Shown piece after piece: positions 1 to 64,000 of a stretch of DNA of 64,000 nucleotides. Source of the DNA: Candidatus Brocadia sp. WS118 (lineage in GTDB: Bacteria > Planctomycetota > Brocadiia > Brocadiales > Brocadiaceae). A model generated the notes under the pieces. That model worked only from the letters and a program-made list of their open reading frames with translations, was not told the origin of the DNA and did no database searches. Position numbers and translations under genes: made by a program. Location: assembly GCA_007618135.1 (NCBI GenBank), contig PHFX01000008.1, positions 1 to 64,000 of the forward strand. The letters run 5' to 3'. Each line of letters opens with the position of its first letter. The first letter of the stretch is position 1.

Positions 1-93
1 GAGTACGTTGTGGCTACTATCGATGTCAAAGAGCGAAAGTTAAAACTGTTATTGGGCAAAACACAGCTTGAAGAATTTAATTACCCATTGTGA
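1..93 (+). CDS. C-terminal end of a truncated unknown protein
   Basis: An open frame enters from the left edge and ends at TGA 91-93, giving 30 residues of a protein whose start lies outside the window. The fragment is basic in its middle (KERKLKLLLGK). No family can be named from so little. Remnants of mobile DNA follow a few hundred bases downstream, so a transposase or integrase tail is possible, but that is a guess. Confidence 0.4.
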   Translation, partial: EYVVATIDVKERKLKLLLGKTQLEEFNYPL

Positions 94-172
94 TGAAACA
101 GTATCTTTTGGTCACGACATTGTGATATTTCCTGGGTTTCAGCGTTTTTACTGAACGATGTCCTGAACGTTG

Positions 173-493
173 TCAATTAAGGAGTTCAATAATTTGTTCT
201 TTATTACGAGTTAGAGCCATTTCCAATTCCATGGAAAAGAGATGACGATCTTCTTTTTTAATTAAAATCTCATAGATGAAATGGATAGCAACGACAAGAG
301 CTAAGAATGTTCCGAACTCCTCAATGATCTTCCCAAAGTATCCCGTACAACGTTCGCCAAGTAGCATGAGCGCAAAACCGACTAGAAAAAGAAAACCTCC
401 ACAAATATAGTAATAACGTCCCATAAGTCTTCGGTAAGAAGAGGTCGAATCATGTTGTTTATTTTCTTGGTCCATAGTTGTTTTCATCTTCAT
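173..493 (-). CDS. Small two-helix membrane protein, unknown function
   Basis: This 106-residue protein has a hydrophilic N-terminus of about 28 residues, then two hydrophobic stretches near residues 29-46 and 60-76, and a charged C-terminal tail. It is probably an inner-membrane protein with two helices. The start ATG at 493 is preceded by an AAAGG ribosome-binding sequence. The gene starts ten bases after the stop of a decayed transposase reading frame on the same strand. I do not recognise a family. Confidence 0.5.
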   Translation of the reverse strand: MKMKTTMDQENKQHDSTSSYRRLMGRYYYICGGFLFLVGFALMLLGERCTGYFGKIIEEFGTFLALVVAIHFIYEILIKKEDRHLFSMELEMALTRNKEQIIELLN

Positions 494-502
494 TTTTTCC
501 TT

Positions 503-700
503 TCAGTTTTCTCGTAATCGTTTTCTCCCCACACTCACAGTACTTTAGTCTACCCCCATTATTTCTCCTATCTCAGTTCCGCTGAGCTCGTCAACCCGAT
601 ATAACAAGTCCATGGCTATTTGCCGTTCCTTACCCATGGATCCCTTATCGCCTGGCAAATATCTGTCACAGAAAATCTTTGGTACCATGCTGTGTCCAGG
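503..700 (-). pseudogene. Remnant of a REP-associated-type transposase (C-terminal HTH region)
   Basis: Reading the minus strand from 700 gives a 66-codon frame with one internal TAA (545-547) and a final TGA (503-505). The translated stretch includes KERQIAMDLLYRV and EIGEIMG, then a stop, then STVSVGRKRLREN. This matches the DnaA-like helix-turn-helix tail seen at the C-terminus of many REP-associated Y1 transposases, where the stop sits at the usual tyrosine of the DYSTVS motif. The catalytic N-terminal domain is absent. It is read as a dead mobile-element fragment; the rest of the gap up to 783 shows no gene. Confidence 0.5.
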
Positions 701-783
701 TGATTATTATAAACCTGTGGGCTCTACAGACAACCCTTTGTGGCTTGCAGCTTAGGCGGTCTCATAGGTAACCCTGATGCCCT

Positions 784-1242
784 TTATGCCTTCTTATGCG
801 AATATTTCATGCAATATTTTCTAACTCGTTTTATGCTGTCAAAAAGACCAGGTGATAACTCTAAAACTTTTTTGTAAATGTCTTTTAAAGTTTCGGTATG
901 ATACTCATGGGTAATGTCATTCCTGACTATTCTTATTTGTATAAATATGTCAGCGCTTTCTATCAATCCTTTTTTTTCTGCATGGTTAATTCTATCCCGT
1001 ACCGTTTCGCTATCTTCTAAATCGATTTGATCAATAAGCCTGAATATTTTTTGAATTAAGAGATCACTCAGTCTTGCAAACCTGCTTGTTAAAGCCTCAA
1101 AGCGGTCCATTTCATCAAACGTATAGTCTTCTTTTATGCCAATTCCATTACACGTATCGTATGAATATTGCAACACTTCCCGCGCTCTTTCCAAAGAGGA
1201 CAACTCATCTCCGAGCAGTTCTAATAAATCTTTCCTGCTCAT
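784..1242 (-). CDS. HEPN-domain toxin of a HEPN/MNT module
   Basis: This 152-residue, all-helical protein carries the HEPN ribonuclease signature R-x4-H as RNDITH near residue 108-113, inside a helix-rich C-terminal half. HEPN toxins cleave RNA and are neutralised by a partner minimal nucleotidyltransferase (MNT), often by adding AMP near the HEPN site. The partner lies directly upstream on the same strand, and its stop overlaps this start by four bases (ATGA, 1239-1242), so translation is probably coupled. The pair sits in an accessory region next to a transposase remnant. Assignment rests on the motif and the gene pairing. Confidence 0.75.
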   Translation of the reverse strand: MSRKDLLELLGDELSSLERAREVLQYSYDTCNGIGIKEDYTFDEMDRFEALTSRFARLSDLLIQKIFRLIDQIDLEDSETVRDRINHAEKKGLIESADIFIQIRIVRNDITHEYHTETLKDIYKKVLELSPGLFDSIKRVRKYCMKYSHKKA

Positions 1243-1520
1243 AACAAAATTCCTTTTTTACGCGCAAGTTTTATGAAGGGGTCTTTTATGTTCTTTGCAA
1301 TAATGATGTGAATTTTTTGTTCACCCAGGGCATCGTATAATCTTTGCAATATTTTTATTTTGTCGTCGTAACAAAGCGTTTGGGAAATTATTAAGATATC
1401 TATGTCACCACCCCTTTTTGTATCGTCAATACGGGAACCGAAGAGATAGATTTGAGCATGATCATCGAGACTTTTAATGACACTCGTTATATTTTCGACC
1501 TCTTGCTGTTTTAATCGCAT
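1239..1520 (-). CDS. MNT-type nucleotidyltransferase antitoxin
   Basis: This 93-residue protein is a minimal nucleotidyltransferase. The diagnostic GS...DxD motif is visible as FGSRIDDTKRGGDIDILI around residues 27-44, giving the two metal-binding aspartates. Proteins of this family act as antitoxins to HEPN ribonucleases by nucleotidylating them. It is the first gene of a two-gene unit and overlaps the HEPN start by four bases, as expected for a TA operon. Its length is normal for the family. Confidence 0.78.
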   Translation of the reverse strand: MRLKQQEVENITSVIKSLDDHAQIYLFGSRIDDTKRGGDIDILIISQTLCYDDKIKILQRLYDALGEQKIHIIIAKNIKDPFIKLARKKGILL

Positions 1521-1966
1521 GTTTCTATTTAGGAAAGTGATGAGTTAGTGAAATTATCAGAAGCTACCTTTGAAACAATATGGCGCAATAGTCCGTAACC
1601 AGATCCTCTTTTTGTTCATGAGTTTACCTTTACAAGTATTTTGAGTCAAGAAACAAATACAGTCAATCCTAGTAGCATCATAGAGATGATACAGCATCTA
1701 GAATGATGGGTCAAATATTATTGATACATCTGCTTCAACTCTTTTGCCAATCTGATAATGCTTTTTCCTTATGCGGGGCATTAACAATATTATAAAACTT
1801 TAATGTGAACTTCTTCTCCTTATTAATCCACTAACCTGACGAACTTCTAAAAATATCCGTATTTTCTATCTTGACTTTCAGGTAATCCTGATTATCCTGT
1901 AAATTCTGTCAAATAATGAACCATTCCGTTTAAGCTTAATTATAACCCTATTTCCCTGCAAAACGA
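1521..1966. other. Intergenic region, no intact gene
   Basis: AT-rich spacer of about 445 bases between the divergent MNT and SNF2 genes. A plus-strand frame from GTG 1550 to TGA at about 1711 codes for some 50 residues but is broken by a TAA after the 16th codon, so it may be a small dead gene. The stretch at about 1886-1912 resembles the common intergenic phrase with alternating 'atcctg' units. Promoters for both flanking genes should lie here, but no convincing hexamers were chosen. Confidence 0.35.
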
Positions 1967-3763
1967 ATGAGCGTTGAAGTCTTTCAGATCGCTGGCATAA
2001 CGGTTTCTTTTTCCAGCGATATTGATGTAAAGAAACTTGGCCATCCCGATACGTATGAGACTTATCAGCTCTTCCGGTTAAATCTCGATGCGCATAAATT
2101 ATCGCTCCTTCCGGCTTTTGATACCCTGCTCTCTCTTAATCTTTCGCGGGGAGTTATTCCCTTTGAACACCAGATAAATTCGGTAAAAAAACTCCTGGGC
2201 AGATTCAGGGGTAGGGGAATGCTCTGCGACGAAGTGGGGCTCGGTAAGACCATCGAGGCGTCCCTAGCAATGCTCGAGCTGATTACCAGGGGGCTGGTCA
2301 AGCGAGTCCTTATCCTTGTCCCGCCTTCACTCGTTCAACAATGGAAGGAAGAGACGTTTTTCAAGTGCAATCTTGAGTTTATTACCTCAGACGAGAAGGA
2401 ATTCAAATCGCAAGGAAGCGCGGCATGGGGGAAATTTGACCGTATTATTGCGTCAATCCATACCGCCAAGAAGTCTCCTCACTCGGATGCGATTCAACAG
2501 GAGAACTTCGACCTGATTATTGTAGACGAGGCGCATCACCTCAAGAACGCCAATACCGTCGGTTGGAAATTCCTCAACTCTCTCAAAAAGAAGTACATCT
2601 TCCTCCTCACCGCTACCCCGGTGCAGAATAATCTGGAGGAGTTGTTTAATCTGGTAACCCTGGTATATCCTGGTGAACTGGGGACATTAAAATCCTTCAA
2701 GAAAAACTTCATTTATGCGGGCGACCGCCTGACTCCGAAAAACTATGAACAGTTGAGGGCGCTTCTCGGGGAACTCATCATACGCAACCGGCGTGCAACG
2801 AGCGACGTTAAATTTACGAAAAGATATGCCAAAACGATACGGATTCAGTTGAGTAAGAGCGAGAAGGAATTGTATGAATCGGTATCCAACATCGTGAGAA
2901 ATCAGTATGCGGGTTCTCCCCAGCAGGTCAAAATGGCATTGCGAATCCTTCAGGAAGAGATTGGAAGCATACCGCCTGCCGCCGTTTCTACCCTGGAAAG
3001 TCTGAAAGATAAACTTCCTGACAGCGCTGCAATCTCGGATCTTATCAGACAGTGCAATCTCCTTGCCTTTTCAGAAAAGGTTAAGGTGTTGATTGATGTC
3101 ATCAATCAAATACCTGATAAGGCGATTGTTTTTACCAAATTCAGGGCTTCCCATGCGGCAATAACGACAGCCATGGAAAAATGCGGCATCCCTTATTCAC
3201 CCTTACATGGAGGACTAACCCGGCATGAAAAAGAGAAGTCCATCAAGGAATTTCAGCATTCCTCAAAGGTGCTGGTTGCGACGGATGTGGGCAGTGAAGG
3301 GAGAAACCTCCAGTTTTGTAATCATATTGTTAACTTCGATCTCCCCTGGAATCCCATGAAGATAGAGCAGCGGATCGGTAGGATCTCTCGAATCGGCCAG
3401 GAAAAGGAAGTGCACGTTACCAATTTGTCTGCAAAAGACACGATCGAGGACTATATCTTATACTTGCTCGATGCCAAAATAAATATGTTCGAACTCGTTA
3501 TTGGAGAAATCGACGTTATCCTGGGAAGACTCGACGAAGAGACGGATTTTGACGCCCGAATTATGGATGCCTGGACAAAATCTCCTGATACAAAGCAATT
3601 CGAGAACCAAATTAATCAACTGGGGGAAGACCTGCTGGCTGCAAAACAAAAATACTCCACGCTAAAGGATACGGAGGACAAGATATTCGGGGATCAGTTT
3701 AATACCGCGGTTGCAGAAACAAAAGGTACAGAGGACGGCGAAGATGAGTACCGCAATTCTTGA
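1967..3763 (+). CDS. SNF2/RapA-like DEAH helicase
   Basis: This 598-residue ATPase shows the full SNF2 core with few extra domains. It has a Q-like motif near 65-77 (PFEHQINSVKKLL), Walker A in DEVGLGKTIEA at 88-98, the DEAH box at 187-190 (VDEAHHLKN), motif III LLTATPVQN near 213-221, and motif VI QRIGRISRIGQ near 467-477. Such proteins translocate on double-stranded DNA and remodel bound proteins; RapA recycles RNA polymerase, and related SNF2 proteins act in phage-defence systems. The next gene overlaps its end by 20 bases, so the two probably form an operon. Its exact role is unknown; the neighbourhood is accessory rather than housekeeping. Confidence 0.85.
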   Translation: MSVEVFQIAGITVSFSSDIDVKKLGHPDTYETYQLFRLNLDAHKLSLLPAFDTLLSLNLSRGVIPFEHQINSVKKLLGRFRGRGMLCDEVGLGKTIEASLAMLELITRGLVKRVLILVPPSLVQQWKEETFFKCNLEFITSDEKEFKSQGSAAWGKFDRIIASIHTAKKSPHSDAIQQENFDLIIVDEAHHLKNANTVGWKFLNSLKKKYIFLLTATPVQNNLEELFNLVTLVYPGELGTLKSFKKNFIYAGDRLTPKNYEQLRALLGELIIRNRRATSDVKFTKRYAKTIRIQLSKSEKELYESVSNIVRNQYAGSPQQVKMALRILQEEIGSIPPAAVSTLESLKDKLPDSAAISDLIRQCNLLAFSEKVKVLIDVINQIPDKAIVFTKFRASHAAITTAMEKCGIPYSPLHGGLTRHEKEKSIKEFQHSSKVLVATDVGSEGRNLQFCNHIVNFDLPWNPMKIEQRIGRISRIGQEKEVHVTNLSAKDTIEDYILYLLDAKINMFELVIGEIDVILGRLDEETDFDARIMDAWTKSPDTKQFENQINQLGEDLLAAKQKYSTLKDTEDKIFGDQFNTAVAETKGTEDGEDEYRNS

Positions 3764-4790
3764 AAAATTTCTTATTGATTATGTAGAAGCGAAAGAAGGA
3801 GAAGCAGAACTCATTGATGAGGGGACGTATACCATCCTGTACGGCTCTGAACCAACGATGAAAACCGTTACCTTCGAAATAGAGGCTGCAAAGGAAAATC
3901 ACCAGATTGAGTTATTCCTGCCCGGCAGCATATTCTTCGATGCCATTGTTAAAGATGCAACGGCAAAGGGCTATTTATGTGCAACCTGGTTAACAGGATT
4001 TCAAGTTGTCACAAAGATGATCCAGGCTGAGGCAAGGAAAACCTTCTCCTTTGCAGAACACGGGAAGGATGAGGTAAAGAAAAGAGAACCAAAGATGTCA
4101 TCTTTTCAGCCTTACAACGTCAAGGTGTGGACATTTGCCTTTAAGGTACGCATGACTACGGATATCATTGAAGATCATTTATACACCGTATCCATAGATG
4201 CCCGGACATCAAAGATACTCAAGAATTTCATGGAATATCTCGACAAATATCCGCATCTTCCTCAGTATGAGGAAGGCATTCCAGATTACCACCTTCAGGA
4301 CTTTCAGAAATGTTATCTGACTGCCCTTGACTGTGTAAAGCAGAAGTTGACGGGTCTGATTGCCAGGAAAAAGCAGGAAGCAACAGACTTAAAGAATAAG
4401 GAAGCTGAGCGCATGAAAAAGTACTACGATACCCTGAATGCGGAAATGGAAGAAACGCTGGAAAAGAAGGCTGAAGACCGTGAGGCAGTGGCAAACATAC
4501 AGGCAAAGCAAAAGGCCATACTTGTGCAGCGACAATCAGCCCTGAGTGACATAGAATTCCGTTACCGAATGGGCGCAGGTATGTCACTGATGTCGGTGCT
4601 GGTCACGAACTACCCCTGCTATGTCGCGAAGGTAAGTGTTCCCTCATCCACCCAAACAATGGAGTACGATATCATCTGGAATCCGTTCTTTAAGCGTTTT
4701 GAACCGTTGGTGTGTCCCACCTGTAAGAATCACAGCTACACCCTGAATTTCCTCCGTTCCGGCATTCGTTGCCAGAACTGTTTCAAATGA
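3744..4790 (+). CDS. Coiled-coil protein with C-terminal zinc ribbon, SNF2 partner
   Basis: I take the start at ATG 3744 (about 348 residues) because GAGG lies at the right distance upstream; an earlier in-frame ATG at 3711 lies deep inside the helicase gene. The middle third is rich in Glu, Lys and Ala and looks like a long coiled coil (roughly residues 195-270). The C-terminus carries a CPTC...CQNC pair, a four-cysteine zinc ribbon. Its start overlaps the end of the SNF2 gene, so it is likely a partner of that helicase. I do not recognise a named family. Confidence 0.7.
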   Translation: MSTAILEKFLIDYVEAKEGEAELIDEGTYTILYGSEPTMKTVTFEIEAAKENHQIELFLPGSIFFDAIVKDATAKGYLCATWLTGFQVVTKMIQAEARKTFSFAEHGKDEVKKREPKMSSFQPYNVKVWTFAFKVRMTTDIIEDHLYTVSIDARTSKILKNFMEYLDKYPHLPQYEEGIPDYHLQDFQKCYLTALDCVKQKLTGLIARKKQEATDLKNKEAERMKKYYDTLNAEMEETLEKKAEDREAVANIQAKQKAILVQRQSALSDIEFRYRMGAGMSLMSVLVTNYPCYVAKVSVPSSTQTMEYDIIWNPFFKRFEPLVCPTCKNHSYTLNFLRSGIRCQNCFK

Positions 4791-4838
4791 ACGGGAAGTT
4801 CAACAATGACTAAAAAAACAATTTATTAAGCATAAAGA

Positions 4839-4872
4839 TGGTTGCGCGAATTCATGCAACGCCAACCTTTTT
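4839..4872 (+). terminator. Putative terminator after the SNF2 operon
   Basis: GGTTG and CAACC form the outer arms of an imperfect hairpin with an inner GTTGC/GCAAC pairing, followed directly by a run of five T. It lies about 50 bases past the stop of the zinc-ribbon gene and just before the convergent small gene, which fits a Rho-independent terminator. Confidence 0.4.
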
Positions 4873-5065
4873 AAAGATTTTTAAGAGACACCAATATTTC
4901 CCCGGCATCGATACATCTGCAGATGGGACATTTTTCTTTTGAAACAAGAGACCCACGCTCTTTCTGCAGCACAAATGCCTTCTTGAAAGAACGAGATGTT
5001 ATTTGCCAAGTGCCTCCGTATTCTTTTAGATTACCGCAAGAACAATATATTATTGGTTCGAACAC
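4871..5065 (-). CDS. Small cysteine-rich zinc-ribbon-like protein
   Basis: A 64-residue frame starts at GTG 5065, with a good GAGGTG ribosome-binding sequence seven bases upstream. It contains CSCG near the N-terminus and KCPICRC near residue 45, so a four-cysteine zinc site is likely. No close family is recognised. The region upstream (5066-5300) has overlapping open frames on both strands without convincing starts, so the gene could also be the 3' remainder of something larger. Confidence 0.4.
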   Translation of the reverse strand: MFEPIIYCSCGNLKEYGGTWQITSRSFKKAFVLQKERGSLVSKEKCPICRCIDAGEILVSLKNL

Positions 5066-5660
5066 GAGTGTTCACCTCAAAATTTCTGGATGAAGAGAAA
5101 AAGTCCGTCGAGGTGGGGAAACCTGGTACCCTCCAAACATGCCTGCAGAGAAACAAAGGCAAATTTCGGATGGCAGTAAGAATAACCTTGAAACTGATCC
5201 ATATCAATGCTGCCTTCGTGAGAACGTAGCCACCAGAGACAGATGAATTCCACGACTCCAGCCACGGCAATGCTGCTTAAATAAGGGCGTACCTCGCTTT
5301 GTTATTCCGAAGATGTCCATCACAAGCAAGTTTTCCAAATATAGCAAAAACAAAAAATAATTACAAGTTTTTAAATAATTCTTGCATTTTAAATTTATTC
5401 ATGTTTATAATTTGGTTTTTTAGAGCGTAGCAAATTAGTATCAGCAGATACTTTCCTCCCCCCGGCTAGCTGTAAACCATACCGCCGGAGGGCTTGTGAT
5501 AATATAGTAGCTGGATTATGTGCTGTTTTCCACCAGTGCAATTGCCTTCATGAAACACCATGCGAAGGGCTTGCGGTATTTTAGTACGCGTGCGCTCTTG
5601 CCAACAGGTTGAAATTCCTTACATGAATCCGGGTCTTTTTTTCTCTCATCCGCAGGAATA
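5066..5660. other. Gap upstream of dabA
   Basis: About 590 bases without a supportable gene. Short overlapping frames at 5031-5270 on both strands look like shadows or decayed sequence. 5335-5420 is strongly AT-rich and holds the candidate promoter given separately. The stretch 5460-5660 would be a long transcribed leader of dabA; I see no recognised riboswitch in it. Confidence 0.35.
5382..5411 (+). promoter_or_regulatory. Candidate sigma70-type promoter for dabAB
   Basis: TTGCAT at 5382-5387 and a perfect TATAAT at 5406-5411 are separated by 18 bases in a very AT-rich stretch. The distance to the dabA start is about 250 bases, which would leave a long 5' leader. Hexamer match only. Confidence 0.35.
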
Positions 5661-8306
5661 ATGTCCGACAAGATTAATCATGCAATCGAACACGCTAAGC
5701 ACCTGATGCCTGATCAGGGTCCGCTTCCCTTTTTTGTTCACCACAACACCATTCACCACTTCGAGACATACGACTTTTTTGAAGGTGTTAAACAGGCGGG
5801 GCGTTTATATGGCGCTAAGGCATTTATGTCTGAAGAGGAGTTTCTCCTGGCGTATGAACGGGGACGCATTACGGCGGATGTCCTTCAAAAGAGTATCGAA
5901 GAATATGTCAAGCGATATAAGCTTGCCATTCAACCGGATATTCTGTTTAAACTCATGACAGCAAAGCCTCATACACGTCCGGTGCCTGACGAGAGGATTC
6001 ATCAGTTTGTAGAAGACACCGCGTACCAGCGACCGGGATATTATAAAGAAGCTGTTCAATTAATACACAATCAAAACATCGATGAATTGATGGAACCAGT
6101 TCTCTTTCGGTTTCTCCCCTCTTATTTCGACTTTGGCCTTGCCTATTGGCCCATGCCGAATCGCGAGAAAGGGCTATGGCATTGCTTTTGTGAAATTTAC
6201 TCAAAGAGCGGTTTTTTCAGGCCGAAATTTCTCAGGACATTGAACCGGATCGTCTCCGAAGCAAAGCGATATTCCTACGATGAAGCCACCGGGCTTTTGC
6301 TGAAACGTCTGGCCATTCCTGACGAACATTTGGATGACTACCTGTTCCACACCCTGTATCGTTACAAGGGGTGGGTGGGCACCATTAAATCTCTGGAAGA
6401 GGTTCCGGATTGGATTCCAGATCACGATATTAAGGCGTCATTTTACGAGGTTGTCCCTGTAATTCTCGTTGTTGAGCTTGCGGCGATTGAGTCCGTATGT
6501 GAGCTTATCAGTCTGAGGATACCGGTTTACAAACCGATACCGTTGTACGACCCCTCTTTTGTCGCATCTATCGTAAAAGCCTTAGACATTAAAAATAGCG
6601 ATACCTTTCCCAGTGAAGTCACCCAAATTACCGACGAAAATCGCCTGGAGATATGGCAGCGCTCCTACGAAGATACCTTTTACAATCAATTTCTTTCAAC
6701 ATACCGTAAGGGAGCTATCGAGTCAAAACCAAAATACAAGCTTCCGAATTATCAAGTCTTTTGTTGCATAGATGAACGGGAGGAATCTTTCCGCCGCCAC
6801 CTGGAGCGAATAGATGCTGGCGCAGAAACCCTGGCAGCCGCCGGACATTACGGTCTTGATATGAAATTTAAGGCGGTGCCGGATAAACATTACCGCAAGA
6901 TGTGCCCCCATCCGTTAGTGACACCGTCGGTGCAAATTTGCGAAAAAGCAGTGAAGCTTGAGGATGCGATGCCAAAAAAGCTGCAACTTTACGGGGAGGC
7001 GCAGTGGGCAATTACGCAGGCATCCAAGACCCTTTTGGGGGGCTTTGCACACACGATTTTCAGCGGGATTTTGGATTTCCCGCCGTTTATCCTGGACGTG
7101 CTCTCCCCAAAGTACAGCTCCAAGCTGCGACGGTATCTGGCAGCTTATAAACCAAATACCCGTCTGGTCTACAAGAAAGAAACTCATGAAAATGAAAAAG
7201 GATGGGACCTGCAAGGCCGGATCGCCCGTGCCACGGGTATACTCAAGGGCGCAGGCTTTTCGGACAACTTTTCACCTTATGTATTCATTCTGGGTCACGG
7301 ATCGAGCAGCCTGAACAACCCGCACGAAGCTGCCCACGATTGTGGGGCTTGCGCAGGTGGGCGCGGCGCACCCAACGCCCGTGTATTTGCAGCCATCTGT
7401 AATGAGCCGGAAGTGCGTGCAGGACTTGCAAAGAACGGTGTAATGGTGCCGGATTCAACACGGTTTATCGGAGGATATCATAACACCTGCAGCGACGAGG
7501 TGCTTCTTTTCGACCTTCCCGACCCCATTGAACCGCTCCTGCAAAAGCATATTGACACGATTCGCCGTGCTGCGGTGCTGGATGCGAAAGAGCGCTGCCG
7601 GCGCTTTGATGAGGTTACGGCGAACCGGTCGGAAAAGTCATTTGCTGATTATGCGCAAGGACGCTCGATGGACATTACTCAACCGCGTCCCGAATACGGC
7701 CACTGCACCAACGCAATTGCTATCGTAGGTCCGAGGCATCTTACGCGAAATCTTTTCTTAGACAGACGCGCATTTTTAACTTCCTATAATTATCAAGTAG
7801 ACCCTGAAGGAAAATCCCTGAGAGGCATACTTGGCGCAGTTGGACCGGTATGTGCAGGAATTAACCTCGAATACTATTTCAGCTTTATTGACAACGAGCA
7901 CTACGGCTGCGGCACCAAACTACCCCACAACGTTACGTCACTGGTAGGGGTAATGAACGGGCATTACAGCGACCTGCAGTTGGGTTTGCCATGGCAGATG
8001 GTCGAGTTACACGAACCTGCCCGATTGATTCTGCTCGTCTGCTGCAAGGTTAAAACGATGGAAACTATCCTTAACGAGGCCTTTGGTTATACCGGCCAAC
8101 CCGGGCACTTTCAGTGTCTGGTGAAACACAATTGGATTACCCTCGTGATTCACGATCAGGAGCAGGAAAAGCTGTTTTTGTGGAGAGGCGGGATGGAAGG
8201 ATGTTTTGTACCATTCGAAGAAACGGTGGATGTGCCAGAATACAAGGGCGACGATCAACGGTTTTTCCTTGAACAGGGTCATCTTTTGTTTGGACAAATT
8301 ACGTAG
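5661..8306 (+). CDS. dabA: DabA, catalytic subunit of the DAB inorganic-carbon transporter
   Basis: This 881-residue protein belongs to the DUF2309/UPF0753 family, now known as DabA. DabA has a beta-carbonic-anhydrase-like active site and, coupled to the membrane partner DabB, is thought to drive one-way hydration of CO2 to bicarbonate using an ion gradient. The four expected active-site residues are present: C369 and D371 in FCCIDERE, H546 in ILGHGSSSLNNP, and C561 in HDCGACAGG, with the 15-residue His-to-Cys spacing typical of the family. The dabB gene starts six bases downstream. In an autotroph fixing CO2 or bicarbonate this would supply inorganic carbon. Confidence 0.92.
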   Translation: MSDKINHAIEHAKHLMPDQGPLPFFVHHNTIHHFETYDFFEGVKQAGRLYGAKAFMSEEEFLLAYERGRITADVLQKSIEEYVKRYKLAIQPDILFKLMTAKPHTRPVPDERIHQFVEDTAYQRPGYYKEAVQLIHNQNIDELMEPVLFRFLPSYFDFGLAYWPMPNREKGLWHCFCEIYSKSGFFRPKFLRTLNRIVSEAKRYSYDEATGLLLKRLAIPDEHLDDYLFHTLYRYKGWVGTIKSLEEVPDWIPDHDIKASFYEVVPVILVVELAAIESVCELISLRIPVYKPIPLYDPSFVASIVKALDIKNSDTFPSEVTQITDENRLEIWQRSYEDTFYNQFLSTYRKGAIESKPKYKLPNYQVFCCIDEREESFRRHLERIDAGAETLAAAGHYGLDMKFKAVPDKHYRKMCPHPLVTPSVQICEKAVKLEDAMPKKLQLYGEAQWAITQASKTLLGGFAHTIFSGILDFPPFILDVLSPKYSSKLRRYLAAYKPNTRLVYKKETHENEKGWDLQGRIARATGILKGAGFSDNFSPYVFILGHGSSSLNNPHEAAHDCGACAGGRGAPNARVFAAICNEPEVRAGLAKNGVMVPDSTRFIGGYHNTCSDEVLLFDLPDPIEPLLQKHIDTIRRAAVLDAKERCRRFDEVTANRSEKSFADYAQGRSMDITQPRPEYGHCTNAIAIVGPRHLTRNLFLDRRAFLTSYNYQVDPEGKSLRGILGAVGPVCAGINLEYYFSFIDNEHYGCGTKLPHNVTSLVGVMNGHYSDLQLGLPWQMVELHEPARLILLVCCKVKTMETILNEAFGYTGQPGHFQCLVKHNWITLVIHDQEQEKLFLWRGGMEGCFVPFEETVDVPEYKGDDQRFFLEQGHLLFGQIT

Positions 8307-8312
8307 GAGCAT

Positions 8313-10310
8313 ATGATGGAGTACTCTCTTATCACGTATCTTGCGCATTACTTTGTACTATTTCCCATCCTCAAGGTGCTTGCAATAAACATCCAGTATT
8401 TTTCCAGCAAGCGGGAAATCGAAGAACATATGGTCCGTAAATTGGTCACATGGGGAGGCATGAGCGATGTTGTACACGTTGTGATCGCCTTGTGCATCCT
8501 GGGATTCAAGACAACTACGGTTCGCATAGAGTCATTCTGCCTGATTGGCTGGCCCTTTATTGTGGATTGGAACCTCTATACGGCTATGTTTTTGGCCTTT
8601 ACGACAATAATTGTTACCATCATTGGCCGGTTTTCTCTCTTTTATCTGCACCGCGATGCCTATTATCACAAGTTCTTTTCCCTTTATTTTATCTTTCAGC
8701 TGTCGCTGGGGCTTCTTGTTCTTAGTTCCAGTACCTCCTATTTGTTCATGGGCTGGGAACTTCTGGGCCTTTCATCAGTGCTTCTTATCGCGTTCTACGA
8801 GCATCGTCCTAATCCGCTTAAAAACGGTATGCGGGTGATGTTTATTTATGATTTCGGAGATATCTTCCTTTTTTCCCTGGTGGTGTTACTGCTTTATTTC
8901 CATATTGAGGATATCAACGACATGGCGTTGATTCAGGAGCATGGCTGCGAGTGGGCAAAGTTTTTATTGATTGTGGCATGCTTCTTTAAGTCTGGTATTT
9001 TCCCATGGATCTGGATACCGCGGGCAATGGAAGGGCCTACACCTTCGAGTGCGGTTTTCTACGGCTCGCTGTCAACTCATATGCCTATCTTACTTCTTCT
9101 CCGCATGTGGCCCCGTGAATGGGCGCTTCCTGCCTATTGGCCTGATGTGTGGACTATCTCGCATCCGGCCAACGCCATTGCCCTTGCGATTGCCATTTGT
9201 GTTTTTTCTGCCTTTGTCACGACGCATATGAGCCGTCAACATTCCGACGCCAAGAATACCGTTGCATATGCCATCACGACACAGTTGGCCATTATCTATA
9301 TCGAGATATTCCTGGGATTTTACACCCTTGCTCTCATCCATGTGATATCCCACGGGATATATCGTACCTATGAGTACATGCGCACCCCATCGTTGTTCCA
9401 CCTCTACCACACCATGGAGACACGACGACCAAGGAGAACAAGTACCGGGAAACACTTTGAATCCATTCTTCCCGAACGATTCAGAAAATGGCTTTACTCG
9501 CTCACGATCAACGAGTTCGGTTTTTTGTCACGATCCTTTGACCTTATTGATCAGTTCCTTGGTCTGAAATACACGAGTTTTGACAAAAAAGCGGCACGAC
9601 GCTTCACCATTGCAATATCCGTGGTATGGGTAGTCTTTAGCGTCGTGATGTTTGTCCTCAACAGGAGGCTTTTCAATATTGAATATACCAACGATGGCAA
9701 TGGAAATACTGTCATGTCATTTATTATCAACTGGAATTATTTCAATGTAAACGAAGAGTTAATACTTGTTCTTGCAGTAGGTTTCTGCGTGCTCTCCTTC
9801 TACAATATCCGCAGGATAGCTATGTACTTTGTTACACTTGCCTGCTCCGCCTGGTCGGCTGGTCTTGTCCAGGCGTTAGAACTGATAAAAAATACGGATG
9901 CGAAACACCTGTGGTCTTGTGTGTCTGTGATTACCCTTGCCATTGTCTTTGTGGGGCTCGCCTGCTACTCGGCATATATTTCCGCGAATAACAACGAGAA
10001 ACAGGCGAGCTTTACCGCACATCTCCATCGTACACCCCTGTCAAACGTCCTGTTGTTTCTCCTCGGCCTCACCATTGTCGGTATGCCGGGGCTTGGCAGC
10101 TTTTTGGGTTGGGAACACCTTGTCCATTATGCTGCACCCCTTGCCCCTCATACGGTAGTGAAGGGATTTTTTATCCTGAAACTGAACACAATTCTGGTCG
10201 TCCTCTTTTATTTCAGCAACTTCCTCGGCTTACCTGAACGTAAGGTGCAAGTGTTGGATCATTACAAGCATGATACCTTGCATCTCCGCTGGGTGCAGAA
10301 ACATTCCTAG
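8313..10310 (+). CDS. dabB: DabB, membrane subunit of the DAB inorganic-carbon transporter
   Basis: This 665-residue polytopic membrane protein resembles the proton-pumping NuoL/ND5 and Mrp antiporter subunits (proton_antipo_M domain). It has more than twelve hydrophobic stretches and a conserved core with KSGIFPWIWIPRAMEGPTP near residue 230-247, which matches the lysine-containing helix and loop of this superfamily. Directly after dabA, it is best read as DabB, which couples ion flow to CO2 hydration by DabA. A perfect AGGAG lies upstream; ATG codons at 8313 and 8316 are both possible starts. No other complex I genes surround it, which argues against a Nuo operon. Confidence 0.9.
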   Translation: MMEYSLITYLAHYFVLFPILKVLAINIQYFSSKREIEEHMVRKLVTWGGMSDVVHVVIALCILGFKTTTVRIESFCLIGWPFIVDWNLYTAMFLAFTTIIVTIIGRFSLFYLHRDAYYHKFFSLYFIFQLSLGLLVLSSSTSYLFMGWELLGLSSVLLIAFYEHRPNPLKNGMRVMFIYDFGDIFLFSLVVLLLYFHIEDINDMALIQEHGCEWAKFLLIVACFFKSGIFPWIWIPRAMEGPTPSSAVFYGSLSTHMPILLLLRMWPREWALPAYWPDVWTISHPANAIALAIAICVFSAFVTTHMSRQHSDAKNTVAYAITTQLAIIYIEIFLGFYTLALIHVISHGIYRTYEYMRTPSLFHLYHTMETRRPRRTSTGKHFESILPERFRKWLYSLTINEFGFLSRSFDLIDQFLGLKYTSFDKKAARRFTIAISVVWVVFSVVMFVLNRRLFNIEYTNDGNGNTVMSFIINWNYFNVNEELILVLAVGFCVLSFYNIRRIAMYFVTLACSAWSAGLVQALELIKNTDAKHLWSCVSVITLAIVFVGLACYSAYISANNNEKQASFTAHLHRTPLSNVLLFLLGLTIVGMPGLGSFLGWEHLVHYAAPLAPHTVVKGFFILKLNTILVVLFYFSNFLGLPERKVQVLDHYKHDTLHLRWVQKHS

Positions 10311-10422
10311 CCTGACACAGGCGCTTTTTCACTCTCGTTACACGCCAGAGGGAAGGCTTAGGGAATGTTTTTACAAAAGACCATGTCCTCTTTTCAAAAG
10401 GTCTTAAACAGCGAAAGGCAAA

Positions 10423-10902
10423 TTACTTCCCTAAACCTTCCAATGTCCCTTTCACGTCTTTTTTGAGCTCCTCGCTTTTTTCCGTAGCCACGGACTTGAG
10501 TTTTTCGGTAACTGTGGCAATAATATCCTTGGCCTCTTGTGATTCACTATCATGATTTTTCAATACATCCTGTGCAACTGCGCCGGCTTCTTCATACTCA
10601 CCTTTATCAAGCAATGCCTTGGCTTTGGCGATAAGATCTTTGATGATTGAGTCCGTCTTAGCTTTTGCAGACGCTGCTTCAGGCTGTGCCTTTTCTAGTT
10701 CGCTCTTTGCCGCTTTCTCTGTAGCCTGCTCCGTCACGGATTCTTTTATTTGTGCTGCTTCCTGTTTTTCCTGCTGAATTATTTTTACACCCTCTTCCAC
10801 TTTGGTTTCGACATACCCGGCCTGTTCTTGTTTCTTTTCACAGCCGGCAATGAACAAACTTATCAGCAATCCACCTATGAGCATATTTTCAATTCTTATC
10901 AT
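10423..10902 (-). CDS. Helical charged lipoprotein
   Basis: This 159-residue protein begins with a signal peptide ending in the lipobox LFIAGC (Cys about residue 20), so it should be lipid-anchored on the outer face of the inner membrane or in the outer membrane. The mature part is almost wholly Glu, Lys, Ala and Gln and probably forms long helices; a single TPR-like unit (AKALLDKGEYEEAGAVAQDV) can be seen near residues 92-111. No enzymatic motif is present. It has its own upstream region and looks monocistronic. Confidence 0.7.
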   Translation of the reverse strand: MIRIENMLIGGLLISLFIAGCEKKQEQAGYVETKVEEGVKIIQQEKQEAAQIKESVTEQATEKAAKSELEKAQPEAASAKAKTDSIIKDLIAKAKALLDKGEYEEAGAVAQDVLKNHDSESQEAKDIIATVTEKLKSVATEKSEELKKDVKGTLEGLGK

Positions 10903-11183
10903 GTTCTCTTCCCTTCCTTTTTAAAGAAATTACCTCCATCGTACAAAAACACTTCTTCATATAAAAATTTTTTTCTTTAATCACCTCCTTTAGTGCGTTA
11001 GGAATGCCTTATTCTGCGTCTCCTGATCGTTCAGAACTTGCATTTATAGTAGTATTTACCAATGTAAAGTACAAAACAATAAATTATATTTATGTTATTA
11101 TTTGTCAAGCAAAAAAACGAGATAGCAAAAGGGGGTGAATATTTGTCCTATCTGTACAGTAAGTTGTAGCTATATACGGCATA

Positions 11184-11930
11184 TCAGGTCTTTCCCCTTA
11201 CTGCCCGAACGTAGTACCTGATGTTGTTGTCGGTATAGGTATAGTCGCAAAAGCCGGAATCGAACCACACTATCCATGCCATACCATCCTTCCTGAAATC
11301 AGACGTCCATATCCTTTTCTGGCATGGGTCGAATACGGGATCTATGTGCAAACCACCATCTTTTTTTGCAGGCTCCACAAATGAAATGGCCTCCTCCAGG
11401 GTTGGCAGACGCCAGTCATGATAGCCTGCAAATTGCTCTTTGTTCAGTGCGGAAATATAGTCCTTCGCATCCCGATAGTTCATTTCTCTCAGCGAACCCG
11501 CCTGCTGCCACATCAAATCACTGACATGGTCATACACTACGTTTTCGTTTTTCTGCATTTCATATTTATGAGAAACGCCATGACCGGCAGGATTCCGGCG
11601 GGTATCAAACAGCCCCTTTTCCCTCAGCATGCCGTGCACCGCTTCGGGTGATAATGCCTCTTCTGGTGTAGCGCGCAAAGGCCTTCCGGCAACCGATGCA
11701 TATGCTGGATGTGCGGTTCTCCCTGGGTCGGGAAAGGCCGCTTTACTATGGGCTATCGATATTGTTCCCCAACCGATCATTATGGAAAAAAGTATGCCGG
11801 AGATAAAAGGGAATCGCCCTCTCTTAGGCCGTTGTATGGCGTTAAAGGAATCTTTGCGCAGGACATATTGCATATTTTTCTGATATTTAGGTTTAGGAAT
11901 TTCAAAGTTGAGATTCTTCGGTCGTTTCAT
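11184..11930 (-). CDS. DUF1566-type (Lcl C-terminal-like) secreted protein
   Basis: The 248-residue protein has a basic N-terminal 40 residues, one hydrophobic helix at about 43-62 that may be a signal anchor, and a C-terminal domain of the DUF1566 type. That domain is recognised by WQQAG, NYRDAKDYISALN, YHDWRLPTLEE, IWTSDF and YYVRAVRG in order (about residues 140-245). DUF1566 domains share a C-type-lectin-like fold and occur in secreted proteins of unknown role. A dispersed repeat lies immediately upstream of the start, so the first residues could be repeat-affected. Confidence 0.75.
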   Translation of the reverse strand: MKRPKNLNFEIPKPKYQKNMQYVLRKDSFNAIQRPKRGRFPFISGILFSIMIGWGTISIAHSKAAFPDPGRTAHPAYASVAGRPLRATPEEALSPEAVHGMLREKGLFDTRRNPAGHGVSHKYEMQKNENVVYDHVSDLMWQQAGSLREMNYRDAKDYISALNKEQFAGYHDWRLPTLEEAISFVEPAKKDGGLHIDPVFDPCQKRIWTSDFRKDGMAWIVWFDSGFCDYTYTDNNIRYYVRAVRGKT

Positions 11931-11992
11931 TCACTCAGAATGACAGAATAATGCGACAAGGTCATTCTGAGCGAAGCAAAGAATCTACTTTA
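11930..11992. repeat. Dispersed repeat, family A (cattctgagcgaagc type)
   Basis: Inverted copies of a short phrase (CACTCAGAATGAC ... GTCATTCTGAGCG) flank a short spacer, followed by AAGCAAAGAATCT. The same phrase or variants recur near 34603-34661, 45711-45790, 51595-51710 and 53946-53980. Palindromic dispersed repeats of this type are common in intergenic DNA of environmental bacteria. Confidence 0.6.
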
Positions 11993-12000
11993 GATGTTTA

Positions 12001-12079
12001 GAAATTTCAGTTACCTCCCATAATCCCCCCGTTTACGGAGGGGAAACAGGGGGGGAAAGTAGCCGAAGGCCTAATTTAA
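12001..12079 (+). repeat. Dispersed repeat, family B (ccccccgtttacgg type)
   Basis: This 79-base unit matches 43993-44070 closely and 52383-52450 in the opposite orientation. Its core is a GC-rich palindrome around CCCCCCGTTTACGG. The right edge (CCTAATTTA) runs into the last codons and stop of nqrF, so the C-terminus of that protein is partly written in repeat sequence. Confidence 0.7.
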
Positions 12080-13705
12080 ATTCTTATATGCGAAAAGCAT
12101 GGATTCCAGTTCTTGTGGAGATTTGTCCAGCGACTCCCTTACCTGATCTAAGAAGCGGTAACTCTCTTCGATCTTGTCTTTGAGTATTAGTTGGATGATG
12201 AGTATCTGGCCAATCTTTTCGATGAGCTTATCGGCATTGGGTAGATTTACCCGTAAAATCGTTTCCTTGATTTCGAGCTTTTGATAGATCAGATCTACGG
12301 AAGGGGTGAGCGTTCCTGTAAAATCGTCAAAGAGGGCATGTTCCTTTTTCAAATTCAACTGGTTTGCTGCCGCGTCGATGACGGTGACGGTCATGGGTGA
12401 TGGCCCGCAGAGGTAGAATACAATATTCTGATCCGGCGGAAGATATTTTCTCAGGAGCGGTCCGATAAAACCCACTTCACCTTTCCATTGTTTTTCCTGG
12501 TCATCCACCAGCCCTTGTTCTTTTGCGAGATGTTTTGATTCCGGAGAAAGTGATTGAAAACATTGCCTGTCAGTATCGTTCAATTCGGCGGGATTGTCAC
12601 CTCGGAAGGCGCCGGAAAGTACCGGCACCAGTTTAAACTGAGGGTTTTTTTGCTGCCAGATCAGCCACCTGGGCAGGTAGACCATGGGAATATCCTGGAA
12701 TCGTCTTTCCCCCAGGAAAAATACAGCGGTATCCTGTCTGCCTTCATGAAACCATTGTTCCAGAAGGGCTAAAACAGGCGCTAGACCTGCGCCGCCAGCA
12801 ACAAAGACCGCAGTGTGCGGTTCTTCTTTCAGGGTAAAATGCCCATACGGCCCCGTAAAACGAATCTTTTCGCCCCGGAAAAAATTCCACAGGCTTTTTT
12901 CTAAAATATAGTCATGCACACAAGCAGGTCCTATGCAGGGAGGACCGCCCTTCTCAATCGACATGGTAGGATGAGCGGGGGCCATGCGGACAATGAGTTT
13001 CAGGATGTCCGGTTCCGTAGAGGCAAGGGAATAGCCCCGATAGAGGGTTGTGCCTGGTATATAGGGAACAAATTCCTTTCCTAAAAGTTTGCATGCCTCT
13101 CTGATAAAATCCTCATATTTTTTATAGTGCTCTTCCACAAAATCTTCCGGGATCGCCAGCTGGATATATTGGCCCGGTTTGTATTGAATGGGCATTGACG
13201 GTTGCAACCACATCTCCATTTTATCACTGGTAATCGCCCGTTTCTTGATCACCCGGGCGGTGTATTTCCTGACATTCAAGGTGTCTTTCGGCAGATAAAG
13301 GTTTACGTCCTTTTCAACCCTGACCTGACAGGCCAATCGCATGTACCCGTCGCCAACCCCCTCCTCCAAAAATTTTCTGGATGCTTCTCTCGTGCGCATG
13401 TCAAAATGGGGGGTCTCTACGGCGGTGTACGTGCCAACATCGGTTTGGAGTTTTACCTTACACTGCCCGCAGGTGGCCATACCTCCGCAGGCAGCGGGAA
13501 TGTTGAATCCCCGGTTCTGAAGGAGAGAAAGGAGTCTTTCACCGCCTTCGATATCGAGCTCTTTCTTGTATCCGTCGTCGCTTAATACGGTCAGTTTGCG
13601 CTTTTCACCGCGACCAAAAAACTGATAGATGATTTCGCTAAAGATGCTCAGCAGCAACACTAATAAAGCAAGGATACCTGCGCCAAGCAATAGGGAAATG
13701 GTCAT
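12071..13705 (-). CDS. nqrF: NqrF, NADH-oxidising subunit of Na+-NQR, with C-terminal extension
   Basis: The 544-residue protein has an N-terminal membrane helix (about 4-28), a [2Fe-2S] ferredoxin domain with C73, C79, C82 and C126, an FAD-binding motif RGYSLAST near 224, and a NADH-binding region with GGAGLAP and CGPSPM. This is the electron-entry subunit that passes electrons from NADH through FAD and the iron-sulfur cluster into the complex. The family is usually about 410 residues, so roughly 100 extra residues at the C-terminus and some inserts are unusual. Its ATG overlaps the stop of the upstream TumE-like toxin gene by four bases (ATGA), so its translation is probably coupled to the toxin. 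Confidence 0.88.
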   Translation of the reverse strand: MTISLLLGAGILALLVLLLSIFSEIIYQFFGRGEKRKLTVLSDDGYKKELDIEGGERLLSLLQNRGFNIPAACGGMATCGQCKVKLQTDVGTYTAVETPHFDMRTREASRKFLEEGVGDGYMRLACQVRVEKDVNLYLPKDTLNVRKYTARVIKKRAITSDKMEMWLQPSMPIQYKPGQYIQLAIPEDFVEEHYKKYEDFIREACKLLGKEFVPYIPGTTLYRGYSLASTEPDILKLIVRMAPAHPTMSIEKGGPPCIGPACVHDYILEKSLWNFFRGEKIRFTGPYGHFTLKEEPHTAVFVAGGAGLAPVLALLEQWFHEGRQDTAVFFLGERRFQDIPMVYLPRWLIWQQKNPQFKLVPVLSGAFRGDNPAELNDTDRQCFQSLSPESKHLAKEQGLVDDQEKQWKGEVGFIGPLLRKYLPPDQNIVFYLCGPSPMTVTVIDAAANQLNLKKEHALFDDFTGTLTPSVDLIYQKLEIKETILRVNLPNADKLIEKIGQILIIQLILKDKIEESYRFLDQVRESLDKSPQELESMLFAYKNLN

Positions 13706-14052
13706 GGCTTTACTCCAAGCTTCGTTTCGATGCTTTTTAATACTTTTTCCAGCACAATCTCATACGATTCAACCACGGTTCCATCTGAAAGATGCTTGTG
13801 ATGGGGAAACGTTGTTACCTTTTGGTGTGGGGCGTTATCCCATCGGGTAATTAATGTCCCGCCCTTTCCTTGCCAGTGATATGAATATTTTTCATCTCCA
13901 ATACACATATATTCTCTTATATATAGCTCTGTGTTGTTCTTAATGTCAGCCCGTATTTTTAAATAATAAAAATCTTTTCCTCGCTTAACATCCAGTGTCT
14001 CATACTTCTTAACTATTTTGCTATTTTGTAATAACCTTAATGTTTTTCTCAT
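13702..14052 (-). CDS. TumE-family (DUF6516) toxin inside the nqr operon
   Basis: This 116-residue protein matches the pattern of the TumE/DUF6516 toxin family: an N-terminal strand, then IREYM, YSYHWQGKGG, TRWDNAPHQKVTTFPHHKH, and a C-terminal helix. The WDNAPHH...FPHHKH region is the most characteristic part. The family is paired with small antitoxins of the TumA type, and such a gene overlaps it upstream by 32 bases. It sits between nqrE and nqrF on the same strand and overlaps the nqrF start by four bases. The family and pairing are recognised by motif; activity here is unproven. Confidence 0.72.
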   Translation of the reverse strand: MRKTLRLLQNSKIVKKYETLDVKRGKDFYYLKIRADIKNNTELYIREYMCIGDEKYSYHWQGKGGTLITRWDNAPHQKVTTFPHHKHLSDGTVVESYEIVLEKVLKSIETKLGVKP

Positions 14053-14299
14053 CTTTTAAGTTTTTAAGATGCTTCATTCGATCTTTGTAGGTATCACCAT
14101 AGGCCTTCCACTCCATATAATCATCCCATTTTACAAATTCCTCTTCGCCTTCCAGTACTTCCTTTTCAAATTCTTTAAATGATGTGTTATATTTTCTCTC
14201 AAAAAGCTCCAGGGATTTTTTTATGGCCTGAATTTCAGATATTAAATCTAACCTCAAGAAATTAATAATTTCGTTTTTACCTATTCCAATAGTCTTCAT
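14021..14299 (-). CDS. TumA-like antitoxin inside the nqr operon
   Basis: This 92-residue, acidic, mostly helical protein has a central FKEFEKEVLEGEEEFVKWDD segment and ends in a basic tail. Small proteins of this shape precede TumE-family toxins. It starts only 13 bases after the stop of the nqrDE fusion and overlaps the next gene, so it is read as part of the nqr transcript. Assignment depends mainly on the toxin partner next to it; by itself the sequence shows no diagnostic motif. Confidence 0.6.
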   Translation of the reverse strand: MKTIGIGKNEIINFLRLDLISEIQAIKKSLELFERKYNTSFKEFEKEVLEGEEEFVKWDDYMEWKAYGDTYKDRMKHLKNLKDEKNIKVITK

Positions 14300-14312
14300 T
14301 TCTCAATTCTGA

Positions 14313-15734
14313 TTAAAAAAGTTGAATCATGCCAATACCCGTAAAGATGGCTGCCATGATGCCCAGGAGCAGGATGGCGATCGTATCTTCATCCCATGCA
14401 TTCGTGGGGACAAAGAGTCGCTGACGTCTTAAGACTGCAAGCCACACGACAACCATCATCCAGTGAAGCCCATATCCAAACGCCGTCACGGTTGTGACCA
14501 GAAATTTTGCCCCCGTGGGTATCGTAAACGTGGCGCTGGCAAGCACAATACAATTGACCGTGATAAGTTCCAGAAACTGCCCCATCTGTTCATATACATT
14601 TTTTGCAAATTTTCTGAGGAGCACGCTCAGGATTTGAACAAACACGGCAATGGTAACAATGAAAACCGTTAAATAGAAGATGTTTTCCAGCCGGAGCGGG
14701 ATAGGTGAATAGTGTGATAAAAAGTCACTGCACCGCACGAGGATATGCTGATATACTACCCAATTTAATGCTGTAGACAGCGTTGTTACGATAATTACCG
14801 CAACCCCCATCTTCCACGCCGCATCCATCTGTCGTGATTTATTAATCAGAGGGCACAACCCTAAAAGCTTGCTCAGCACGATCCCGTCAAAGAAGAGGGC
14901 ATTCAAGAGGACAGGAAAAAGCACCATGAACTGCTGGTGCAACGTGGGTATAGTTTTTATGTGGATGATGAGGCTAAGAAATAGACATGCGCCCAATCCT
15001 ACAGCGATCAGGGATGTCCTGGAGATCCCCTGTTTAGGACGTGATGCGAGCACAGGGGCTCCGCTACCGGCTTCAGCAGCAGATGCGCACTCACAATGAG
15101 ATAACTCCTGGCATACGATTCCTGTCTTGAGAAGAAACGGACGTAACAAGAGCCTGAAGGCGGCAAGCGCAAAGAATCCCCCCACGGGGGTAACCATAAG
15201 GACTACCCTTGGGAAGGTGTCCGACAGCACGGGAAGCCCCATAACCGTTCCGAATCCCAGAGGTTCCCGCAAAAATGCGAGCAGGATCAAGGCAATCGAA
15301 TATCCGAAACAAGCCTTTAATATCTTTTTTTGTGCCTCCCAAAAGTCAACCGTTAGTCCTTCGGAGATTACCGCAAGTACAATACAATTGGTGGTAATGA
15401 GATCGATATATGCCTTTATATTTGCCGTAATCGCGGGAACAAATGCCTGCGCAAAAAATCCAAAGATCGCCACAAAGACGGACACAATAATCATTAAAAG
15501 GGAGATTTTGTGGTGCGTTCCTGCGTTTGCTATCAACCGTTTGAAAGGATAGACCATGCAAAAACTACCAGTCGTTACGAGGGTGACACCAATTCCCATG
15601 GTCAGGGAATTTTCCAGTTTGTTCGTTACGGCCAGGGAAGAACAAAAGCCAAGTCCGGCGCCGGCAGTCAAAATGAGATTATCTCTCATAAAATATTTGG
15701 AAACCTTTCGTACGCTTCTCTTCAACCCTACCAT
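14313..15734 (-). CDS. nqrDE: NqrD-NqrE fusion, membrane subunits of Na+-NQR in one polypeptide
   Basis: One continuous frame of about 473 residues holds two homologous halves. The first matches NqrD, with GLGFCSSLAVTNKLE (C31) and ITTNCIVLAV (C117); the second matches NqrE, with LSKLLGLCPLINKS (C294) and ITVNCIVLAS (C395). In single-subunit enzymes these four cysteines hold an iron centre at the NqrD/NqrE interface, so all four ligands are kept. A hydrophilic linker rich in Ser, Ala and Cys (about 205-238) joins the halves. I chose ATG 15734, preceded by AAGGGG, over an upstream TTG at 15758. The gene overlaps nqrC by seven bases. NqrD and NqrE are normally separate ~200-residue proteins. 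Confidence 0.88.
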   Translation of the reverse strand: MVGLKRSVRKVSKYFMRDNLILTAGAGLGFCSSLAVTNKLENSLTMGIGVTLVTTGSFCMVYPFKRLIANAGTHHKISLLMIIVSVFVAIFGFFAQAFVPAITANIKAYIDLITTNCIVLAVISEGLTVDFWEAQKKILKACFGYSIALILLAFLREPLGFGTVMGLPVLSDTFPRVVLMVTPVGGFFALAAFRLLLRPFLLKTGIVCQELSHCECASAAEAGSGAPVLASRPKQGISRTSLIAVGLGACLFLSLIIHIKTIPTLHQQFMVLFPVLLNALFFDGIVLSKLLGLCPLINKSRQMDAAWKMGVAVIIVTTLSTALNWVVYQHILVRCSDFLSHYSPIPLRLENIFYLTVFIVTIAVFVQILSVLLRKFAKNVYEQMGQFLELITVNCIVLASATFTIPTGAKFLVTTVTAFGYGLHWMMVVVWLAVLRRQRLFVPTNAWDEDTIAILLLGIMAAIFTGIGMIQLF

Positions 15735-16462
15735 GTGATGTCCCCTTGCCCTTCCCAAAATTCTTTCATGGCATCATTCAGAAATGCTTCTATGCCCCTG
15801 CTGGTATTCGTAGCGCCGGTAATCGCATCAACCTCATTAACGCCTTCAGCCTTTTTCCCCCTCACGACGAGTATTTTGGGTCTCACCTTTTTACCGGCAA
15901 ATTGACTTTTAAATGATTCCTCGGTAATCCTTCCACCCAGTCCCGGTGTTTCGCTGTGGTCCAGCACCTCAATGCCTTTCAGGGTTTCCAGATCGGGCTC
16001 AACGCAGATGAAAAGCGATATGGTGCTCGATTTGTTATAGCCATATCCCATCTTTGATTCCACAAAGCCAATCCCCTGAAGTGTCCCGTCTTTCATATAT
16101 TTGTAGAGTTTCTTTCCGCCTTTGCCTTTCGGTTGTCCCTCAGCGGTCTGCGTTCCTGCTGGCTGAACTTCCCACGCCACCTTTGGCTCTTCAACCGTTA
16201 TGTTTTTGCGAAAGACATCCCGGATGTCTTTTTTGTCGAAACTCTTGAAAGTGAAACCAGCAATGCTCTGCTCCCTGACGCGATACGGAATGTTGAAGAT
16301 GTCCAATACCGCCCGTTTTTCCTTTATGTCATAGTATTCAGCAATCCTGGGGGCGGTAAAAACATATACCATAAGAAGTCCCGCGCAGGGCAAAAAAGTA
16401 ATGAGAAGGATTGACGCGACCCGGTATATGATGGTTTTTAATTCTTCCCTGTATTTTCTCAT
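15728..16462 (-). CDS. nqrC: NqrC, covalent-FMN subunit of Na+-NQR
   Basis: From ATG 16462 the protein has 244 residues: a membrane helix at about 13-33 and a periplasmic FMN-binding domain. The flavinylation motif is visible as DAITGATNTS near residue 215-224; the threonine of GAT is the usual FMN ester site, loaded by ApbE. The longer open frame reaching 16609 is rejected because ATG 16462 overlaps the nqrB stop as ATGA, the same coupling as at nqrA/nqrB. A Lys/Gly-rich insert (about 105-120) interrupts the domain. An ApbE-domain gene lies at 49.9 kb. Confidence 0.88.
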   Translation of the reverse strand: MRKYREELKTIIYRVASILLITFLPCAGLLMVYVFTAPRIAEYYDIKEKRAVLDIFNIPYRVREQSIAGFTFKSFDKKDIRDVFRKNITVEEPKVAWEVQPAGTQTAEGQPKGKGGKKLYKYMKDGTLQGIGFVESKMGYGYNKSSTISLFICVEPDLETLKGIEVLDHSETPGLGGRITEESFKSQFAGKKVRPKILVVRGKKAEGVNEVDAITGATNTSRGIEAFLNDAMKEFWEGQGDITW

Positions 16463-17562
16463 AAACGATATCGTATCTTTACCATGAGCGATTGAATAGG
16501 TATTGCCAGCAGGTTCATGAGTAAAATGGCATACATTACCCCTTCGGGCAAGGTGGTAAAGTCCCGGATCAGCACGGTAATAAATCCACACCCCGCCCCA
16601 AAGATCCATTTAGCAGTTTGATTATACGTTGTGGTTATCGGGTCAGTAGCCATAAAAAATGCCCCTAAAATCAACCCGCCACTCAGGAGTTGAAAGAAGG
16701 GCGGCGCTACCGCCTTACCCAAGATCAGTGAAAAAAATACGGAAAAGATAAAGACACTACCCAGATAAGATACCGGCACTCTCCAGTTCGCAACCTTTAC
16801 TTTAATCAACCACAACCCGGATAGTATCAGCGCCAGACGACACGTCTCACCGAGAGAGCCTGTCGCCGTGCCTAATAACAGGGAAAGATATGATGCAACC
16901 TCTCCGCTCGTCTTAAATGCTGTAAACGGTGTGGCATGGGTAACGGCATCCAATCCTTGAGGAACCGTATGAATGCCCTGTGTCCCGATAAGGGGCATTT
17001 GGTAACCGGTAACCAGAAATGCAGGGAAGCAGATAGTCAGAAACAACCGGCTAAAGAGTGCGGGATTTACGAGATTGTTTCCTACTCCGCCCAGGATATT
17101 TCTGAAGATAATGGCCAACGCTGCCCCCAAACCAATCAGCCAAAGCGGCGCCTGAGGCGGAAGGATGGCTGGAATAAACAGGCAAGTGACAAAGCCACCT
17201 TCGGCGATATGTTCTTCCCGTGCAATGATTACCCAAAGGAAATCTGCGATAAAAACACCCGCAACAAAAGAAACAATCAGTTTGGGCACAACGCATTGCC
17301 AGCCATACAGATATATCGCCGGCAACACCCATCCGCACACTAAAGCTACCAGGACGGCGCCCATAAATCGTTTTACGTCGTAATTGTGCCTGATAAAGGG
17401 CGGTGACTGCGCAGTTTCCTTCGGGTTGCGGATCAGTCCGTCAAACGCCTCAAAAACGGCTCCAAAAAAGAAATTAACCTTCCGGTGGGTATGAATAAAG
17501 GATTCCGCCGTGTTAAGGCCCTTGTCCAGGAGGGGTTCTATGGGCTTAAGGAACTTCTTCAT
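16459..17562 (-). CDS. nqrB: NqrB, membrane subunit of Na+-NQR
   Basis: This 367-residue polytopic membrane protein belongs to the NqrB/RnfD family. About nine to ten hydrophobic helices are visible, and a family-type flavinylation site appears as DAVTHATPFTAFK around residue 205-217. NqrB carries covalent FMN and riboflavin and forms the sodium path of the complex. It overlaps nqrA upstream and nqrC downstream by four bases each (ATGA), so the operon is tightly coupled. Length is slightly short compared with typical NqrB (about 410). Confidence 0.88.
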   Translation of the reverse strand: MKKFLKPIEPLLDKGLNTAESFIHTHRKVNFFFGAVFEAFDGLIRNPKETAQSPPFIRHNYDVKRFMGAVLVALVCGWVLPAIYLYGWQCVVPKLIVSFVAGVFIADFLWVIIAREEHIAEGGFVTCLFIPAILPPQAPLWLIGLGAALAIIFRNILGGVGNNLVNPALFSRLFLTICFPAFLVTGYQMPLIGTQGIHTVPQGLDAVTHATPFTAFKTSGEVASYLSLLLGTATGSLGETCRLALILSGLWLIKVKVANWRVPVSYLGSVFIFSVFFSLILGKAVAPPFFQLLSGGLILGAFFMATDPITTTYNQTAKWIFGAGCGFITVLIRDFTTLPEGVMYAILLMNLLAIPIQSLMVKIRYRL

Positions 17563-18593
17563 TCGTGTTTATCCAGTGCTTTGCACTCTCTGATTATCTT
17601 CAAGAGTTCTAATTTCGACGGACAGATGAAACTGCACAGTCCGCATTCGATGCATTTTCCCATATTATACAACCGTGCCTTGTGTTTTTCGCCTCTGATA
17701 TAACTGTGGTAATAGAGCGCCGGTTCTAAATCTACCGGGCAAATATCATCGCAGAAATTACAATAGACGCACCGTCGCAATTCACCGAGCAAGCTTGTTG
17801 TAAATGCCAGTTCATCCGCCTTGAACATAGGAAACAATACCTTCCGGCTCTTTTCCTCAAAAACCACGATGTTGTTGACAGACCAGTCTATTTTCTGCGA
17901 GAAATCGGATATTTCTTTGCCCCGCAAGGGACCATTCATAAACACACGGCACGTGCTTGCGTCTTTAACCTTATTTTTCAGTATCTTTTCAACAGAGGTT
18001 CCCAGTTCGGCACGAATAATTTCGTTCTCCCGTAAACCCGTGCCTGAAAGGACAACGTAGCGTGAATTCACGTCCTTTCTCATAATTCCCTGCTCATACA
18101 TGGCCGAGACAGTTTGTGCGTCAACGATCAATATTCCAAGCGACTTTATGTCCTGGCCAAAACTCACATCCATACCTAAAAGGACCTGTGCCAGGATGAC
18201 GGGGTCGTCCTGGGGATACTTTGCACAAAGGGGGATTACCTTTATCCAATCTTCTGCACGGGCAAAATTCACCGCATCTTCAACGGCTCTGTCTTCTTTT
18301 TCATTGATCGCCAGGTGAAACCGTGCGTCTGAAAAATAACTCGTCTTTATCTCTTTCAGCATGCTGAGGAATGCGGCGGTTTTATGTTTCAGGATTACCC
18401 AGTTGGGCAATGCCCACGGTTCGGTGGGACACAAGTTTACAATAACATGCTCAATCTTCTGGCCGGTAACAGGGAATTGAAATTGTTCCGGGGCGCCGTC
18501 AGAGGAAATTTCATCTATGATCGTACAGAACGGCAATGGGTAAGCATCGAGCAGATGAAATCCACCTTTAAACCCCATGGTTTCTTTTTTCAT
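17559..18593 (-). CDS. NqrA/RnfC-like subunit with two [4Fe-4S] motifs
   Basis: This 344-residue protein takes the position of nqrA at the head of the operon. Its middle resembles the shared NqrA/RnfC fold (NLCPTEPWALP near 50; an SLBB-like part around 190-235). Its C-terminus ends with two complete [4Fe-4S] signatures, CVYCNFCDDICP and CIECGLCSFICP, as in RnfC. Canonical NqrA of about 446 residues lacks these clusters, and RnfC usually has a flavin/NADH domain that is not obvious here. It is therefore a shortened hybrid. With NqrF present as NADH dehydrogenase, it may work as an iron-sulfur relay or quinone site rather than the NADH site. Confidence 0.75.
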   Translation of the reverse strand: MKKETMGFKGGFHLLDAYPLPFCTIIDEISSDGAPEQFQFPVTGQKIEHVIVNLCPTEPWALPNWVILKHKTAAFLSMLKEIKTSYFSDARFHLAINEKEDRAVEDAVNFARAEDWIKVIPLCAKYPQDDPVILAQVLLGMDVSFGQDIKSLGILIVDAQTVSAMYEQGIMRKDVNSRYVVLSGTGLRENEIIRAELGTSVEKILKNKVKDASTCRVFMNGPLRGKEISDFSQKIDWSVNNIVVFEEKSRKVLFPMFKADELAFTTSLLGELRRCVYCNFCDDICPVDLEPALYYHSYIRGEKHKARLYNMGKCIECGLCSFICPSKLELLKIIRECKALDKHE

Positions 18594-18990
18594 CGGTTTG
18601 TCTTACTCCTGGTAAAAGCATGACAAGCACATACGTTATAAGTAAGTTGAAAAAGATTGAGTTAACATATCAATAAGGGTTCAAGATGTCAAGCAAACTT
18701 ATTTCGGAAGGTAAAAGATGATCATTTCCATTGATATGAGCGCCCTGGTTAACGGGTGCGGAGGAAGTATGGGAAGTTGAATCAAGCCGCTGGGAAAGAG
18801 GAAATTATCGTTTCATAGTTGATGTTTGGGTGAGGGCGTATGAGAAACCCATCGTTCAGGTTGGGTTTCATTTCATTCAACCCAACCTGACTGTGCAGAT
18901 GCTATTCTCGGTTAATCTGGAAGGACATGACGTCATTGTTTTTCCGAGTCCAGGCCCAAGAGATTCCATTCTTTTTTCAAATAAATATCT
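18594..18990. other. Gap between nqrA and higA, with a hairpin
   Basis: No gene is supported here. At 18857-18889 CAGGTTGGGTT and AACCCAACCTG form a perfect 11-bp stem with an 11-base loop; it lies downstream of the minus-strand higA gene and may serve as its terminator. It shares the GTTGGGTTT phrase with the repeats that flank the TA module at 56.6-57.5 kb. The nqr promoter should lie in 18594-18700; I could not choose hexamers. Confidence 0.45.
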
Positions 18991-19323
18991 TTAAGATACA
19001 CCCCTTGTCATCCCTTCTTGTAAAACCTTTACTTCACGGTTGATACGTTTTGCTGTTTTTGTTTGTGCTATTTCAAGGTCATATCGGGCTTGCAAACGTA
19101 ACCAGACTGCCGCGCTTGTGCCGAAGTAGCGTGCCAACCTCATTGCCGTATCTGCAGTAATCGATCGTTGCCCACGTACAATCTGGCTAATCCGTAATGC
19201 TGGCACCCCGATATCTTTAGCTACACGATACTTGCTTAATCCCAAAGGTTTCATAAAGTCTTCCAGTAATACTTCTCCAGGGTGAATAGGTGGTAGCTTT
19301 TGCATATTGTTTCGTCCTTTCAT
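18991..19323 (-). CDS. higA: HigA-type HTH antitoxin
   Basis: The protein is 110 residues from ATG 19323 or 104 from ATG 19305, which has a better AGGA upstream. It opens with the family phrase PPIHPGEVLLEDFM, followed by an XRE-type helix-turn-helix and ITADTAMRLARYFGTS. HigA antitoxins bind and block the HigB ribonuclease and repress their own operon. ATG 19323 overlaps a TGA that ends the remnant of a higB frame upstream, the usual higB-higA order. Since the toxin is broken, this antitoxin is probably an orphan. Confidence 0.85.
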   Translation of the reverse strand: MKGRNNMQKLPPIHPGEVLLEDFMKPLGLSKYRVAKDIGVPALRISQIVRGQRSITADTAMRLARYFGTSAAVWLRLQARYDLEIAQTKTAKRINREVKVLQEGMTRGVS

Positions 19324-19457
19324 GAGTGATAATCAACGATTTCTACAGCGTCTGCCTTACTGTTTGCCCACGCGAAGCAAATTCGCCATTGATCGTTAAT
19401 GCGAAATAAAGGAGCATGATGGGGAATAATATTTTCCGCGTTGCTATGGGATTGCAG
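19320..19457 (-). pseudogene. Decayed higB toxin, C-terminal remnant
   Basis: Upstream of higA the minus strand reads 45 codons ending RINDQWRICFAW...AVEIVDYHS and TGA. This is the characteristic C-terminal core of HigB toxins (RINDQWRICF...VEIVDYH). A TAG at 19458-19460 closes the frame just before it, and the N-terminal half with its LKGDR-type region is not found in any nearby frame. The toxin is therefore disrupted by deletion or frameshift. Confidence 0.65.
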
Positions 19458-19460
19458 CTA

Positions 19461-19836
19461 AGCCTGGTCTTTTAGATATGCCATATCCTGTACTGTTTCA
19501 GCTTCTCCTCCAGGCCAAAAATTTAGTATCTTATAAAATATATTTTTACATTTTTGGCAAAGAAACGTAGCGCCGATCCCTTGTGGTCTGCCTTTAGCGG
19601 TAATATCCACCCCCTAACCCCCGCCAGCGGGGGACAACCATCCACTGTCCCCCTTTGGAGGGGGTAGGGGGAGGATGACACCTACTGGCGGGTGATAAAC
19701 CACCCGCGCTACGCATTCCGACTTGTTCGGGTTTGGTCGAATCTGGAAAGTACCTTCATATCAATTGGTCTGCTCTTCCGCATTTCTATTTTCAAGATAA
19801 CACCAAGAGATTCCCGCAAACCAGAGAAATACCGAT
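19461..19836. repeat. Gap with a family C repeat and palindromic DNA
   Basis: The stretch 19568-19640 (GTAGCGCCGATCCCTTGTGG ... CCCCCGCCAGCGGG) recurs at 34421-34485, defining a third dispersed repeat family. Within it CCCCCGCCAGCGGGGG is a self-complementary core, and 19640-19680 adds a CCCCCTTTGGAGGGGG palindrome. The phrase with GACTTGTTCGGGTT at 19719-19732 also has a relative at 34508-34521. No gene is supported. Confidence 0.55.
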
Positions 19837-20970
19837 CTAAAAGGCCACTGCGAATCCTAATGACCCTGCATAGTCCGGGGTGAATTGATTCAACCCGACG
19901 TTATAGCTGCCAAAAAGGGCGATCCGATCGTTGAGCGTCCATTGGAATCCCGCTCCAACAGCATATTCTGTGACATCTTTCGCCGTTGTCTTACCGTCGG
20001 GACGTGAACTCGGAAGCGACTCGTTGTTGATATAACCTTGAATGAAAACCGCCAGATCGTTTATCACGTCGCGTTGTAAAGCCCAGAGAAAGGATGGCTC
20101 CACGACCTCTTCGCCTGTTGGATCATCCATGACTACGAATCCTAGGTTCCAATTCAAAGCAACGTCACAAGGTAGCGCATGATCGACATTCATGGTAAGT
20201 GCGTACTGTGTTCCGCTATCGAAAGCCTCGGATCCCCACGTGGTCTGAACATATGCCTCGAGACCCAGTGAATAGTTGAAATATCTCCAGGCATCCTCGG
20301 CCAGGTGGATCCTTGTATCGAAGGTCAGAGGCGAGAATCCGGTAGTGGACTGCGGCTGTCCCTGAACGCTGAAACCCAGGGTATACATCTGCAACTCCAT
20401 AAAGTTCGTCAGACCGTAACGCAGCAATATCCCACAGTTGTATAGTTTCGGCGAGTTGCTGGTTCCCTGCAACGCCAGGGGAAGCATCTCTACATAAACA
20501 CCTCCCTTGGGTAGCGTGTAGGAGGAATTGGGGAGGTTGGAGAGATCGGGCCCCGGCGATCGAATTGTCACCCTGGGTGCCGGCGCCGTGGCCGCTGAGT
20601 TCTCGTGTCGTTCTGCTGTTGTTCTGTCTACCCGCACAGCCTTATTCTTGTCTTCCAAGTCATTTACAACAGCGACAGGTGCGGGCGATGGATTGGCGAC
20701 TGTTGTCGGGATCGAGCGGACGGACGTTGCGCAGCCGGTCGACGCCAGAGCAGCGAATAATGCAAAATGCCCCCAGGCCGACCGGCGAGAGATCGGTTTG
20801 ATCTGAAGCCTGAAGTGGGCGACGGAGCAAACCTTAACCCGCATTACCCGCAGCCCTGCGAATGCATCTGTGGCAGCCGATGCCAGTAAATAGGTTTTTC
20901 CCATAAAAATCTCAATTGAGCAAATATAAAATAGTGCAGGTATTTTTGTTTTATCAGCCCTATAGAACAT
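19837..20970 (-). CDS. Outer-membrane-type lipoprotein, phenol-pathway transporter-like
   Basis: The open frame has 377 residues, but the first 60 or so are odd, and a start at an internal ATG such as that for MRVKVCSVAHF (residue 43) fits better. That gives a signal sequence ending in the lipobox-like LASTGC near residue 80. The mature part contains PKGGVYVEMLPLAL, then alternating beta strands typical of the PF13557 (MetA-pathway transporter-like) outer-membrane family, ending in FAVAF with a C-terminal Phe. Base composition is visibly richer in G+C than its neighbours, so recent transfer is possible. Substrate unknown. Confidence 0.65.
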   Translation of the reverse strand: MFYRADKTKIPALFYICSIEIFMGKTYLLASAATDAFAGLRVMRVKVCSVAHFRLQIKPISRRSAWGHFALFAALASTGCATSVRSIPTTVANPSPAPVAVVNDLEDKNKAVRVDRTTAERHENSAATAPAPRVTIRSPGPDLSNLPNSSYTLPKGGVYVEMLPLALQGTSNSPKLYNCGILLRYGLTNFMELQMYTLGFSVQGQPQSTTGFSPLTFDTRIHLAEDAWRYFNYSLGLEAYVQTTWGSEAFDSGTQYALTMNVDHALPCDVALNWNLGFVVMDDPTGEEVVEPSFLWALQRDVINDLAVFIQGYINNESLPSSRPDGKTTAKDVTEYAVGAGFQWTLNDRIALFGSYNVGLNQFTPDYAGSLGFAVAF

Positions 20971-21326
20971 CCAGGAAAAGAGAAAGAAGATGGTGTGAAA
21001 TTATGGAGGCATTATGGCCAAAAAGGAGTTAAAAAGTCAAACAAAAAGACCATTTCCTGATTAGTGATATCATTTCTTGTCTCTCTGCACCTTTTCCTCT
21101 TCCGTTAACCAGCCTTCTTTTGCCTCATGCTCTCCAAGGAATCTTCTATACGGACTTTGACATTGCCGTGCTGATGAAATGTCCCGCTGCGTTATGGCAT
21201 TTATCCCTGGGATTGACAGGATGCTTTGAGCTTGACATAAATTTCTCATAATATTAATATTATAGGTAAAAATAACGTTTGATATGTCAAATGTTTATGA
21301 TGAAAGAGAGTGGACAATAACCATCC
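20971..21326. other. Regulatory gap upstream of the kinase gene
   Basis: About 355 bases between divergent genes. Apart from the promoter at 21232-21260, the sequence holds no gene I can support. Confidence 0.4.
21232..21260 (+). promoter_or_regulatory. Candidate sigma70-type promoter of the kinase operon
   Basis: A perfect TTGACA (21232-21237) and TAATAT (21255-21260) are 17 bases apart. The expected transcription start is near 21267, about 60 bases before the sensor-kinase ATG at 21327. This could drive the kinase, regulator and heptose genes together. Confidence 0.5.
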
Positions 21327-23690
21327 ATGCAGAAGAACCATAAGATACTTATCGTCGACGATGATACCATGATCCGCGTATCACTCAAGGGTTTGCTTGA
21401 GGAAAACGGCTATCATGTTTATGCGGCATCGCATCATGATGAGGCCGTTCATGTGCTCATGAAATACGGCGTGGATTTAATTCTCCTTGACCTGAGATTA
21501 CATGATGTTGCCGAACTTTCACTCGTAAACAGGGTCAAAGAGGTGTCGCCGGAGGCGATCATTCTTGTTATGATCGACCAGGACAAAATTAAGGCGGTAA
21601 TCAACACCCTGTGCCTGGATACGGTTGATTATATCCTGAAACCATTTGATCCTGATTATTTAAAAAAGACCATAGAAAAAGCCCTTTACAAGCAACAGTT
21701 GGAAGCCAGCCTGAAAAGGACACTCGTAGAGAAGGAAATTATCAGTAACACCAACAAAATCATTGCCGCCAGCCTGGATATCCGGGAAAGCTTTTCCGAT
21801 GTATGCGGTGAACTTAAGAAGATCATACCATTTGACCGTGCCTGCCTGATTACTTCCAATGAACAGGGACAGTGGTTCCAGGTATTTGCTCTTACAAAAA
21901 CGTACCATTTCAGCGAGATCAATGAAGGCGAATTATTTCCCCTGGCCGGCAGTCTTCTTGAGGAAATTATCAAAACCGGCGAGCCGGTGATCGTCAACAA
22001 TACGGAAACCGGCCGATTCTGGACCGACAGGGTATTGTTGAAAGAAAGAATACACTCGCGGCTTGGATTTCCTCTTACCTATAAAGGGAAGGTGCTCGGC
22101 GCCTTTACCTTTGGGAGTGAAAAAACCAACAGTTTTCATGAACAGTGTTATTATTACCTCTGGCAGATAGCGCCGCAACTTGCCATTGCCATTGAAAATA
22201 CAAAGCTGTTCAACCGTATCAAGGCTTCGGAAGAGCGGTATAAAACGTTATTTAATCATGCAGCGGACTCCATGATGATGATAGACCTGAATGGCAAGAT
22301 TCTCACTGTAAACCAACGGGAGGAAATAATCATTGGTTACAAGATGGAAGAGCTTTTGGGCAGGTATATTTATGATTTTTTGCCCAAAACATCGAAACGG
22401 TTTGTTTCCGAGCTTCTTGCTATGGCGGTTACAAAGGAAGTTCAAACAACCGAGATTGAAGTTATCAGCAAGAGCCGTCAAATCCTGGTTATGGAATTAG
22501 ATATTACCGTGGTAAAAGATGGGGATAATATTTTGTACCTGCTGATACATTTCAGGGACATCACGAGAAGGAAGAACCTGGAACTGGAGCTCATAGAGGA
22601 AAAGAAAAAACTGGATACTATTGTGAGTGAAATCGGGGCGGACCTTTTGGTGATCGATCGAAACAATAAAATATGCTGGGCGAACAAACGGTTGATTGAA
22701 CGTCATCCTTCAGGCAAAAACATTATCAGTCAAGCCTGCTTTGATGCTTATTGTCACCTTCAATCTGTTCCCACGGATTGTCCGTCTGTCCGGGTATTTG
22801 AGACGGGAAGAATAAGCCAGACGGAACGGGTGATTTATCATAACCACAAAAAAAAATATTGCAATGTCATGAGTTCTCCCATCTTCGACAAGGACGGCAA
22901 TGTTGTGCAGGTGCTGGAGTTAATTCAGGATGTTACCGGGAGAAAGCTGGAAGAAGAAAAGCAGCAAAGGCTTCAGCAGCAGCTTGTGCATTCCGACCGG
23001 TTAATCTCGATTGGACGGCTTGCAGCCGGTGTTGCTCATGAGATTAACACCCCTCTGGCAATTCTATCCGGCATGATTCAAGGTTATCTTGAGCGGAACG
23101 GTTCCTTTGCCAGCGAAACGGTAAAAGAATTTAAGACGATGCAAAAGGTAACCAAGCGTATTGAAAAAACGGTTGATTCTTTATTGGAACTGTCCCATTT
23201 TGAGAGAAATGAGCAATCGAAACCCATGAACATCAATGAACTGATTAAAGATACGATTTCCCTTATGGTGGAGCAGTTCGCTGCAAGGAAAAAAAACATC
23301 GTTGTAAAACTGTCTTCCCGTCTGCCGAAAATCAATGGTTTTGCCGAACAATTGCAGCAAGTGTTCATGAATCTCCTGATTAATGCGGACGACGCTACGG
23401 TTGATGGTGATACGATTTCAATAACGACACAGCAAAAAGACAAAAATACCGTGAGTATCTGTTTCAAAGACACGGGTACGGGTATTTCTGAGGACATGAT
23501 GTCCAAAATCTTTGATCCCTTTTTTACCACGAAGGAAGTGGGAAGGGGAACCGGTTTAGGATTATCTATTACCTACGGGATCGTGAAAAGACATCGCGGC
23601 ACAATTCAGGTGAAAAGTAAAATAGGGAGGGGCACTACCTTTAACATCTGCTTGCCCATAGACCTTGGAAAGGTAGCCATGCATGGATAG
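21327..23690 (+). CDS. Cytoplasmic sensor histidine kinase: REC-GAF-PAS-PAS-HisKA-HATPase
   Basis: This 787-residue protein has no membrane helix. The order is a receiver domain (1-120, phospho-site D55 in LILLDLRLHD, lysine in ILKPFD), a GAF domain (about 145-295), two PAS domains (about 305-430 and 435-540), a HisKA domain with H in AGVAHEINTPLA (about 570), and a HATPase with N box NLLINADDAT, G1 DTGTGIS and FDPFFTTKEVGRGTGLGLS. A receiver at the N-terminus suggests it is itself controlled by another kinase. The next gene overlaps by eight bases and encodes its probable response regulator. The signal sensed is unknown. Confidence 0.88.
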   Translation: MQKNHKILIVDDDTMIRVSLKGLLEENGYHVYAASHHDEAVHVLMKYGVDLILLDLRLHDVAELSLVNRVKEVSPEAIILVMIDQDKIKAVINTLCLDTVDYILKPFDPDYLKKTIEKALYKQQLEASLKRTLVEKEIISNTNKIIAASLDIRESFSDVCGELKKIIPFDRACLITSNEQGQWFQVFALTKTYHFSEINEGELFPLAGSLLEEIIKTGEPVIVNNTETGRFWTDRVLLKERIHSRLGFPLTYKGKVLGAFTFGSEKTNSFHEQCYYYLWQIAPQLAIAIENTKLFNRIKASEERYKTLFNHAADSMMMIDLNGKILTVNQREEIIIGYKMEELLGRYIYDFLPKTSKRFVSELLAMAVTKEVQTTEIEVISKSRQILVMELDITVVKDGDNILYLLIHFRDITRRKNLELELIEEKKKLDTIVSEIGADLLVIDRNNKICWANKRLIERHPSGKNIISQACFDAYCHLQSVPTDCPSVRVFETGRISQTERVIYHNHKKKYCNVMSSPIFDKDGNVVQVLELIQDVTGRKLEEEKQQRLQQQLVHSDRLISIGRLAAGVAHEINTPLAILSGMIQGYLERNGSFASETVKEFKTMQKVTKRIEKTVDSLLELSHFERNEQSKPMNINELIKDTISLMVEQFAARKKNIVVKLSSRLPKINGFAEQLQQVFMNLLINADDATVDGDTISITTQQKDKNTVSICFKDTGTGISEDMMSKIFDPFFTTKEVGRGTGLGLSITYGIVKRHRGTIQVKSKIGRGTTFNICLPIDLGKVAMHG

Positions 23691-24309
23691 AGGGATAAAG
23701 ATTTTAGTCGTTGATGACGACAAGGATTACAATCTGTATTTAACAAAATTTTTGTCTGACGAGGGGTACGTCGCCAGAGGCATTACCGCGCCGATGGATA
23801 CCTTGCCTGTCCTGGAACAGGAAAAGTATCACATCGTTATTCTGGACCTCAAAATGCCGCAGATAAACGGTACGGAATTGCTGAAGGAAATAAAATCCCG
23901 ATATCAGAATGTCTGTGTGATTGTCTTAACGGGATACCCCTCATTTAAGACGGCTGTCGAAACGATGAAGCATGATGCCTTTGATTATTTGAAAAAGCCG
24001 TTTGATTTAAACGATTTGCGCAAGGCTCTCAATAATGCGCAGAAGACGTACTGTCTTGTGGGAAGCTCAAAGGACAGGCTCAAGAGTTCTGTTGGAAAAA
24101 AACTGAAATCGTTGCGAAAGGGAAAAAAAATTACTCAAAAACAACTGGCAAATCGTACCGGCTTGTCGCCAAGTTTGCTATCACAGATTGAAAATGGGCA
24201 AATCGCAGCTTCTCTTATTACCCTTGATAAATTATCTGCCGCACTGAATGTGAAAATAGCATACTTCCTGGATGAAGAAACTGATGAATCTGCAGTAACG
24301 ATGAACTAA
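23683..24309 (+). CDS. Response regulator with XRE-type DNA-binding domain
   Basis: The 208-residue protein has an N-terminal receiver domain (VVDDD at 9-13, D55 in VILDLKMP, T in VLTGYP, K in YLKKPFD) and a C-terminal XRE/HTH_3 domain at about 140-195, with KKITQKQLANRTGLSPSLLSQIENG. Receivers are commonly joined to OmpR, NarL or Fis-type output domains; an XRE output is uncommon. It overlaps the kinase gene and is followed 44 bases later by hldE, so it may control the heptose genes. Confidence 0.85.
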   Translation: MDRGIKILVVDDDKDYNLYLTKFLSDEGYVARGITAPMDTLPVLEQEKYHIVILDLKMPQINGTELLKEIKSRYQNVCVIVLTGYPSFKTAVETMKHDAFDYLKKPFDLNDLRKALNNAQKTYCLVGSSKDRLKSSVGKKLKSLRKGKKITQKQLANRTGLSPSLLSQIENGQIAASLITLDKLSAALNVKIAYFLDEETDESAVTMN

Positions 24310-24353
24310 AACCGGAAACCCGGCATAATTAATTTTAAAGGAGTTTTTCGTTT

Positions 24354-25877
24354 ATGGATAACTTACTCAATATTATCTCGAACCTTGGTTCTCCCAAGAT
24401 TATGGTTATTGGTGATTTCATGCTTGATAAGTACGTGTGGGGTGAAGTAAAACGCATCTCGCAAGAGGCGCCGATACCCGTTATCAATGTTTCTTCTGAA
24501 GATGTTCGTCCCGGAGGTGCCGGAAGCGTTGTGAACAACCTGCAGACCCTGGGTGCACAGGTGCTTGCATGCGGAATTATTGGCGATGACGCTCATGGGC
24601 ACACCCTTTTGGACATTCTCCGCGATATGAGTGTTGATATTGAGGGAATCAGTATTGATAAAAGCCGTCCAACCATTCTGAAGATGCGTTTCCTGGGTCA
24701 TTTGCAAACCGTAGGAAAAGGGATTCAGCAACTCCTGCGCGTCGATTACGAAAAGACCCATGTTATATCTGAGGAAATTGAGACACAAATTGCTCGTTAT
24801 TTGAATGAAAACATACCATCGTGCCATATCATTCTGGTTTCTGATATGAACAAGGGTTTGCTTTCCCATTCACTTCTGAAAACCATCGTGACCCTCGGTA
24901 AAAGACATAACAAGATGGTGATCGTTGATCCGAAACTTATGAGCGATTATGCCTGTTACGAGGGGTTTACCGCCATAACTCCCAACAGGAATGAAACGGA
25001 GATTGCCACCGGAATAAAAATCAGCGACATCGATAGCCTGCATCGTGCGGGAAACAAGCTGGTTTCCAGCCTTTCCCTGGAATATTGTATTATTACCATA
25101 GATAAAGACGGCATGTTCCTCTATCATAAGAATGGCAGCGGAAAGATTATCCCGACGGTTCCGCGGGCAGTATTTGACGTAACAGGAGCCGGAGATATGG
25201 TGCTCAGCATGTTTGGTATGGTGGTTGGCAGTGGGTATAGTTTTGAGGATGCCGCGCTCCTTGCAAATATTGCTGCGGGGATAGAAGTGGGAAAAATCGG
25301 CGCCACACCGGTCAGCAAGGGCGAAATTCTTAATGAAATCATGAGCGGGAGAACCCAGATATCAGGCAAGATTAAAGATGCAGAAGGAATAAAGGGTATC
25401 TTAAACGAGCATAGGAAGAAAAACGATAAGATTGTATTCACTAACGGCTGTTTTGACCTATTACATGTGGGTCACGTTGAGTATCTGAAGTTTGCCCGTA
25501 AACAAGGCGATTTGCTCGTGATAGGGTTAAATACCGACCGCTCTGTCAGAAGTCAGAAGGGACCCACGCGTCCCTTTGTATCTGAAACGGATCGGGCCCA
25601 AATGCTTGCTGCATTAGAGGATGTGACGTATGTGGTGCCGTTTGATGAACTGACGCCCCTGAATTTGATCAAGGCCGTAAAACCAGACGTGCTGGTGAAG
25701 GGAGAAGACTGGAAAAACGCCGGTGCGGTAGGGAGGGAATTTGTAGAATCTTATGGAGGAAAAGTGGTGTATGCGCCTTTTGTAGAAGGCGTTTCAACCA
25801 CCAACATCGTTTCCCGGATAATTAAACGACACAGCCAGATGGAATCCTTGAAAGATGCGGCGAGTCAAATACAATAA
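24354..25877 (+). CDS. hldE: HldE, bifunctional heptose-7-phosphate kinase / heptose-1-phosphate adenylyltransferase
   Basis: The 507-residue protein joins two enzymes of ADP-heptose synthesis. Residues 1 to about 330 form a PfkB/ribokinase-type kinase (RPGGAGSVVNNL near 51-62; DVTGAGDMV near 275-283). Residues about 355-500 form a nucleotidyltransferase with FTNGCFDLLHVGHVEYL, whose HVGH matches the HxGH motif. It phosphorylates D-glycero-D-manno-heptose-7-phosphate at C1 and later adds AMP. A strong AAGGAG lies upstream. gmhA and gmhB follow directly, completing most of the path to the LPS inner-core precursor. Confidence 0.93.
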   Translation: MDNLLNIISNLGSPKIMVIGDFMLDKYVWGEVKRISQEAPIPVINVSSEDVRPGGAGSVVNNLQTLGAQVLACGIIGDDAHGHTLLDILRDMSVDIEGISIDKSRPTILKMRFLGHLQTVGKGIQQLLRVDYEKTHVISEEIETQIARYLNENIPSCHIILVSDMNKGLLSHSLLKTIVTLGKRHNKMVIVDPKLMSDYACYEGFTAITPNRNETEIATGIKISDIDSLHRAGNKLVSSLSLEYCIITIDKDGMFLYHKNGSGKIIPTVPRAVFDVTGAGDMVLSMFGMVVGSGYSFEDAALLANIAAGIEVGKIGATPVSKGEILNEIMSGRTQISGKIKDAEGIKGILNEHRKKNDKIVFTNGCFDLLHVGHVEYLKFARKQGDLLVIGLNTDRSVRSQKGPTRPFVSETDRAQMLAALEDVTYVVPFDELTPLNLIKAVKPDVLVKGEDWKNAGAVGREFVESYGGKVVYAPFVEGVSTTNIVSRIIKRHSQMESLKDAASQIQ

Positions 25878-25892
25878 ACCGGTCAAAAGAAG

Positions 25893-26477
25893 ATGCTCAT
25901 GGACGATATTGAAATTCAATTACAAGAAAGCATAGATACGAAAAGGGCCTTATTGGTGTCCCATCTTGATGTTATCAGAAAGATTGTCGTCACACTCATT
26001 ACCGCATTTAAAAACGGTCACCGCCTGTATCTCATTGGCAACGGCGGAAGCGCGGCGGATGCGCAACATCTTGCCGGAGAATTGATCGGGAGGTTCAAAA
26101 TGAACCGGCGTCCCCTTCCAGCGGTTGCCCTGACGACTGATACCTCTGTCATGACTGCTCTTGCAAATGATTTTGGATATGATACCTGTTTTGCCAGACA
26201 GGTAGAGGCGTTGTCGGGGCCGGGTGACGTTGTCCTGGCTTTGAGTACCAGCGGAAATTCAAAGGGCATTCTCAATGCAGTGCAAATTGCAAGGGATCGT
26301 GGAGCCATTACGATTGGGTTTACCGGGAAGGATGGCGGCATTTTGAAAGACGCCGTGGATATCTGTTTAAAAATTCCCTCAGACAACACACCTCGAATAC
26401 AGGAATGTCATATCACCGTTGGGCATGTCTTGTGCTCTCTGATCGAGAAGGAACTTTTTGGAACCACACCTCAATGA
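25893..26477 (+). CDS. gmhA: GmhA, sedoheptulose-7-phosphate isomerase
   Basis: The 194-residue SIS-domain protein converts sedoheptulose-7-phosphate to D-glycero-D-manno-heptose-7-phosphate, the first step of ADP-heptose synthesis. The phosphosugar-binding parts are visible as YLIGNGGSAADAQHLAGEL (about 47-65) and LALSTSGNSKGILNA (about 113-127), with ECHITVGHVLC near the C-terminus. It lies 15 bases after hldE and overlaps gmhB by four bases (ATGA). Length is normal. Confidence 0.93.
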   Translation: MLMDDIEIQLQESIDTKRALLVSHLDVIRKIVVTLITAFKNGHRLYLIGNGGSAADAQHLAGELIGRFKMNRRPLPAVALTTDTSVMTALANDFGYDTCFARQVEALSGPGDVVLALSTSGNSKGILNAVQIARDRGAITIGFTGKDGGILKDAVDICLKIPSDNTPRIQECHITVGHVLCSLIEKELFGTTPQ

Positions 26478-27037
26478 AAAAACGAAAGGCCGTATTTCTC
26501 GATCGGGATGGTACTATTATTGTTCACGAGCATTATCTCAGTTCACCTGATCAACTAAAATTGTTACCCAATGCCTCGCAAGGGATTCGGCTTTTTCAAG
26601 AACATGGTTATCTGATTATTGTTATAACGAATCAATCAGGTATCGCCAGGGGGTTCTTTGATGAGGAACAACTGATGCTTATCCATATGAAATTGATGGG
26701 TATGCTAAAAGCAGAGGGGGTAATCGTTGACGATTGGTATTATTGCCCGCATCACCTTGAAGGAATTGTAGAACGCTACAAGGTGGATTGTGATTGCAGA
26801 AAACCCAAGCCTGGACTGATTCTTGATGCTGCCCGAAAGCACAACATTGATTTGGCGCAATCCCTGATGATCGGCGATTCTGAGTCAGACATGTTTGCAG
26901 GGAAAAATGCCGGTTGTACGTGTGTATTCATAACGAACAATTCTTTGGACACAACAAATTTTGCCTCTATAGGAGCTATGGATTATGTAGTAAAAAATTT
27001 ACTGGAGGCTGCAAGGATTTTTACTCACGGCCGGTAA
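26474..27037 (+). CDS. gmhB: GmhB, heptose-1,7-bisphosphate 7-phosphatase
   Basis: I start this gene at ATG 26474, which overlaps the gmhA stop as ATGA, giving 187 residues; the longer frame from 26405 would overlap gmhA by 70 bases. HAD-family motifs are clear: VFLDRDGTI near 7-15, ITNQSGIARG near 56-65, and GDSESDM near 137. The zinc loop typical of GmhB is present as YYCPHH and CDCRKPKPG. It removes the 7-phosphate to give heptose-1-phosphate for the adenylyltransferase half of HldE. Confidence 0.92.
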   Translation: MKKRKAVFLDRDGTIIVHEHYLSSPDQLKLLPNASQGIRLFQEHGYLIIVITNQSGIARGFFDEEQLMLIHMKLMGMLKAEGVIVDDWYYCPHHLEGIVERYKVDCDCRKPKPGLILDAARKHNIDLAQSLMIGDSESDMFAGKNAGCTCVFITNNSLDTTNFASIGAMDYVVKNLLEAARIFTHGR

Positions 27038-27069
27038 GTTCCGGAGTCCGTATCTTGTTTTTTGTGTGG

Positions 27070-27396
27070 TTACTGAGCAGTTTTGGTTTCTTTTGCTACC
27101 CAATCCAGGTAATTCTTTGAACCCTGAATAATCGGCAGGGCAATAATCTCCGGCACTTCATAGCTATGCAATTGCCTGACGCGTTTTTCCACAGTATCAA
27201 ACAACTCTTCCCGCGTCTTGCATATCATAAGCGCTTCTTGTTCAATAAGCACTTTACCTTGCCACCTAAAGATAGACTCGACGGGTTGGACAATATTACA
27301 ACAGGCAACGAGGCTTTCCTCTACTAATATTTGTCCAATTTTTTTTGCCTCATCTCTTGAGGTGGTTGTTATAAAAATGACAATGGTTTTTGACAT
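27070..27396 (-). CDS. cutA: CutA-like divalent-ion tolerance protein
   Basis: This 108-residue protein matches the CutA1 family: IVIFITTTSRDEAKKIG at the N-terminus, ACCNIV near 33, SIFRWQGK near 43, and SYEVPEIIALPI near 79-90. CutA proteins form very stable trimers with a ferredoxin-like fold related to PII signalling proteins. The copper-tolerance role of the name is not well established. It starts one base after the stop of the upstream small-membrane-protein gene, so it is the last gene of a minus-strand operon. Confidence 0.88.
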   Translation of the reverse strand: MSKTIVIFITTTSRDEAKKIGQILVEESLVACCNIVQPVESIFRWQGKVLIEQEALMICKTREELFDTVEKRVRQLHSYEVPEIIALPIIQGSKNYLDWVAKETKTAQ

Positions 27397-27397
27397 A

Positions 27398-27814
27398 TTA
27401 TGGGGTATTGCTTCGACTCCTGTCGATGGTTTGCCGGTCGCACATGCCGCCGCGTTTTTTTAAGAGAGATTCTATTTCAGTGCTGCCATCTTCATCACGG
27501 GTCACATATACCAGGGTGCAACGGCAACCTGCGGGGTTTTTGCACCCGGGGTGCGGGGGCTTCATTTGCTGCAATATTTTATGATTGGGAAGTATATGCC
27601 TTCCATCGAATTCCCTGCATACGTCACAGGTATTGCCATCGCTGTTTGCTGAATACAAGACGTAAGCAATTTCTTTTAGGTGGGTAACAACGGGTTCTGA
27701 AGTTTTATCTTTATGCTGTTGCGCATCGTTCCTGGGAGGCTTCCCTTTTAAACTTTTTTTCACAAGCGAGTAAATGACATAGCCAGCTATGAAAAGTACA
27801 ATAAAGCGCGTCAT
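27398..27814 (-). CDS. Membrane-anchored Cys/His-rich protein
   Basis: The 138-residue protein begins with one hydrophobic helix (about 3-18) followed by a Lys-rich linker. Its C-terminal half holds CDVCREFDGRHILP and PPHPGCKNPAGCRC. A CxxC-D-...-PPHPxC...CxC arrangement is typical of the C-terminal metal-binding piece of phage Mu F/SPP1 gp7-like head proteins, but the phage domain in front is missing. A metal-binding fold on the membrane is a fair inference; the function is unknown. It lies between two operon genes with spacings of 1 and 3 bases. Confidence 0.6.
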   Translation of the reverse strand: MTRFIVLFIAGYVIYSLVKKSLKGKPPRNDAQQHKDKTSEPVVTHLKEIAYVLYSANSDGNTCDVCREFDGRHILPNHKILQQMKPPHPGCKNPAGCRCTLVYVTRDEDGSTEIESLLKKRGGMCDRQTIDRSRSNTP

Positions 27815-27817
27815 TAA

Positions 27818-28048
27818 TTATGTTGTACCTTTGGGTTTCCTCAGCATAAATACAAACAAGCCGCCTACTACCAACACGGTTTGTGTTAAAATGATGCACT
27901 TGATCCATATTGCAAAACATCTCCATAACAACTCCGGCCCGCGAATCACCTCAACTGCATGGGAAACACGTCTAAAGGCATAGATTGCAATTAATGAGAC
28001 AAGCAATGCCATAGCCGTTATAATAAATGCCTTTAGTTTTTGTTTCAT
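27818..28048 (-). CDS. Small membrane protein, two helices
   Basis: A 76-residue protein with hydrophobic stretches at about 7-25 and 47-68, joined by a short basic loop, and ending in LRKPKGTT. It has no recognised domain. It sits three bases upstream of the Cys/His-rich gene and 47 bases after the TPR lipoprotein gene on the same strand, so the four genes down to cutA probably form one transcript. Confidence 0.55.
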   Translation of the reverse strand: MKQKLKAFIITAMALLVSLIAIYAFRRVSHAVEVIRGPELLWRCFAIWIKCIILTQTVLVVGGLFVFMLRKPKGTT

Positions 28049-28095
28049 CGTTCCTGTCTTTCCTCTTGTTTAAGGTGTCGGTTAAAACGCACACA

Positions 28096-29370
28096 TTATC
28101 GAGTAACAATCACATTTTCAGGGTCATCCTGGGTATTTACGGTTTTCGTGTTTTTCACCGGATCACCGGAATTCATACTGATGGCCTTTTTGTACTCTGC
28201 AACAGCCTCATCGAGCATTCCCTTTTCCTCATAGGCATATGCTAAATTATAACGGGCATCCGTATTTGTTGGATTGGTGCCAACCGTCTTCTTAAATTGA
28301 GTTATAGCGTCTTCTGTCATATTTTTACTTGCATATGCCAGCCCCAAATTAAAATGAGCCCTTGCTGAAACGGGATTTAATTCCAGCAATTTTTTCCATG
28401 CAGAAATAGATTCATCATAGAATCCCTGTCGCAGGTAAACCGTACCCAGCTTGTCGTAAGCCTCGGTGAAACTCGGATTCATTGCAATCGCCTTGTTAAA
28501 GATAGTACTGGCTTTACCAAGGAGTCCTTTGTCTGCATATGCCTCTCCTAATTTGTAGATGGCGCGGGTGTTGTCAGGATGAGTCTTCAGTATCTTTTCA
28601 TATTCCTGAATTGCTTCATCGCAAAGTCCTTTTCCAAGGTATGCATCGCCAAGATGTAATTGTGCAACTACGTTTGATGGGTCTTTGGAAATGGTTTCTT
28701 TGTATGTGCGGATAGCGTCATCCAGCATCCCTTTCATGCTATATGCGTTGCCCAGATAGCAAGATGCCATGCTGTCATTGGGATCCTCAGCCAGCACCTT
28801 TTTGAAAGAAAGTATCGCCTCATCAAAAAATCCCCGTACATAATGATTGTATCCCGTGATATTCCCGGGAGCTATTCCCTTGTTTGCTGTGTTATGTATC
28901 TTGGTTTTATCGTATATCTTTTTTTCTTCAAGGGCTATGTCTAAATTCTTCTTTGCTTCCATGTCTTTGGGATTTATTTTCAGTGCCAAAGTATGTTCTG
29001 CAATAGCCTCATCGAACAGGTTCTTTTGTCGGTATGCAAACCCCAGATTGTCATGCGCTTTGGAATAATCTGGATTAATCTTAATTGCTTCTTTAAATTC
29101 TCCGATTGCTTCATCAAACATCTTTTGTCTGCTATAAGCCACGCCCAGATTGTTATGCACTTCTGCAAAATCTGGTTTGATTAAAAGAGCCCTTTTAAAA
29201 TGGAGAATTGCCTCATCCATCATACTTTTATTTACGTATTTAGCACCCAGATTATTAAACTGCATTGCTAGTTGGTATTGATCGGTTTTACTGGTGTCGT
29301 GTTTCTTGTTTTGCGAAGCACAGCCGAGGAAACTCAGGATAAGACCTATTCCTAACAACGTTTTTTTCAT
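28096..29370 (-). CDS. TPR-repeat lipoprotein
   Basis: This 424-residue protein has a short signal peptide with the lipobox FLGCAS (Cys about 17), so it is a lipoprotein. The rest is a run of about ten to eleven tetratricopeptide repeats with the usual A...LG.AY...G..DEAI..Y...I..NP pattern. TPR arrays mediate protein-protein contacts; such lipoproteins often help assemble envelope complexes. A 40-residue gap with KKIYDKTKIHNTANKG separates the first three repeats from the rest. The partner is unknown. Confidence 0.85.
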   Translation of the reverse strand: MKKTLLGIGLILSFLGCASQNKKHDTSKTDQYQLAMQFNNLGAKYVNKSMMDEAILHFKRALLIKPDFAEVHNNLGVAYSRQKMFDEAIGEFKEAIKINPDYSKAHDNLGFAYRQKNLFDEAIAEHTLALKINPKDMEAKKNLDIALEEKKIYDKTKIHNTANKGIAPGNITGYNHYVRGFFDEAILSFKKVLAEDPNDSMASCYLGNAYSMKGMLDDAIRTYKETISKDPSNVVAQLHLGDAYLGKGLCDEAIQEYEKILKTHPDNTRAIYKLGEAYADKGLLGKASTIFNKAIAMNPSFTEAYDKLGTVYLRQGFYDESISAWKKLLELNPVSARAHFNLGLAYASKNMTEDAITQFKKTVGTNPTNTDARYNLAYAYEEKGMLDEAVAEYKKAISMNSGDPVKNTKTVNTQDDPENVIVTR

Positions 29371-29536
29371 GCAGTATGCTCCTTATCAACGTAAACGTAA
29401 TGTTAATTGCCGATGCTTAAATCCTTGTATAAATGTATATTGAATCATTAGCAAAGTCAATAATAAAAAACATTTAACCATCGTCCTTCAGGCGGTTGTA
29501 TGTGAACCGGTGTCGAAAGGAGATTGTTTGCACGAA

Positions 29537-30031
29537 TTATACAACCAAATCAAAGAGGAGGCTCTTGCGCGGAAGAAATTTGCAGCCTAATTCAGACATT
29601 TCCAGGAATTCCTTCACTCGAATCACTTCCGCAAAGATCTTGTTTCCATCATGATCATACGCTGGAGAAATGGCAAGAATGCTCGCTTCTGCTTTTTTTT
29701 CAGGGAAGATGGCTAAAAGACTGCCCACGGCGATAGGTGTTTTTTTCGTTTTTAATCGTAAACCGCTTTTTGAAATATCAACAACGGTGCCTGTGGAGGC
29801 AGGTTTTTTGAGGTCATTCACCTTTTTAAACTTACAGGTAAAGATATGGTAAAATCGCTCTTGTCTCATCAAGTCAGAAAAAGTATCAGGAGCTTTGTTC
29901 TTTTCTTTTTGTGACTTTACCGCCGGTTCTTCCTGGTTGCTGATGAGGGCATCAATACAATTCCTGGCCTCATGAAGTTCATCCTGAGACAGATTTTCCA
30001 ATAATTTCATTATCTTTTTTTTCAAAGACAT
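29537..30031 (-). CDS. PilZ-domain protein
   Basis: The 164-residue protein has a helical N-terminal part (about 1-50) with KKIMKLLENLSQDELHEARN and a C-terminal PilZ-like barrel. The PilZ motif D/NxSxxG is seen as DISKSGLRL near 86-94; the preceding arginine motif RxxxR is not clean (FYHIFTCKFKK), so binding of cyclic-di-GMP is uncertain. PilZ proteins are usually receptors for this messenger and affect motility or surface polymers. It stands alone on the minus strand. Confidence 0.7.
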   Translation of the reverse strand: MSLKKKIMKLLENLSQDELHEARNCIDALISNQEEPAVKSQKEKNKAPDTFSDLMRQERFYHIFTCKFKKVNDLKKPASTGTVVDISKSGLRLKTKKTPIAVGSLLAIFPEKKAEASILAISPAYDHDGNKIFAEVIRVKEFLEMSELGCKFLPRKSLLFDLVV

Positions 30032-30133
30032 ATCCTGAAATTTATCGTTTTACCATGGGTTTTGATCACATGCGACTTCCTAATTTATCCATTATTATCA
30101 ATTAAATGTAAAAAAACAACGGTTTTTTGTCTT

Positions 30134-30868
30134 TTATGCATGCAATAACTTTGATACTTCTGCCTGTAAGGTGTTTGTTACGTGAAGCGTGTATTCACGA
30201 TCAGTCCGTGAATTGTCAAATGACAGGGGCTTGCCAAACGCTATTTTGACGTATCTTTTTTCTGGATGGGATAACCATCCGCGTTTTGGCATAAATTGAT
30301 TACTGCCGCAAATTGCCATGGGCACAACCCTCCTTCCGGATTTTAAGATGATCAATGAAATACCCCTTTTGAATGGGCCAAGATTACCATCCTCGCTTCT
30401 CGTTCCCTCGGGAAATACCACAAGAGATTTCCTTGATGATAGTTTCCTGATGGCGGTCAGAAGGGTTTCGTAAGCCCTTCTGTCATCAGTCCTCTGGATG
30501 GGAATATGTCCCGATGCCGTCATGTATGCGCCCAGGATTGGGACATGGAAAACGGTATCCTTTGAGATAAAACTAAAGTTTGTTGGGATAAAGGCCAGCG
30601 AGAGTTTGATGTCCATCATGCTCTGATGGTTTGAAATAAAGATCACGGGTTCATTTTCAGGGATGTTCTCTATGCCCTGAATGTTCACCTGCATACCCAG
30701 GAGCTTAAATGCAATGCGGCTAAAGACCCTTTCGATTGTATTAAATGCGTGTTCTTTCTCTTTTGTGTCTATACTTAAGATGATCGCGGTTAATGTGGAA
30801 AGCATCCAAAGCGAGACGAACAAAGTCCACGAATATACGGTAAAGAGTATTTGATACCATTTGTGCAT
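30134..30868 (-). CDS. plsC: 1-acylglycerol-3-phosphate O-acyltransferase (PlsC-like)
   Basis: This 244-residue membrane-associated acyltransferase has an N-terminal hydrophobic segment (about 10-32), the catalytic HX4D motif as NHQSMMD near 80-86, and the acceptor-binding FPEGTRSEDG near 153-162. It adds an acyl chain to lysophosphatidate to form phosphatidate for membrane lipids. In anammox bacteria ladderane lipids pass through the same step, but nothing in the sequence shows that preference. It is divergently placed from the next gene. Confidence 0.88.
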   Translation of the reverse strand: MHKWYQILFTVYSWTLFVSLWMLSTLTAIILSIDTKEKEHAFNTIERVFSRIAFKLLGMQVNIQGIENIPENEPVIFISNHQSMMDIKLSLAFIPTNFSFISKDTVFHVPILGAYMTASGHIPIQRTDDRRAYETLLTAIRKLSSRKSLVVFPEGTRSEDGNLGPFKRGISLIILKSGRRVVPMAICGSNQFMPKRGWLSHPEKRYVKIAFGKPLSFDNSRTDREYTLHVTNTLQAEVSKLLHA

Positions 30869-30916
30869 GAAGCTATTGTAGCTTTAAATTTATCTTTTTC
30901 AACAAGAAGATTTTAT

Positions 30917-30945
30917 TTGACAAATTGATGTGCAAGGCATAACCT
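30917..30945 (+). promoter_or_regulatory. Candidate promoter for the large coiled-coil gene
   Basis: A perfect TTGACA at 30917-30922 and TAACCT at 30940-30945 are 17 bases apart. The implied start near 30952 is only a few bases before ATG 30955, so the message would be nearly leaderless, or translation starts further in: an AAGGAGG lies at about 30990. Confidence 0.35.
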
Positions 30946-30954
30946 TAAAATCAT

Positions 30955-33900
30955 ATGAAAAGGGAGTATACAACGATAATAAAATTTGTGAAGGAGGTGG
31001 CCTTTAAGTCGATTCAAATACGAAGAGATTGTATCGACTTTTTAACCCTTCTCAACTTCAGAGACAAGAGGGCACAAGACAGCCAAAGCGTTATCAAGGC
31101 ATCCTTGAGGACCGTTTGCAAGCATGCCGTTGTAAACAGGGCGTATGGGGGAATGGCGCTCCTGTTTTCCATCAGTTTGTTTCTCCTGATGGTGGGTGCG
31201 TTGGGAATCTATGGCCTTTTACATTTCCCTTTTGGTCTGAGTGTATTTTATACCGGCAGCCTTATTGTGCTTTGCTTCGTCTTTTTCAGGGTATTGCTGT
31301 TCCCCTTGCTGTCCTTCCTGAACAGGGAAAAAATTGCACTCCTGATTGAACAGAAATTCCCCTCCTTAAATAACGGCCTGATCAGTTCGCTACAACTGAC
31401 TTCTGACAAAGCACGCAGGAAGACCGAATGCTATTCTGAACAATTGATCTCGATGCTGATAGATGATACCGCAAATAAACTAAAACAATTAGACCTTAGC
31501 CTGGTGATTAGTAAGGGGTTTTTCCGGTTGAGCTGTGTCATGTTGATTGCATCCGTATTTGTCTTTGGTGTAGTTTGTGCCACGAAACCTTTGTACTTTA
31601 ACAAAAATATCCCCTTCTTCCTGAGCTATTTAAGAAACGGAAAGACTTTGGGGGAGGCTGGACTCATGGTTTCTCCCGGTCCCGTCATCGGCAATATTAC
31701 CATAAGTTACCGATACCCTCTTTACTCTGGACTGCAACCAAAGACGGCGTACAATACCAGCGGTGATATCAGGGCGTTAAAGGGGAGCGAAATTCAGATG
31801 AGCGCAATCAGCAATCAATCCCTGTTATCTGCGGCTATTATCATGAGCAATTCAACAAAAATACCTTGTGTGATAGAAAATGGGAATACGATAAAAGGCG
31901 TTTTGTCATTGCTTGACGGCGGTACCTACATCTTTGAAACTACAGATTCCAACGGAAAGACGGTTCAGGACCCGACGCTACATACGATTCAACTGGACCC
32001 GGACCAATTTCCTGAAGTCTCTATAAATGCGCCGGCAAAGGATATTACTGTTCATGAGAGTGATACGGTCGGGATTAGGTATACAGCAAAAGACGACTTT
32101 GGCATCAGTGATATTTCCCTTGTGTATATACAAGGAGAAGAACAAAAGACGCGGGTGCTTGCCGGCTTTGGTAAAAAACAACTACAGTATCAAGGTGCGT
32201 ATGCGTGGGCATTGAGCGAATTGGCGTTACGGCCAGATGATAAAATTGCGTACCACCTGGAAGTGAAAGACAATGACGCAATCTCAGGTCCGAAGGTCAG
32301 CAGTTCCCCGACATATTATCTGGAGATATATAGTTCCCGGAAAAGGCACATGGAACTGGTGCAGCTGCAGGAGGCGCTTCTGCAGGAACTGATCTATATG
32401 CTATCAGATGATCTCACGAAAAGGATCGATGATGAACGGTGTACAGGGAAGGAGTATTTAACCTTGACGCAAGATGGTATCCTGGAACGTTCAGAAAAGA
32501 TTATTGGTCTTTTCACCGATATTTTGGTGGGTATGCAGGACGATGTAAGGGCAAATTATAGCGTCTATTATTCCCTCGAAAATTTGAAGAACAAATTCCG
32601 CAACGTTACGGAAAAGAAGCGTTCCGCGATTCGCCAATTTGTCCTCAGTGCTGGTGAAGCAGAAATTCTTGCTTCACCGTTGGATGAATTACAGAAATTC
32701 CAGGACGAAGAGGTGATTGAGGTTGAAGATAGTATCATCTTCCTGAATGATTTGATAAGGAAACAAAAGATGGAAGAGGTTATGGATACGGGGAAAAATC
32801 TGATTCAATCCCAGAATAATATTGAAAAGTTGCTTGATAAGTTACGGGAAGGCGAAGACGCCAAGTTGAATGAAAAGGTGCTCTCAGAACTTAAACATAT
32901 TGAGGAAACTATCCGGCAGATGATGGATAAACTTATGCAGATGGCGCAGGGAGAGCATATGGATGAATTTTTGAATGCAGATGCCCTTAAACAGATTGAA
33001 CAGGACGACATTATGAAGGAACTGGATGCCATGAAAGAAGCGTTTAATAAGGGAGACCTGGATGCGGCACTGAAGGCATCCCAGAGACTTCTTTCAGCTC
33101 TTCAGGGTATGATGAACCAGATGGAATCTTCTGCGCAGCATCTTGCAGACTCATCTTTTAATGAGATGCTAAAGAATACCAATCAACTCCTGGACAAAAT
33201 ATCCGAATTGGAACAGAAAGAAAATAAACTCACAGAAGACACCGATGCTTTGAAAAGAGATATCCAGAAACGCACTTCGGAATCCACGGAGGAGGCCTTT
33301 CAGTCATTTTTTCAAAGGCAAGAGAAACGAGTGGCAGCAATCAAGAAAGATATTGCCGAAACAAAGGACATTCTGACGAAAAACGAATTATTGCAGGAGT
33401 ATTTACAGGTTAATCGTGAATTAAAACGGATGTCGGAAGAAAGAGACATGATGTCAGGCCGGTTTAGTGAGTTGTTTGGCGACGAAGGAGACGTGGATGC
33501 CTATCAGGGAGGATTTGATAAAGTGACGGAAACAGCAAAGAAAAATGCTGAATTAAATCGGGCAATCAACAAGGATCCTTTGCAGAGGGATTTCCTCTCC
33601 ATGTCCCGGGACCTCCCGCAGGCGGAGGAGACCCTGTCCCATCTGGAAGAGATGTTGAATGCGTGGGAGGCAAAAGAGTCGCTGAGCCTGGCAAAGGAAT
33701 TATCGAATAACATAAATCAATGGAATAGCCGCATGAAACATTCCCTAGGGCAGAAAACAAGTGCCCCGAAAGGTGAAGTTTCCCAAAAAGACCGGGAAGT
33801 GCCGGAAAAAATCGATGACGCTGCACGGCAAAATCAACAGATTATTAAGGATCTTGAGGCAATGATGCAGACGCTTGAGGATCAGCAACTTGCCGGTATG

Positions 33901-34407
33901 ACACAGGAAGACCGTGATGCATTACAGAAATATGCCGAAACACAAAAGGAATTAAAGGAAGAGACAGACGACCTCAGGGAAATGGCTGACAAACTTTCTC
34001 AGCAAAATCCGTTCATGGATGAGAATGCAGATAAGCAGCTCGATCTGGCATCAAAATCCATGAAAGGTGCAGGAAAGAATCTGGAAAAACAAGATGTGCA
34101 AGGCGCCCTCAATGACGAACGAGAATCACTCTACCGCCTCGCAGAAGCAAAGAAAGGCATGGAAATGGCAAAAGAGCGTATTGCGAAAGGGATGAAGGGA
34201 GGAGGCATGCCCATGCCAATGCCTTTCCGCGGCCAAAGGGACGAAGGACAGTTTGGCGCTTCCACAGAAAAGGTTGAAATACCATCAGAGGAGGCATACA
34301 AGGTACCCAAGGAATTCAGGGAGGACATTTTGAACGCCTTAAAAGAAGGGCTGCCTGAAAAATACAAAGACCTTAACAAAGACTATTATCAGAGATTGGT
34401 GGATTAA
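30955..34407 (+). CDS. Large coiled-coil membrane protein (DUF4175-like)
   Basis: The 1150-residue protein has two membrane helices close together at about 68-90 and 92-118, a third near 185-205, then a beta-rich part (about 225-460) and a very long, charged, helical C-terminal half with many Gln, Glu, Lys and Met residues. This layout matches DUF4175-type proteins, which occur next to MoxR/VWA genes in Planctomycetes and alphaproteobacteria. The C-terminal PMPMPFRG stretch and GKGMKGGG-like loop are low in complexity. No enzymatic motif is seen. A structural or scaffolding role at the envelope is likely. Confidence 0.7.
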   Translation: MKREYTTIIKFVKEVAFKSIQIRRDCIDFLTLLNFRDKRAQDSQSVIKASLRTVCKHAVVNRAYGGMALLFSISLFLLMVGALGIYGLLHFPFGLSVFYTGSLIVLCFVFFRVLLFPLLSFLNREKIALLIEQKFPSLNNGLISSLQLTSDKARRKTECYSEQLISMLIDDTANKLKQLDLSLVISKGFFRLSCVMLIASVFVFGVVCATKPLYFNKNIPFFLSYLRNGKTLGEAGLMVSPGPVIGNITISYRYPLYSGLQPKTAYNTSGDIRALKGSEIQMSAISNQSLLSAAIIMSNSTKIPCVIENGNTIKGVLSLLDGGTYIFETTDSNGKTVQDPTLHTIQLDPDQFPEVSINAPAKDITVHESDTVGIRYTAKDDFGISDISLVYIQGEEQKTRVLAGFGKKQLQYQGAYAWALSELALRPDDKIAYHLEVKDNDAISGPKVSSSPTYYLEIYSSRKRHMELVQLQEALLQELIYMLSDDLTKRIDDERCTGKEYLTLTQDGILERSEKIIGLFTDILVGMQDDVRANYSVYYSLENLKNKFRNVTEKKRSAIRQFVLSAGEAEILASPLDELQKFQDEEVIEVEDSIIFLNDLIRKQKMEEVMDTGKNLIQSQNNIEKLLDKLREGEDAKLNEKVLSELKHIEETIRQMMDKLMQMAQGEHMDEFLNADALKQIEQDDIMKELDAMKEAFNKGDLDAALKASQRLLSALQGMMNQMESSAQHLADSSFNEMLKNTNQLLDKISELEQKENKLTEDTDALKRDIQKRTSESTEEAFQSFFQRQEKRVAAIKKDIAETKDILTKNELLQEYLQVNRELKRMSEERDMMSGRFSELFGDEGDVDAYQGGFDKVTETAKKNAELNRAINKDPLQRDFLSMSRDLPQAEETLSHLEEMLNAWEAKESLSLAKELSNNINQWNSRMKHSLGQKTSAPKGEVSQKDREVPEKIDDAARQNQQIIKDLEAMMQTLEDQQLAGMTQEDRDALQKYAETQKELKEETDDLREMADKLSQQNPFMDENADKQLDLASKSMKGAGKNLEKQDVQGALNDERESLYRLAEAKKGMEMAKERIAKGMKGGGMPMPMPFRGQRDEGQFGASTEKVEIPSEEAYKVPKEFREDILNALKEGLPEKYKDLNKDYYQRLVD

Positions 34408-34420
34408 GTAACAAATATTG

Positions 34421-34560
34421 TAGCGCCGATCCCTTGTGGTTGGCTTATGCTGGGATGTCCACCCCATAACCCCCGCCAGCGGGAGACACATTTGCGCTAC
34501 TCAATCAGACTCGTTCGGGTTAGGATATTTTAAATGAAAAGATTTTTCATTACTTTAGCA
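34421..34560 (+). repeat. Family C dispersed repeat copy
   Basis: TAGCGCCGATCCCTTGTGGT, then ACCCCCGCCAGCGGG and a GACTCGTTCGGGTT phrase, repeat the block seen at 19568-19732 in shortened form. It ends close to the open frame of the TPR metalloprotease and is followed at once by a family A repeat. Confidence 0.55.
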
Positions 34561-36239
34561 TGTTTATAGTAAATATCATAAATAAGCACACGTGCAGATA
34601 TCATTGTGAGGGCGATAGCCGGAAGCGATCTCCAAGTCTTGGATTGCTTTGCAATGACAAGAGTCTTTTTGCTTTTCTTATAGTAATATTTCTAACCTTA
34701 TTTGCCTTTAAGGCTAATGCCCAGGAAGAAAAGTTTTTCGATGTTATCGGTGAGATAACGTACGGAGAGGAGTGCTTGCAGTCATGGCAGATTGAGGAGG
34801 CATCAGCCGTAGCCGACAAACTGCTTTTGGTTGCCCGTGAGAATCCCTATGTGTGTTTTTTTGCCGGTGAGGTGCGTTTTTATGAAGGAAATTATAAAGA
34901 GTCTTTGTCGTTTCTGCATGAGGCGCTGAAAGACCAGGAATTAGCACAAAAGGGGAAAAAATTTTATGACTTTGTAGATAAAATTTATCAAACGACAAGC
35001 AAGTTCAAAGAAGTTAAGACCGAGCACTTTCTCTTTCGATACCTGGAAGAAAAGGATGCAATCCTGGCCGATTATGCCTTGAATACTCTTGAAAAGGCTT
35101 ATGCTGCCATCGGGAACGATCTTCAGTATTTTCCCCAGAAACCAGTACTCGTTGAGGTATTTCCCGATGCAGAAAGTTTTTGTACTATTTCGACCCTCAC
35201 CAAAGGGGAGATTGAAACCTCCGGTACGGTAGCGATCTGTTTATTCAATCGCGTCATTATCACCAGCCCGCGCCTCCTGCCGAGGGGGTATCAGTGGCTT
35301 GATACCCTGACTCACGAGTATGTTCACTACGTGATCATGAAAAAGACTTACAATCGCGTACCCATCTGGCTTCACGAAGGCATTGCCAAGTACGAAGAAA
35401 GGCGCTGGCTTGAAAGAGGATCTCCGACGCTTCCGGTCTCTCTGGAAAGCCTGGTAGCCGAGGCAATAGAAAAGGACTATTTTATCACCTTTGATCAAAT
35501 GCATCCTTCCCTGGCAAAATTAAAAAAGAAAGAGGACACAGCTCTCGCCTTTGCTGAAGTCTTTACGGTGATCGATTACCTGTTCAACCGCGGTGGTTAC
35601 CCTGCACTCGTGTCCGTTCTGGACGGCATCAGGGGTGGAAAATCAACAGAAGACGCGGTAGCTTCTGCGATAGGTGTTCCATTCGATGAGTTTGAAAAGA
35701 ATTGGTTACATGACCTGAGGCAGAAGAAGTTTCGGAGGATTCACGGTATTCAGATACTTCCTACAAAGCTGAAGGAAACATCAACCATCGTAGAGGATGT
35801 GGAAAGTGTCGCTGAAATCGTGGTGAAGGACGCCAGGAAGTTTGCCATTTTGGGTGACCTCCTGCGTCGCGAAGGGTTACATAGCGCGGCTATCATAGAA
35901 TATGAAAAGGCATTCAGGAAGGCGGGCAACATTTCTCCGCAAATCCAGAACAAATTAGCCATGTCCTATATCATGGACACCCAGTATGCAAAGGCGGAGG
36001 AAGTCCTGAAAGTGGCTCTGGAATATTATCCGGAATATACCACCACGTATATTTCTCTGGGTGAACTCTACCAACGAAAAGGCGAGTACGATGCCGCCAT
36101 AGAAATTTTGTCACAAGCCAACCACATCAATCCCTTTAATCCCATTATCCACAAAGACCTCGCACAATTATATCAGAAACTTGACAGGAAAGAGGATGCC
36201 GCTGAAGAACTCCGGCGCCTTATGCTGCTGACACCATAA
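34560..36239 (+). CDS. Secreted TPR metalloprotease (peptidase-MA-like)
   Basis: The 559-residue frame contains the gluzincin motif HExxH as LTHEYVHYV near residue 250, with the third ligand likely in WLHEGIAKYEE about 20 residues later. This is the peptidase-MA-like domain. TPR repeats follow at about 415-555. A hydrophobic helix at about 36-54 ends with KANAQ, a probable signal peptide. The first 30 residues are coded by a family A dispersed repeat (34603-34661), so the true start is uncertain and may be a TTG or other codon near 34640. Confidence 0.75.
   Translation: MFIVNIINKHTCRYHCEGDSRKRSPSLGLLCNDKSLFAFLIVIFLTLFAFKANAQEEKFFDVIGEITYGEECLQSWQIEEASAVADKLLLVARENPYVCFFAGEVRFYEGNYKESLSFLHEALKDQELAQKGKKFYDFVDKIYQTTSKFKEVKTEHFLFRYLEEKDAILADYALNTLEKAYAAIGNDLQYFPQKPVLVEVFPDAESFCTISTLTKGEIETSGTVAICLFNRVIITSPRLLPRGYQWLDTLTHEYVHYVIMKKTYNRVPIWLHEGIAKYEERRWLERGSPTLPVSLESLVAEAIEKDYFITFDQMHPSLAKLKKKEDTALAFAEVFTVIDYLFNRGGYPALVSVLDGIRGGKSTEDAVASAIGVPFDEFEKNWLHDLRQKKFRRIHGIQILPTKLKETSTIVEDVESVAEIVVKDARKFAILGDLLRREGLHSAAIIEYEKAFRKAGNISPQIQNKLAMSYIMDTQYAKAEEVLKVALEYYPEYTTTYISLGELYQRKGEYDAAIEILSQANHINPFNPIIHKDLAQLYQKLDRKEDAAEELRRLMLLTP
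34603..34661 (+). repeat. Family A dispersed repeat overlapping a gene start
   Basis: CATTGTGAGGGCGATAGCC ... GAAGCGATCTCC ... GGATTGCTTTGCAATGACA resembles the phrase at 45711-45755. The arms ATTGTGAGG-like and CAATGACA-like are partly complementary. It lies inside the 5' end of the open frame for the metalloprotease. Confidence 0.55.
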
Positions 36240-36253
36240 GCATAAGAAAATTA

Positions 36254-37495
36254 TTATGCGGTCTTCCGGTATTTTTGTGCCAGCAATGGTGTTTTGCCAC
36301 CGACGACTTCAGGTGTGACTAAAAACGAAGCGTCGCCTTTATGGGAAGGCAGATGATACATGGCATCCAGCATGAAACTCTCAAAGATGGCCCGAAGCGC
36401 CCGTGCCCCCGTTTTCTTTTCAAATGCCTTTTTGCTGATCTCTATTAAAGCTTCATGGGAAAATTCCAATTTCGTTTCTTCCATCTCAAAGAATTTTTGA
36501 TATTGTTTGACGAGTGAATTCTTTGGTTCCGTCATGACCTTGATCAGGTCTTCCTGGGTCAGCGGCATGAGGGGCGCAATAATAGGTAATCGTCCGACAA
36601 ACTCTACAATCATTCCATAATCGATGATGTCCTCAACTTCCACTTTGCTCAGGATATTACCAAAAGAGTCGTCCTGTTTATCGTCTTTTCGCGAATCAAA
36701 TCCGATGTTTGTTTTTCCAATTCTCCTTCGGACAACCTCCTCTATTCCGGTAAATGTTCCACCGCAAATAAAAAGGATATCCCGCGTGTCCATTTGAATG
36801 TACTGCTGTTCAGGATGCTTTCTGCCGCCTTGAGGAGGTATGTTTGATATAGTCCCTTCCAGCATCTTCAGGAGTGCCTGTTGCACCCCTTCTCCGGAGA
36901 CATCCCTGGTGATAGAGGGGTTCGTGCTTTTCCGGGCGATCTTATCAATTTCGTCAATATAGATAATTCCCTGTTGGGCGCGCTGGAGATTAAAATCGGC
37001 GTTTCTTAACAAGCCTAAAAGCACATTTTCCACATCTTCTCCCACATACCCAGCCTCGGTAAGGGTGGTTGCGTCCGCAATGGTAAAAGGTACGTCGAGG
37101 ATTCTGGCAAGGGTGCGCGCAAGAAGTGTCTTTCCGGAACCAGTAGGGCCGATAAGCAAAATATTACTTTTTTCTATCTCAACGCCGTCGCTGCCGGCTC
37201 TTGTAATCAAACGCTTATAATGGTTATAAACTGCAACGGCAAGCGTCTTTTTTGCCTTATCCTGACCTATGATATATTCATCTAAATGCTCTTTAATCTG
37301 TGCCGGGGTGGGTATCTTGCCTATAGGTTTTGACTGGATCTGTTTTTGGTCTTTTTTCAACAGCATGTGGCAAGCCTCTACACATTCATTGCAGATGAAA
37401 ATATCTGCGCCGCCCTGAATCAACCGGCTTACCGCATCATAGTTTCTTCCGCAAAAAGAACAGCTTTTTTTTACTCCCGCGGCTTTCTTTGCCAT
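36254..37495 (-). CDS. clpX: ClpX, ATP-binding unfoldase of the ClpXP protease
   Basis: The 413-residue protein has an N-terminal four-cysteine zinc domain (CSFCGRN at 12-18 and CNECVEAC near 35-42), Walker A GPTGSGKT near 115-122, the pore loop AGYVGED near 148, and Walker [12 protein letters not shown] near 176-186. The ClpP-docking IGF loop is seen as NIGFDS near 270. ClpX unfolds tagged proteins and feeds them to ClpP. clpP is not next to it in this window. Length matches the family. Confidence 0.95.
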
Positions 37496-37714
37496 GCTCT
37501 TTTTACCTCAAAATATCAATATAAGAAGTGGTTAGAATTCAACTATCATGAAAAAATAATAACAAACCGATTCATTTTATGCAAATGTTTTTAAAACAAG
37601 CCGTCACAACGCAAGATTTTCCTGAAGCGACATAAAAAAATTCCGATTATCTACTATATATTGCCATGTCATTGCATGGTAAAGAAATTTACCCGCGTGC
37701 ACTGGAGAAAGCAT

Positions 37715-39784
37715 ATGCCCCGCGATATACCTATTGGAAACGGTTCACTATTAATTACTTTTGATAAAGACTATCGCATTCGTGATATCTACTTCCCCAA
37801 TATTGGTATGGAAAACCATACCGAAGGGCATCCATTTCGATTCGGGGTTTGGGTGGATGGATATTTTAGCTGGATGGGGAACGAATGGGAAAAGAAGTTG
37901 CAGTACCAGGAGGATGCCCTTGTAACGGATGTAAGGGCGGAAAATGCGTCAATGGGGATTTCACTCCAGATGCATGACGCGGTCGATTTCTATTTGAATG
38001 TATATATCAGACAAATTACCGTAAAAAATCTATTGGATAAAGAGCGGGAGGTAAGGCTGTTTCTGAATCATGACTTCCATATTTCCGAATCGGTAGTAGG
38101 TGATACCGCTTATTATGACCCAACAACGAAATCCGTTATCCACTACAAAGGGAAACGATATTTTTTAATTAATCATAGTGATGCTATTAAGAACGGCGTG
38201 GATTATTTTGCAACAGGGATCAAGGAATTACATGGCGCCGAAGGGACATGGAGAGATGCCGAGGATGGCGTACTGAGCAGACATCCTATTTCTCAGGGTT
38301 CCGTTGATTCCACCATTGGAATTCACATTCCGTTAAAGGCGCACAGTGAATACACCGTATATTATTGGATTGCAGCAGGGACGACCTACGAAGAGGTGGC
38401 AAAACTTAATACAACCGTATGGTGGAAGACACCCGAAGAACTCATGAAACGGACAGCAAATTATTGGAGACTATGGGTCAATAAGGAAGACATCAGTTTT
38501 GACGGACTACCCACCAAGATTGTAAAACTTTTTAAAAGGAGCCTTTTAATATTGCGGACTCAGATTGACAATGCTGGTGCCGTTATCGCTGCAAACGATT
38601 CCGATATAATTCAGTTTGGTAAAGATACGTATTCGTATATGTGGCCCAGGGACGGCGCGCTGGTGGTGTATGCGCTTAACAAGGTAGGATATTCCGACAT
38701 TACCAGGAGATTTTTTAAGTTTTGTGCAGATATCTTATCTGAGGACGGTTATCTCCTGCATAAATATAATCCGGATCAATCCGTCGCCAGTTCATGGCAT
38801 CCATGGTTAAAGGAAGATAAAGTAGAATTACCTATCCAGGAAGACGAAACTGCGCTTGTGATATGGGCGTTATGGAAGTATTTTGATAAATACAGAGACG
38901 TTGAGTTTATTCAGCCACTGTACCGGGACCTCATCGTTAAAGCAGCAGAATTTATGATAAAATTTGTAGACAAGGAAACAAAACTACCATTGCCTTCCTA
39001 TGATCTGTGGGAAGAGCGGCACGGTGTTCATACCTTTACCGTCGCCGCTGTGGTTGCAGGAATAAAGGCAGGGGGATACTTCGCTAACGCCTTTGGTGAA
39101 TGTGACCGTGCAATAAAGTACTTCCGCGTCGCAGGCGAGATGAAAAATGCCATGGTCAAATATTTGTATAACCGTGAGGAAAATCGTTTTGCGAGGATGG
39201 GCAGGAAGAAGGGGGCTGTATATGAACTCGATATGAATGTGGATGCCAGTTTGTATGGGCTGTTTTCTTTTGAGGTGTTTTCTTCGTGTGATCCGATGGT
39301 TCAATCTACCATGCAAGCGGTAAAAGACGTGTTATGGGTAAAGACTCATGTAGGAGGAATAGCAAGGTACGCAGGAGATTATTATCATAGGGTACATGGT
39401 GACGTAAACAGCGTACCCGGGAACCCCTGGTTTATTTGTACCATGTGGCTGGCAGAATATGAAATTGCAAGAGCACAGAATGAAGATGATTTAAAGAAAG
39501 CATTATCGATATTAGAATGGGTGGCTGATCACTCATTACCCTCGGGAGTATTGGCAGAGCAAATAAATCCTTATACCAACGAACCTGTTTCGGTTTCACC
39601 CTTAACCTGGAGTCATGCAACCGTAGTTACCACGGTGATTAAATATCTGGAAAAAATGAGCTTGTTAATTACAGGGAATGCCTATGCCTATTCGAGATAT
39701 AACTCCAAACGGTATGCATTACCAACCGGTAGTGGGGATATTCCTTGCGTGGGAGAAATATCCAATTTCGATCGCACCCTGTAA
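37715..39784 (+). CDS. Glycoside hydrolase family 15 (glucoamylase-like)
   Basis: I start at ATG 37715 (689 residues) because GGAGAA sits just upstream; the frame extends to 37661 without a better start. The N-terminal super-sandwich (about 1-260) includes FDKDYRIRDIYFPNIG. The (alpha/alpha)6 barrel follows with DTYSYMWPRDGA near 305, the glutamate in LWEERHGVHTF near 427, and the C-terminal active-site segment with VLAEQ and PLTWSHA near 620-650. GH15 enzymes release glucose from starch-like chains or cut trehalose. No signal peptide is seen, so it probably acts on internal glycogen or trehalose. Confidence 0.85.
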   Translation: MPRDIPIGNGSLLITFDKDYRIRDIYFPNIGMENHTEGHPFRFGVWVDGYFSWMGNEWEKKLQYQEDALVTDVRAENASMGISLQMHDAVDFYLNVYIRQITVKNLLDKEREVRLFLNHDFHISESVVGDTAYYDPTTKSVIHYKGKRYFLINHSDAIKNGVDYFATGIKELHGAEGTWRDAEDGVLSRHPISQGSVDSTIGIHIPLKAHSEYTVYYWIAAGTTYEEVAKLNTTVWWKTPEELMKRTANYWRLWVNKEDISFDGLPTKIVKLFKRSLLILRTQIDNAGAVIAANDSDIIQFGKDTYSYMWPRDGALVVYALNKVGYSDITRRFFKFCADILSEDGYLLHKYNPDQSVASSWHPWLKEDKVELPIQEDETALVIWALWKYFDKYRDVEFIQPLYRDLIVKAAEFMIKFVDKETKLPLPSYDLWEERHGVHTFTVAAVVAGIKAGGYFANAFGECDRAIKYFRVAGEMKNAMVKYLYNREENRFARMGRKKGAVYELDMNVDASLYGLFSFEVFSSCDPMVQSTMQAVKDVLWVKTHVGGIARYAGDYYHRVHGDVNSVPGNPWFICTMWLAEYEIARAQNEDDLKKALSILEWVADHSLPSGVLAEQINPYTNEPVSVSPLTWSHATVVTTVIKYLEKMSLLITGNAYAYSRYNSKRYALPTGSGDIPCVGEISNFDRTL

Positions 39785-39811
39785 TCAAGTATATTGTCAT
39801 TAGGAAAGACT

Positions 39812-40669
39812 ATGCAGTTATCAAAATATAATAGGGCGGAGGTTGTTGAAAAGGCAGAAAACCTTCCCTACATAACAACGGTTGTGTTAAGGCTCATGGA
39901 AATAATTTCCAACCCTGATGTATCGGTGCATGAAGTTGTAGGGGCAATTAAAAAAGATCAAGGCCTCGTTGCTAGAGTGTTTAAGGTCGCCAATTCAACT
40001 TTTTATGGACGATTAAAAAAGGCAGATAATTTAAATGATGCTGTTGTAACCCTGGGATTGCGGGGATTAAACTCTCTTGTCCTTGCAGAAGCAGTGAAAC
40101 AGGTTTTAATGACGGCAGACGTAGGCGATCAATCATTATGGAAACATGCGGTAAAGGTGTCTATCGCCTCTGTGGTTTTGGCGAATGAACTGAGATGTGA
40201 TGCGTTCGATGATGCTCTGGTAGGAGGATTGGTGCATGATATTGGGAAGGCATTTATTGAAGGCGTTTATCCTGAGATTCCTTCGTTAATTGAGCAAAAG
40301 GTTGTCAAAGACCGTGTAACGTATGAAGATGCAGAACTGAGTATCGTGGGTTTTGATCATGCAGAAATTGGGGCGTTAATAACAGAAAAGTGGAACTTTC
40401 CTCCAAAGATGATTGATGTGATACGCCATCATCACACTCCAAATGATATGAAAGACGTATGTGTGGAATCACAGGAGTTGATACGTATTATTAAACTCGC
40501 GAACGTAATAAGCAGGCAATACGAACAATTGCCAAATTTAAGTATGGATGATAGGCTATATGAAAAACTTAGTTCTCATGATGCCTTTGATCTAACACCA
40601 GACCGTTTAACATATCTGATGGAAGAAATAAAAATTAAATGGGAAAACGAAAATAATATATTTTATTAA
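39812..40669 (+). CDS. HDOD-domain signalling protein
   Basis: The protein has 285 residues from ATG 39812, preceded by TAGGAA. It matches the HDOD family: LPYITTVVLRLMEII near the N-terminus, DQGLVARVFKVANSTFYG near 50, and an HD pair in GGLVHDIGKAF near 145. Unlike many HDOD proteins that lost it, the HD residues are kept here, so weak phosphohydrolase activity is conceivable. HDOD proteins act as regulators in signalling. It lies 27 bases after the GH15 gene and may share its transcript. Confidence 0.82.
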   Translation: MQLSKYNRAEVVEKAENLPYITTVVLRLMEIISNPDVSVHEVVGAIKKDQGLVARVFKVANSTFYGRLKKADNLNDAVVTLGLRGLNSLVLAEAVKQVLMTADVGDQSLWKHAVKVSIASVVLANELRCDAFDDALVGGLVHDIGKAFIEGVYPEIPSLIEQKVVKDRVTYEDAELSIVGFDHAEIGALITEKWNFPPKMIDVIRHHHTPNDMKDVCVESQELIRIIKLANVISRQYEQLPNLSMDDRLYEKLSSHDAFDLTPDRLTYLMEEIKIKWENENNIFY

Positions 40670-40889
40670 GTAATTTTTACGATTACTCAGACCTCTCACA
40701 CCGGAAGCACACATCTGCCAAAAACTTCTTCATGGTAACACTGTTTCCCGCCCAATGTAGAGTCGGGGCATTTACTATCTCTGGTATATATGCGTTCACA
40801 CACAAGCAAGTAAATGCTTCCCCAGCTTTTCCAAAAAACTAAATTGTTACCATTTGTGTAGTCCTGTATAAATTATTTTTAAAATCTCC

Positions 40890-40945
40890 TTGACAATTAA
40901 CGGCCAATTTATATAATCATTTTCCACTGTGTTGAGAATGAGTCT
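40890..40945 (+). promoter_or_regulatory. Consensus promoter and possible operator upstream of the porin
   Basis: A perfect TTGACA (40890-40895) and perfect TATAAT (40912-40917) are 16 bases apart, the strongest sigma70-like promoter in the window. About 7 bases past the expected start lies TTGAGAATGAGTCT (40932-40945). The same 14 bases recur upstream of the gene at 46487. Its position would suit a repressor. It has partial likeness to Fur-type 7-1-7 boxes. The rest of the gap 40670-40889 shows no gene. Confidence 0.6.
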
Positions 40946-40975
40946 TAATTAAATATTTGGGGAGGAGTACTGATT

Positions 40976-42445
40976 ATGCGTTATGTGGGTCTTCTTGGTA
41001 TGGTTGCTTTGTTAGTCTGCATTTTTATCGCCGACAGCTTTGCACAATCTTCTGAAACAGAGATGTTAAAAAATAAAGTTGACATGCTCGAGCAGGAATT
41101 AAGAGAGATAAAAGACCTGATGAAACAACAAATTCAAAAGGACATCCAAAAAGAAAAGGAACTAGCGTCCCTGAAGGAAGAGGTGCAAAAAAAGGAGGTA
41201 AAAGTTGCTGCGGAAGAAATGCCGGCACAGACGGTAACGGCAACAGGAACCGACATGCAGCATGAGACGGGGGAAGAGCTACCTTTTTTAGCCAGACAAG
41301 GCGCTGAGTTGGAAGAAAAAAAGCTTGCCCCGCAATTTGGGGGTGTTTATTCCAAGCCATTTCTGAGAAGATTTGGCAGAAACACGTATCTGGGTGGATA
41401 CATGGACTTTGAGTACCGGACAACCGAGAACGAGGCCGATCCGCAGGGCTTTACCCAGAAGAGATTCATTCCCTTTATCTATTCAGATATCTCAGATCGT
41501 GTTAAACTCGCCGCTGAGATTGAATTTGAGTATGGCGGGGTAGGCGGTGGCAGAAACGGGGAGGTAATTCTCGAATTTGGAACAATCGATTTCTTACTGA
41601 CCGACTGGATTAACTGGAGGGGCGGATATATCCTTACCCCCCTGGGAAAGCTTAATCTGGTGCACGATTCCCCCTTGCTCGACCTTACCGACCGTCCTCT
41701 GGTAAGTCAATTGATTATACCAACTACCCTTACTGATCTGGGAATGGGGTTCTTTGGCACGTTTTATCCGTCTGAGCTTAGTAAGCTGGATTATGAGATT
41801 TACGTTACGAATGGTGTCTTTCGCGGCTTAGACGAAGACGGTGAAGCACGCTTTGGAGAGACCAATGGATTGAGGAGTTCCAAGAGCGGATATGTCAACG
41901 ACAACTATAATGAAAGTCCCGGTGTTGTGGGTCGTGTCACTTTTAGTCCTTTTATCGGTCTGGAGATTGGAGGTTCGGCATATACCTGCCGGTATGATGA
42001 AAACAACGAAAATCAACTGACGGTCCCGGCTTTGGATTTTTTGTATCAAAGAGGCCCGTTTGAATTTGCAGGAGAAGGCGCTTATGCCTTTATAGAAACC
42101 AATGATTTTGCAGAAGATGCCGGCATTACAGATGATATGTGGGGATATTATCTGGAGGCGCGTTACCATTTTATGCCATCGGTATTGAAAAATATGTGCC
42201 CGCGTCTATTTACCGAGAATTCAACCTTTACCGGGGTATTACGGTGGGATCAGGTCCAGACGGCGGGTAGAGACGATGCCTTCCAAAGAGTCCACTGGAT
42301 GCGTAACCGGCTTACCCCGGGTCTAAACTACCGTTATACCGAAGATACGGTTGTCAAGCTGGACTACCAGATAAATATGGAAGAAAAAGACATGTCTGAT
42401 GTAGCCAATAACGCATTTTTATTTTCTGTAGCTACGTATTTTTAA
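40976..42445 (+). CDS. Outer-membrane porin with N-terminal coiled coil
   Basis: This 489-residue protein has a signal peptide ending near FIADSFAQS (about 25), a Glu/Lys-rich coiled coil (about 28-75) that probably contacts peptidoglycan or forms the trimer stalk, and a beta-barrel ending in the aromatic residue of VATYF. It resembles the phosphate-selective/OprP-like porins of Gram-negative bacteria. A GGGGAGGAG ribosome-binding site and the near-perfect promoter suggest strong expression. Substrate unknown. The next gene follows by 12 bases. Confidence 0.8.
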   Translation: MRYVGLLGMVALLVCIFIADSFAQSSETEMLKNKVDMLEQELREIKDLMKQQIQKDIQKEKELASLKEEVQKKEVKVAAEEMPAQTVTATGTDMQHETGEELPFLARQGAELEEKKLAPQFGGVYSKPFLRRFGRNTYLGGYMDFEYRTTENEADPQGFTQKRFIPFIYSDISDRVKLAAEIEFEYGGVGGGRNGEVILEFGTIDFLLTDWINWRGGYILTPLGKLNLVHDSPLLDLTDRPLVSQLIIPTTLTDLGMGFFGTFYPSELSKLDYEIYVTNGVFRGLDEDGEARFGETNGLRSSKSGYVNDNYNESPGVVGRVTFSPFIGLEIGGSAYTCRYDENNENQLTVPALDFLYQRGPFEFAGEGAYAFIETNDFAEDAGITDDMWGYYLEARYHFMPSVLKNMCPRLFTENSTFTGVLRWDQVQTAGRDDAFQRVHWMRNRLTPGLNYRYTEDTVVKLDYQINMEEKDMSDVANNAFLFSVATYF

Positions 42446-42457
42446 AGGAGTGCAAAA

Positions 42458-43885
42458 GTGAAGAAAAAGATACTTGTACTTGGCGGTGGTCCTTGCGGCC
42501 TCTCAGCCGCCTGGGAATTGTGCCGTTACGGACACGATGTCACCATCATTGAAAAAGAATCGAAGGTCGGTGGTTTATGTATTACCAATGAATACAAAGG
42601 ATACCGTTTTGACCTGGGGGGGCATCGTTTTATCTCTCATAACAAGGAGCTTGTTGAGAATGTTTGTGATATGATGGGTGACGAGCTTCTGACGTCAAAT
42701 AGAAAAAGCGTTATCTTGTTAAATGGAAAGACTTTTGATTATCCCTTAACCGCAAAAGATATCTTTCGGAAGATGGACCTATGGACAAATCTGAAGGTGT
42801 TTACCTCATATCTGATTGCCGCCATCTCCAGGATTATTTTTAGGAAAAAAGACATCTCTTTTGAGGATTGGATTGTCAATCGCTTTGGCCGGACTTTGTA
42901 TAATTTATTTTTCGGTCCCTATACGGAAAAACTCTGGGGCATATCTCCAAAACTTATCTCAACTGATTGGGCTTCTCAGCGGATTTCGCTCTTAAATCTG
43001 AAAGACGTCATTTTCCGGCTCCTGAAGTTGAAGGGAGGCACTCCACGCACCTATGCCAAGGGTTATTTCTATCCCAGAAAGGGTATTGGCCAGATGTTTG
43101 ACATTATGGGTGAGGATATCTCTGAAAGGGGCGGAAGGATTATTCTGAATGCAACGGTCGCGCGGATATTGGTCAACCATAACAGCGTTGAAAGCGTCTG
43201 CTACACTCAGGATGGTACCTTAAAAACCCTTGATTGCGATGCGGTTATTTCCACGATTCCCCTGCCGGATCTCATAAAGGCTTTTCCGGGGTTTCTTACA
43301 ACGGATGTTCTTGGTCATACAACACCGCTCAGGTTCCGTTCTGTGAGATTTTTAAACATCCTGGTCGATCTCCCAGATATCAGTGATAACACGTGGATGT
43401 ATGTATCAGAGGGGAAATATATCACGACACGTATTCAGGAGCCGAAGAGACGAAGCCCCTTCAGCGCTCCGGAAGGGAAGACGTCTGTGATGCTGGAAAT
43501 ACCATGCAACGAACATGATGAAATCTGGAACTGTCCCAAGGAGAGCTTGTTGAAGCGTTGTCTTGAAGATTTAAAAGAACTGGGGTTTGATATTAAGGGT
43601 AAGGTCATAGATTCTTTTACCACAAGCGTTACCCATGGTTATCCTGTCTATAGCCTTGATTACGGTCTGCACCGGCAGAAACTCTTTGATTTTCTGGAGC
43701 CTTACGAAAATTTGATTACATGCGGCAGACAGGGGACATTCCGGTATATCTTCATGGACACGGCCATGGAGATGGGGATAACGGCGGCACAGAATCTCAT
43801 GCTGGACACGGCATGCAAGAAGACTGATGTGCAATTAATGCGTTCTGAAAAGGAATTGATTGAGGTAAGCTCGGTAACTGCTTAA
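42458..43885 (+). CDS. FAD-dependent amine-oxidase-like oxidoreductase
   Basis: The 475-residue protein starts at GTG 42458 with AGGAG seven bases upstream. It opens with a Rossmann dinucleotide fold, VLGGGPCGLSAAWEL, and the family phrase IIEKESKVGGLC...YRFDLGGHRFIS. This fits the protoporphyrinogen-oxidase-like/UDP-galactopyranose-mutase-like group of FAD enzymes that appear near sugar-modification genes. C-terminal GRQGTFRYIFMDTAMEMG binds FAD. A role in glycan or quinone modification is possible. A 9-bp hairpin follows at 43929-43950. Confidence 0.78.
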   Translation: MKKKILVLGGGPCGLSAAWELCRYGHDVTIIEKESKVGGLCITNEYKGYRFDLGGHRFISHNKELVENVCDMMGDELLTSNRKSVILLNGKTFDYPLTAKDIFRKMDLWTNLKVFTSYLIAAISRIIFRKKDISFEDWIVNRFGRTLYNLFFGPYTEKLWGISPKLISTDWASQRISLLNLKDVIFRLLKLKGGTPRTYAKGYFYPRKGIGQMFDIMGEDISERGGRIILNATVARILVNHNSVESVCYTQDGTLKTLDCDAVISTIPLPDLIKAFPGFLTTDVLGHTTPLRFRSVRFLNILVDLPDISDNTWMYVSEGKYITTRIQEPKRRSPFSAPEGKTSVMLEIPCNEHDEIWNCPKESLLKRCLEDLKELGFDIKGKVIDSFTTSVTHGYPVYSLDYGLHRQKLFDFLEPYENLITCGRQGTFRYIFMDTAMEMGITAAQNLMLDTACKKTDVQLMRSEKELIEVSSVTA

Positions 43886-43928
43886 ACGTTAAGGAATTTC
43901 AAACTTATATAATTACCCTCTATCGGTA

Positions 43929-43950
43929 TGACAAGCGTCTCCGCTTGTCA
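43929..43950 (+). terminator. Hairpin after the FAD oxidoreductase gene
   Basis: TGACAAGCG and CGCTTGTCA form a perfect 9-bp stem with a four-base loop, followed by TTATAATG. The T-run is short, so this may be a weak terminator or a repeat-borne hairpin. Confidence 0.4.
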
Positions 43951-43992
43951 TTATAATGTCAACCGGGGAGGGTTGACCTACCTTGATGTATA

Positions 43993-44070
43993 GGAATTTC
44001 AATTACCCCCCATAATCCCCCCGTTTACGGGGGGAAACAGGGGGGAAAGTCGCCGTCGGCCTAATTTAAT
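43993..44070 (+). repeat. Family B dispersed repeat copy
   Basis: Matches 12001-12079 over most of its length (core CCCCCCGTTTACGG, then AAACAGG and GGAAAGT, edge GGCCTAATTTAA). It ends 11 bases before the start of the GT-C gene. Confidence 0.7.
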
Positions 44071-44081
44071 TATTTATTACC

Positions 44082-45668
44082 ATGATTTTAACTATCCATG
44101 ATAAATTGAATATGGAACAGCAGACGAAAACGGTCTCCTGGCAAGGGTGTCTGATTCCCATAGCTGCTGTGGGTATCTGTTTGATCGCCCGGTTGTGGTA
44201 TTTTGGCAGGTACATCGATGAATGGGACAGTGTGAATTTTGCCTTTGGTTTGTCAAAGGAATATGACATCCTGCATGATCAGCCACATTTTCCCGGCTAT
44301 CCGGTGTACATGTTTGTAAGCTGGATATGGTACCAGATAGTAGGGTCTGACATACAGGCGTTGGTCTTTTCAGGTGTCTTGTTTAGCAGCCTCGCCGTGT
44401 TTCCCTTGTATGAACTCTCACGGCGTATGTTCTCAAGAGAGGTGGCGATTCTCACGGCTGCCTTATATATAGTAAACCCACAGGTTTGGTTGCAGGCGGA
44501 AAAACCGCTATCGGATGCCTTTGGCCTGTTTTTTGTTATTACTGCTATCTTGTTTTTTTATCTGGCCATAGCATGCGCACAAGAAACATCCGTAAGGAGG
44601 GACGAACGGCCGTTTGATCCTGCCGGACAGCGGACATCCCTGAATTATCTCGGACTGGGAGGTGTTATATTAGGGCTGGGGCTGGGGGTAAGGGTTACCT
44701 ATCTCGCCTTACTGCCCATCATGGCCTATACGGCATATCTGCTGAGCCAAAGGGTATGCAGCAGGAAGGTAATTGTGTGGGGATTGTCTGGTTTGGCCCT
44801 TGGCGTAGGGTCGTGGCTGGGATATCTCATTGTCCGTTTTTCTCCGTACCGGTTTTGCAAGAAATTCCTGAGCCATGCCGATTATCATTTTAACCGGGAG
44901 GGAAACTCTATCATCACCACGGATGATTACGGAGAACGATTTTTCGATATTTTTCACCGTCTCAGCGCCCATAGTCTGGGCACCTGGTGGACAGATACAC
45001 CCTTTCTTCGGGTCGTTCCAACGATCATTCTTGTGGTTTCTCTGGGATATTTTATCATCCATGAAAGGTGGAACTTCAGAAATAAGTTTCTGGTGGCATT
45101 TTTTGTCCCGTACTTTCTCTGGGTTGCCCTTGTGCAGGATGCCATTCGGCAGATCATGGTACTGATACCATTCCTCGTTCTTATCGTGAGTGCAGGCTTA
45201 TGGCATATATATACTATCCACTTAAGAAACAGGAAGTATGGTGTGGTTTTTTTCTTTACGATAGTGCTTGCCTTTGTTGTTTCTCAAACCATTGATTCGG
45301 TAAGGATTGTTTCTATAAACAGGAATGAAGAGCCGCCATCGGTTTCTACAATAAACTATATAACAAAAAACTATGAGAAGGATGAGACAAAATTCTATTG
45401 TTTAAACGACTGGCGTTTATTCCAATATTACGCCCCTGAGTGGTGCGATAAGAAGAATAGCCAGGTCTATTTTACCTCACGCATGAGCGGGGTACTGAAG
45501 GATCTGGGCCGGTTAAAGCAGAAACCTGCGAATGTTCTTGTCTCGTCAAAGCTCTTTGAGCGGGATAAGTATAAGGAAAGACTGAAAAAGCTGGCGGTAT
45601 TTAAAAGAAACAGATATGGTGTGGCCGATTATAATTGGCTGGCTTTGTATCGTTTTGAGTGGAGGTAA
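44082..45668 (+). CDS. GT-C-type membrane glycosyltransferase
   Basis: This 528-residue protein has about ten to eleven membrane helices and the early acidic motif of GT39/PMT-like transferases, YIDEWDSVNFAFGLSK near residue 45-60, facing the periplasm. Such enzymes move sugars from polyprenyl carriers to lipids, glycans or proteins. ATG 44082 or 44112 (MEQQTK...) are both possible. A family B repeat ends just upstream. It is placed after the FAD enzyme, but a repeat and hairpin separate them. Confidence 0.72.
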   Translation: MILTIHDKLNMEQQTKTVSWQGCLIPIAAVGICLIARLWYFGRYIDEWDSVNFAFGLSKEYDILHDQPHFPGYPVYMFVSWIWYQIVGSDIQALVFSGVLFSSLAVFPLYELSRRMFSREVAILTAALYIVNPQVWLQAEKPLSDAFGLFFVITAILFFYLAIACAQETSVRRDERPFDPAGQRTSLNYLGLGGVILGLGLGVRVTYLALLPIMAYTAYLLSQRVCSRKVIVWGLSGLALGVGSWLGYLIVRFSPYRFCKKFLSHADYHFNREGNSIITTDDYGERFFDIFHRLSAHSLGTWWTDTPFLRVVPTIILVVSLGYFIIHERWNFRNKFLVAFFVPYFLWVALVQDAIRQIMVLIPFLVLIVSAGLWHIYTIHLRNRKYGVVFFFTIVLAFVVSQTIDSVRIVSINRNEEPPSVSTINYITKNYEKDETKFYCLNDWRLFQYYAPEWCDKKNSQVYFTSRMSGVLKDLGRLKQKPANVLVSSKLFERDKYKERLKKLAVFKRNRYGVADYNWLALYRFEWR

Positions 45669-45710
45669 TTGTATGCTACCAATTTCTATTGTAAACGTTT
45701 AAGGAAAGTT

Positions 45711-45840
45711 GTCATTGCGAGGGTGATAGCCCGAAGCAATCTCTCTATGACTGTCATTCCGAGCAAAGCGTGGAATCTCATGGGTTTGCTTCGCTTGGGC
45801 TCGCAACTTCGGCTTCGCTGTCGTTCTCAATGGCTATTAT
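45711..45840 (+). repeat. Family A dispersed repeats
   Basis: CATTGCGAGGGTGATAGCCC ... GAAGCAATCTC is followed by a second phrase, GTCATTCCGAGCAAAGCG ... GGAATCTC, and a CTTCGCTTGGGCTCG stretch. The two related units stand head to tail between the GT-C gene and the following operon. Confidence 0.55.
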
Positions 45841-45913
45841 CAGTTGGTTTATTTAAGACGTGCACTATAGTTGCTATTTTAGTAAGACGAAAATTTTATT
45901 CCAGGAGGGTAAG

Positions 45914-46351
45914 ATGTTGAAAAATGTATTGTTGTCGTTCTGTCTTGTCGTGACGGTTGGTTCACTGGCTTTGTACCGTTGTGCAGATGCACAAACCACC
46001 GGAAGTATATCCGGTGTGGTAACGGATCAATCTGAAGGTCCTGTAAGTGGTGCAGAGGTAACATTAAAAAATAAGAAACTGAAATTCAAGGATAATGGGA
46101 TAACGGGAAGTAATGGTGAGTACGAATTTTCAGGGTTAAATGCCGGCAAATATATTATAAAAGTGAAAAAGACTGGCTTTAAGAAAGCGAGTAAGCAGGT
46201 TAAACTCAAAGAAGGGCAGAATAAGGTGATGGATATACAATTGAAAACTGAAGGTTCGGGCAATGGTAGCGGAAGCGGCAGTGGTTCCGGAAGTGGAAGT
46301 GGTTCTGGTTCCGGAAGCGGAGGTGGCTCTGGCAGCGGCAGTGGTGCATGA
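45914..46351 (+). CDS. Secreted CarboxypepD_reg-domain protein with Gly-Ser tail
   Basis: From ATG 45914, with AGGAGGG upstream, the protein has 145 residues. It has a signal peptide ending at about 25 (YRCADAQ), one beta-sandwich domain of the CarboxypepD_reg type (SISGVVTDQSEGPVSGAEV ... GEYEFSGLNAGKYIIKV), and a C-terminal tail of some 30 residues made almost wholly of Gly and Ser. A similar tail ends the di-heme protein two genes downstream. The tail may be a flexible linker, a glycosylation target or a surface anchor. Confidence 0.75.
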   Translation: MLKNVLLSFCLVVTVGSLALYRCADAQTTGSISGVVTDQSEGPVSGAEVTLKNKKLKFKDNGITGSNGEYEFSGLNAGKYIIKVKKTGFKKASKQVKLKEGQNKVMDIQLKTEGSGNGSGSGSGSGSGSGSGSGSGGGSGSGSGA

Positions 46352-46380
46352 ACCGGAAAAAATCACCTGATATAAAACTA

Positions 46381-46411
46381 ACCCTGTCAGGGTTTAAAAC
46401 CCTGACAGGGG
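46381..46411 (+). terminator. Strong hairpin after the Gly-Ser protein gene
   Basis: CCCTGTCAGGG and CCCTGACAGGG flank TTTAAAA, forming a nearly perfect long stem of about 14 bp, followed by GTTTCGG. It lies 30 bases past the stop and may terminate or attenuate transcription into the next gene. Confidence 0.55.
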
Positions 46412-46448
46412 TTTCGGTCTAATCGTGGTTCGTATTTTTTATTTTTAA

Positions 46449-46462
46449 TTGAGAATGAGTCT
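46449..46462 (+). promoter_or_regulatory. Shared 14-base motif upstream of the 46487 gene
   Basis: TTGAGAATGAGTCT is identical to 40932-40945 upstream of the porin. It lies 24 bases before the ATG. A common regulator of both genes is possible; no clear promoter hexamers are placed nearby. Confidence 0.4.
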
Positions 46463-46486
46463 AGATTATTTAAGGAGTGTAAATCG

Positions 46487-47938
46487 ATGCTTTTGTTCAA
46501 CACGTTATTTGTAAAAACGGGAATGGTTGTAGGTTTGTTATGCAGCGCCTCTTTGGTGGATGTAAATATGCCTGATCTTCAAGCGACAGAACTCTTTGGA
46601 ATAGTTTCTGATGAAAATGGTGATCCCATAGAAGGCGCCCGGATAACGATCAAGACAAAAAAGAATACAGGTGGAAAGAATCCTAATAAAACGGATACAA
46701 CTGATGATGATGGTTCGTATGAAATTGGCGATTTAAAAAAGGGCAACTACAAAGTAACAATCATTTCCGGGGGTTATGAAAAAGTAACCGAAACGTTGAA
46801 GATAAGTGAGGGCAGTGAAGAAATTGAAAAGGATTATACTTTGACATTTTCATCCTACACAAAGACAAGCAAGACAAAAACAATGGATGCCGCGGTTGCT
46901 TCCTACCAGGAAATCGGTACGTTGAGAAAGCAGGTTCCGATTGATGCAAACGCTCTGGCTTCTGCCTATGAGGGTGAACTGCAGGATTTAACAAAAGAAA
47001 TGGATGCTGAAAACACGCTGGCTCTGGATAGTGATGTTTTGGGGGCTATTGATGACATTAAAAACAATAACGAACCGGATTTGGCTGCACAGGTTATTGA
47101 CAAGACCCTGCAGCGGGTGTTTTACCTGGCGATTCTAGAACGCATCACGGATGTCCACGATGATTTTCATGATGGGAAAAAATCAGACCTTACATTCTTA
47201 TGGGATGAGGCATATGCAGCATATCAGGCGATTGTAGGCACGGCTGACCGGGAAAATAAGGTGCTTACCGAAGACCGCACGAGTATTGAAACGGGAGGCA
47301 ATCCTAATCTGGAAGACCAGATATTGGTTGCCTTTATACGGGGTCAAAAAGCGCTGGATCGGAAAAATCATGACGAAGACGAAATTATCATTGGTGTACA
47401 GCGCCAGGTTATCAGGCTTTCCCTCGTCCGGGCATTCTATATTGCAGTCCTCAGGGAGGTGGAAGGGGTTTTAAACAACAGGGATAGCGACCCTGAGGAA
47501 GCCCTGGTGCCTCAAAAAGAGGGTGAGGTTTATTATCGTATTATCGAAGAATTCGTTTCACGTGATAACCCCGAAGGTAACGAAATCATAAAATCCCAGC
47601 TTACGGGTGATGTGGCTGACGTGCATGCCGATACCATCGTAAGTGAACTGAGCAAAGGATTTGTTGGCAGAGTCAGGGGCGAATTAGCATCTAATGCATC
47701 GGCGCTCGGTGCTAATAATCGTGGTGATGCCATGGTAACGGCTGAAGAGGCGCTGCTCTATGCTAAGGTGTTTCTGGAGGATTTGGAATTGCGACTTGGT
47801 AGCGATGAGAGCGACGAGATGAACGACGACCTGCATGATTTACGTGATGCCAGTGACGAGGTTGATAAAGAGGACGCTGCATTCGCTAGCGAAACAATAT
47901 CAGCCAGTCTCGATAGTTATGAGAATGAATTACTTTAA
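46487..47938 (+). CDS. Secreted CarboxypepD_reg-domain protein with helical C-terminal part
   Basis: The 483-residue protein has an N-terminal signal-like helix (about 8-25), one CarboxypepD_reg beta-sandwich (about 36-125: LFGIVSDENGDPIEGARI ... GSYEIGDLKKGNYKVTI), and a long acidic helical part (about 140-483) without a Gly-Ser tail. No enzyme motif is seen. The acidic part has two similar blocks (IDDIKNNN...RVFYLAILERITDV and QVIRLSLVRAFYIAVLREVEGVLNN), suggesting an internal duplication. It stands between the two Gly-Ser-tailed proteins. Confidence 0.65.
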   Translation: MLLFNTLFVKTGMVVGLLCSASLVDVNMPDLQATELFGIVSDENGDPIEGARITIKTKKNTGGKNPNKTDTTDDDGSYEIGDLKKGNYKVTIISGGYEKVTETLKISEGSEEIEKDYTLTFSSYTKTSKTKTMDAAVASYQEIGTLRKQVPIDANALASAYEGELQDLTKEMDAENTLALDSDVLGAIDDIKNNNEPDLAAQVIDKTLQRVFYLAILERITDVHDDFHDGKKSDLTFLWDEAYAAYQAIVGTADRENKVLTEDRTSIETGGNPNLEDQILVAFIRGQKALDRKNHDEDEIIIGVQRQVIRLSLVRAFYIAVLREVEGVLNNRDSDPEEALVPQKEGEVYYRIIEEFVSRDNPEGNEIIKSQLTGDVADVHADTIVSELSKGFVGRVRGELASNASALGANNRGDAMVTAEEALLYAKVFLEDLELRLGSDESDEMNDDLHDLRDASDEVDKEDAAFASETISASLDSYENELL

Positions 47939-47968
47939 AACGCACAATTTTAAAAGAAAGGCGATTCT

Positions 47969-48949
47969 ATGAAGAAAAAGAGCATAAAGTATTTACTGGT
48001 AACGATGGGGATTATTCTTCCCATTTTTTCCATGGTAATCCATCTCCGGCCGGGGAATGCACAGAATCAAATCAGCGGAAAAGAGAAAAGTACGGAGGTG
48101 CAATCGGCTCGAAAAAAGAAGGCGGTCAGTTTCACAAAGGATGTTTTACCTTTATTTGTAAAGCCGAAAAAGCAGGGTAAATTGGAATCCGTTCCTTGCA
48201 TCCATTGTCATTTTTCCAGTCTGTCTTTAGCAAATGACGGCATACCGGAGAATGCGTGGCACCAACTTAGCTTAGGCTCGTACAGAGACATCATGTATGG
48301 TGCTGATGGGGGGATAGAGCAGATTATTGATCTCGAAAATCCCAAAGAAAGCAGTCTGCTTGTTGTGCTGAAGGGCGAGGGTGATGAATCCCGTATGCCA
48401 TACAGAGGCCCTTTCTTTTCAAAAAAAGAAATTGCCATCATTCAAAGATGGATTGAAGAGGGGGCAAAGGACGACACCCCCGCTCCTGATTTTAATCGGG
48501 ATGTGCTCCCTTTGCTGACAAAACCAGTGAATGGCAGTATGGCCTGCAGCGATTGCCACTATAATAACAACGGCGCGACTTCCAAGGAGCGCACCGAATC
48601 ACAGTCGTGTCTTGATCTGTCCAGATGGGAAGGCATAATTTCCGGTGCGGAGGGAAATATACACGAGGCAATCATAGACCTGGCAACTCCCGCAGACAGT
48701 CTGATCTTAAAACGTCTGCGTGGTCAGAAAACGGGGGAACTGCCGGAAGAAGATCATCGGATGCCCTTTGGTGGACCGTACTTTACGGAATACGAGATAC
48801 AGAAAATCGAACGCTGGATAGCGGGTGGTGCTAAAGGTCCCAATGGCGAAGACCCCAGTGAGGCCGATATCAGTGATGCCGGGGAATGTCTGGGCGGCAG
48901 TGGTTCTGGCAGTGGCAGCGGCTCAGGCAGTGGTAGTGAAAATGAGTAG
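47969..48949 (+). CDS. Di-heme planctomycete-type cytochrome c with Gly-Ser tail
   Basis: The 326-residue protein has a signal peptide (about 1-32, ending GNAQ). Two repeated units of about 130 residues each hold one CxxCH heme site: CIHCH near 75 and CSDCH near 192. Each unit ends in an RMPxxGPxF motif (SRMPYRGPFFSKKE; HRMPFGGPYFTEYE) and a WIxxGAK sequence, the planctomycete-type cytochrome (PSCyt) pattern. The C-terminus ends in a tail of Gly-Ser pairs, like the first gene of this cluster. It is probably a periplasmic or surface electron carrier. It starts 30 bases after the preceding gene. Confidence 0.8.
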   Translation: MKKKSIKYLLVTMGIILPIFSMVIHLRPGNAQNQISGKEKSTEVQSARKKKAVSFTKDVLPLFVKPKKQGKLESVPCIHCHFSSLSLANDGIPENAWHQLSLGSYRDIMYGADGGIEQIIDLENPKESSLLVVLKGEGDESRMPYRGPFFSKKEIAIIQRWIEEGAKDDTPAPDFNRDVLPLLTKPVNGSMACSDCHYNNNGATSKERTESQSCLDLSRWEGIISGAEGNIHEAIIDLATPADSLILKRLRGQKTGELPEEDHRMPFGGPYFTEYEIQKIERWIAGGAKGPNGEDPSEADISDAGECLGGSGSGSGSGSGSGSENE

Positions 48950-49400
48950 CATCTTCCAGGGATAATTGTGGCATGTTAAGCAAAAATTATGAATTGCATT
49001 CGATGCACATGAAGAGACAGAAGCCCAATAATGTGTATTCTAAACATCCCTTATCTCTCTCTAAAGGGAATATGAAAAGTCTCCTCTTGGGAGGGAATTC
49101 AGGAGTAGATTCTTCCCTCCCCTTGATGGGGCTAGGGGTGGGTGCCCTTCCTTCTATCACACTTGCCTTAGCTTTCCTCATCGAGGAGAATGAATATTTG
49201 TTTGAAATATCGTAACAATTTAGTTTTTTAAAAAACCATATCCATGGAGCATTGGTATCACGGTAGGGGCGGGTTTCAAACCTGCCCCTATCAGAGCGAT
49301 TATTTACCGTTGTTGTTGAAAGTATTCAAAAATAAATTGTTACAAAATAAAAAGTTTTTCTACCGTAAACTTCAGAACAAGTGATGAAAGGAGATAAGCT
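48950..49400. other. Gap with palindromic repeats
   Basis: No gene is supported. 49080-49150 holds GC-rich direct and inverted phrases around CTCCCTTGATGGGG-type sequence. At 49264-49290 TAGGGGCGGGTTT and AAACCTGCCCCTA form a 13-bp hairpin with one G-T pair. The open frame at 48973-49215 is mostly repeat DNA. Confidence 0.45.
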
Positions 49401-49676
49401 ATGTCCGCAATGGTAATCAGCAGTCTTGATAGGTTTATTGATATGGCGCGAAAACTGGAAAATTCCGGGGTGACGAATATACACCTTTGCTATGCAAAAC
49501 ACACGGATAAATTGGACTTATCAGTAATAGCCCTTGTGCCGTTTGTTGACTATGTGATCGTGGGTGAAGACGCCCGTAGCTTGCCGTATCTCAAACATAT
49601 AATCACTGAGGCACAGCTCCGGCATATACCAGTTTTGCCGGAAGAACGTATTGCAGCAGTAAAAAATAATAGCTAA
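49401..49676 (+). CDS. Small conserved-looking protein of unknown function
   Basis: The 91-residue protein has a good AAAGGAG ribosome-binding site. It has an alternating helix-strand look (RFIDMARKLENSGVTNIHLCY ... DYVIVGEDARSLPYLKHIITEAQ) as in part of an alpha/beta domain. It has no signal peptide and no recognised motif. It is followed by a 45-residue membrane protein and an FMN_bind-ApbE gene on the same strand. Confidence 0.6.
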   Translation: MSAMVISSLDRFIDMARKLENSGVTNIHLCYAKHTDKLDLSVIALVPFVDYVIVGEDARSLPYLKHIITEAQLRHIPVLPEERIAAVKNNS

Positions 49677-49748
49677 AAGTCCGGTGCAGCACGGTGGTAG
49701 TTCAAAGCGCCTCCTTCTGGTTTTATTTGAGAGAAAGGAGTATTACGT

Positions 49749-49886
49749 ATGCAGAACTATATTTGGAAGTTGTTAATGGGACTTATCGTTGTCTTTACCG
49801 TATGCTACCTCGCGTTTTTTATGAAGGTAGTGGTAGAGTATATGAAAGAGACATCTCTTGATCTGACGATATTCTGTCCCTTATAA
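49749..49886 (+). CDS. 45-residue single-helix membrane protein
   Basis: ATG 49749 has AAAGGAG ten bases upstream and the frame ends at TAA 49884-49886. The protein is 45 residues with one hydrophobic helix at about 8-28 (MGLIVVFTVCYLAFFMKVVV). It lies 22 bases before the FMN_bind-ApbE gene and 72 bases after the 91-residue gene. Small one-helix proteins often act as accessory subunits of membrane redox complexes. Confidence 0.55.
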   Translation: MQNYIWKLLMGLIVVFTVCYLAFFMKVVVEYMKETSLDLTIFCPL

Positions 49887-49908
49887 ATATCTGTCTCTTA
49901 TAAAAATT

Positions 49909-51579
49909 ATGAAGATTTTATCACATACTGTAGTTATAAAAAGGCTATTCTTTTTATTACTGTTGCTGGGGGGCTTTCTTCTTCTTCTTTTGTCTTTATC
50001 TTCCGGGCAATCCCTTATGGAAGAGGGTGAGCCTCCGGAAAATTACCAGCTACAGGTCTTCCTGGAGGAAGAGGAGGCTCTTGCGAAGATTTTTACCGGA
50101 TGTGATCAGGTTGAATCAGAAACCCTTGCCCTTACTCCTGAAGGACGTGAGCATTTTAAGGAGCTCTTGAAAAGACCGGATATTGAAGCGACCTTTGAGG
50201 TCTTTATCGGCAAAAAGGGAACGGTGATAGACCGGTATGCTATTATTGCTGAGGAGATGGGCTGCTTTCATCCGATTACATGGATTCTCAGCACAAATAC
50301 TGATGGAAAGATTCTTGACATTGCCGTGATGATCTATCGGGAAAGCCGCGGCCAAGAGGTCAGCCGGAAGAGGTTCTTGAAGCAATTCGAAGGCAAGAAC
50401 CTGAAAGACCCTCTTTCGACAAATAAAGACATTATCAGAATTACCGGCGCCACCACGTCGGTACAGGCAGTTTGCCGGGGCGTGAAAAAGATGCTTGTCT
50501 TTATCCATGAATTTTACCTTAATAAAAATACTGTCTCTGCAACACTGGCGTATCGTTTGACTCCTGAAGAAGTCAGTACTATGAAGAAAGCTCGCCGGCA
50601 ACTCTTTACTACGGCGAAAACCTTTGATGGGGTAAAAGCAGTGGTGGCTGCTGAAGGAGACAGCGAGAGACAGTTTTTTTCTTTGGCAGAAAAGACATTT
50701 CATGAGATAGAACGCATTGAGAGGCTTTTCAGAAAAGAATTGCAGGCAATGAATAAGGTTGCTGCGAAGACCCCCTTTGCCTGCAGTGAAGAGGTATTTG
50801 AGGTACTGAAGCGGTGTTATCACTATGGGGTGCTTACGGAAGGCGCTTTTGATGTAACCGTATCTCCGTTATTAGAGCAATGGGGAATTTACCGGGGTAA
50901 ACGAAAAGAAGTAAAGGAGGAGAGGCTTGAAAACATTCTTCAGGCGGTCTCGTATAAAAATGTAAAAATCAATGATGATAATACCCGCATTTCTTTTGCT
51001 CATAGGGACACAAAGATAGTCCTGGGGCCTGTGATAAAAGGGTATGCAATAGATAAGGCATTGGAACTATTTCGTAATTCGGGGCTTACCAATGTTTGCA
51101 TTAACTACGGAAGTATGAGCCGTATGCTCAATGCTCCTACCGGAAAAGAAGCTTGGAAAATAGGGGTCCCCCATCCCACAAACGAAGATACGATTGTAGG
51201 CGTTCTCCGTATGGTGAATCAAGGGATAGCATTTGTTGGTGATTATTTGAAGTATCCTGCGGTGCAGGACAAATCATATATGCATCTCATAGACCCGAAA
51301 ACGGGAATGCCGGCAGGGGGCGATAAACTCGCCGTTATAGCGGCTGCGCCCACTGCAGAAGAGGCGGGGATTGTGGCAACATTCCTTTTTGTTCAAGACA
51401 CAAAGGAGAGAGAAAAAGTGGCAATGAATTTTCCGTCTGCCGCGTGGTTGATTGTTTCGGACAAACCTCAGCATAGTATCGTGTTTGAGGGATCTCCGGG
51501 CATGATGGAAAATTTCAAAGAAGGGGAAGAAAAGAGTTTCAAGTACGGCAGGGGTGCAGGATGTTCCTTTAGCCCGTGA
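49909..51579 (+). CDS. FMN_bind-ApbE fusion (flavin transferase with its own target domain)
   Basis: The 556-residue protein begins with a membrane helix or signal peptide (about 12-32). Residues about 95-205 form an FMN_bind domain whose flavinylation site is IIRITGATTS near 182-191. Residues about 215-545 form an ApbE domain, with FDVTVSPLLEQWG near 320, GPVIKGYAIDKALE near 368, and HLIDPKTGMPAGG near 463. ApbE moves FMN from FAD onto a threonine of proteins such as NqrB and NqrC. The usual second glycine of the NxGG motif is Ser here (NYGSMSR). The fused target domain suggests extracytoplasmic electron transfer as well. Confidence 0.82.
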   Translation: MKILSHTVVIKRLFFLLLLLGGFLLLLLSLSSGQSLMEEGEPPENYQLQVFLEEEEALAKIFTGCDQVESETLALTPEGREHFKELLKRPDIEATFEVFIGKKGTVIDRYAIIAEEMGCFHPITWILSTNTDGKILDIAVMIYRESRGQEVSRKRFLKQFEGKNLKDPLSTNKDIIRITGATTSVQAVCRGVKKMLVFIHEFYLNKNTVSATLAYRLTPEEVSTMKKARRQLFTTAKTFDGVKAVVAAEGDSERQFFSLAEKTFHEIERIERLFRKELQAMNKVAAKTPFACSEEVFEVLKRCYHYGVLTEGAFDVTVSPLLEQWGIYRGKRKEVKEERLENILQAVSYKNVKINDDNTRISFAHRDTKIVLGPVIKGYAIDKALELFRNSGLTNVCINYGSMSRMLNAPTGKEAWKIGVPHPTNEDTIVGVLRMVNQGIAFVGDYLKYPAVQDKSYMHLIDPKTGMPAGGDKLAVIAAAPTAEEAGIVATFLFVQDTKEREKVAMNFPSAAWLIVSDKPQHSIVFEGSPGMMENFKEGEEKSFKYGRGAGCSFSP

Positions 51580-51765
51580 AAGTAACACCCACGGTCATTT
51601 TGAGTAATTCGCTTTTTGTCATTCTGAGCACATCACATCGTTCAGGTAAACTTCACGAAAAAGCTGGTTTTAACGAGACCCTTCGTTTCGGTTTAGGGTG
51701 ACATTTTATTATCTTTTGTGGTCAGAGGCTCATGGATGTTTTCTAAAAATTAAAGGAGGAGAGAT

Positions 51766-52287
51766 ATGTTTTGCGTGTGTCATTTGAGAACAGTCTTAGT
51801 CATAACATTATTTGCGATGCTGTCTTTAACGGGTGTCTCCTATGCGAAGGATCCTAAAGAGATTACGTCCACAGATTTGAAAGAGGTTGTTAGGGCTAAC
51901 AAGGATAAGATCGTGTTGGTGACATTCTGGGCAACGTGGTGCAAGGTCTGTCAGGACCACCTTCCAGAACTCAATACTCTTTACGGGAAATACAAAGACA
52001 AGAACGTGGAAATTATAGGGGTATCGCTGGACGATAAACCGAAAGATGTTCAAGACTTTATTCAAAACAGAGGGATTGACTTTCTTGTTTTCAGGGCAAA
52101 GGACAAAGAGGAAATGAGTTATGTTTACCAGGTAAAGAAAATTCCCATTATCTGCTATTATAAAAATGGAAATCTCGAACACATCGAGGAGGGCTATACC
52201 GATCCTGCACATATCGAGGAGGATCTACGTAGTTGCCTGGAAGGCGCCAAGCCTCCCAGCAAAGATACCCGCACGCCATCAAAATAA
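51766..52287 (+). CDS. Exported thioredoxin-like protein (TlpA/ResA type)
   Basis: This 173-residue protein has a signal peptide (about 1-27, ending SYAKD) and a thioredoxin fold with the redox motif WCKVC near 64-68 in TFWATWCKVCQDHLPEL, and cis-proline in KKIPIICYY. Proteins of this group reduce disulfides outside the cytoplasm, often keeping apocytochrome CxxCH cysteines ready for heme. It has a very strong AAAGGAGGAG site. It sits between the FMN_bind-ApbE gene and the multiheme genes, which fits a maturation role; that is inferred. Confidence 0.82.
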   Translation: MFCVCHLRTVLVITLFAMLSLTGVSYAKDPKEITSTDLKEVVRANKDKIVLVTFWATWCKVCQDHLPELNTLYGKYKDKNVEIIGVSLDDKPKDVQDFIQNRGIDFLVFRAKDKEEMSYVYQVKKIPIICYYKNGNLEHIEEGYTDPAHIEEDLRSCLEGAKPPSKDTRTPSK

Positions 52288-52382
52288 CAATGACGGTGTC
52301 AGGGCTACCGTCCGGCAGATAAAATGGTATGTAATGGAAATTTATGAATTATAAGGTATAATATAAAAAAATTTAGGCATTC

Positions 52383-52450
52383 TGCGACTTCCCCCCCTGT
52401 TTCCCCCCGTAAACGGGGGGATTATGGGGGGTGATTGAAATTCCTGAACA
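52383..52450 (-). repeat. Family B dispersed repeat copy, reversed
   Basis: GCGACTT ... CCCCGTAAACGGGGGG ... ATTATGGGGGG ... GAAATTCC is the reverse complement of the unit at 12001-12079 and 43993-44070. Confidence 0.65.
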
Positions 52451-52512
52451 TTAAATTAGGTATTTGGCGACTTATTTAAAAGAGAACATCGAACCGCAGA
52501 ACAAGAAATATC

Positions 52513-52542
52513 GAATGATGAAGTAAAAATACTTCATCATTC
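52513..52542. repeat. Perfect 13-bp inverted repeat
   Basis: GAATGATGAAGTA, loop AAAA, TACTTCATCATTC. Beyond the arms, ATATCGA (52507-52513) and TTGATATTCGA (52553-52565) extend a looser symmetry. It could form a stable RNA hairpin upstream of the encapsulin gene or be the core of a small non-autonomous element. Confidence 0.6.
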
Positions 52543-52771
52543 ACCATTCCTTGTTTGATATTCGACATTCGGCGTATTACTTTTCAATGGAGAACGAAGA
52601 ATCTCTTCGCTCTGGAACAACTTTGAAATTCCCAAGCATCAAACTATTGGGATTTTATCTGTGGAATCTGTGCAATCTCACATTTAAGAGAAAGTGAGGT
52701 GAAATGGTAAAGGTAAAGGTAGTGGAATGTGATTTCTGAAAAACTCTTTGAAAGAAAAGGAGGCTATGATT

Positions 52772-53932
52772 ATGAAGGTCTACAAAAATTTTTGTAAGAA
52801 ATATCATTTTGTCTGGATTTTTGCCCTGTCTGCCATTTTCTATCTGCCACAAAATGCATCTTCTGTCTATGCAAAGTGCACGAAAGAAAACGATTGTTTT
52901 TCATGTCACTCTTCCCAGGAATTAAGGGATGTCCATAAGACGTGTCAATATCTGAATCAGGGATGTCTTTCCTGCCATGCGGTTCCCAAAAATCTGGCAG
53001 CAGCATCACCCGATTCTTCCTGCAATGGTAAGTCTGAAAAGGGTTCCTGTGGCAACAGCAAAGGGTGCCAGGGTTCATGTGAGGGAGAAAAGGGATGCGG
53101 TGGTGAGGGCATTTCTTCGGATATACAGATGGGACATGAGGACTGGGAAAAGTTGCAGCGAAGTGTCCATGAAACTATCGAAAAATGCCTCGTAGGCAGA
53201 AAGTTCCTGGAAACGTATGGTCCCCTTGGTGTGGGGAGTCAGTGTGTTCCTGTCGACACCTTTGGAATACCATCATGGGCAACTGTAGATATGCTTGGAG
53301 AATCAGATAATGCCATCCATGCGCTCAAACGTGAGATTGCGCACATACCGCTCATTTACAAAGATTTCTGGCTCTTCTGGAGGGACATTGAAGCAAGCAG
53401 GAAATGTGAAACTCCCTTGGATATCAGCGCTGCAGTCGGGGCCGCTGTTGCCGCAGCTGCCCGTGAAGACGACCTGGTGTTTAACGGCTTGCCGGATATG
53501 AACATGGCAGGGCTGTTGAATGTGGATGGGCGCAATATCATGAAACTCAGTGACTGGTCGGTAATCGGTAACGGGTTTCAGGATGTAGTGTCTGCGGTTG
53601 AGAAGTTGAGGAGTACCGGTTTTTTTCCGCCGTATACGCTTGTAGTAAGTCCAAAGCTTTATGCGCTGCTCCACAAGGTGTATGAGCGGACGGGAAAACT
53701 AGAAATCGAAGCGGTAAAAGAAATGGTAAAGGGCGGTGTATACCAGAGCCCCATACTGAAAAAAGACGTAGCCCTGGTTATGGCAGCCGGCAGACAAAAT
53801 GCGGATTTGGCAGTGGGTGGAAATTTTAAGGTAGAATACAACGGACCGGAGAACCTAAACCATAGGTTCCGCGTCGTTGGCAGTTCCGTGCTCAGGATCA
53901 AGTGTCCGCAGGCCATTTGTACCTTGGAGTAA
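52772..53932 (+). CDS. Encapsulin shell protein with N-terminal di-heme cytochrome c domain
   Basis: I start at ATG 52772, eight bases after AAGGAGG, giving 386 residues. A signal peptide (ending VYAKC, about 29) is followed by two heme motifs, CFSCH and CLSCH (about 36-72), then a Cys/Gly-rich linker of about 40 residues with six more cysteines. Residues about 120-386 form the HK97-fold family 1 encapsulin: GVGSQCVPVDTFGIPSW, FWLFWRDIEASRKCETPLD, AAAREDDLVFNG and the C-terminal MVKGGVYQSPIL ... SSVLRIKCPQAICTLE. Encapsulins build protein nanocompartments. Shells with a cytochrome fused in front and an export signal are known from anammox bacteria. The cargo gene follows after three bases. 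Confidence 0.93.
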   Translation: MKVYKNFCKKYHFVWIFALSAIFYLPQNASSVYAKCTKENDCFSCHSSQELRDVHKTCQYLNQGCLSCHAVPKNLAAASPDSSCNGKSEKGSCGNSKGCQGSCEGEKGCGGEGISSDIQMGHEDWEKLQRSVHETIEKCLVGRKFLETYGPLGVGSQCVPVDTFGIPSWATVDMLGESDNAIHALKREIAHIPLIYKDFWLFWRDIEASRKCETPLDISAAVGAAVAAAAREDDLVFNGLPDMNMAGLLNVDGRNIMKLSDWSVIGNGFQDVVSAVEKLRSTGFFPPYTLVVSPKLYALLHKVYERTGKLEIEAVKEMVKGGVYQSPILKKDVALVMAAGRQNADLAVGGNFKVEYNGPENLNHRFRVVGSSVLRIKCPQAICTLE

Positions 53933-53935
53933 GTT

Positions 53936-56524
53936 ATGTCTTCGCTTTTTGTCATTCTGAGGCAAAGCCGAAGAATCTCCATGCCCAGGACAGGTCTGAG
54001 CGGAATGAAGAATCTGGTCTTTTGCTTCATGCTGATGTTAGCATGCCTTTCCCTCTCTTTTCAGTATGGATATGCAGAGATCCCTTATCTTGCAGGAACC
54101 GATGGAGTTGTTTACCTGGAAATGGAGGCGCGTCCGGTTGTTCTGGAGCTGAGACCTGGCGTTTTTTTCGATGCCTGGGGGTATTGTAGAAAAGGTGAAA
54201 AACCTACGGTGCCTGGTCCTACGATAAAAGTAAAGGAAGGGACCAAAATCAGAGTTCATTTTACCAATAAGCTGGCGGTGCCTGCCTCTCTCCATCCTCA
54301 CGGGGTGAAATACACCGCGGCAAATGATGGCGCTCACATAGCAGGGAATCCTACCAGTACGGTTGAACCGGGGCATTCGAGGACGTATGAGTGGGACTCG
54401 AGCGGCACGCCGGGCACGTGGTTTTACCACACCCATGCCCTGGAAATGGGCGGAGATGAAGGTCTCTACCGGGGACTCTGGGGTGCATTGATCATCGAGC
54501 CAAAAGAAGATGTCGCAAATCCACCTGATAAAGAGTTTGTTGTCTTCATGCACTCGTACATGGTGAACGGGACTGAGTATGAAGCGTTTAATGATAAGTC
54601 CGGTGATATTGAGTTCATGAACGGAGACAGTTCCGCATTTCCCGGTTTGGTCTGGAAGGCAAATGTGGGGGAGAAGATACGGTTTCATGTGATTAATACA
54701 GCAGAGGAGATGCATACCTTTCATACGCACGGACATCGATGGATTGATAAGGCAAGCGGGGAGTTGATAGACAATGTTTCACTTGCGCCCTTTACGTCGT
54801 ATGTTGCGGATTTTACGGCAGGTGAAGGAGTTGGTCCAGGAAATTGGGCATTCCACTGTCATTTTCACGAACATATGATGAACGGCATGTTTGGAATTTT
54901 TGTTGTGGAAAAAGAGAAGACGAATGCCTGGATGCTTCCTGATACACAGAGTCTCCCAACCCTTGATTCCGCACCGGGTTCGTATGAATATCCCGATCCA
55001 TCGCTCAAGAGCCTGTATGAGGATTTTGTAGGGCTTAAGCAAGGTGACGGACCGTGGGGGGAATTTTACCAGCCGATACCGTTTTATATGTATTTCAATC
55101 CAACAAGACATTATATTCCGCCTTCTGCTGAAAATTCAAACTACAAAGAACTCCTGAACAGATACAGGCCTGATCAGTGTGTCGAATGCCATGAAGAGTC
55201 TTCACCGGGAATTGTGGCTCAGTGGAAGGCATCGAATCATGCAAAACCGAAAAAAAACCGGGAAGTCTCAGCGGAGACGCAGGAGATTGAGGAATTAATC
55301 GGCAAAGAGTTAAACAACTGGGAACCGGGGACAAAGAATGGGGTGTACTGTTCTTACTGTCATGGTGATAATCACGAGAAGTTATTCATGCCTACCGTCG
55401 ACAACGCCTGTGGTGCCTGCCATCCACGACAGGCGAAAGAATTTGCAAAAGGAAGAGATCATGGCAAACCAAGTCATCCTCAGAGTTGGGAGGCTACGAT
55501 GTCCGTTCCCTGGTATGTGGAAAATTACCGGCGTGGTGAGCGGTATTCGATGATCGGGTGCGACCAGTGTCATCAGAATATGTCATCGTGTGACGACTGT
55601 CATAGCAAGCATCTCTTTTCCGTTGCGGAGGCCCGTCGTCCGGAGGTGTGCTCCGGATGCCATATGGGACCAGACCACCCCGATTGGGAAAGCTATGAAC
55701 ATTCCCGATGGGGGATTATGTATAAAATCTCCGGGGAGAAATGGAATTGGGACAAGAAACTCTCTGAGGTTATCCCCGGCGTTGATTACCCTGCGCCAAC
55801 GTGTCAGTATTGCCACATGTATGTTGGAAATGGCCAGTGGGAGATGAACGTGGAGACGAAAGGCATATGGCGTATGGGTGTTATACCGCCAGCGGAAGTC
55901 GAGTTTAAATCGGGAATCAGGGATTTTCCTTACGGGATAAAGATACCACCCATGGACAAAAAGCTTGAGATATACTCCGCAGAAAGCAAGATGAAACGCC
56001 GCTACTGGGTGGAGCTCTGTACGAAATGCCACAGCAGCAGATTTTCCAGCATGTGGCTTGATTCCCTGGATCAGTACATGTTTGAATCGTGGAGGCGTAT
56101 CGATGATGCACAGCTCGTGGTAGAAGAACTCTTTGCCAAAGATATGGTTAAACCGTCTCCGGAAGAAAGAATTCCTTTCCCCTTGAGCGATTTAATCGTC
56201 AAACTGCTCAGCCAAAAGGAGCTGGGTCCTGAGGTATACAGCCTGTTCAAGAAGACCAGCGGCCACTTGCCGGTAATTGGGCCTGTCCTTGGCGCCTATG
56301 CCGTATTTACTCAGAAGGATGGGAATCCCAGCGGGGTAGAACAGGAGTATGTGGAAATGTGGTTTTGGAACCACCTGCAGGGATACAAGGGCACCGCCCA
56401 TGCCCAGCAGGACATCAGCTGGTGGTGGGGCACTGCTCAAACGATGGGGAATCTGACGCGCATCCGGGATGAAGCAGTGAACTTGCAAAGGTTAAAGAGT
56501 CTTGAAGAGGCAGTAAAAAAATAA
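53936..56524 (+). CDS. Multicopper oxidase fused to octaheme HAO-like domain, probable encapsulin cargo
   Basis: The 862-residue frame has a signal peptide ending near YGYAE (about 45). Residues about 60-320 form a two-domain multicopper oxidase with HPHG, YHTHA, HTHGH and HCHFHEHMMNGM, the full copper ligand set. Residues about 390-760 hold eight CxxCH motifs in order: CVECH, CSYCH, CGACH, CDQCH, CDDCH, CSGCH, CQYCH and CTKCH, the hydroxylamine-oxidoreductase pattern. The same fusion is the known cargo of the cytochrome-encapsulin of anammox bacteria. ATG 53936 has GGAG upstream, but the next 15 codons lie in a dispersed repeat; ATG 54005 gives a cleaner signal peptide. The C-terminal LQRLKSLEEAVKK might be the loading peptide. 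Confidence 0.9.
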   Translation: MSSLFVILRQSRRISMPRTGLSGMKNLVFCFMLMLACLSLSFQYGYAEIPYLAGTDGVVYLEMEARPVVLELRPGVFFDAWGYCRKGEKPTVPGPTIKVKEGTKIRVHFTNKLAVPASLHPHGVKYTAANDGAHIAGNPTSTVEPGHSRTYEWDSSGTPGTWFYHTHALEMGGDEGLYRGLWGALIIEPKEDVANPPDKEFVVFMHSYMVNGTEYEAFNDKSGDIEFMNGDSSAFPGLVWKANVGEKIRFHVINTAEEMHTFHTHGHRWIDKASGELIDNVSLAPFTSYVADFTAGEGVGPGNWAFHCHFHEHMMNGMFGIFVVEKEKTNAWMLPDTQSLPTLDSAPGSYEYPDPSLKSLYEDFVGLKQGDGPWGEFYQPIPFYMYFNPTRHYIPPSAENSNYKELLNRYRPDQCVECHEESSPGIVAQWKASNHAKPKKNREVSAETQEIEELIGKELNNWEPGTKNGVYCSYCHGDNHEKLFMPTVDNACGACHPRQAKEFAKGRDHGKPSHPQSWEATMSVPWYVENYRRGERYSMIGCDQCHQNMSSCDDCHSKHLFSVAEARRPEVCSGCHMGPDHPDWESYEHSRWGIMYKISGEKWNWDKKLSEVIPGVDYPAPTCQYCHMYVGNGQWEMNVETKGIWRMGVIPPAEVEFKSGIRDFPYGIKIPPMDKKLEIYSAESKMKRRYWVELCTKCHSSRFSSMWLDSLDQYMFESWRRIDDAQLVVEELFAKDMVKPSPEERIPFPLSDLIVKLLSQKELGPEVYSLFKKTSGHLPVIGPVLGAYAVFTQKDGNPSGVEQEYVEMWFWNHLQGYKGTAHAQQDISWWWGTAQTMGNLTRIRDEAVNLQRLKSLEEAVKK

Positions 56525-56820
56525 ACCATACCATCAATACCGAGCGTAGCTACGCTGCAACCAAATCCCCCCTTAGTAAAGGGGGTGAAGGGGGTTGTGA
56601 AAAGACTCGCTAAAACAAGGTGAGTAGGTTGGGTTGAACGCAAGTGAAAACCCAACACCAACTGTTCATTGCTTCAATAATTATGTTGGGTTTCGCTCAC
56701 GCTTAACACAACCGACGGTGCTACTCTCAGAATATTTACAGGAAAATCAGGTTGATTCCTTCCTCTAAAATGCATAAAATGAAGTTAGTTATTAGGAATA
56801 TTTACAAAAAGGAGATAACC
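56525..56820. other. Gap with left copy of the TA-flanking repeat
   Basis: After a GGGGGTGAAGGGGG-type palindromic stretch (56563-56600), the unit 56622-56732 is the left copy of the direct repeat given separately. No gene is seen. Confidence 0.45.
56622..56732 (+). repeat. Direct repeat, left copy, flanking a TA module
   Basis: GAGTAGGTTGGGTTGAACG ... AAACCCAACACCAAC ... GTTGGGTTT ... GCTACTCTCAGAA. A closely similar unit lies at 57372-57474 in the same orientation. Each copy contains an internal inverted pair, AAACCCAACA and TGTTGGGTTT. Confidence 0.7.
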
Positions 56821-57042
56821 GTGCGTATAACTGATATTCCTGAAATTGCTAAATTAAGTACGCAGGAAAAAATCCTGTTAGTTGAAGATATTTGGGACAG
56901 CATAGCTTTGGATGAGTCTGCAGTACCAATTCCACATAGCCACAGAGATGAATTGGATAGAAGGCTCAGAATTCATGAATCTGCTCCTGGAAACCTTTTA
57001 ACTCTCGAAGAACTTCAGGCTAGAATAGAAAAAAGGAAATGA
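56821..57042 (+). CDS. Addiction-module antitoxin (TIGR02574-like)
   Basis: I start at GTG 56821, six bases after AAGGAG, giving 73 residues. The sequence matches small antitoxins of the 'putative addiction module component' type: LSTQEKILLVEDIWDSIA near the N-terminus and RIHESAPGNLLTLEELQ near the C-terminus. Such proteins pair with RelE/ParE toxins; here the toxin start overlaps the antitoxin stop by four bases (ATGA). The frame upstream to 56752 codes for no typical antitoxin sequence and is not used. Confidence 0.85.
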   Translation: MRITDIPEIAKLSTQEKILLVEDIWDSIALDESAVPIPHSHRDELDRRLRIHESAPGNLLTLEELQARIEKRK

Positions 57043-57353
57043 CGCACAACATCCGGTTTCTTCCAGAAGTAGAAGACGATGTTGTCCGTGTATATGCATG
57101 GTACGAAGCAAAATCGCCAGGCCTTGGAGAGGAATACCTGCGCATGTTTTATGCCTGTGTTAGTGAGATTTCTAAGAATCCCTTGCTTTATCCAAAGGTT
57201 CATAGCGAATTTCGCCGCCGTTTGTTGAGAAGATTTCCATACGCTATCTATTTTATGATAAGAGATGACCAAATTGTTGTATCTGGACTTTTTCATTGTG
57301 CACGTGATCCACGCTCAATCAGAGCGAAATTGCACGATCGGGAAACACCATAA
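57039..57353 (+). CDS. RelE/ParE-family toxin
   Basis: This 104-residue protein shows the RelE/ParE fold: VEDDVVRVYAWYEAKSPGLGEEYL near 11-34, PLLYPKV near 48, RRRLLRRFPYAIYFMI near 58-73, and the C-terminal HCARDPRS. ParE toxins block DNA gyrase, and RelE toxins cut mRNA on the ribosome; the sequence alone does not decide between them. It is coupled to the antitoxin upstream. The module is bracketed by direct repeats, suggesting it moved as a unit. Confidence 0.85.
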   Translation: MTHNIRFLPEVEDDVVRVYAWYEAKSPGLGEEYLRMFYACVSEISKNPLLYPKVHSEFRRRLLRRFPYAIYFMIRDDQIVVSGLFHCARDPRSIRAKLHDRETP

Positions 57354-57371
57354 TAAATTGACACGCAAGTC

Positions 57372-57474
57372 GAGTAGTTTGATTGAACGTAAGTGAAACC
57401 CAACACCAACCACTTGCATCGTACATAATCTTGTTGGGTTTCATGCCTCAACCCAACCGGCGCTACTCTCAGAA
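57372..57474 (+). repeat. Direct repeat, right copy, flanking a TA module
   Basis: GAGTAGTTTGATTGAACG ... AAACCCAACACCAAC ... TGTTGGGTTT ... GCTACTCTCAGAA, matching 56622-56732 with small gaps. Confidence 0.7.
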
Positions 57475-57687
57475 ACGAAATACGTTAATCATGAAAAATA
57501 TTCCTTCACTCATTTCCTCATGATAAGACGTGGTATTAATCTCCTTCGAAGTAGATAAATTTGGGTTATAAATTACGTATCTTTAAGGGAATAAAAAATT
57601 CTGCTAAGGCTTGCAAAATGGATTGTATTATACAGAAGTCTAATGCTATGCTTTATTAAACCTGCTATATAATCTTCATACCTCATA

Positions 57688-57720
57688 CCCTGCAATCCAA
57701 GCTGGCATCTGATTGCAGGG
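57688..57720 (-). terminator. Hairpin downstream of the repetitive secreted protein gene
   Basis: Perfect 10-bp arms CCCTGCAATC/GATTGCAGGG with a 13-base loop, 22 bases beyond the stop. There is no strong U-run, so termination is only likely. Confidence 0.45.
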
Positions 57721-57741
57721 TTGAGGTAATACTTCTAACGG

Positions 57742-58182
57742 TTAAATTAATTCTGCCAATTTTCCTTCTTTGCTCTTGTCTTTGTCCTTACCTTCATCTT
57801 CCGACATGACCGTGCCGGCAAATGCAGTTTTTACTGCACCAGGCATCAATTTTCCAGACTTTTCTTCTTTGTCTTTCTCCGTGCCTTTGCCTTCATCTTC
57901 TGACATGACGGTGCCAGAGAATGCGGTCTTTACTGCACCAAATATCAATTCTCCTGATTTTCCTTCTTTGTCCTTGCTCTTGTCTTTGTCTTCTGACATG
58001 ACCGTGCCGGCAAATGAAGTCGTTACAGCGTCAGACATCAATTTTCCAGACTTTTCCTCCTTGTCCTTGTCCTTGTCTTTATCTTCTGCTATGACAGGAC
58101 TAACAAACGCACTATTTACAACACCAGTACTAAACACTAATGCCCCTACAACAGTAAGACTACAACCTAACTTCTTTAACAT
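57742..58182 (-). CDS. Secreted repetitive charged protein
   Basis: The 146-residue protein has a signal peptide (about 1-32, ending SPVIAE). The mature part consists of three repeats of about 35 residues with the pattern KDKEEKSGKLM, then AVKTAFAGTVMSED. Each unit pairs a highly charged Asp/Lys/Glu run with a short Ala/Thr/Val-rich segment. The DNA repeats are almost as well kept as the protein, which suggests recent duplication. An open frame of 163 codons on the plus strand is the mirror of these repeats and lacks a good signal. Function unknown. Confidence 0.65.
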   Translation of the reverse strand: MLKKLGCSLTVVGALVFSTGVVNSAFVSPVIAEDKDKDKDKEEKSGKLMSDAVTTSFAGTVMSEDKDKSKDKEGKSGELIFGAVKTAFSGTVMSEDEGKGTEKDKEEKSGKLMPGAVKTAFAGTVMSEDEGKDKDKSKEGKLAELI

Positions 58183-58508
58183 TTCCTTCTCCTCCTCAAG
58201 ATTTAGGAAATTTAAGCCATGCCGCCGAGAACATTCCCAGCATACCCAGCAGGCTTTGTAACATTAAATAACATGCAAATAACTCTTTGACAACAATATT
58301 TTCTGATGAATGAGTTTCCTCTTAACACTTAACGAAGTCGGTTATTACAGAGGAAAAGACGGGTACCGCAAAGAGCCGGAGATGTATGCATGTACCTTTT
58401 TTATATTCCATTTTCAAGGTGACCCCAACCGGGTTCAACCGGGTTATGAATTTACTGGCTTAGCGCCTTACCTACCCTTCGAATTGCGAAGGTCGGGCTA
58501 ACACACCC
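58183..58508. other. Gap upstream of the truncated TonB receptor
   Basis: About 325 bases without a supportable gene. A frame at 58310-58501 codes 63 residues of no recognised kind. CCTTCGAATTGCGAAGG (58477-58493) is a short palindrome that sits just before the broken receptor frame. The missing receptor plug domain was not found in any frame here. Confidence 0.4.
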
Positions 58509-59735
58509 GTGAAGACAACTTACTTTTGGCATCCACGATACACAGCGCTGCAAAGTTGCAATCAAACATATTCTGCTTATCATCAACAATTCGATATTAA
58601 TCTTCTCTTTGAAGCCCTGCCAGAAGGTGCGACGATAACGAATACCAGTGGCATACTACAAACCCATCCGGACGGACTTATTAGCAATAACGGGGTGATT
58701 GAAAAGGTTGTTGGTACGGAAATACCATTTGATTATAAAGTGTTCGATGGAAATGTCATTACCCTGGGTTTTGAGTATCGTCTGATTAATCAAACCAATG
58801 TTCGCAATTCAAGCAACTTTGATCCCGTTACCCTGGAACCTCTCGAAGGCATGCAGGACTTTTCAGATACGAAACCTTTTATAAAAGAAGTTACACGAAG
58901 GATAGAATCAGTTTATCTGCAGGACACTTGGGATATTACCGATATGATAAACCTTACCCTGGGGGTACGGTATGATCATTACAGTGATTTCGGCGGTGCA
59001 CTTAGTCCACGAGCGGGTTTAACGTGGGCATTCATAAAAAATGCATCGCTAAAACTGCTTTACGGAGAGGCGTTCAGAGCGCCCAGTTTTCAGGAAATGT
59101 ATACCACCAATCAACCCGCAATTCAGGGAAATCCTGATCTGGACCCGGAAACTATCAGGACATATGAAGCTGGTTTAAGTTACCAATTTAACAAATATGT
59201 CACAAGCTCAATAAATTATTTCTATAATGATGTGGAAGACATTATTGGCCTTCATGTTATCGATGTCGAACGGAATACACGATGGTTTGAGAATGAAAAG
59301 AGTGCACATGTTCAAGGGATTGAGATGGAAACTAAGGTGAACATAATGAAAGATAATTACGTCTTTATGAATTATACCTTCCAGAATCCGGAGGATAACC
59401 ATGGGGATGATTTGCCCTTCGTTGCACAGCATAAGGGCAACTTTGGCGTAAACGTACATTACTGGAAATATATAAATACCAACCTGAGTACCTTTGTCAG
59501 TGGAAGGCGTCCCCGGGATAGGACAGATGAAAGGGAAACTCGTGACGATTTACCCGCTTACGCCTTGCTCAATTTGTCTATTATTGGAAAGGAATTCTTC
59601 AAAACCATGGAAGTGCAGGGAACGGTGTTTAACCTGCTCGACAAAGACTATAGTGATCCTGGTTCTGTTTCAATACCGGATGATCTGCCCAGACCTGGAA
59701 GAACATACTTTGTCGGGTTAAGCTATAAATTTTAG
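58509..59735 (+). pseudogene. TonB-dependent receptor, 5'-truncated
   Basis: The 408-residue frame codes only the C-terminal part of a TonB-dependent outer-membrane receptor. Clear barrel motifs are ESVYLQDTWDITDMINLTLG, LGVRYDHYSDFGG, LLYGEAFRAPSFQEMY, NPDLDPETIRTYEAGL and a C-terminal YFVGLSYKF. The signal peptide, TonB box and the plug domain of about 150 residues are missing, and the first 30 residues before the barrel are not typical. Full receptors have 600-750 residues. The gene is probably dead or makes an ungated barrel. Barrels of this type usually take up siderophores or cobalamin. Confidence 0.75.
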
Positions 59736-60512
59736 CGCCAGCAAGGTAATTGTTTCCCGGAGGTAAGTTCCGATATGAGTTTTCCAGTTCAAAGATAGTC
59801 CCGTGAGAGAAGATTCTCTATCACCATTTCATACAAATCGGACTGCGGATTTCCTTAACCATCACTGTTAGGGAATCTCTCCCAAGATGTACGTCCCCTC
59901 ACGGTCATATGGATTACCCCTTTTTCCCTTCGTGATGTATGTTCAAACATAGTATCCAGAGATGTATTCATCTGCTCTCTTTCGGCGTCTCCAACAAGGA
60001 CATTACTTGTGCTTTGCCAGGGATGGACGGTTGGCGCGAATAACACGCCATACCCATACACTCCAAAATGTTATTTCTCTCTCGTCATTCCGTTCCATCG
60101 GCAACCTCAGAACAGACTCTCCACCTCACGATGATTCCCTGTCTTCTGCTCATACGGATTGCTCCCTTGCATGAACATGGGTACAAACTTCTCCGCGAGG
60201 ATTAAGCTTGCAGAGATGGTATTTTCAACCACTCAGGCATTCCACACTTCAAGGCATCTAAGCCCCGTATTTCGTAAGGTAAAACAGAGGTCATTTTAAA
60301 AAAATATTAAAAATTGTGTGACATATATCACAGACAGCCATAGAAATGCGTAGTATTATTATTTCAGAAAATGAAGGTAGCGGACTTTGATAATCATATA
60401 AATAAAAGACTTATTATCCACAGAAACGAAAAACTTAGTAAATAGATAACTTTACCGGAATGTTTCCGGAAGATTAAGTATCTGAGTAATTCAAAAATAG
60501 GAGGATAGTACC
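59736..60512. other. Long gap upstream of the WSRGG protein
   Basis: About 775 bases. Overlapping short frames at 59855-60174 on both strands show no known domain and no good start; they may be decayed or structural RNA-like sequence. The CRP-type site and a likely promoter are in 60317-60360. Nothing else is supported. Confidence 0.4.
60317..60360 (+). promoter_or_regulatory. Perfect CRP-type palindrome with a promoter
   Basis: TGTGA (60317-60321), six bases, TCACA (60328-60332) is an exact CRP-family consensus. TATTAT at 60355-60360 could be the -10 element, which would put the palindrome centre about 41-42 bases before the transcription start, the classic class II activation position. The gene at 60513 begins some 150 bases further on. 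A CRP-family gene lies 800 bases downstream. Confidence 0.6.
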
Positions 60513-60809
60513 ATGTTAGGGAAATATTGTGTAGGTAGATTTATTTTGACAGCCGGGATTGTAAATGCTTTATTTATAGGCTCTGCTCTGGCATTTCAGC
60601 ACAGTCAGCCATCTGAGAATACCGTTACATACGAGAATGACACTCAGGTAAAACAAACAAGAAATTCGTGGTCGCGTGGAGGAAGTCAGCAGGAAGTTGC
60701 GAACAATCTAAAACCGGATACCACGATAACAACAAAGAAAGGAACGTGGTCCCGTGGTGGTGTTCTCCACGACGCTGGGAAAAAAGAGAGAGCGCTTGTA
60801 AATAAATAG
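60513..60809 (+). CDS. Small secreted protein with WSRGG repeats
   Basis: This 98-residue protein has a signal peptide (about 1-29, ending SALAF) and a short mature part with two copies of a WSRGG unit, RNSWSRGGSQQE and KGTWSRGGVLHD, about 31 residues apart. It has an AGGAGG ribosome-binding site. No family is recognised. It is preceded by a perfect CRP-type site and followed by a hairpin at 60865-60903, so it looks like a separately regulated single gene. A role in stress or surface binding is possible but unproven. Confidence 0.65.
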   Translation: MLGKYCVGRFILTAGIVNALFIGSALAFQHSQPSENTVTYENDTQVKQTRNSWSRGGSQQEVANNLKPDTTITTKKGTWSRGGVLHDAGKKERALVNK

Positions 60810-60864
60810 GAACAAAGAGAGTGCTTTGCTATAAATCCTGGTCAAATATATGAAATTGTGTGTG

Positions 60865-60918
60865 CCATGACATACAAAGCCGTAATTGTAAAGTATGTCA
60901 TGGTACATATTATGTTTT
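60865..60918 (+). terminator. Terminator-like hairpin after the WSRGG gene
   Basis: CCATGACATAC (60865-60875) and GTATGTCATGG (60893-60903) form a perfect 11-bp stem with a 17-base loop, followed by ACATATTATGTTTTTG with a T-run. It lies 56 bases past the stop. Confidence 0.5.
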
Positions 60919-61020
60919 TGTAAACAATTTATTTTGTTGTCTTTTCTTATTTATACCGTTCTCTGACGTACCGGGTACGAATCTGACCTTTAAGCAACTT
61001 TCACATGCTGGGTAAACAAC

Positions 61021-61039
61021 TGTGAGCCAGAGGCTCACA
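61021..61039. repeat. Small perfect hairpin upstream of the CRP-family gene
   Basis: TGTGAGCC, loop AGA, GGCTCACA. It has CRP-like half-sites TGTGA and TCACA, but they are nine bases apart rather than six, so it is more likely an RNA hairpin than a CRP site. It lies about 100 bases before the CRP-family start. The rest of 60919-61136 shows no gene. Confidence 0.4.
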
Positions 61040-61136
61040 AAGGTAAAAACAAACGGGAGAGGGGAGAAAGGTATTTTTGTGCCAGGCATTTTTAAGTTGA
61101 GAGACGTATCTCCTAGCCAAGGAAAGAGGGTTTTTC

Positions 61137-61805
61137 ATGTTTCAGACATCATATCTGAAAAAAATCCCGTTATTTAGCAACTTCAATAACGACCATCTCG
61201 ATCTGCTCTACAAGGCGGGTCTTACAAGAAACTACCCGAAGGGTAGTACCATCGTATCTCAGCATAGTTCAGGAGATACTTTTTACATTGTGGTTTCCGG
61301 CCGTGTAAAAGTAACCCTCTTGCATGAGGATGGCAATGAAATTGTTCTTTACATCCTGAAAGAAGGCGATTTTTTTGGAGAGTTATCTCTTTTGGACAAC
61401 GAGCCAAGGTCTGCAAATGTCATTAGTTTGACAGAGACGAATTTGTTCTTAATTACCCAGGGACGGTTTAAACAGTTAATAATATCGAATTCCGGGATAT
61501 TGGAAAAGGTACTCCAGGGCATCTGTAAACGATTGAGGGGTGCCAATGAAACGATAAAGAATTTTGTCTGCCTCGATGCCTACGAAAGAACCCTGTTCGT
61601 ACTTCAGCAACTGGCTATCACACAAGGAACCAGGAAAGGAAATTATGTTGAGATTTTCCATGCCCCAACGCATGAAGAGATATCAAAGACGGTCGGAGTA
61701 TCCAGAGAAACAATATCAAGGATTATTCAGGCATTAAAAAAGGATAAAAAATTAATTTTATACACGAGGAGAAAAATTATTTTGAGGGTGTGTGAAAGGG
61801 GGTAG
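61137..61805 (+). CDS. CRP/FNR-family transcription regulator
   Basis: This 222-residue protein has an N-terminal cyclic-nucleotide-binding domain (about 10-120) with the phosphate-binding cassette FFGELSLLDNEPRSANV (E82, R91, S92), like E. coli CRP, and no FNR-type N-terminal cysteines. A long dimer helix follows, then a winged HTH with recognition helix VSRETISRI (R190, E191, R195). The RE...R set is what CRP uses to read TGTGA, and an exact TGTGA-N6-TCACA lies 0.8 kb upstream. It probably activates or represses the WSRGG gene and others. The ligand may be cAMP, but that is inferred from the cassette. Confidence 0.87.
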   Translation: MFQTSYLKKIPLFSNFNNDHLDLLYKAGLTRNYPKGSTIVSQHSSGDTFYIVVSGRVKVTLLHEDGNEIVLYILKEGDFFGELSLLDNEPRSANVISLTETNLFLITQGRFKQLIISNSGILEKVLQGICKRLRGANETIKNFVCLDAYERTLFVLQQLAITQGTRKGNYVEIFHAPTHEEISKTVGVSRETISRIIQALKKDKKLILYTRRKIILRVCERG

Positions 61806-62107
61806 GGCTGGAAGCGTCTCAGCCAAAGATACCGACGTCTCCAAACAGATAGCCATTACCATGCGGGTTTATTCCCTCGGTTGATAAACAACGATCCACC
61901 TCTATACGACGGGTCACACCATGATTTGTGCTTTAATTATTTCTCATCATTTCCCCGTTTTCATGAGGACAAGTATTCATTTATCTTCTTTCGATATCTT
62001 TGATTTCATACATATCCTCAAGAGTTCTTGTCGGGGAATGACTACTCACCGACTTACGGAAGAATAACCAAGACCAAACAAATTTTAGGACATAATTGTC
62101 TTTATTG
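61806..62107. other. Gap downstream of the CRP-family gene
   Basis: About 300 bases between convergent genes. No hairpin with a T-run, repeat or open frame of note was found. Confidence 0.4.
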
Positions 62108-62797
62108 TTAATGAAATGTTTCGGTTTTATCATAGGGGATTGGGTCTTTGACTCCGGCCTCCTGAAAGGCCTTGAACCGCAGGAAACAACTGTGGCATTG
62201 ACCGCACGCCTTTTCGGTGTTTTTGTAACACGACCAGCTCAGGTGGAGGGGCGCTCCCAGAGAAATGCCTAATTTTACGATCTCTGATTTTCTCTTGTCT
62301 ATCAGGGGAGTTTCCACCTCAAGGGCAGTCGTTGGCTTTGTGCCTGCCTTGATGAGGTTGTTAAATGCCTCGTAATAGACAGGTCTGCAATCGGGATAGC
62401 CCGGGCTGTCCTGCTCCACCACGCCGATAAATACCTTCCTCGCACCGATAACCTCACCCCAGGAGACGGCAATGGCCAGGAGGTGGGTATTCCGGAACGG
62501 GACATACGAGGCAGGGATTTCTCCGGCTGTCACCTGAGCATCTTGCACCTTTATGCGGGGATCGGTCAGGCTCGATCCCCCGATCTTACTCAGGTAGTCA
62601 ATGTTTGATATGAGGATTCTCTCCTCTGGTATGCGATAGTATGATGCAATAGCGTTGAAAGCCTTGAGTTCTCTCAACTCCGTACGTTGACCGTAATTCA
62701 CGTGCAGAAGCGCAAGTTCATACTGCGTATGCGCAAGAGCCGCAGTGACGCAACTGTCCATACCGCCGCTGACCAGCACGATGGCTAAATCTTTCAT
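62108..62797 (-). CDS. queC: QueC, 7-cyano-7-deazaguanine synthase
   Basis: The 229-residue protein carries the PP-loop VLVSGGMDSCVTAAL near 8-22 for ATP binding and a C-terminal zinc site SCYKNTEKACGQCHSC near 188-203. It converts 7-carboxy-7-deazaguanine with ammonia and ATP to preQ0. queE lies six bases upstream on the same strand, so the two make two successive steps. preQ0 feeds queuosine in tRNA or other deazaguanine products. queD and queF are not in the window. Confidence 0.92.
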   Translation of the reverse strand: MKDLAIVLVSGGMDSCVTAALAHTQYELALLHVNYGQRTELRELKAFNAIASYYRIPEERILISNIDYLSKIGGSSLTDPRIKVQDAQVTAGEIPASYVPFRNTHLLAIAVSWGEVIGARKVFIGVVEQDSPGYPDCRPVYYEAFNNLIKAGTKPTTALEVETPLIDKRKSEIVKLGISLGAPLHLSWSCYKNTEKACGQCHSCFLRFKAFQEAGVKDPIPYDKTETFH

Positions 62798-62803
62798 GGA
62801 ATA

Positions 62804-63439
62804 TTAAACCCCACGTGTTTGAGGCTCCCAGATATATTTGTGAAGTTGCAGTTGAAATCGCACATTGAGATTGTCTTCTAAAATCCATTGGACTACCGTT
62901 CTGGGCAACAGGGCATCAAAGACAGTCCCTACCAATATCTGGGTAATCTCAGATAAACGGTATTTTTCTATCACTTTTTTTGCCCATTCGTAATCACTTC
63001 GGGAGTGCAAGACGAATTTCACCTCGTCTGATTTCGTCAGATACGCAATATTCTGCCAGTGCATCAAGTGGCTCATCTTGCTGTCAGGGCACTTAATATC
63101 CATAATTTTTATGGCTCTTTGAGGAATTGCACGGATGTCGTAGCTACCATTAGTTTCAACGAGAACCGTATAATTTCCGGAGAGCAATTCATTGATTAAA
63201 GATGGGGTATCCTTATCCGATAGAGGTTCGCCGCCGGTTATACAGATCAATTTCGTTTTATATCCGGCAACACGCTCAAGGATTGAGCCGATCGGCATCT
63301 CCATCCCTTCTTCATAGGCATAGGTGGTATCGCAGTAGCTGCACCTCAGATTGCATCCCGTGATGCGTATGAAGATACACGGCAGTCCGGCATACGACGT
63401 CTCACCCTGAATGCTCTTGAAGAGCTCATTTATTTTCAT
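62804..63439 (-). CDS. queE: QueE, 7-carboxy-7-deazaguanine synthase
   Basis: This 211-residue radical-SAM protein has the cluster motif CNLRCSYC near 29-36, followed by ICITGGEPLSDKD near 70-82. QueE rearranges 6-carboxytetrahydropterin to 7-carboxy-7-deazaguanine using SAM. The N-terminus INELFKSIQGETSYAGLPC is typical of the family. It starts the queE-queC unit. No preQ1 riboswitch could be recognised in the upstream 200 bases. Confidence 0.92.
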   Translation of the reverse strand: MKINELFKSIQGETSYAGLPCIFIRITGCNLRCSYCDTTYAYEEGMEMPIGSILERVAGYKTKLICITGGEPLSDKDTPSLINELLSGNYTVLVETNGSYDIRAIPQRAIKIMDIKCPDSKMSHLMHWQNIAYLTKSDEVKFVLHSRSDYEWAKKVIEKYRLSEITQILVGTVFDALLPRTVVQWILEDNLNVRFQLQLHKYIWEPQTRGV

Positions 63440-63758
63440 ATGCTGTTAATTTTATTAAATTTTTCACGTATCTCAAGTGCAATGAATGCCGAACTGCTGC
63501 GAAGCAGAAAACTACGTGCTATGATAATAACTTTGAAGAGGCAATAACTTATGATTTAAGACCCTTTTTCCTGCTAGTTTGTCGCTCGAACTGTGACTTA
63601 GGAAGGCGACGCGTTACGCAGACATGGAAGGAAATCACCTGTGATCGTGGGTAGTACATCATTAACAATATCCGCCAAAACTCGCTGTGGCTATCTAACG
63701 ACAAAGCTCAGTTGCCGCTATGGAGTGCAACGGAATAGCGGTCAGGTAAAGCGAATTG
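63440..63758. other. Gap upstream of queE
   Basis: About 320 bases without a supportable gene. The first 120 bases are the probable queE leader. Overlapping open frames further on are shadows. Confidence 0.4.
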
Positions 63759-64000
63759 TTATGCCTTGGTTAATCTGTCGTACAGCTCCGGTTCAACATC
63801 TGGTACTTTTTTTAATAGGGCTTCAAAATCTTTTTTCTTTCCCAGTTTTGCCTCTTTTTTTAAATAATTTACGGTCATAATGGCAGAGATCTTTTCGGCT
63901 GCTGCACTGCTTATGAATTGGTTAATAGAAACCTTTTCTTCTTTGGCAATTTTCTTTATTTTTTTATGTAATGATTCCGGCAATCTCACGCTCAAAGTAC
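63759..64000 (-). CDS. RHH-type antitoxin, partial at window edge
   Basis: The frame ends at 63759 and stays open to the window edge; the TTG at 63995 is a possible start, but family members usually begin a few residues earlier. The 78 residues seen open with SVRLPESLHKKIKKIAKEEKV, a ribbon-helix-helix DNA-binding motif of CopG/HicB-type antitoxins, followed by SINQFISSAAAEKI. Such proteins repress their operon and block a toxin that should lie next to it, but none is seen within the window. Confidence 0.7.
   Translation of the reverse strand, partial: TLSVRLPESLHKKIKKIAKEEKVSINQFISSAAAEKISAIMTVNYLKKEAKLGKKKDFEALLKKVPDVEPELYDRLTKA

Follow-up and report, generated by a model that had tools for sequence, protein, structure and literature searches.

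The locus at 52772 to 56524 of a 64,000-nucleotide Candidatus Brocadia sequence (the window, that is, the whole stretch of DNA that was analysed) encodes what is, with near certainty, a family 1 encapsulin system of the extracytoplasmic cEnc/NIR-HAO type known from anammox bacteria. An exported shell protein with an N-terminal diheme cytochrome domain is followed almost immediately by a candidate cargo enzyme, in which a multicopper oxidase (MCO) is fused to an octaheme domain related to hydroxylamine oxidoreductase (HAO). Few encapsulins are assembled extracytoplasmically and bear electron-transfer domains of their own. The cEnc and NIR-HAO system of anammox bacteria has already been published (PMC6934571, PMC8346489); both of these papers cite Giessen & Silver 2017 for cEnc with its NIR-HAO cargo. 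The features of the locus are as follows.

49909..51579, + strand: FMN-binding and ApbE (flavin transferase) protein, a conserved neighbour (profile match, locus comparison)
51766..52287, + strand: exported TlpA/ResA-like thioredoxin, a conserved neighbour (profile matches, locus comparison)
52755..52763, + strand: Shine-Dalgarno sequence of the shell gene (AAAAGGAGG; AAGGAGG, ending 8 nt before the ATG at 52772)
52772..53932, + strand: shell gene, 386 aa, with its ATG start at 52772
52772..52873, + strand: Sec-type signal peptide of the shell, residues 1–34, predicted cleavage after VYA (sequence)
52874..52987, + strand: diheme c-type cytochrome domain of the shell, residues 35–72 (homolog alignment, dN/dS)
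52988..53125, + strand: low-complexity Cys/Gly/Lys linker of the shell, residues 73–118, with five Cys; not conserved
53126..53932, + strand: family 1 encapsulin (HK97-type) shell domain, residues 119–386, plus stop (profile and PDB matches)
53936..56524, + strand: cargo ORF from its first possible start, multicopper oxidase–octaheme HAO fusion (profile and PDB matches)
53940..54004, + strand: repeat-like insertion at the cargo N-terminus (partial genomic copies; absent from relatives)
54005..54076, + strand: cargo signal peptide (MKNLVFCFMLMLACLSLSFQYGYA; sequence)
54077..54913, + strand: two-domain multicopper oxidase with complete T1, T2 and T3 ligands (alignment, model)
54995..56521, + strand: octaheme HAO-like domain with eight CxxCH motifs (Asp557-His558, no cross-link tyrosine)

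The exported shell protein and its neighbours

The signal peptide of the shell has an n-region with four positive charges, a hydrophobic core and a cleavage site between VYA and K. Beyond it lie two CxxCH motifs, CFSCH (residues 42–46) and CLSCH (residues 65–69), in a domain whose C36, H55 and K56 are also invariant among the homologs compared. The shell matched Pfam PF04454 (E=2.6e-60; 204.3 bits against a cut-off of 24.3) and the NCBIfam equivalog NF041155, encap_f1 (238.3 bits against a cut-off of 100), and by these curated models it is assigned to the family 1 encapsulins. Its best solved match was Myxococcus xanthus EncA (E=4e-74, 253 bits, residues 120–386). An AlphaFold2 model reached a pLDDT of 40, the alignment of 19 sequences being too shallow, and the HK97 fold is predicted from homology to solved shells.

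An earlier note, made from the letters of this DNA, had described an encapsulin with a signal peptide and two CxxCH motifs, a six-cysteine linker and, three bases downstream, a multicopper oxidase fused to an octaheme HAO-like domain, and had named the two as a known anammox shell and cargo. Profile, PDB and motif evidence agree with the first of these statements; the fusion is borne out by its eight CxxCH motifs, full MCO motifs and match to the solved HAO 6h5l, and the pair matches the published cEnc and NIR-HAO. The linker has five cysteines (residues 85, 93, 99, 103 and 109), not six.

The closest named relatives of the source genome are B. carolinensis and B. pituitae. Comparison with the latter gave a dN/dS of 0.0 for the cytochrome region, 0.09 for the HK97 shell domain and 0.28 for the linker, values that indicate purifying selection on the HK97 and cytochrome regions and strong constraint on the cytochrome domain. 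This selection, together with the recurrence of the shell beside the same cargo across anammox genera, argues that the pairing is not a chance one.

Signal peptides are carried by the shell, the cargo and the thioredoxin neighbour. In most Brocadiaceae loci whose upstream sequence is long enough, the TlpA/ResA-like thioredoxin and the ApbE/FMN-binding protein are encoded ahead of the shell, an association that fits heme maturation or electron supply and is not proof of either. Sites resembling promoters or terminators were no commoner around these genes than in shuffled sequence. In a search for the origin of the heme domain, the PDB gave weak matches to multiheme cytochromes and no more, while the source genome gave one match (E=0.003), in a six-heme protein beside the second HAO paralog described below; we claim no donor.

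The copper and heme halves of the cargo

The first possible start of the cargo, at 53936, lies three bases past the shell stop and has its own GGAG 6 nt upstream; in most relatives, too, the cargo starts within a few codons of the shell stop. Codons 2–23 are a repeat-like insertion, which adds about 23 codons to the N-terminus and has partial copies elsewhere in the genome (91–94% identity over 33 bases). We use ‘repeat-like’ and name no element, because the insertion as query matched partial genomic copies alone. From the internal ATG at 54005 the protein would begin with a normal signal peptide, MKNLVFCFMLMLACLSLSFQYGYA, and a start at 53936 leads to the same one.

All 12 T1, T2 and T3 ligands are present in the cargo (P0002: H97, H99, H142, H144, H237, H240, H242, H284, C285, H286, H290 and M295), and lie in the motifs HPH, HTH, HTFHTHGH and HCHFHEHMMNGM on alignment with solved two-domain laccases. 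Assignment of these residues to type 1, 2 and 3 copper sites follows established laccase chemistry. The copper half has, by sequence, the two-domain multicopper oxidase ligand pattern HxH, HxH, HxxHxH, HCHxxxHxxxxM. The cargo model was confident for this half alone (pLDDT about 80–90), and its fold matches laccases and NirK equally (Z about 25) and hence does not separate the families. Sequence identity is 34–37% to small laccases as compared with 20–26% to NirK, the type 1 Cys is in domain 2, and domain 1 has HTH where NirK has HC. Against the curated model of Cu nitrite reductase the copper half scored 48.6 bits, the cut-off being 296.3. A NirK identity was rejected on the missing domain 1 type 1 site and on this score. 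Given a complete two-domain laccase ligand set and the absence of the NirK type 1 arrangement, the copper ligands in the Brocadia genome do not appear to support the label ‘NIR’ (nitrite reductase), which we consider doubtful; a laccase alternative has been raised previously (PMC6934571).

The HAO-like half aligns end to end with PDB 6h5l (E=8e-162, 543 bits), and its eight CxxCH motifs and catalytic Asp-His mark it as an HAO-like octaheme cytochrome. The Asp-His is retained in the HAO half of homologs, and the cross-link tyrosine is absent from QQDISWWWGTAQTMGNLTRI and from every homolog covering the region. The score against the hydrazine dehydrogenase (HDH) model was 137.9, with a cut-off of 900. 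We rejected an oxidative HAO or hydrazine dehydrogenase identity on the absence of the tyrosine and on the HDH score. In the HAOr clade, HAOs that have no such tyrosine are reductive (PMC12758564). The nearest paralog in the source genome (49% identity) lies directly after a two-heme cytochrome c gene, and a second (45% identity) lies beside a six-heme protein; from sequence and gene order we infer that the former is the HAOr counterpart and the latter the counterpart of the Rieske/b-complex HAO.

A C-terminal targeting peptide on the cargo is typical of most, not all, family 1 systems, fusion systems being exempt. No such peptide was found in this cargo, whose C-terminus is level with that of 6h5l, and its homologs show no consensus peptide; encapsulation would therefore be deduced from operon linkage. 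Absence of the peptide does not exclude membership of family 1, since anammox cargos that have no C-terminal targeting signal have already been reported (PMC6934571, PMC8229669).

Variation among anammox genomes

Encapsulins were found in 21 of 62 Brocadiales genomes, all with HDH-family proteins; the limited distribution indicates that the system is not part of core metabolism. The comparison covered 19 shells and 19 cargos of anammox bacteria. Twelve of these shells have the heme domain and seven lack it, and a signal peptide is found in all full-length shell homologs except one (G060), whose start is unclear. Encapsulins read at four loci of non-anammox planctomycetes had no evident signal peptide, and the flanks examined contained no cargo of this kind.

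Heme-less shells (G018, G021, G042, G035 and G044) adjoin the same MCO–HAO fusion cargo, and cargos beside heme-less shells have no added C-terminal tail where the C-terminus is covered. Because these shells keep the same cargo without a C-terminal targeting tail, it is unlikely that the heme domain is an essential cargo loader. The proposal that the cytochrome domain holds the cargo in place (PMC8229669) is weakened by the same observation; this is tempered by the linker stretch before the shell domain, which remains in all shells, heme-less included. The number of linker cysteines is lineage-specific, varying from 0 to 5 across shells, and the linker evolves faster than the domains on either side, so that a conserved metal or disulfide role for these cysteines also appears unlikely.

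All twelve copper ligands are intact in 14 of the 19 cargos, and type 3 ligands are replaced in the other five (G018, G020, G024, G021 and G044). G018 and G020 appear to represent one Kuenenia-like genus, and G044 appears to be Scalindua-like. All five type 3-deficient cargos have another residue in place of the second His of the HCH motif, and in four of them the second His of motif II is replaced too; type 1 and type 2 ligands are kept in G018, G020 and G024, while type 1 ligands are also lost in G021 and G044. On a tree of the HAO part, the type 3 losses need at least two changes. No correlation was seen between the presence of a heme domain and an intact copper site among the shells and cargos compared (n=19 each).

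Two loci carry additional shell sequences: in G029 a heme-less shell gene stands directly before a heme-bearing one, near contig ends, and in G010 a C-terminal fragment of an extra shell gene follows the thioredoxin gene. The shell of B. carolinensis has been reported as unfused (PMC6934571). On its contig a complete heme domain shares the reading frame of the shell, and the same signal-peptide start, with its ATG, lies in the neighbouring frame; an apparent one-base difference, in a seven-A run within the signal peptide, separates the two frames. The unfused shell is thus probably the product of a one-base frameshift, for which an error of sequencing or assembly, or else a recent mutation, is the simplest explanation.

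Proposed function and known systems

On balance we lean towards a system of the known extracytoplasmic type that works by a reductase mechanism. The most likely role, as yet unproven, is that of an extracytoplasmic, electron-fed reductase compartment acting against O2 and reactive nitrogen. Shell and cargo would be exported unfolded by Sec, and hemes and copper would be inserted outside the cytoplasm, where the TlpA/ResA-like neighbour may aid heme attachment. The shell would then assemble around the cargo with the diheme domains on its inner wall, from where they would relay electrons to the MCO–octaheme fusion; the copper half would reduce O2 and the Tyr-less heme half nitrite, NO or hydroxylamine, and the particle would confine and remove species harmful to anammox enzymes. 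Since anammox bacteria are anaerobes, O2 reduction would be a stress function. The whole of this mechanism, from export and outside assembly to lumenal hemes feeding a dual reductase, has in our estimate slightly less than an even chance of being correct. Against the favoured explanation, the type 3 (O2-reducing) site is lost in five of 19 cargos, Kuenenia-like ones included, and neither this site nor the heme domain is universal. A more elaborate picture, in which a heme-lined inner wall of the nanocage feeds the dual reductase, copper chemistry has been switched independently in several lineages and some species mix heme-bearing and heme-free subunits, is speculative and rather unlikely.

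In family 1 encapsulins, domains fused to the N-terminus point inwards, to the lumen (PMC8229669), and by analogy with such shells the heme domain would be lumenal. The earlier note had placed the compartment outside the cytoplasm and had electrons passing through the shell by way of its hemes. Export signals on both proteins, and in nearly all relatives, uphold the location; passage of electrons through the shell is not supported, given lumen-facing fusions and the seven of 19 shells that have no hemes, the cargo being kept.

The clade nearest to the HAO half is the Tyr-less one that contains HAOr, an NO-forming nitrite reductase, and this, like the published name NIR-HAO, would suit a nitrite-to-NO reductase compartment that feeds hydrazine synthase as a direct part of the anammox reaction. 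We regard this as unlikely, as HAOr already fills the nitrite-to-NO role, the copper half is without the NirK arrangement and scores below the nitrite reductase cut-off (48.6 against 296.3 bits), and the system occurs in only 21 of 62 Brocadiales genomes, all with HDH-family proteins. If the copper half were instead a ferroxidase and the cage held iron, the particle would resemble other family 1 shells that store iron and might relate to the ∼25 nm iron-rich bodies reported in anammoxosomes (PMC6934571); ceruloplasmin is, moreover, among the copper-domain matches. Such a metal-oxidising, iron-storing particle is nevertheless improbable: the neighbours scanned include no ferritin-like gene, Kuenenia-like lineages have lost the type 3 site, and the octaheme half is left unexplained.

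A compartment that detoxifies by oxidising hydroxylamine or hydrazine would make use of the HAO-family domain and would be in keeping with the role in hydroxylamine stress that PMC12445922 cites as reported by Xing et al. 2020. A reductive route would relieve hydroxylamine stress too, however, and with the cross-link tyrosine absent from all homologs covering the region and an HDH score of 137.9 against 900, we give the oxidative compartment a low probability. As to a remnant phage capsid rather than an encapsulin, its HK97 ancestry and a weak Major_capside match (E=0.0016) carry almost no weight beside the equivalog encapsulin match, the conservation of the shell next to an enzyme across anammox genera, and a search of 50,697 phage records that gave no match and of viral contigs in which no candidate was confirmed. 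The ligand and presence/absence patterns make three questions sharply testable: the dropping of the ‘nitrite reductase’ label, the choice between loader and electron feeder for the cytochrome domain, and whether Brocadia and Jettenia, unlike Kuenenia, use O2 as a substrate.

The closest solved shell, M. xanthus EncA (4pt2, 7s20), ends like the Brocadia shell in AICTLE and on alignment is without the extra Brocadia cysteines 158, 212 and 378. EncA is cytoplasmic, has no signal peptide or heme domain, and takes iron cargo with targeting peptides. The closest solved relative of the heme half is 6h5l, the HAOr-type Tyr-less HAO of Kuenenia, which has the same length to the C-terminus but is not fused to a copper oxidase as the Brocadia HAO half is; for the HAOr-type counterpart in the source genome, the two-heme partner is a separate class I-like cytochrome gene. 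Two-domain laccases of the Streptomyces coelicolor SLAC (3cg8) type share all T1, T2 and T3 ligands with the copper half, which, unlike them, is joined to an octaheme domain and has an encapsulin shell gene beside it.

For relatives of the Brocadia system, T=3 shells have been reported (PMC8346489), and the anammoxosome proteome is reported to include encapsulin (PMC6934571). A signal peptide and two CxxCH motifs before the shell, an adjacent NIR-HAO gene and an anammox genome place the Brocadia pair, as judged from its sequence, in the cEnc subtype. The locus and anammox cEnc have in common the signal peptide, the N-terminal diheme domain, the family 1 shell, the MCO/NIR-like and HAO-like fusion directly downstream, the thioredoxin neighbour and the anammox host. 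Nothing categorical distinguishes them; the Brocadia member has a longer, five-Cys linker, a repeat-like cargo insertion and an intact laccase-type copper set. We conclude that the Brocadia locus is an ordinary, well-preserved member of a known, still poorly understood system.

Shell genes and heme motifs

The B. carolinensis shell was published as unfused (PMC6934571). We find a heme domain in frame with this shell (locus L033, 10345-11475 and upstream); the ATG is separated from the heme domain-shell frame by an apparent one-base difference in an A-run, which lies within the signal peptide.

Tandem shell genes are present in genome G029 (locus L030, 1-1767), where the heme-less copy precedes the heme-bearing one, while genome G010 carries an extra, truncated shell copy (locus L026, 10649-11149). 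It is possible that tandem genes in these two genomes give rise to mixed shells. The G011 shell (locus L037, 3062-4219) has CLSFH rather than CLSCH at the second heme motif, reflecting either an error or heme loss.

Cargo lineage and neighbouring sequence

Type 3 copper ligands have been lost in five cargo homologues (L034, L039, L035, L036 and L050); according to the tree, this happened independently at least twice. The HAO part of L050, from the Scalindua-like genome G044, falls inside Brocadiaceae on the tree, whereas the G044 shell clusters with the other Scalindua-like shell; this may reflect an exchange of the cargo between lineages.

Further features of the window are:

5661-10310, DabA, then a proton-antiporter-domain protein
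53940-54005, repeat-like sequence in the gap separating the shell stop from the cargo signal peptide; partial copies of it occur at other genomic sites
56752-57353, two overlapping small genes that look, by inspection, like a RelB/RelE-type toxin-antitoxin pair
57742-58182 (-), low-complexity exported protein with repeat units SGKLM..AVKTAFxGTVMSED and DKDKDKEEK

DabA and its partner probably constitute an inorganic carbon uptake pair. The RelB/RelE-like genes are kept downstream in B. pituitae (97-99%).

Cysteines of the exported shell

Shell residues 158, 212 and 378 (window 53244-53906) are extra cysteines, retained in 14-16 of the 19 anammox shells. They are candidates for disulfides in the exported shell; M. 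xanthus EncA, in contrast, lacks extra cysteines at these positions.
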